Shown piece after piece: positions 1 through 21,467 of a stretch of DNA of 21,467 nucleotides. The position numbers were made by a program, and so were the translations under genes. How positions within the stretch are numbered: the stretch's first letter is position 1; every line of letters starts with the position of its first letter. The notes beneath the pieces were generated by a model. That model was not told the DNA's origin. It made no database searches and saw nothing but the letters and a program-made list of their open reading frames with translations. The stretch spans positions 1 through 21,467 of the IMG/VR virus record IMGVR_UViG_3300027908_000085, one strand, 5' to 3'. The stretch comes from a virus.

Positions 1-327
1 GCTGGCGGAGTGGCCCGTCCGTACATGCAGCTCCAGGCGCTGATGATTCCGGGGGCTATCGCTACCAACGGTGCCTGGCTGCCCTTTGTCTGGCCCTACT
101 CGCACCTCAACAGGGTGCAGCTGATAGGGACCTTCGGATGGGATTACGTCCCGCCTGAGGTAACGCAGGCCTCACTGATGCTGTGCACGGACATCTACCT
201 GTCCAAGGACACTCCCTGGGGCATGGCCGGCACTAATGCGACGGGCCTTGTGCGCGTACAATCAAACCCATGGGTAGTAGAACTCCTGCGACCTTACGTG
301 AACGCCCGAAGGAAGTGGGGAGTCTGA
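1..327 (+). CDS. Head-tail connector (gp6-like), C-terminal part
   Basis: The frame is open from the first base, so the gene begins upstream; the GTG at base 10 is probably internal. The visible 108 codons carry the pattern that ends HK97 gp6-like connectors: a VPPEVTQASLMLCTDIYLSKD helix, then a Pro/Gly loop (TPWGMAGTN), the short strand GLVRVQSNPW and the closing LLRPY. In that family the protein forms the ring below the portal through which DNA enters the tail. Its place at the head end of a tail operon agrees. The stop overlaps the next start (TGATG). It could also be annotated only as an adaptor protein; the family call rests on motif resemblance. Confidence 0.72.
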   Translation, partial: AGGVARPYMQLQALMIPGAIATNGAWLPFVWPYSHLNRVQLIGTFGWDYVPPEVTQASLMLCTDIYLSKDTPWGMAGTNATGLVRVQSNPWVVELLRPYVNARRKWGV

Positions 328-509
328 TGGAGGACAACGACATCACCGTGGAGACTACTGCCGTAGTCGATGACCAGGTAGCGACTCAGGAGACAGGCCT
401 GTGTGACATCGCTCCTGCGCCGACTTCGCAGACAGATGCCCCGGCGCGCAAGCCGTTCGCACCCAACCCGACGTACCTAGCGATGGCCAAGAAGCTTCGC
501 GGGGCCTGA
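327..509 (+). CDS. Small acidic protein of unknown function (60 aa)
   Basis: The ATG at 327 overlaps the upstream TGA and sits behind a purine-rich GGAAGTGGGGAG stretch. That makes it a better start than the earlier in-frame ATG at 270, which lies inside the connector gene. The protein has an acidic N-terminal half (MEDNDITVE), a Pro/Ala-rich linker and a short basic tail (MAKKLRGA). No domain was recognised. The next gene begins one base after the stop, so it is probably translated together with its neighbours. Function unknown. Confidence 0.6.
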   Translation: MEDNDITVETTAVVDDQVATQETGLCDIAPAPTSQTDAPARKPFAPNPTYLAMAKKLRGA

Positions 510-510
510 G

Positions 511-912
511 GTGTGGTGGGTCCACATCTACTGGTGGCTTGAGGCCAACAACCTCTACAAAGCCACCGTGGCGTTCTGGGTCACCCTGATCCTGGGCGCT
601 ATAGCTGGCGTGGTCCTACGGCCCTGGCGAGCCTGGAAGCGGCACAGGGAGACTCAGGAGAAGATCGCTGACAGGCTGGATACTTCCACGCCCGGTGGCC
701 TCAGCGATCTCATGGATGCCCTGCACGGGGTACTAGACGACACGGATGACGGCGACCCGCCTGACGACAACGGCACGGACAGCGAGGACGAGCTGGAGCG
801 CCGCAAGAAGGGCCACGGCAGCAGCCACGCAGGAACCGATCACCAGGACCACACGGAACACAGCATCATTCCCAACCCGATCCACGGAGGCGGCAGTGCG
901 GGTCATCGTTGA
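511..912 (+). CDS. Single-helix membrane protein of unknown function (133 aa)
   Basis: It starts with GTG one base after the preceding stop. The N-terminus is Trp/Tyr-rich (MWWVHIYWWLEANN) and is followed by one clear hydrophobic segment at about residues 17-37 (VAFWVTLILGAIAGVVL). Basic residues come next (RPWRAWKRHR), so the C-terminal tail is likely cytoplasmic. That tail contains the phrase DTSTPGGL, a very acidic stretch (about 70-98) and a His-rich end. Small membrane proteins like this occur in actinophage structural operons without a settled role. A holin is possible, but nothing specific supports it. The 3' end overlaps the next gene by 17 bases. Confidence 0.6.
   Translation: MWWVHIYWWLEANNLYKATVAFWVTLILGAIAGVVLRPWRAWKRHRETQEKIADRLDTSTPGGLSDLMDALHGVLDDTDDGDPPDDNGTDSEDELERRKKGHGSSHAGTDHQDHTEHSIIPNPIHGGGSAGHR
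886..898 (+). promoter_or_regulatory. Shine-Dalgarno that fixes the start of the 77-aa gene
   Basis: GGAGG at 886-890 lies five bases before GTG 896. This supports the GTG over the in-frame ATG at 746, which would overlap the membrane protein gene over most of its length. Confidence 0.65.
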
Positions 913-1129
913 AGCATTCGGCCGGGCGTGGATGCTCACGCTTCAGGGAGCCAAGATAGTAACTCCCGGTGAGGTAGAAGACGACGAGTTCGAGCAGGCT
1001 CCGCCGATTGACCCCCACGGTACCGGGGGCTGCCAGGTAGAGCGCGGGCCCGGAGCTGACGCCTTCACCAGTGACGTGGTGAATCGGAGGTTCGGGTTCC
1101 ATGGCAGCGAAATCGAAGGCACCGGCTAA
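896..1129 (+). CDS. Conserved small phage protein, possible head-tail joining protein (77 aa)
   Basis: The start is GTG 896, chosen from the GGAGG five bases upstream. The protein opens with a beta-like strand (VRVIVEAFGRAWMLTL), has an acidic middle (GEVEDDEFEQ) and ends with VVNRRFGFHG. Small proteins with a VxVxVEAxG start and an xxRFGFH end are common between connector and tail terminator in actinophages. A head-closure role has been suggested by position only. It overlaps the membrane protein gene by 17 bases and the following 410-codon gene by 29. Function not established. Confidence 0.58.
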   Translation: MRVIVEAFGRAWMLTLQGAKIVTPGEVEDDEFEQAPPIDPHGTGGCQVERGPGADAFTSDVVNRRFGFHGSEIEGTG

Positions 1130-2333
1130 GGCCGCCAAGGGGTCAGTCGCCAAGAAGGCCACGGTTACCAAGGCCAAGCCGAAGGGCCTACAGCTGAGTT
1201 CTGCCCAGCTCAAGGCCTACGACACGGCGTACAACGCCGCAGCCCAGCGCGTCAGGCAGGCAGCCCAGCTGCGCTCTGCCGCGACCGGCTTCCGCAAGTA
1301 CCGGCTGAATGCCGCTTACGCCACGATCAAGCAGGCCAACAACGCCACGCGAAGCGCACAGGCAGCTGCCATAGCCGCGAACGCCGCGCGCATGTCCTGG
1401 AACCAGTCCAAGCTCGCGCACCAGAACTCCGCGCTCCAGGCCCGTATCGAGCTGGACATGTACAACCACGCCAACATCGCCGGCAAGCTACAGTACGCGC
1501 AGGCGGGTGAGAAGGCGTACGCGCACAGCGCGGTCATGAGGACCGTGGACCAGACACAGGCCATGAGTCATGAGGCTGCCGTCTTCAAGAAGTTCAGCAA
1601 GAACGCCAAGAAGGCCGGCAAGTCAACCTTGAAGTCACGTAACACCCCTCTGTCCAAGGCTATCGCCGCCGCTGGCAAGGCCGCAGGAACAGCAGCGGAG
1701 CACAATGCCGGAGACGTGAAGGCTGCTGCTAAGGCCCTTGCCGGGCAGCGGGTTGCCAAGCAGAAGGCCTCCCGGCAGGCTAGCGTGAAGAAGGCAACGG
1801 CGTCAGCCACGCAGGCAGCAGCAAAGTCCGCGAAGAAGGCCCCGGCTCCGGCCAAGACACGGACGGCGACAAGGTACGGCACGGCGTACGCCGCAGCCCA
1901 GCACCGCATGAGGCAGGAAGCCAGGGAGAAGAAGCCCGTCACCAAGCGCAACTGGATCGGTGACGAGTTCACGCCCAACTGCGTCATCACTGCCGTGGCT
2001 AACCACCTGCTGCATATCAAGGGAATCATCGCGGACGAGGCGTCTATCAGGGAGCTGACTGAGGCCTGCCCCGAGGAACCTACGATAGAAGAGGTTCTCT
2101 GGGAAGTGTGGCTGACTCACTGGCCGCGTAACAGCACTGTGCACCTGAAGAACTACGAAGCTTCCTGCTGGCGCGGAGACCCTGACGTTGCCGGGCTGGT
2201 TGTCGGCTATTCCACTGAGCACGGAGACCACGCAGCCCTTTCCCTGGCAGACGGCAAAGTCGTATCGTGGGGATCGGTATCTGAACGAGAAGCTGACATC
2301 GAAGAAGCCTGGGATCTGCTGTGGGAAGTCTGA
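1101..2333 (+). CDS. Ala/Lys-rich protein with C-terminal cysteine-peptidase-like domain (410 aa)
   Basis: Residues 1-30 and about 205-255 are basic and low in complexity (AKAAKGSVAKKA, KKATASATQAAAKSAKKAPA), resembling histone H1 tails. The middle (about 35-200) is Ala/Gln-rich and probably helical. A motif repeats at residues 40-53 (YDTAYNAAAQRVRQ) and 259-272 (YGTAYAAAQHRMRQ). From about 283 the composition changes to a compact domain: Cys294 at the start of a helix (TPNCVITAVANHL), then His377 in a strand (HGDHAALSL) followed by KVVSWGS. That Cys-helix / His-strand order is typical of papain/C39-like peptidases. Whether it is active is unknown. Possible roles are virion protein processing, an ejected DNA-binding protein, or a structural use of the fold. 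Confidence 0.65.
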   Translation: MAAKSKAPAKAAKGSVAKKATVTKAKPKGLQLSSAQLKAYDTAYNAAAQRVRQAAQLRSAATGFRKYRLNAAYATIKQANNATRSAQAAAIAANAARMSWNQSKLAHQNSALQARIELDMYNHANIAGKLQYAQAGEKAYAHSAVMRTVDQTQAMSHEAAVFKKFSKNAKKAGKSTLKSRNTPLSKAIAAAGKAAGTAAEHNAGDVKAAAKALAGQRVAKQKASRQASVKKATASATQAAAKSAKKAPAPAKTRTATRYGTAYAAAQHRMRQEAREKKPVTKRNWIGDEFTPNCVITAVANHLLHIKGIIADEASIRELTEACPEEPTIEEVLWEVWLTHWPRNSTVHLKNYEASCWRGDPDVAGLVVGYSTEHGDHAALSLADGKVVSWGSVSEREADIEEAWDLLWEV

Positions 2334-2836
2334 AGGCGATAGGCATAGGAATCCTGGTCTGCGTGGCCGTGGTACTTCTCATTGTCTTCTACGGTGACTG
2401 GCAGCACTGGATGGCCATACACACAGGCTCGGCAACCGGCCAGGAATCCAATGGCTACTACGCCTACTGGAGCGGCTTCGGGTCTGTGTTCCCGTGGTCA
2501 ATGGGCATCCTGGCCGCGATCCTGAACAACGGCTACCAGGCAGCAAAGAGGAACAACTGCCACACTCACAAGTGCTGGCGAATCGGATCGTACCCTGCGG
2601 GCGACTACAAGGTCTGCAAGAAGCATCACGCTGAAGTTCACGGTGAGCATCCGACAATTGAGTACCTGAAGAAGCACGTGGAGGAGATCCGAAATGGCCG
2701 ATCTAGTAGCGATCCGGGCAGCGATAGCCAGTCAGATCACAGCGAACACGTTGCCGTCACTATCGACATCGGCGGAGTACCTGGACCTGATCACGCCGCC
2801 AATGCTGCTGGTCCTTCCCCGCCCGCCAGTGGCTAA
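2321..2836 (+). CDS. Membrane protein with Cys/His cluster (171 aa)
   Basis: It starts with GTG overlapping the previous gene by 13 bases. There is one strong membrane helix at residues about 6-24 (AIGIGILVCVAVVLLIVFY) and a weaker hydrophobic segment at about 50-70. A compact metal-site-like cluster follows: Cys80, His81, His83, Cys85, Cys99, His102, His103 (NNCHTHKCW ... VCKKHH). Actinophages often carry small proteins with a membrane anchor followed by CxxxxC...CxxH, of unknown role. From residue 125 the frame runs on for 143 bases inside the next gene. That Ser/Asp/Pro-rich tail is probably unstructured. Confidence 0.6.
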   Translation: MGSLKAIGIGILVCVAVVLLIVFYGDWQHWMAIHTGSATGQESNGYYAYWSGFGSVFPWSMGILAAILNNGYQAAKRNNCHTHKCWRIGSYPAGDYKVCKKHHAEVHGEHPTIEYLKKHVEEIRNGRSSSDPGSDSQSDHSEHVAVTIDIGGVPGPDHAANAAGPSPPASG

Positions 2837-3155
2837 GGTCGGCGTGTGCCTGGGCGAGGGCATCCTGGATGCTGGCGGCCGGCCTCTATCGCCCACGGAG
2901 TTCACCTTCGCCGGGGCCCTGGTAGTCGCGCGAGCGGACACCATGTCCAACGTGCAGGACAACCTTGACCAGTGGCTGGGCTTCGAGCGCACCAGCTCCG
3001 TGGTGTCAGTTGCCATGGCCATCGCTATGGACCCGACGCTGGGCGGTACAGTCGAGTGGTGTGAGACCACGGTGGTTGACGGCTACGGCCCGATCGACTG
3101 GTCTGGCGCGATGTACTTCGGGGCTAAGATCAACTGGCAGGTGAGCGCAAGGTGA
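2694..3155 (+). CDS. Tail terminator / tail completion protein (153 aa)
   Basis: The ATG at 2694 follows GGAGGAG with good spacing. The protein fits the tail-terminator family that caps the tail tube and joins it to the head. It has a helical start (MADLVAIRAAIASQI), a Pro-rich strand ITPPMLLVLPRP, a central LVVARAD strand, a helix with NVQDNLDQWL, then the AMAMDPTLGG-type motif (here AMAIAMDPTLGGTVEW) and a closing strand pair (GAMYFGAKINWQV). Its length is usual for the family and the position upstream of the major tail protein is canonical. The first 143 bases are also read in another frame as the tail of the preceding gene. The stop overlaps the next GTG (GTGA). Confidence 0.78.
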   Translation: MADLVAIRAAIASQITANTLPSLSTSAEYLDLITPPMLLVLPRPPVAKVGVCLGEGILDAGGRPLSPTEFTFAGALVVARADTMSNVQDNLDQWLGFERTSSVVSVAMAIAMDPTLGGTVEWCETTVVDGYGPIDWSGAMYFGAKINWQVSAR

Positions 3156-3304
3156 CGATCCACAAGGCCGGGCCCGGCAAGTTGTACCTGATCCGGCCTG
3201 ACGGAAGCTATGAATTCCTGGCTGAGGTAGACTCGTGGGAGTTTACGTTCGTCAAGCCTGGGAGCAGTCGTGTCGAGGATTCTGGTAGTTCATCCGGGGC
3301 CTGA
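3152..3304 (+). CDS. Small protein resembling the start of the tail tube protein (50 aa)
   Basis: A GTG overlapping the tail terminator stop (GTGA) opens a 50-codon frame that ends inside the glycosyltransferase gene (35-base overlap). The sequence reads GKLYLIRPDGSYEFLAEVDS then WEFTF. This follows the same outline as the N-terminus of the major tail protein further on (GMVYLG...PLAFVADWTINFT): Gly-x-x-Tyr-Leu, a turn, Leu-Ala-x-Val-x-x-Trp, then alternating hydrophobics. It may be a small independent protein or a truncated tail-tube-like fragment. The resemblance is by eye over about 35 residues. Confidence 0.5.
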   Translation: MTIHKAGPGKLYLIRPDGSYEFLAEVDSWEFTFVKPGSSRVEDSGSSSGA

Positions 3305-4340
3305 TTTCAGCGTTGCGGACGTGTACCGGGGCTGGATCAAGGCACTGAAAAAGCAGGGCCACCAGGTGATGGTGTACAACACCAACGAGCGCCTGACCTT
3401 CTACGGCATGGCCTGCTTCCAGGACAAGGAAGTAGAACCGTGCGAGCACGGCTACGGGCCCGTGCGCAAGGCGATGCCTGACCCTGAGATGATCGCCCAG
3501 ATGGCTACCAAGGGCCTGATGGAATCCTGCTACATCTTCTGGCCTGACGTGGTGTTCTTCATCTCAGCGTTCTTCCAGACGGCACAGAGCCTGCACATTA
3601 TGAAGACGCGCGGTCACAAGATCGTCATGCTGCACACCGAAAGCCCGTACCAGGACGACGAGCAGATGATGCGCGGTGCCTTCGCGGACCTGAATCTGCT
3701 GAATGACCCCACGAACTTCGACCGCTGGAAGGAACTGGGCCCGGTGGCCTACGTTCCGCACAGCTACGACGATGACGTGCATTATGCCGTCACCCCTCGC
3801 AACTACGAAATCGACTTCTCGTTCATCGGCACCTCCTTCCTCAGTCGTTTGAAGTTCTTCAGCGCCATGAACTTCGATGGCATCGACACGGTGTTCGGCG
3901 GCAACGGCTGGGACACGGTTCCTGAGGAGTACCAGGGCCTGTGGAAGTACCTAGGCCACCGGCCGGACGAGTGCGTGGACAACACGGAGACCGCCCGCAT
4001 CTACCGCATGACCAAGATCGGCATGAACCTGTACCGGCAGGAGGGCGAGGAGCAGCACAAGGGCGAGGGCTGGGCCATGGGCCCGCGCGAGATCGAGATG
4101 GCTGCCTGCGGCCTGTTCTTCCTGCGCGACCGGCGTCCTGAGTCGGACGAGGTGTTCGGCAAGATCCTGCCGACGTTCGACGGGCCGGAGGACGCCGAGA
4201 AGCAGATGCGGTGGTGGCTTAAGCGCGATAAGATGCGTGAGCGCAAGGCCGAGAAGGCTCTGGAAGCCGTGGCTGACCGCACGTTCGACAAGCAGTGCCG
4301 GTTCGTGACCGGCCTCATGACCAGATTGGACCTGCTGTGA
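3270..4340 (+). CDS. GT-B glycosyltransferase, CgeB-like / Glyco_trans_1_2 type (356 aa)
   Basis: It probably moves a sugar from a nucleotide-sugar donor to a phage or host acceptor. GTG 3270 lies five bases after GGGAG. The N-terminal half is Rossmann-like: RILVVHPGPDFSVADVYRGW, ALKKQGHQVMVYN, then KIVMLHTESPY. The C-terminal half has FIGTSFLSR (from residue 185) and the donor-binding helix GPREIEMAACGLFFLRD, with Glu274 and Glu276 in the E-x-x-A-x-x-G pattern of GT4-like enzymes. RPESDEVF and the helical end match proteins annotated as CgeB-like. Glycosyltransferase genes inside actinophage structural operons have been linked to glycosylation of virion proteins. Acceptor and sugar cannot be read here. 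Confidence 0.82.
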   Translation: MSRILVVHPGPDFSVADVYRGWIKALKKQGHQVMVYNTNERLTFYGMACFQDKEVEPCEHGYGPVRKAMPDPEMIAQMATKGLMESCYIFWPDVVFFISAFFQTAQSLHIMKTRGHKIVMLHTESPYQDDEQMMRGAFADLNLLNDPTNFDRWKELGPVAYVPHSYDDDVHYAVTPRNYEIDFSFIGTSFLSRLKFFSAMNFDGIDTVFGGNGWDTVPEEYQGLWKYLGHRPDECVDNTETARIYRMTKIGMNLYRQEGEEQHKGEGWAMGPREIEMAACGLFFLRDRRPESDEVFGKILPTFDGPEDAEKQMRWWLKRDKMRERKAEKALEAVADRTFDKQCRFVTGLMTRLDLL

Positions 4341-4510
4341 TCTGTCCGCCGTGCCGGGGAGCCGGCAATGAGATAGCCAGCCCGCTAGATCCCAAAGACG
4401 GCGCGCTGGCACGCGCTAAGAACATGCATGCTCAGTGCGATGGCGTCACGATGGACAAGACCTGGTGCGATTGCCAGCACCAGCTAGAGAGCGTGGTGCG
4501 GCGTGCCTGA
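4337..4510 (+). CDS. Cys-rich zinc-ribbon-like mini-protein (57 aa)
   Basis: GTG 4337 overlaps the glycosyltransferase stop (GTGA) and is preferred to an earlier in-frame ATG at 4295 inside that gene. Cysteines stand as C3-P-P-C6 and later C34, C44 and C46 with His31 and His48 (ICPPC ... HAQC ... WCDCQHQ). This layout could bind one zinc ion. Short CPPC...CDCQH proteins recur in actinophages with no known role. Tight coupling to the glycosyltransferase suggests joint expression. Confidence 0.62.
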   Translation: MICPPCRGAGNEIASPLDPKDGALARAKNMHAQCDGVTMDKTWCDCQHQLESVVRRA

Positions 4511-4769
4511 GCGCGGGCAGTTCTCACGGCAGACGCCCGGCAAAGTGAGTATCGACCTCACACCTGGCCAGGAGCGCATCGAAATAGACGGCTACCGGCT
4601 CGAACAGCACGTCACATCCCTGAAACTGATGTACGACGCGGCGAAACGACGCCCCGTGCTGCTCCTGGACCTGCTCCCGACTACAGTGAATGTAACGGGA
4701 ACACACGTGGAAATGAACGGGGACTTCCGGGATTTCCTGGTTGCCCACGGGTGGCGTCCACCAGAGTAA
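4503..4769 (+). CDS. Conserved phage protein of unknown function (88 aa)
   Basis: It starts with GTG, overlapping the Cys-rich gene by eight bases. Predicted beta-rich parts are VSIDLTPGQERIEIDGYRL, RRPVLLLDLLP and TTVNVTGTHVEM, ending in DFLVAHGWRPPE. Short actinophage proteins with an IDGxxL...LxLxLxP...LxxxGWxPP outline occur in this neighbourhood; no function is known. It closes the accessory block before the major tail protein leader. Confidence 0.58.
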   Translation: MPERGQFSRQTPGKVSIDLTPGQERIEIDGYRLEQHVTSLKLMYDAAKRRPVLLLDLLPTTVNVTGTHVEMNGDFRDFLVAHGWRPPE

Positions 4770-4877
4770 TTGCCGAAGCAGCTGTTCCCCTTTACTCTTG
4801 AACTGAAGCTTCCGAGGCCAGAGCGCAACCGCGCCTGGAGCCGGCCAGCAATGACCCCATTGAAAGGGTGACAAGCT
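4770..4877 (+). promoter_or_regulatory. Leader of the major tail protein with a candidate hairpin and weak promoter-like boxes
   Basis: This 108-bp gap is the longest before the chaperones. It holds an eight-pair hairpin with one bulged A (4818-4826 with 4831-4838, loop AACC) and no T-run. TTGCCG (4773-4778) and TACTCT 17 bases later could be a weak promoter, but only three of six positions of the second box fit consensus. AAAGGG at 4863-4868 is the likely ribosome site for GTG 4878. A dedicated leader would suit a protein needed in hundreds of copies; promoter activity is a guess. Confidence 0.3.
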
Positions 4878-5312
4878 GTGTCGCGTATCCATGGTCGCAA
4901 CGGCATGGTCTACCTTGGGCCGACGACCGGTGTTGCGGCAACCCCGCTGGCATTTGTTGCCGACTGGACCATCAACTTCACCGTTGCCAAGGTGGACGTG
5001 ACGGCTCTGGGCGACACCAACCTTGTGTGGGTCGCTGGCCTTCCGGACGCCTCTGGTGACTTCACCGGCTTCTACGACACCGCTACCTCGCAGACTTACC
5101 TTGCGTCGGTAGACGGTCTCCCGAGGAACTTCTACCTCTACCCGTCCCTTCTGGGTCTCGAAGGCGCGGCTCCCGGCCAGTACTACTTTGGTACGATTCT
5201 TCCGGACTTCTCCACGTCCGGTGGTGTCGCGGCTGCGGTCACGTTCAAGAGCACCTGGAACGCTGCGTCCCAGGTTCAGCGGTACCCGTCAACTGGTATC
5301 GCCGGCACCTGA
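4878..5312 (+). CDS. Major tail protein (tail tube subunit, 144 aa)
   Basis: The sequence matches the actinophage major tail protein outline well: MSRIHGRNGMVYLG, then PLAFVADWTINFTV, VDVTALGDTN, WVAGLPDASGDFTGFYDTAT, FYLYPS and a final strand set with YYFGT...DFSTSGGVAAAVTF. These proteins stack as hexameric rings to form the tail tube. It lies between the tail terminator and the chaperones, with its own leader and a strong terminator right after the stop. That agrees with high, separately controlled expression. GTG start with AAAGGG nine bases upstream. Confidence 0.9.
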   Translation: MSRIHGRNGMVYLGPTTGVAATPLAFVADWTINFTVAKVDVTALGDTNLVWVAGLPDASGDFTGFYDTATSQTYLASVDGLPRNFYLYPSLLGLEGAAPGQYYFGTILPDFSTSGGVAAAVTFKSTWNAASQVQRYPSTGIAGT

Positions 5313-5321
5313 TCGGAATAA

Positions 5322-5357
5322 CGAAAGCCGCAGGCTTCCAACAGCCTGCGGCTTTCG
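5322..5357. terminator. Strong terminator hairpin after the major tail protein gene
   Basis: A perfect 15-bp inverted repeat (CGAAAGCCGCAGGCT and its complement, 5322-5336 and 5343-5357) surrounds a six-base loop, nine bases after the stop. There is no long T-run, which is common in high-GC hosts. It probably reduces read-through from the abundant tail tube message into the chaperone and tape measure genes. The symmetric stem could act in both directions. Confidence 0.85.
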
Positions 5358-5406
5358 CTCCACTCACTAGTAGGGCTTCAGTGCAAGGACAGCCTATCAG
5401 GTGAAT

Positions 5407-5422
5407 GGAGAGTGGCAAGATG
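5407..5422 (+). promoter_or_regulatory. Ribosome binding site deciding the chaperone start
   Basis: GGAGAG at 5407-5412 lies seven bases before ATG 5420. The upstream in-frame ATG 5405 has AGGTGA directly against it, too close to serve, so 5420 is the better start. Confidence 0.6.
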
Positions 5423-5836
5423 CCTACGGGAACCCCTCGCAGGATTTCCGGCGACAGCCGCGCTGCGCGGTCTCAGCTCAAGACCGCAGACCAGAGTGCC
5501 CGCATGCCCAAGGGCTCTCGCGCTAAGGACGTTCCGGGCGGCGGGCTTACCGTTAAGCTTGGCGACCGGGAGTTCCGGCTGGCCGAAGACGTAGGCATCA
5601 TGCCGCTCATGGAATGGGCAGCTGCCTCTGACGTGGACGTGGCGAGTGCGGACGGCCTCCGGGCTGTCTACTACGTGCTTCAGGACGCCGTGCACGAGGA
5701 CGACTGGGCGGAGTTCAGGAAGTACTCGCGCGAGAACAAGATCGCAGCCGGCGAGCTGCTCGACTTCGCTAACTCGGCCTTGGAGGCGCTTGCCGGACGC
5801 CCTACCGAGGATGCCACTGGCTCATCGGATGGCTGA
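5420..5836 (+). CDS. Tail assembly chaperone, upstream frame (138 aa, gpG-like)
   Basis: The position between major tail protein and tape measure, a low-complexity basic N-terminus, and the core FRLAEDVGIMPLMEWAAASD followed by LRAVYYVLQDAVHEDDWAEF mark the first chaperone of siphoviruses, which coats the tape measure during tail assembly. The end (ALAGRPTEDATGSSDG) is a disordered-looking tail of the kind after which the second frame is usually joined. The -1 frame is open from 5773, so about 64 bases overlap with the second reading frame. Confidence 0.78.
   Translation: MPTGTPRRISGDSRAARSQLKTADQSARMPKGSRAKDVPGGGLTVKLGDREFRLAEDVGIMPLMEWAAASDVDVASADGLRAVYYVLQDAVHEDDWAEFRKYSRENKIAAGELLDFANSALEALAGRPTEDATGSSDG
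5773..5836 (+). other. Overlap window for a possible -1 frameshift between chaperone frames
   Basis: The frame of the second chaperone region is open from 5773, just after a TAA, while the first frame stops at 5836. A fused product would need a -1 shift inside these 64 bases. No canonical X-XXY-YYZ heptamer is present. The best single-tRNA slip is CCT (5801-5803) back onto CCC (5800-5802). That would give a fusion of about 303 residues. Confidence 0.4.
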
Positions 5837-5901
5837 TATCTAACCAGGGGTATATAGACGGTGGCTCCCTTGCCGAAGGCAGTGGCACGCAGCTCCACCA
5901 G

Positions 5902-6330
5902 ATGACTATCCGCGAGGCTATCAACTTCGCGTACTACCACGTCGTGAAAGACATGCGCGACGAGGACCGTCAGGCCCGCATGCAGGGGCACAAGTTCGAA
6001 GAGACCCTTGACGAGCGCATTGAGCACTTCGAGGAGAAGATCGGACTCCGCCCGGACCACGAAGACCTGGCTCTTTGGATGCACAAGAACGTCATGCTCC
6101 CGGCGCAGGGCTATACCCCTGAGCAGATTGCTGAGATGTTTGACGAGAGTGCCAAGGCCGAACTGCCGCGCGGTGTGAGCGAAGAGGACCGCTGGAGGTT
6201 CGAGGACGAGGAGATTGACGGACTGGCCAACTTCCAGGGCAACCCGTGGGAGCTGCCCGGCATGAACGAGCTGAAGGCAGCCAGGACAAGGGAACAGCAG
6301 GCCGAGGAAGCAAAGGACACACTGGGGTAG
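5902..6330 (+). CDS. Tail assembly chaperone, downstream frame (gpT-like region)
   Basis: It is in the -1 frame relative to the first chaperone and most likely forms the C-terminal part of a frameshifted fusion. The first ATG is 5902 (142 aa), but no Shine-Dalgarno precedes it, and the open frame upstream from 5773 reads as plausible protein (WLIGWLISNQGYIDG). The region is helical and charged (REAINFAYYHVVKDMRDEDR, ERIEHFEEKIG) with an acidic end. Some residues echo other chaperone C-terminal parts (xxxREAxNxxY). The next gene starts three bases after its stop. Independent translation from 5902 cannot be excluded. Confidence 0.66.
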   Translation: MTIREAINFAYYHVVKDMRDEDRQARMQGHKFEETLDERIEHFEEKIGLRPDHEDLALWMHKNVMLPAQGYTPEQIAEMFDESAKAELPRGVSEEDRWRFEDEEIDGLANFQGNPWELPGMNELKAARTREQQAEEAKDTLG

Positions 6331-6332
6331 GA

Positions 6333-6701
6333 ATGGCTGAGATCAAGTGGAATGACGCAGCCCTGGAGGACTTGCTTCACAGCATGGACGGGCCAGTGGG
6401 CAGGTTCATCGCGGAGAAGAGTGCCGAGATGACCTCCCTGGCCGTGGCAGGAGCACCTATCCAGAAGCCGCAGAACTACTCCTGGGGCCGGGACTCTACC
6501 TCGTACATGCCTCGCTCGTTCGGCTACCTGAAGGCTGGCATCAGGCCTCACATGGGCTATACCAAGAGCGGTAACTTGTACGGTGGCACCAACGCGCCGT
6601 ACGGGCCGACCTTGTTCCTGGAAGAGGGCGGCGGACGCTACGGCCACGCCGAGCGGATTCCCTTCATGAGCGCCGCTCTATATGCTGTAACCATTGAGTG
6701 A
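6333..6701 (+). CDS. HK97 gp10-like minor tail/neck protein (122 aa)
   Basis: ATG 6333 follows GGGGTAGGA just after the preceding stop; an earlier in-frame ATG (6246) lies inside the chaperone gene. The protein shows the gp10-like plan: a helix (ALEDLLHSMDGPVGRFIAEK), a second helix with AVAGAP, a central beta part (YLKAGIRPHMG), GGTNAPYGPTLFLEEGGG in place of the usual YAxFVExGT, and PFMSAAL at the end. Such proteins usually sit between connector and tail terminator; here the gene lies between chaperones and tape measure. Moderate confidence, because the family is short and divergent. Confidence 0.6.
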   Translation: MAEIKWNDAALEDLLHSMDGPVGRFIAEKSAEMTSLAVAGAPIQKPQNYSWGRDSTSYMPRSFGYLKAGIRPHMGYTKSGNLYGGTNAPYGPTLFLEEGGGRYGHAERIPFMSAALYAVTIE

Positions 6702-6703
6702 GC

Positions 6704-6720
6704 AGGGAGGTTGAGTTGTG
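6704..6720 (+). promoter_or_regulatory. Strong ribosome binding site of the tape measure gene
   Basis: AGGGAGG at 6704-6710 lies seven bases before GTG 6718, which sets the start of the longest part of the tail assembly operon. Confidence 0.65.
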
Positions 6721-9700
6721 TCGCGCCTGATTGGCGAAGCTTATATCTCCCTGCTCGCAGACGCATCTCAGTTCAGGCCGGATGCGGACGCGAAGGTCAA
6801 GGCTGCCCTGTCAGGGCTGCGACCGTCAATCAAGCTCCAGGCTGACGCCACCGACGTTGACTCCAAGATCACGGCAATTGCCGCTGCCCTGAAGGGCCTG
6901 AGCGGCGACGTGAAGATCGACGGTGATAACCGTGGCCTTATCGAAAGCATCGGTGAGGCAGAAACAGCCGTCCTTGTCCTTATGGAACGGCTCGATGGCC
7001 TTCAGCTGGACGCGACGAACTCCAAGTTCCTGTCCAAGGTCTACGGGGCCAAGGCTGTAGTCGGGGACCTGGCGCACCAGCTTGAGAACATGGACGCCGA
7101 TGGCGACATGAACAGGATTCTCTCTAAGCTCTACGGAGTTGTATCCGTAGTTGAGGGTCTTGAAGTTGACCTGTCTCACCTCACGCCGGACATGAATCCC
7201 GCCAAGATGGAAGCCAAGCTCGGGATCATGGCCGGCAGCATCAAGGAGCTGAGCAGCGAGCTTGCGAACATGCGGGCCGACACGACTGACGCTGCGCTGC
7301 TTTCCAAGATCACAGCAGCTCAGGCCTACGTGCTGAAGCTGGCCAAGAGCATGGAAAACATGCCCATGTCAGCCGACACGCTGCCTCTTGAGTCTGACAT
7401 CTTCAAGGCCATCGCCCTGGTGGAGACCCTGAAGAAGACGATGAACATCCCAGTGCGGGCTTACGTCCTGCCTGGTGTGCCCGGCGCGTACTCTACTGCG
7501 GGAACCGGCAGCTACAATGCGGGTGAAGCACAGTACCTGGACGAGCTGACGACCAAGACTCTGGCTGACCTGACGGCTACCGACCGGCTTACCAGGTCTA
7601 CCGAGCAGTTCCAGGGTGCCATGGCTCAGGCGGCTACTGACCTTCAGCACGAGCGCCAGTACATGGACGACCTGGTAAACAGCACGATGAACGCGGCTAT
7701 GGCCACGGATCACCTGACTAACACCCAGGATGATTTCGAGCAGACCATGGCCCGGATGAAGTACAGCGGCGGTGTTGGTCCTCAGCCAGTACCGCTTGCC
7801 CTTCAGAAGGCTGCCTCTCTCAGTACCACCGGTGTGGACGACCTGGACCAGAAGCTGCGTGTTCTTAACACAGACCTGGATGGCTTCGGCACAAAGGGAC
7901 TGTTCGCTGCATCCGTGCTGGAGAAGTTCGCGGCGCAGAACTCCATGATCATTGCCTCCGGTGCCACAGGCTGGTGGAGTTTCCTGAATGCCAAGATCGC
8001 CACGTTCGGTGGTATCTTCGGCAGCTTCATGCCGGGCCTGCTTTCCTCTGTGCACGTGTGGCACCTGCTCGGTGATGCCATCTTCGAGTTCGCGGCAGCC
8101 TGGGCACCTGCTCTTATCGCAGTGGGCGCGTTCGCCGCCTATGCCTTCCCCGTTGGCGAGAAGATCTACGGCCAGTGGAAGAACATCAACGTCATCCTGG
8201 ACGGCGTTGGCGGCAAGCTGACTGACCTTGGCCCGCAGTTCGACAACATCGAGCGGGCTATTGAGCCGAGTATCCTGATTGCCTTCGGTGAGTGGATGCA
8301 GATCATCACCGGCAACTCGGCAAACCTCGGTACCGCGCTGGCTAAGGTCGGCGTCGTTGTCGATAACTGGGGTGCTGACCTGGTTAACTGGTCACAAAAG
8401 GGCGCGAAGGCCATCCATGACATCATCTCCTCCGGGTCGGGAGACTTCGAAGCCATCGGACGTGGCTTCCAGGCACTAGGTGCTATCTTCGGTGCATTCT
8501 TCAAGGCAATGCCCGGCTACGTGCACCTGCTGCTTGCTATTGGTGACGGGTTCCTTCAGGCTACCGCCGCTATCATGCAGTCCCCGGTCGGCAACTTCTT
8601 CCTCAGGGTCGGCCTTGCCATTCACGGGTTCATTATCTACGCAGGCCTTGCTGTTACCGCTGTCTACGCACTGGGCCGTGCGATCAGCGCTGCTGCCATC
8701 GGCACCTATCTCACCAAGATGGGCATGGCCTCAGAAGTAACAGGAGACGCACTAGCCTCTGCGCAGGGTAAGTTCAACAAGTTCGGCACCGCTATCGGCG
8801 GCATGGTCGGCGGCCTCGCTGCGTGGGGTGCCAACACGCTCAAGTACGGGCAGAGCGTCAACCAGCTGGGTAACGACGCGGCAAAGGCCGGAGAGTCTAC
8901 CAAGGTAGCGGCTATCGGCAGCAAGCTGTTCGGGGATGCCCTTTCGATTGTGCCCCTGGGCGGATTCGGACTAGCCGCAATTGCCGCAGCCGCAGCGGTC
9001 GGCGGCATCCTGTACTTTGCCCTGAAGCACACCACTGACGCAGCGGTGCAGTTCAACCTTCAGATGCAGAAGCTAGTGGGCGGCTCGAACGTCAACAACA
9101 TCGGGCAGAACCTGACCCTTGCCATTGCTCAGACCCAGAAGCAAATGAGCCTGTCCCTTAGCTCATTGACCAGTGCGCAGACGGGGTACAACAAGGCTGT
9201 TGCCAGCACGCCCACCAATGTCTCTTCGGCGCAGGCTGACTCCATCAAGAACATACTGAAGCAGCAGGAGCAGCTGAATGCCGCGCAGAGCCAGGGGCAG
9301 CGTTCGCAGGAGAAGGCGAACTCGACCGGCGCGTACGCGCAGTACAGCGCGCAGCTGAACACTCTGATCAACGAGAACGACCAGTACGCTACGCGCATGG
9401 GCCAGCTGACGAAGGTATTCGGCTCGGCCGGCGCTGCTCAGCAGGCGCTTAACGTCATCGGTGTGTCGGCCGGCACGATCGCAACTGAGGGTGCGGCAGC
9501 GTACGGCAACCAGTACGAGAAGCTGATGGCCCTGGCCAAGGGCTACGGCTACATGAACCAGACGGCCGGCGCAGCCGGGGCTCAGCTGAGTGCCATCAAC
9601 ATCTCCACTGGCTCGGTCACCAAGAACCTTCAGACCCTGACGAGTGCTGAGTCCCAGTGGGTTGCGATGGGCACGAGCGCAGACAGCTCATTCACGCAGT

Positions 9701-12378
9701 TCGAGCAGGGCCTGGGCGCTATCAAGAGCGCAATGGGCGGCGCGGCCAACAGCGCGGCTAACATCCAGGTGCACTTCGGTCAGCTGAGCGAAAAGATTCC
9801 CGCGTACGGCGCGACAATGAACGGCCTGTCTGCGTCTTCTCTCGCAGTCCGGTCGGCATTCGACCAGCAGCTTGCGTCGGGCGTCACCCTGTTCGGTAAC
9901 CTCCAGACCCTGAACGTGGCATCTGGTAGCACGGCTGCATCACAGAAGCAGCTTGCTATCGGTGGCAAGGCCATCATTGCTTCCATGCTTCCGTTCGCGG
10001 CTGGCAGTAAGGAGGCCACCTCAGAGCTGTCCAGGCTCGCGCAGCTCATGGGCGGGCCGGCCACGGATAACTTCCAGGTCCTAGCCAAGTGGGTCGGTAA
10101 CACCACGGGCGCGGCAGTCAAGCTGAACAGTGCTCAGGCTAACCTTGTTATCTCTTCTACCAACCTGACCACGGCTGAGAAGAACCTGGGTAATGTAATA
10201 GACACCAGCATTACACAGGCACAGAGTGCGGCGCTGGCATCTACTGCTAACCTCACCGGGGCTACCACTAACCTGGATAAGGCCTTCCAGTCGTCTCACA
10301 AGACGATCTCCGGCCCGGTTGTCGCAGCCGCAGGGGAGTACATGGCTTCCCTGAAGAACATGAACCTGTCCACTGGGCAGGCGAAGCAATACCTCAACGC
10401 GTTCCTGAAGCAGATGGGCCTCACTCCTGGCCAGATTGCGGAAGTTGACGCGCAGATGGGCGACTCGATTTCCCAGTGGAACAAGTACGACTCCGCCGTG
10501 CAGCACAACACCACAGCTGCCAAGGCTAACGCGACTTACACCAAGCTCAATGCGGCGGCGTTCGCGAGCCTGGAAGGCACCCTGCCGGGCAGCACATCCC
10601 AGCTGAACAACGTCTGGGCAGCCCTGGTCAAGCAGGACTCCGCCATGGTGAACAGCGGCAAGGACACGAAGAACGCCAAGTCCGAGTTCGTGAACTTCGC
10701 TAACCAGGGCCTGGGAATCAGCATTTCCAAGGCCAACGACCTGTGGGCTGCCTTCAGCAAGCAGAACCTGGACGAACTGGGTAACAAGGCGGCCAGCACC
10801 AAGGGCCAGTTCATCAACATGGCCATGAACGGCCTGCACCTCACCACTGAGCAGGCGCAGACCCTGTGGGGCGAGTTCGCCATGCAGAACCTGGACGAGA
10901 TGGTCACCAAGGGTGACAAGATGAAGGACTCGTTCGAGAAGCTTGCCATGGGCGGACTGGGCCTTACCACGGCGCAGGCTAACACCCTGTGGAACACCCT
11001 GAAGCAGCAGTACCTTGACACCCTGGCTGGGAAGGCCGGAGAGACACGCTCAGCGTTCGAGAAGACTGCCTCCCAGCTAGGAGACACCAAGGCCGCTGCG
11101 GACAAGCTGTGGGCCTCTCTGCACAAGCTGGCGGCAGGCTCTCCGTACAACACCACCACCAACGACACGATCTCCGGCAGCGGCGGCGTGGTCGCCAAGG
11201 CGAACATCCCCGGTCAGCCTGCCCTGTCTGCACGCCTGAACTTCTCCGCTGCGGCGCACGGCCTTGCGTCGGGTGGTGTGGTTCCCGGTGGTGTCCACGG
11301 TCAGGACAGCGTGCCTGCCATGCTGGCTCCCGGTGAGCTGGTGGTTCCCTCCTCGCACGCCCCGGCGTTCGCGTCCATGGCCAAGGCGGCAGGTATTCCG
11401 GGCATGGCGGCCGGCGGTTTCGCCGGGGCTGCGGCATCGCAGGCTGGTACTATCAACCAGGTCAATCCCTGGACGACGACACAGAGTTCGCAGTTCGCGA
11501 CAGAGGCTACGGCGGCCTTCGCCAGTGCCGTGCTCAAGAGCGCGCAGAATAGCCTGAACGTCGCTGGCGGAGCTTACAGCGGCCCGTCTAAGTTCGGCGG
11601 CGGGTTCGAGTCCCTGGCGGCCCTTGTAGCGTATGCCAGGTACTTCATGCAGAACGGCCTGAACGCTGCCGCTGCCGCTGGTATGGCAGCTACCATCTCC
11701 GGTGAGCAGGACTCGGCCGGCCCTGAGTCACGAGGCTCTGGCGGATGGGGACTTATCGGCTGGACCGGCAACACCGTGGGACTTCCTCCCGGCTACACCG
11801 GGCCAACCGGGAACGTGGCCTATGACCTTTCCCAGCAGCTGAAGGGCGTCATCGGGTACATGAACGCCCGAGGCGGTCGCGGCCCGCTGAACGCGGCCGG
11901 CAACCCGGTGGCTGCCGGTGACGTGTGGTCCAGGTACGAGGCTCCTGCTTCGGCCGGGTCCGACACGCGCCCTGCTCTCGCCAACGAGATCTACGCTGCG
12001 CTGATGGGCGGGTCTACCCAGGCCGGCGTCAAGGCCGCCGCAGCACAGGCGCAGGTTGCTGGCAAGCTCAACCAGACCAAGCCGCACAGCTCGGGCGGCA
12101 TGGTCAGTGAGCCTGTCTACGGTGTCGGGGCTTACTCCGGGACGCCCTACTCCTTCGCGGAGAACGGTCAGCCAGAGTACGTCGGCCCGATCTCCGGTGG
12201 CGGCGGGGGCGGCAACAGCATGATGCAGCCGATGACGAACGTCCAGGGACAGACTGTGAACCAGCAGCTCGCGATGCTTATCAAGCTCTGGCAGCAGTTC
12301 CCGCAGGCGATCGGCACGGCAATGCAGACTTCCGCAGGCAGCGGCGTGCGGCACGGATATTACGGGGCTCAGGGGTAA
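6718..12378 (+). CDS. Tape measure protein with tail lysozyme domain (1886 aa)
   Basis: It sets tail length; at about 0.15 nm per residue, 1886 residues suggest a tail near 280 nm. Residues 38-242 are seven 30-residue repeats (DATNSKFLSKVYGAKAVVGD type) seen at the N-terminus of actinophage tape measures. Hydrophobic segments lie near 434-485, 627-665 and 740-768 and may insert in the host membrane. Residues 1289-1476 hold a 41-residue tandem repeat. The tape-measure signatures LASGGVVPGG...SVPAMLAPGELVVPSSH (about 1515-1548) and SGGMVSEPVYGVG...YSFAENGQPEYV frame a Phage_lysozyme2-like domain (about 1630-1755: YFMQNGLNAAAAAGMAATIS, Glu1663, PES, GGWGLIGWTG). That domain probably cuts peptidoglycan during DNA entry. 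Confidence 0.93.
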   Translation: MSRLIGEAYISLLADASQFRPDADAKVKAALSGLRPSIKLQADATDVDSKITAIAAALKGLSGDVKIDGDNRGLIESIGEAETAVLVLMERLDGLQLDATNSKFLSKVYGAKAVVGDLAHQLENMDADGDMNRILSKLYGVVSVVEGLEVDLSHLTPDMNPAKMEAKLGIMAGSIKELSSELANMRADTTDAALLSKITAAQAYVLKLAKSMENMPMSADTLPLESDIFKAIALVETLKKTMNIPVRAYVLPGVPGAYSTAGTGSYNAGEAQYLDELTTKTLADLTATDRLTRSTEQFQGAMAQAATDLQHERQYMDDLVNSTMNAAMATDHLTNTQDDFEQTMARMKYSGGVGPQPVPLALQKAASLSTTGVDDLDQKLRVLNTDLDGFGTKGLFAASVLEKFAAQNSMIIASGATGWWSFLNAKIATFGGIFGSFMPGLLSSVHVWHLLGDAIFEFAAAWAPALIAVGAFAAYAFPVGEKIYGQWKNINVILDGVGGKLTDLGPQFDNIERAIEPSILIAFGEWMQIITGNSANLGTALAKVGVVVDNWGADLVNWSQKGAKAIHDIISSGSGDFEAIGRGFQALGAIFGAFFKAMPGYVHLLLAIGDGFLQATAAIMQSPVGNFFLRVGLAIHGFIIYAGLAVTAVYALGRAISAAAIGTYLTKMGMASEVTGDALASAQGKFNKFGTAIGGMVGGLAAWGANTLKYGQSVNQLGNDAAKAGESTKVAAIGSKLFGDALSIVPLGGFGLAAIAAAAAVGGILYFALKHTTDAAVQFNLQMQKLVGGSNVNNIGQNLTLAIAQTQKQMSLSLSSLTSAQTGYNKAVASTPTNVSSAQADSIKNILKQQEQLNAAQSQGQRSQEKANSTGAYAQYSAQLNTLINENDQYATRMGQLTKVFGSAGAAQQALNVIGVSAGTIATEGAAAYGNQYEKLMALAKGYGYMNQTAGAAGAQLSAINISTGSVTKNLQTLTSAESQWVAMGTSADSSFTQFEQGLGAIKSAMGGAANSAANIQVHFGQLSEKIPAYGATMNGLSASSLAVRSAFDQQLASGVTLFGNLQTLNVASGSTAASQKQLAIGGKAIIASMLPFAAGSKEATSELSRLAQLMGGPATDNFQVLAKWVGNTTGAAVKLNSAQANLVISSTNLTTAEKNLGNVIDTSITQAQSAALASTANLTGATTNLDKAFQSSHKTISGPVVAAAGEYMASLKNMNLSTGQAKQYLNAFLKQMGLTPGQIAEVDAQMGDSISQWNKYDSAVQHNTTAAKANATYTKLNAAAFASLEGTLPGSTSQLNNVWAALVKQDSAMVNSGKDTKNAKSEFVNFANQGLGISISKANDLWAAFSKQNLDELGNKAASTKGQFINMAMNGLHLTTEQAQTLWGEFAMQNLDEMVTKGDKMKDSFEKLAMGGLGLTTAQANTLWNTLKQQYLDTLAGKAGETRSAFEKTASQLGDTKAAADKLWASLHKLAAGSPYNTTTNDTISGSGGVVAKANIPGQPALSARLNFSAAAHGLASGGVVPGGVHGQDSVPAMLAPGELVVPSSHAPAFASMAKAAGIPGMAAGGFAGAAASQAGTINQVNPWTTTQSSQFATEATAAFASAVLKSAQNSLNVAGGAYSGPSKFGGGFESLAALVAYARYFMQNGLNAAAAAGMAATISGEQDSAGPESRGSGGWGLIGWTGNTVGLPPGYTGPTGNVAYDLSQQLKGVIGYMNARGGRGPLNAAGNPVAAGDVWSRYEAPASAGSDTRPALANEIYAALMGGSTQAGVKAAAAQAQVAGKLNQTKPHSSGGMVSEPVYGVGAYSGTPYSFAENGQPEYVGPISGGGGGGNSMMQPMTNVQGQTVNQQLAMLIKLWQQFPQAIGTAMQTSAGSGVRHGYYGAQG
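6829..7443 (+). repeat. N-terminal 30-residue repeats in the tape measure gene
   Basis: Residues 38-242 divide into seven units of 28-30 residues. Most start with an ADxT/DGD-like turn, continue with a helix carrying a Leu/Ile/Val pattern and end in LxxL/ENM (units ending at 67, 97, 125, 155, 185, 215, 242). Unit identity is low at DNA level, so this is an old protein repeat and not a DNA duplication. Confidence 0.6.
10582..11145 (+). repeat. 41-residue tandem repeats in the tape measure gene
   Basis: Units lie at residues 1289-1331, 1332-1372, 1373-1413, 1414-1453 and a partial one from 1454. Each carries LGxTxxQANxLWxxFxxQNLDEL followed by GKxxxxKxxFxxxAxxG. The best-matched units are the second and third (LWAAFSKQNLDEL / LWGEFAMQNLDEM). 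The units look like paired helices. Confidence 0.75.
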
Positions 12379-12417
12379 TTGCCCGTGCGCAGGCTTGGCT
12401 GTAGGCTGACCCCGAAC

Positions 12418-12431
12418 GAGGAGGCATAGTG
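12418..12431 (+). promoter_or_regulatory. Ribosome binding site of the giant minor tail gene
   Basis: GAGGAGG (12418-12424) stands four bases before GTG 12429, in the 50-bp gap after the tape measure stop. The gap holds no other clear signal. Confidence 0.6.
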
Positions 12432-15400
12432 GCATCGTATTCAGGTCCGGGGAACTTCCCGTACTGGATGACAATTGTAAACACCGCTGCCTCTGCCAAC
12501 CCTCAGGCCCAGTCTGAGAACATCCCGGTTACCGTGGGGGTGGAGTACCAGTTCGACGTTGTGTGCTCATATGCAACCACGTACACCAGCGGGGTGCAGG
12601 TCTACATCGCCTGGTACACGGCTAACGGCATAGAGATCTCCTCTAGCGCAGCCGTGGTGCAGTCCAACATGACCGGTGGCGTCCTTTACGAGGTTAACTC
12701 CGCATACCAGACCGCTCCGGCCACGGCATCATACGCGGTCGTTATCATCCAGTGCCTGGGCACGCCGGCTGAAACCAATCCGCTCCTGGTCTACAACGCG
12801 ACGGTGACGGACCAGAACGGCAACATCGTCAACGTGAACTACGCGTTCACCTATACGACCTGGCCCTGGTCCCCACTCAACGGCACCCCCACCCTTGCCT
12901 GGAACTACAACCCGTTGCTGCTCGGAGACTCTGACTCCCTGGTTATCGACAACGTGATCGAGCTGATGGGCGGCGCTCAGGGTGTGCAGTGCCTGATCCC
13001 TGAACTTCAGGACTACAACGGCCAGGGGCCAACGTTCCGAATCCTGGCACCGCCCTCACTGAACTCCGCTGCCTTCGGCTATGAGTCGAGCTATGACCTG
13101 AATGCTCCTCAGCCTACGCAGGATGTCGTTGCCTCCATGCTCCTGGACGGTGAGCGACCGTTCGGTGATCGTGCATCAAACCGCACTATGAGCCTGCCCA
13201 TAGTGATCTTCGGTACACAAGCAGGCGGAATGAACCAGGTGCTCAAGGCGCGCGAGTACCTGATGTCGGTCATTGACCAGCAGACCTACACAATCAAGTG
13301 GACCCCGGCTGACACCGGCCTGCCTATGCTGTTCGATGCCTTCAGGGCGCTCCCCAGCTCACCCCTGTACGGCTTCAACTACTCCGCTGGCGGTAGTGCC
13401 ACGGGCCAGGCTATCGGCCGACCTAACTACCCCATCGCCATGATCACGCTGTCTATCCAGGCGTTGCCTTACGGGCGCTCGGACATTGACGGCGTACAGA
13501 ATCTGTCGTTCCAGAGTCCTATCTCAGGCGGTATCAACCCGCAGACCGTTCAGCCCTCCACACTGGACACTTTCGGCACGGTACTCAGCGGTGCGCCTAT
13601 CATCAGCAATCCTACCGTGACGGAAATGGGCTTTGCCAACCCGACCAGCACGTCCACCTGGAATATCGCCACCGGGCATGCCATTGCTGCCGGTAACACC
13701 AGCATGGTTGAAGTACAGGCTGCGGGCGGCACGATCACGAGCATTACTGACACCCAGGGCAACGTGTACAAGCAGGTTGCAGCGCAGTCTACAGGCGGAC
13801 TGTGCATTCAGTTCATCTGGATGGCTAGCGTAGTCAACCCGCTTACCGCTGCGGACCACGTGACGATTACCACCAGCGGCTCCGGTAACTTCTCGTCCGT
13901 ATGGAGTTCTATCTCCGGTGCCTGGACTCCTACTGTGCTTTTCCAGGGCGCGGAAACTGCTTCCACATTCAATCAGACGCTCAACGTTGGTCAGTACGAC
14001 CTGGTGATATACATGGGTGCTGGACTGGGCAGCTCAGGTAACCCGCCATTCACGAACTACCAGGGCAACTTCGGAAACGGCTACAACAACACCACGTCCT
14101 GGTCCAGTCAGGCACTAGCCCAGACATCAATGGCTGTGGTGGCAACTTCAATGCCGAACCCGTCTGCGGTAATCGTGATCGCGCTCGTGCCGGCGAACCA
14201 GTACTGGAACTCAGACACAACTACACCACCGCCTACCTTCATCGGGCACAGTGCTCACTACTCGCCGCCGACGCCGTTCAAGGCACCTTACCCTGCCGCC
14301 ACCTATACCCAGACGGTTCTCAACGGCCCGGTAACCGCGCCGGTAAATATCGTAGGCTGCCCTGTGCTGTCTATGTACTTTGGCCAGGCCTATGACACGC
14401 AGTGGCCAAAGGACCCTAAGTTCGTCTCGAACGTTACTTTCCAGTGGACCCTGACCGATGACCTAGGCCGCAAGCTTTCCTTCTCCAAGAAGCAGAATGC
14501 CGCTCCGTACGGCACCAGTCCGTCCGCGCCGAAGTGGGTGCTGGTCAACTCCCCTATCCCGCAGGGCAAGGCGTTCAACTACAACTCCGTCACGTCGTAC
14601 AGCGTGCGTATATCCAACTGGAATTCCTCAGGACACACCGGCTACATCCGCATGCACTGCTGGCTGAACTACGTCGTGGCTAACCCGCAGACTATTCAGA
14701 ACGGCATATCTCCTCGCGGTACGGTCTACCAGATGCTAGCCCTGCCTGGCAGCGCGCGGGCTCCCGTCTCTGTGCAGTGCCAGCTCCCGGCCGCGCAGAA
14801 TCAGACCAAGGAAATCACTACGCCCAGCACGGGCACGTGGATCGTTCCGCCAGGTGTGTACTCAGTTCAGGCAGAGGCCTGGGCAGGTGGTGGCGCGGGT
14901 GCCGCGTCCAACCTCTCGCGAGTGCTGTTCGGTGCCGGCGGTGGCGGTGGTGAGTACGCGCAGGAGCCTGCTCTCAGTGTGCTGCCTGGCCAGCAGGTCC
15001 CGTGGTCCATCGGCGGCGGCGGTACGCCCGGCCAGCTGGTAAACACCGTCGTGCAGTTCAACAAGTCCGGTACCGGGCACTGGACCTGCCCTGCCAACGT
15101 GACCAACGTCCTGGTAGAAGCCTGGGGCGGAGGCGGTGCGGGAGGTGCCGGTGCCGGCGGCGGTGGCGGCGGTGAGTACGCCTACTCGCACGTGCCTGTT
15201 ACCCCTGGCACGACTTACGTCGTATGCACCGGACCTGGCGGCAAGGCCGACACCGGAACTACCACTGCCACGATCGCGTCACGAGAAGGATCGATCTCCT
15301 GGTTCGGTCCACCGGGCACCACCAGTGCCGCGCCGGCCTACGTGCAGGCGGCGGGTGGCCTTACCTCACTCACAGGCAGCTCCAGTGGTGGTGTCGGCGG

Positions 15401-18400
15401 CAGCTTTGGCACGCCTCAGCAGGCTGTCAGCTTCGCTCGCACGGCGTACGCTATCCCGTCCGGTAACGTCACGTCCGCAGCCATGGGCGCAACGACTTCC
15501 TCGGTCCTGCTGTTCGGCGGCGACACGGCGCTCGTAGTGGTAACTGTCTCCGGTGCTGCCACAATCACAGTCTCAGACACCGCTGGCAACAAGTACACGC
15601 AGATCGCCACGTCTAACAACACAGGCGCTTTCACGTACGTGTTCGCCTGCTTTGACGCCAAGACCGTTACCGGGCGCGGGGCTGTTACTGTCAAGCAGAG
15701 CGTTAGCCAGCACATGATGGCCCTGTTCTACGACGTGCCGGGAGTTGTCGGCGTGGACGTGGCTGCGGTAGCTAACAGCGGTACCAGCTCAACGCCTTCC
15801 ATCACCTCGAATGCCACGCACTATCCGGCCGGGGCCGTACTGGCGATCTTCACTAACACCGGGGCTAACGCCCACACCACGCCAGCGGGGTGGAAGTACG
15901 GCGGGGCTAGCTTCAACGGCAACGTCAGCCCGGTGCTGTACTGCGATGTGTTCGAGCAGACGGCAGCTAACGGTGTTACCTCTGGTCTCACCTGCGCGCC
16001 TACTTACACGAGCAGTGAAACGTGGAGTGGCATCGCGCTCTCCCTGATTGCCGTTAACCGCTGGGCAGGCGGACGCGGTGGCACGTCTCCCGGTCCCTCC
16101 GGTGGCGGTGGCGGCGGCGCGGGCGGCGCGGACGCGGTTGGCGGTGCCGGAGGCAACTCCCAGGCGTACGTGGCGAACGTCGGCAACTGGCAGCAGGGCG
16201 GCGCAGGCGGCACGGGCCAGGGTCAGGGCGGTGCAGGCGGTGCAGGTGCTAACACACCTGGCTTCCCCGGCGTTGGAGTTCAGCCCGGTGGCGGTGGCGG
16301 CGGCGGATACCAGACTGCCCCCATCTTCAACCCGGCTAACCCGTCTAAGGCACTTCCAGGGACAGTGCAGACGAACTACCTCGGCGCTGACGGCGGCACA
16401 GGCCTGGTGCAGCTAACGTACGCAGTGGGCAGCGGCTCACCTGTGAACGGAGGTAACACTACCTTCGGGTCAACGGCCCTGACAGGCACGGTCGTAACTG
16501 CCCACGGCGGCAACTCAGCGGCGAACAACAGCGCGGCAGGCGCAACCGGTGGCACAGGCTCGTCTAACACCATTCACAACGCTGGCGGGCCTGGCGGCAT
16601 CCTGGTCAACAGCACCCTGGGCTCGTACATGGGCAGCCCGACGCAGGGTTACTTCACTACCCTGACTTCAGGCTCGTGGGATGCCAACTCGGTGATCAGC
16701 GGTGCGTCCTCGGCTTCCGTGAGCCAGGGCGTTGCCGTGGTGCTGATCGAGTCTCAGACGGAAGTCCTTGACCTTGTAGTGACGGACTCTGCCGGGAACC
16801 TTTACCAGCTGGCGGGCCTTGACGTAGCCGCGCCGGGTGCCTGGACGGTATACGCGTACGTTGCGGACATTGAGTACCCCATCACTACGTCCACTACCTT
16901 GTCGGTGGCGTCTGCCACGTCACAGAACTACGCGCTGCTGTGGTACGGTTCCCCGTGGCTGGCGACAGGTGTTACCTCAGGTAACAGTGCGTCAAACCAC
17001 GGCACCAGCTCCTCGTTCACCGGGCAGTTCGGCGTAGCAGACACCAACTCGCAGCAGCTTGAGCTTGGTATTGTCCTGTGCGACGGCAGCCAGACAGTAT
17101 CCGGGCTAACTCAGACCAAGACCTGGTTCAACGCCTCGTCTACCCCGTCCATCTCGGTCAGTACAGCCACTCTCAGCGCGTACATCATGCAGAACCAGGG
17201 CGGCGGTACCGGAGCGGCGAACAGCGGAGACATCTTCAGCGGTTCCCTAACCGGGTCGGCAAACTGGGCCGTCCTGTGCATCCCCCTGGTGCTGATGAAC
17301 CAGCAGGCTTCGCTGGTACGTATCGACTGGCGCACCGGTACTACGCCCGGTGCGCAGACCACCTGGGCCTCGGAAGCTGCGATCTCCGCTAACGGCATGA
17401 TCGTGGTAGCCGGCATGGCGGGGTCCGGCGCGTCTGTTACAGCTGGCCCTTCAGCTATGGCGGATGCAGCGGGCAATGTCTACACCTTCAGGAACACCAC
17501 AGTTCAGCCCGTGAGCGGCGGAGTAGCCTGGATAGCTACCGCTCCGGTTACCAATGCACTGGCTGCCGGCACCACCGGAACGATCAACTGGGGCCATGCC
17601 TCAGCTGCGCCCAACTACACAGTTGACGTGCTGTGGGCACCTCTTGCCCTAGGCGTAGACGTGTCAGGGGCACTGGGCGTGACCGGTAACGGCTCTGCTG
17701 TCAGCGCGGCCTACACGCCTGCGTCCCCTAACGACATGGTGATCGCGTTCAGCACGTCAGTAGTTACCGCGCAGTCCTGGGGCGGCTGGGCGCAGGCGTA
17801 CAACTGGATTGACGCGATTGACCAGAGCTACCTGAAGAACCAGCTCTACGCAGCTCAGGCCATCGACCTGGCCGCGCCGTCGTTCACGTCCGCTATCCTC
17901 AGTGCTCCCTGGGCTACGATCATGCTGGGCCTCACCATGCCTCCGGTAGGTACTGGTGGCGGTGCAGGCGGTGGCGCGAACGGTCCTGGCTACCCAGGAG
18001 TGTGGCAGTTCGGTGCGCCGGGCTACACGGGCGGCGGCAAGGGCGGGGCTGGAGCGCCTCCTGGGATCGCTGGACCTGGTGGAGGTGCCTCGTACCCCGG
18101 TGGTGGCGGTGGCGGCTGCTACGGCACGTCTGCGGCCCCGCAGGAAGGCGGCCAGGGTGCTCCGGGTGCTCTCCGCCTGACATGGACCCCGCCGCTTCAG
18201 GCCTTCAACACCCTGATCGTGCACAGCCTGAACTCCAACACGGACCCGAACGTCAACCCGATCACGCCTATCCCTATCACAGACGTGCCGAACAACACGG
18301 AGTATGCAGTTCCCAGCCTCAACGGGATACTGCCTGCCACGTTCAACAGCACGTACACCGTCATGCTCTCGGCCAACTACTGGAACAGTGCCACGGTCGG

Positions 18401-18929
18401 CTCCGCACGGCAGATCACTGTCACTATCAACCAGTACGAGTTCCCAGGCGGTCCTAAGTACTCCGTGCAGGCCAGTCGTGCCGTCACGCCGGCTACGGAT
18501 GCCACCAACGGGCTGATCGACATGGGCGAGGTGACCCTTCCAGTGAAGGACTACCTCAAGTACAACGACCAGTCGTACTTCACGATCTCGATCAACGACA
18601 CCGACACCAGTGACCGGTTCATGGACGTGCTCATGCTGGATACGCTCGGCCAGACCGTGGAAGTCAACATTGACCCCGGCCAGCCTGGCTACGGGCAGTA
18701 CGTGAACTTCTTCTTTGACGAGGCAACGTCCGATAAGGACCTGGGATTCGTCGGCGGGTCCATGCAGGACCGCCAGCACCAGATCTCTGTCCTGGACTAC
18801 ACGCAGGTCAGCGGCGGGGCGATTTACATCGGCTCGGGTGACAACCTGTTCATGGTGTACTCGCCTTCCGGTGCGCCTAACCTCTCGATTCAGTACGCGC
18901 CACGCTGGTACCTGGACCGGAGCGTGTGA
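12429..18929 (+). CDS. Giant minor tail protein: Dit-like backbone with nested glycine-rich adhesin domains (2166 aa)
   Basis: This is a tail-tip protein that probably anchors the baseplate and recognises the host. Residues 1-140 look like a jelly-roll carbohydrate-binding domain. Residues about 165-375 match the Dit-like start of actinophage minor tail proteins (LLDGERPFGDRASNRTMSLP, YTIKWTPADTGLPMLFDAFR). A beta module fills 385-592, and the backbone resumes to about 787 (SARAPVSVQCQLPA). A block of about 1130 residues follows, containing glycine-rich domains and three further beta modules. The backbone returns at 1923 (LQAFNTLIVHS ... ISINDTDTSDRFMDVLMLDT ... YAPRWYLDRSV), an end known from shorter homologs. 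No obvious catalytic residues were seen. The stop overlaps the next ATG (TGATG). Confidence 0.85.
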   Translation: MASYSGPGNFPYWMTIVNTAASANPQAQSENIPVTVGVEYQFDVVCSYATTYTSGVQVYIAWYTANGIEISSSAAVVQSNMTGGVLYEVNSAYQTAPATASYAVVIIQCLGTPAETNPLLVYNATVTDQNGNIVNVNYAFTYTTWPWSPLNGTPTLAWNYNPLLLGDSDSLVIDNVIELMGGAQGVQCLIPELQDYNGQGPTFRILAPPSLNSAAFGYESSYDLNAPQPTQDVVASMLLDGERPFGDRASNRTMSLPIVIFGTQAGGMNQVLKAREYLMSVIDQQTYTIKWTPADTGLPMLFDAFRALPSSPLYGFNYSAGGSATGQAIGRPNYPIAMITLSIQALPYGRSDIDGVQNLSFQSPISGGINPQTVQPSTLDTFGTVLSGAPIISNPTVTEMGFANPTSTSTWNIATGHAIAAGNTSMVEVQAAGGTITSITDTQGNVYKQVAAQSTGGLCIQFIWMASVVNPLTAADHVTITTSGSGNFSSVWSSISGAWTPTVLFQGAETASTFNQTLNVGQYDLVIYMGAGLGSSGNPPFTNYQGNFGNGYNNTTSWSSQALAQTSMAVVATSMPNPSAVIVIALVPANQYWNSDTTTPPPTFIGHSAHYSPPTPFKAPYPAATYTQTVLNGPVTAPVNIVGCPVLSMYFGQAYDTQWPKDPKFVSNVTFQWTLTDDLGRKLSFSKKQNAAPYGTSPSAPKWVLVNSPIPQGKAFNYNSVTSYSVRISNWNSSGHTGYIRMHCWLNYVVANPQTIQNGISPRGTVYQMLALPGSARAPVSVQCQLPAAQNQTKEITTPSTGTWIVPPGVYSVQAEAWAGGGAGAASNLSRVLFGAGGGGGEYAQEPALSVLPGQQVPWSIGGGGTPGQLVNTVVQFNKSGTGHWTCPANVTNVLVEAWGGGGAGGAGAGGGGGGEYAYSHVPVTPGTTYVVCTGPGGKADTGTTTATIASREGSISWFGPPGTTSAAPAYVQAAGGLTSLTGSSSGGVGGSFGTPQQAVSFARTAYAIPSGNVTSAAMGATTSSVLLFGGDTALVVVTVSGAATITVSDTAGNKYTQIATSNNTGAFTYVFACFDAKTVTGRGAVTVKQSVSQHMMALFYDVPGVVGVDVAAVANSGTSSTPSITSNATHYPAGAVLAIFTNTGANAHTTPAGWKYGGASFNGNVSPVLYCDVFEQTAANGVTSGLTCAPTYTSSETWSGIALSLIAVNRWAGGRGGTSPGPSGGGGGGAGGADAVGGAGGNSQAYVANVGNWQQGGAGGTGQGQGGAGGAGANTPGFPGVGVQPGGGGGGGYQTAPIFNPANPSKALPGTVQTNYLGADGGTGLVQLTYAVGSGSPVNGGNTTFGSTALTGTVVTAHGGNSAANNSAAGATGGTGSSNTIHNAGGPGGILVNSTLGSYMGSPTQGYFTTLTSGSWDANSVISGASSASVSQGVAVVLIESQTEVLDLVVTDSAGNLYQLAGLDVAAPGAWTVYAYVADIEYPITTSTTLSVASATSQNYALLWYGSPWLATGVTSGNSASNHGTSSSFTGQFGVADTNSQQLELGIVLCDGSQTVSGLTQTKTWFNASSTPSISVSTATLSAYIMQNQGGGTGAANSGDIFSGSLTGSANWAVLCIPLVLMNQQASLVRIDWRTGTTPGAQTTWASEAAISANGMIVVAGMAGSGASVTAGPSAMADAAGNVYTFRNTTVQPVSGGVAWIATAPVTNALAAGTTGTINWGHASAAPNYTVDVLWAPLALGVDVSGALGVTGNGSAVSAAYTPASPNDMVIAFSTSVVTAQSWGGWAQAYNWIDAIDQSYLKNQLYAAQAIDLAAPSFTSAILSAPWATIMLGLTMPPVGTGGGAGGGANGPGYPGVWQFGAPGYTGGGKGGAGAPPGIAGPGGGASYPGGGGGGCYGTSAAPQEGGQGAPGALRLTWTPPLQAFNTLIVHSLNSNTDPNVNPITPIPITDVPNNTEYAVPSLNGILPATFNSTYTVMLSANYWNSATVGSARQITVTINQYEFPGGPKYSVQASRAVTPATDATNGLIDMGEVTLPVKDYLKYNDQSYFTISINDTDTSDRFMDVLMLDTLGQTVEVNIDPGQPGYGQYVNFFFDEATSDKDLGFVGGSMQDRQHQISVLDYTQVSGGAIYIGSGDNLFMVYSPSGAPNLSIQYAPRWYLDRSV
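13580..17948 (+). repeat. Four copies of an about 215-residue beta module
   Basis: Copies lie at residues about 385-592, 995-1210, 1407-1624 and 1625-1840. Each has a D-[TSA]-x-G-N-x-Y motif about 46-56 residues in (DTQGNVY at 441, DTAGNKY at 1050, DSAGNLY at 1453, DAAGNVY at 1679), a following aromatic strand (FTYVFACF, WTVYAYVAD) and later a D-V-S/A-rich strand. This resembles DSAGNTY-type beta-sandwich domains of bacterial surface proteins. DNA identity between copies is low. Confidence 0.68.
14817..18194 (+). other. Nested glycine-rich domains inside the giant minor tail protein
   Basis: Domain 1 starts at residue 797 (TGTWIVPPGVYSVQAEAW), is broken at 871, resumes at about 1332-1406 (NGGNTTFGST ... 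GGTGSSNTIHNAGG) and again at 1841-1922, ending GAPGALRLTW. Domain 2 starts at 872 (GTGHWTCPANVTNVLVEAWG), is broken by a beta module at 995-1210 and ends GADGGTGLVQLTY at about 1331. Both carry long Gly runs and a GGGGGEYA motif. Boundaries are read by eye. Confidence 0.62.
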
Positions 18930-21467
18930 TGGCTGCCTCCGTACCTCCAAATCCGAATCTTGGTAAGTCACAGGCACTTAACCAGGCACAGGCAACAGTT
19001 ACGCGACTGGCAACTCTTGTTCCCAGCCTGACTACTGAACTGTCCCCGGTAACCGTTTACCAGCCGGGCGTTAGCGGCGGCGTAGGCAACGAGCTGACCG
19101 CGCGGTATGTAGGCGTGAACGTGGACACCTCGTATGGCGTATGGGTAGCGCCAGATGTTAACGGCGACGGGTCCACGTGGTATGCCACGGTCGAGTGCTT
19201 CGGTGCCGGCGGCGGCGGAGGCGGCGGGAACTCCAGCCAGGGCGGTGGCGGCGGTGGCGGCGGTGAGTACGCCTGCGAGTTCCAGTACCCGATAGAGCCT
19301 GGTAAGTCGTACGTGTACGTCTGCGGCCTGCCCGGCAGCGGCGGGTTCAACAACAGCGTGCAGACTCTTCCCGGTGCCGCAGGTACCAGCGGAGGTACGA
19401 CGGCATTCGACCTAGCTGGCATTGGTCTTGCCGGCGGGGTTGTGGCTAACGGCGGCGGTGGCGCGGACCAGACATCGGTAGGCATTGGCGGTGACGGCGG
19501 CACAGGATCTGCCAATTCCGTTCACTTCGACGGCGGAGCTGGCGGCACTAACGTCTCGGGTAACGGGTCAGACAACCCGTTGTCCCTTGCCCAGACACCA
19601 GGCATGTTCGTCGGCAACACCCTGAGTACCGGCATAATCCTTGACTGGTACATCATGAATGACTCGAACTTTTCCAGTGCTACCAGGAACGACGCAACAG
19701 GGCGCGGTCATACAGGCACCTGGGCCAACATCGGCAAGGGTAACTTCGAGACCGGTGAGGCTAACCCCGCTGCTCCTGCCCAGGTTCCCGCGTACACCTC
19801 TGTCGCAGGAACCTACGGCCCGAACCAGACCACGGCCACCTGGACATCAAAATTCAATGCAGGCAGCTTCAACTCCCAGGCGGCAAGGTTTGCCTGCGGA
19901 GGTCTTACGTCAGTTAACGGCTCAAAGTTCACCATATCAGGCTGGGTACAGGCTCCGCAGGGTGAGTGGGGCAACACGCCGACTGGCACCTTTGCTGTAG
20001 TAGCTGCGAACAACGTGAACTACGTGTTCAGCACCTTCAAGGGCTTTGCCCTGTACTTCTTCAACAATGCCGGTACCTGGCAGCTGTACATATCCGTGGG
20101 CAACGGGACCACGAGGTACACGGTGAACAGTGCGGCCATGCCGCCGACGCCAGGTACCTGGTACTACGTCGTGGCAACGTACAACGCAGGCACGCTCAGC
20201 CTCTACGTTAACGGCACGCTGGCTTCCAGTACCGTGACCACGGGCTACACTTCCGTACCAGCCGGAGCTTACGCCACGGTCATGGGCATGGACCCTTCGG
20301 CCAACGCGAACTGGTTCTTCGGGGCCGTGTCAAACTTCTGGTTCGCTAATGACTGCCTGACATCCACGGGCGTCAACCAGGCGTTCGGGCTCACCGCCGC
20401 AACAGGCGGCGCTGGCGGCGGAGCATCAGGCGGCCCTAGTGCAGCAGGCGGTACCGGAGCGTCCGCAGGAGGTGCTACAGGAGGTAACGGCGGTACCCCG
20501 GCCACTCAGCCGGCCAACCTTGCCGCTGTCACCACGGCAGCCGGCGGCGGATTCGCAGGGGCTAACGGCGGAGCTAGCAACGTCACTCCAGGATCGCCAG
20601 CTGGCGGGATTTTCGGGAACGGCGGAGGCGGCTCCGGGGACATGGTGACCAACCCTGGCCTGACTGTGCTCACCATCCCGTTCTCCGCTGCGGTGACCTA
20701 CACAGGCACGGACTCTTCGAGCAGTCCCGGCACGCCCTACAACGTCAACCAGCAGAACAACCCGAACAGCGGCGTGAACTCCGTGCTGTACTCCGGGGGC
20801 CTTCCGTCTGATACTGCCTCGGGCAGCAAGAACTCCATGCTGCTACTGCCAGTGGGACTTGCCTCACAGCTGGGCCCCAGCTACACCATCGTGAACGTAT
20901 TCCTCACGTTCACTAACGCGTTCCCTCAGAACACCGTGGAGTCCATCCTTGAGGTAGGCTTCTCAGCTGACACGACCTTGCCGCAGACATACAACGGCGC
21001 GTCCCTGGTCAACTACGTCGGGGCAATTCCTATCCCGGTCGGCGCAGGTACCATCACCTACGACATGTCGCAGACCGAGATCGTGACGAACCTACAGAGC
21101 GGTGGCGCGACCGCGCTTATCCTGGGACCTGGCGGCACGCCTACGTTCGATGCGTACAACGCGCAGGCCGGCTCAGAGTTCTACTGCTCCATCTACGGGC
21201 CTGGCGCGGCTGATCAGTTCGGCAACCCCGAGTACCCGTACCTGACGATCGTGTTCCAGGAGACCATGACGACGCAGCAGGGCTCGTACGGGTCAAGCGG
21301 CGGCATCCTGATCACCAACGTCAGCAACAGCAACACCCCGGTTGCCACGATCGAGCCTTTCGCTACCACTGACGCAAACGGCAACCAGTTCGCGGCAGGT
21401 TTTACCGGGCCTATCACCGCGTTCGATCCCACCGAGGCGACTCCCGGCGACTTCGTGCCGGAGGCAT
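18929..21467 (+). CDS. Minor tail protein with glycine-rich and LamG-like domains (5' complete, 3' cut by window)
   Basis: The ATG overlaps the previous stop (TGATG). The frame is open for 846 codons to the window end with no stop, so the protein is longer. A short helical start is followed by YQPGVSGGVGNEL and a glycine-rich domain (about 95-235: VECFGAGGGG, GGGGGEYACEFQYP, GGTGSANSVHFDGGAGG). A concanavalin/LamG-like domain follows at about 235-486 (NDATGRGHTGTW, FTISGWVQAP, GTWYYVVATYNAGTLSLYVN, FFGAVSNFWF). The glycine-rich part then resumes (ATGGAGGGASGG ... GGIFGNGGGG). Later residues form beta sequence ending GGILITNVSNSNTPVATIEP and FTGPITAFDP, as in other actinophage minor tail proteins. 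It is a likely receptor-binding or sugar-binding tip component. Confidence 0.85.
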   Translation, partial: MAASVPPNPNLGKSQALNQAQATVTRLATLVPSLTTELSPVTVYQPGVSGGVGNELTARYVGVNVDTSYGVWVAPDVNGDGSTWYATVECFGAGGGGGGGNSSQGGGGGGGGEYACEFQYPIEPGKSYVYVCGLPGSGGFNNSVQTLPGAAGTSGGTTAFDLAGIGLAGGVVANGGGGADQTSVGIGGDGGTGSANSVHFDGGAGGTNVSGNGSDNPLSLAQTPGMFVGNTLSTGIILDWYIMNDSNFSSATRNDATGRGHTGTWANIGKGNFETGEANPAAPAQVPAYTSVAGTYGPNQTTATWTSKFNAGSFNSQAARFACGGLTSVNGSKFTISGWVQAPQGEWGNTPTGTFAVVAANNVNYVFSTFKGFALYFFNNAGTWQLYISVGNGTTRYTVNSAAMPPTPGTWYYVVATYNAGTLSLYVNGTLASSTVTTGYTSVPAGAYATVMGMDPSANANWFFGAVSNFWFANDCLTSTGVNQAFGLTAATGGAGGGASGGPSAAGGTGASAGGATGGNGGTPATQPANLAAVTTAAGGGFAGANGGASNVTPGSPAGGIFGNGGGGSGDMVTNPGLTVLTIPFSAAVTYTGTDSSSSPGTPYNVNQQNNPNSGVNSVLYSGGLPSDTASGSKNSMLLLPVGLASQLGPSYTIVNVFLTFTNAFPQNTVESILEVGFSADTTLPQTYNGASLVNYVGAIPIPVGAGTITYDMSQTEIVTNLQSGGATALILGPGGTPTFDAYNAQAGSEFYCSIYGPGAADQFGNPEYPYLTIVFQETMTTQQGSYGSSGGILITNVSNSNTPVATIEPFATTDANGNQFAAGFTGPITAFDPTEATPGDFVPEA
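19928..20386 (+). other. LamG / concanavalin A-like lectin domain core
   Basis: Residues 334-486 of the last gene show the LamG-type strand order: FTISGWVQ, GFALYFFNNAGTWQLYI, PGTWYYVVATYNAGTLSLYV, NGTLAS, then the G-M-D strand and FFGAVSNFWFAN. Such domains bind glycans in many phage and bacterial proteins. The domain may begin near residue 250 (DATGRGHTG). Confidence 0.75.

Follow-up and report, generated by a model that had tools for sequence, protein, structure and literature searches.

In the window, by which we mean the whole 21,467-nucleotide stretch of viral DNA analysed here (IMG/VR record IMGVR_UViG_3300027908_000085, positions 1 to 21,467), a giant tail protein carries a glycine-rich domain that seems to break off shortly after its start, to be followed by a second domain of the same type, and to resume only once the second has ended. 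This locus thus raises the question of whether one glycine-rich domain is truly lodged within another, and what such an arrangement might contribute to the phage tail.

The giant tail protein and its surroundings

The gene (12429..18929; this and all features below are on the plus strand) starts with GTG, encodes 2166 amino acids and is located directly 3' of a tape-measure-like gene (6718-12378). Within the 1886-aa product of the latter, about 42 residues are weakly similar to mycobacteriophage tape measures (E 0.08), which were the sole cultured relatives detectable. Together with the high GC content of the sequence, this weak similarity suggests that the host may be an actinobacterium.

The N-terminus of the giant tail protein looks Dit-like, as judged by comparing the family alignment A13 of the block at residues 169-352 (12933..13484) with PHROG and Pfam. 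PHROG 33, 'distal tail protein Dit', was matched by 7 of the 18 members (best E 4.5e-4) and Pfam Sipho_tail by 6 of the 18 (best E 1.3e-3), the row of the window itself matching neither. Searches with this block returned nothing credible from the PDB and, by tblastn against cultured phages, chance-level matches only (E 2 or worse). Residues 385-598 (13581..14222) form a beta module whose broad type is that of the modules inserted further downstream and are weakly similar to the one within the inner glycine-rich domain (E 6e-5 in a four-sequence comparison); three of the four beta modules of the window protein are remotely alike. All four (13581-14222, 15414-16052 and two in 16614-17942) are about 210 residues long, and most carry a TDSAGN-Y-like motif; none matched a Pfam family. 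The protein ends in a conserved domain (residues 1926-2166, 18204..18926) which served as an anchor for collecting the family and had no convincing match among the PHROGs.

One glycine-rich domain within another

A single open frame holds all motifs on which the first-pass annotation had based its proposal of nested domains, and their order is as it had been described: WIVPPGV (804-810), GGGGGEYA (837-844), WTCPANV (885-891), a second GGGGGEYA (911-918), GGTGLVQLTY (1322-1331), NGGNTTFG (1340-1347) and GALRLTW (1913-1919). The starts it had assigned to the two domains, 797 and 872, precede the respective W motifs by a few residues rather than coinciding with them, and are close to the starts computed here, 790 and 873.

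To align these domains with uninterrupted ones, a spliced profile was used that was built from ten uninterrupted glycine-rich domains (alignment A6), contained no rows from outer domains and permitted jumps at a flat cost. It recovered the inner domain in two pieces, residues 873-995 (15045..15413, profile columns 1-122) and 1209-1334 (16053..16430), and, after masking of the inner domain, the outer domain in three: residues 790-869 (14796..15035, columns 1-75), 1335-1395 (16431..16613, columns 76-136; also identified by a profile of the middle of compact relatives, see below) and 1839-1924 (17943..18200). Both domains are interrupted by beta modules, as had been proposed, the inner one by a 213-aa module at residues 996-1208 (15414..16052) and the outer one by two modules at residues 1396-1838 (16614..17942).

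The outer domain scored 75.3 with its segments in their natural order, compared to at most 25.9 in any permuted order. This score was never reached by 600 shuffled controls of three schemes, and the 200 shuffles preserving the positions of glycine scored -23 or lower. When aligned singly and without constraint on their order, the three outer pieces fell on columns 6-61, 84-134 and 175-227, collinear and without overlap, at scores of 75, 38 and 23, compared to shuffled maxima of 19, 18 and 19; the third piece is thus the weakest. The jump positions were steady across most gap and jump costs, with small extra pieces appearing at lower jump costs. A second profile, derived from four single domains of other genes, picked the outer domain as its best match in the unmasked window protein, plus one stray piece of 10 residues. 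The Pfam family Gly_rich_2 (PF21722) also matched the window protein, at 35.8 bits against a curated cut-off of 24.3, in two stretches, one of which (798-869, profile 2-72) coincides with the start of the outer domain. Matches above the cut-off were likewise found in most of the relatives scanned; however, the Gly_rich_2 model describes one uninterrupted domain, whereas in the window protein both the inner and the outer domain are interrupted. As far as the sequence is concerned, one glycine-rich domain sits whole within another in this tail protein.

Occupied, empty and exchanged slots among relatives

A family of uncultured phage contigs was gathered by means of the N-terminal and C-terminal blocks. 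The central part of the protein yielded no match when used as query, and a profile search of genome contigs with the C-terminal family alignment retrieved no relative. Similarly, tblastn against cultured phages with pieces of P0001, P0002, a single glycine-rich domain or the L001 downstream gene as queries gave no match, although the low-complexity filter may hide glycine-rich relatives.

The family comprises eight large-type members (the window, L001, L005, L007, L029, L032, L034 and L035), in all of which the nested domain follows profile column 73-84, and twelve compact members, which are more distant orthologs devoid of beta modules. In the latter the nest follows column 154-172, as determined by the spliced method for 11 of the 12 and by alignment only for L025. 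The outer head and middle are contiguous in the compact orthologs, which represent an empty site for the inner domain of the window, while their own inner domain resides in a different loop. Across the unbroken head-middle junction the compact members read ...VIPYSVGAGGTPGASPANGGNTVFGP..., whereas the window reads ...VPWSIGGGGTPGQ / GSPVNGGNTTFGS..., so that two motifs which are contiguous in the compact members are here split by a whole inner domain. A profile of the compact outer middle scored 46-66 on the outer middle and only 9-16 on the inner middle of all eight large members, which argues against a pairing of the first head with the first tail. Subfamily profiles did not discriminate the outer from the inner tail. 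In a phylogenetic tree the nest positions form separate groups, with a slot-B clade (100/100) and a slot-C' clade (95/95). L027, which harbors a single un-nested glycine-rich domain between the same flanking blocks, is found on a long branch, and the rooting of the tree is uncertain.

The slot within the inner domain (column 122-124) is empty in L001, L005, L007, L029 and L034, all of which lack the 213-aa module that occupies it in the window. In L001, L005, L007 and L034 the inner domain is uninterrupted, and in L001 and L034 it constitutes one contiguous Gly_rich_2 match covering 1-225 of 226 profile positions. In L032 and L035 the same slot is filled by a module of about 152 residues, which in L035 resembles CBM_4_9 at an E value of 1.7e-4, below the Pfam cut-off. 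The two modules of the outer domain are kept in all eight large-type members, and L029 possesses a LamG module (E 7e-23) in a different, earlier slot of its outer domain. Indel-prone columns did not hold significantly more slots than expected (4/7, p 0.58), and their placement at loop tips is therefore to be taken qualitatively.

Structural models

AlphaFold2 modeling of the 446-aa region from the compact relative L009, with 12 rows, gave a pLDDT of 81.8 and a pTM of 0.54. The inner domain of this model (156-372) matched the Pam3 fibre (7ypx; Z 22.7, rmsd 2.0 Å, 188 residues aligned) and the Bxb1 tail tip (Z 17.9). For the glycine-rich, TNF-like domains of ALK and LTK, no more than about 130 aligned residues covered the range 1..435 of the model (Z about 8-10, and about 10 for ALK). 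In our reading, the outer pieces that flank the inner domain jointly form one TNF-like glycine-rich domain of the ALK type. The contact between these pieces is inferred, given the pTM of 0.54 and structure matches that are reported by their first and last residues. The model of window residues 791-1932, built from five rows, was of low confidence (pLDDT 35.7) and was set aside. In L009 the nest occupies another loop than in the window, whose own nest position is accordingly supported by sequence, the exact geometry of its domains being tentative.

The first-pass annotation had compared the glycine-rich runs to the polyglycine-II sandwich of the S16 adhesin gp38. Support was obtained for this kind of scaffold in general; however, the nearest solved folds are Pam3 gp24, Bxb1 gp33 and the TNF-like glycine-rich domain of ALK/LTK.

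Glycine-rich domains in the neighboring gene and elsewhere

The next tail gene (18926..21466) remains open at the contig end, and its product has a glycine-rich domain (about 65-207 and 501-587) split by a LamG module (328-482). LamG interrupts the glycine-rich domain in both the window (18926-21466) and the homolog in L001 (L001:15901-20232), and the latter contains an additional nested glycine-rich domain, complete and itself interrupted, which the window is without. Since the spliced method yielded scores of only 35.2 for P0002 of the window and 36.8 for the outer ORF2 domain of L001, these nestings rest on pairwise alignment and on reading of the sequence. A further protein of 2002 amino acids (L003:2023-8031) has three glycine-rich domains, one with an insert of about 315 residues in its first loop; another appears, from a reading of the sequence, to be lodged within a LamG-like domain. 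Mycobacterium phage Piglet gp31 (L036:10026-11480) appears, by eye, to have two divergent glycine-rich domains in tandem and un-nested (spliced score only -4.5).

Discussion

The nesting put forward by the first-pass annotation is corroborated by the spliced profile, by the contiguous outer head and middle of the orthologs, by pairs of relatives with and without an insert, and by the confident model of a compact relative. We consider it probable that the giant tail protein is a baseplate or tail-tip protein resembling 'evolved Dits', whose glycine-rich domains act as recursive scaffolds for the display of modules. The central TNF-like glycine-rich domain, in which polyglycine hairpins form the loops of a beta sandwich, would serve as the acceptor, one of its loops being occupied by a second complete glycine-rich domain, and both would hold further beta modules in other loops. 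The pieces of the window protein would fold together as proposed for the compact relative, with the inserts pointing outwards from the ends of the polyglycine loops. The inserts may bind glycans of the host surface, and swapping of an insert would then change host recognition. That the scaffold displays binding domains is plausible by analogy to the LamG and CBM_4_9-like inserts found in the same kind of loop, the inserts of the window being of an unnamed beta-module type.

Glycine-rich sequence is low in information, and cultured phages seem to have un-nested domains arranged in tandem, Piglet gp31 being an example recognized by eye. The central region might hence be read linearly: the inner domain alone would be complete, and the glycine-rich stretches to either side would be unrelated or degenerate remnants, each folding locally. 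We regard this as improbable, as in 8 of 8 members the flanks taken together fill a single profile, collinear and non-overlapping, 12 orthologs show no break between head and middle, and ALK aligns over both sides in the compact model. A swapped arrangement, in which the first tail belongs to the first head and the last pieces belong to the second head, could draw on profile scores that depend little on which head is joined to which remainder, on tails that the subfamily profiles do not discriminate, and on a four-sequence profile that assigned L034 in this way. It is, however, just as improbable in light of the contiguous inner domain in L001, L005, L007 and L034, the clear subfamily signature of the contiguous outer head and middle in the compact orthologs, and the contiguous inner fold of the compact model (Z 22.7). 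Fusion of tail genes through an assembly or binning artefact might be suspected, all sequences being metagenomic contigs, but the architecture recurs on many separate contigs with frames intact and flanking domains conserved, which renders such an artefact extremely unlikely.

A more substantial doubt concerns the role of the inserts, which might be spacers or assembly parts rather than receptor-binding modules even if the nesting is real. Those of the window match no named binding family, and every large-type member retains both outer modules, in contrast to the variability of receptor binders. We nevertheless think this possible rather than probable, because in relatives these domains carry LamG and CBM_4_9-like inserts in their loops, and close relatives differ in whether the inner slot is empty, filled or swapped.

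Display of inserted modules is known from the evolved Dit proteins of siphophages, which have a length of about 500 residues (PMC9437275) and bear CBMs in the loops of a galectin domain (PMC7291167, PMC9437275) and display them (PMC7291167). The window gene is similarly positioned after the tape measure, several of its relatives are weakly Dit- or Sipho_tail-like, and carbohydrate-binding-like modules occur in domain loops. In contrast to evolved Dits, a TNF-like glycine-rich domain acts as the acceptor and has another copy of itself among its inserts; the protein is also about four times as long. The fold of the compact relative's inner domain is shared with Pam3 gp24 and Bxb1 gp33 (9d93). 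The glycine-rich domain of the Pam3 gp24 fibre (7ypx/7yfw) has short variable loop ends, and its loops are described as serving in receptor recognition (PMC9608196); unlike gp24 as described there, the proteins studied here have whole-domain inserts and nesting. The extracellular TNF-like glycine-rich (TG) domain of ALK/LTK, which matched the fold over both sides of the outer domain, belongs to animal receptors and not to a phage scaffold. In the S16 and PP01 gp38 adhesins, glycine-rich hairpins of a polyglycine-II (PGII) sandwich carry variable loops for receptor recognition (PMC12892980). The presentation of variable parts by such hairpins is alike, a likeness drawn by description; gp38 did not appear among the listed fold matches, which says nothing against it. 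However, gp38 pairs its PGII domain with a beta-helix domain and has short loops in place of inserted domains. Evolved Dits and adhesins rich in glycine were retrieved by a literature search, whereas no glycine-rich scaffold nested within itself was found, most subscription journals being outside its coverage.

Both the insertion of whole domains into tail proteins, as in evolved Dits, and the binding of receptors by glycine-rich domains are already known. Here the two are combined, in a scaffold nested within itself at two different loops and with empty, filled and swapped slots occurring naturally among close relatives. It is possible, going beyond the single protein, that the TNF-like domain rich in glycine serves as a recursive acceptor whose loops tolerate whole-domain inserts, including copies of itself, and that binding modules are gained, lost or exchanged at a few fixed slots in uncultured phages; this could provide a general route to altered host range that leaves the tail backbone unchanged. 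The slot variants constitute a directly testable system for the change of phage recognition modules, and from the slot positions a map can be drawn of sites where insertions were tolerated during evolution. Our findings suggest a scaffold that would allow host-recognition parts to be exchanged in nature, the same loops holding different, often sugar-binding-like modules from one relative to another.
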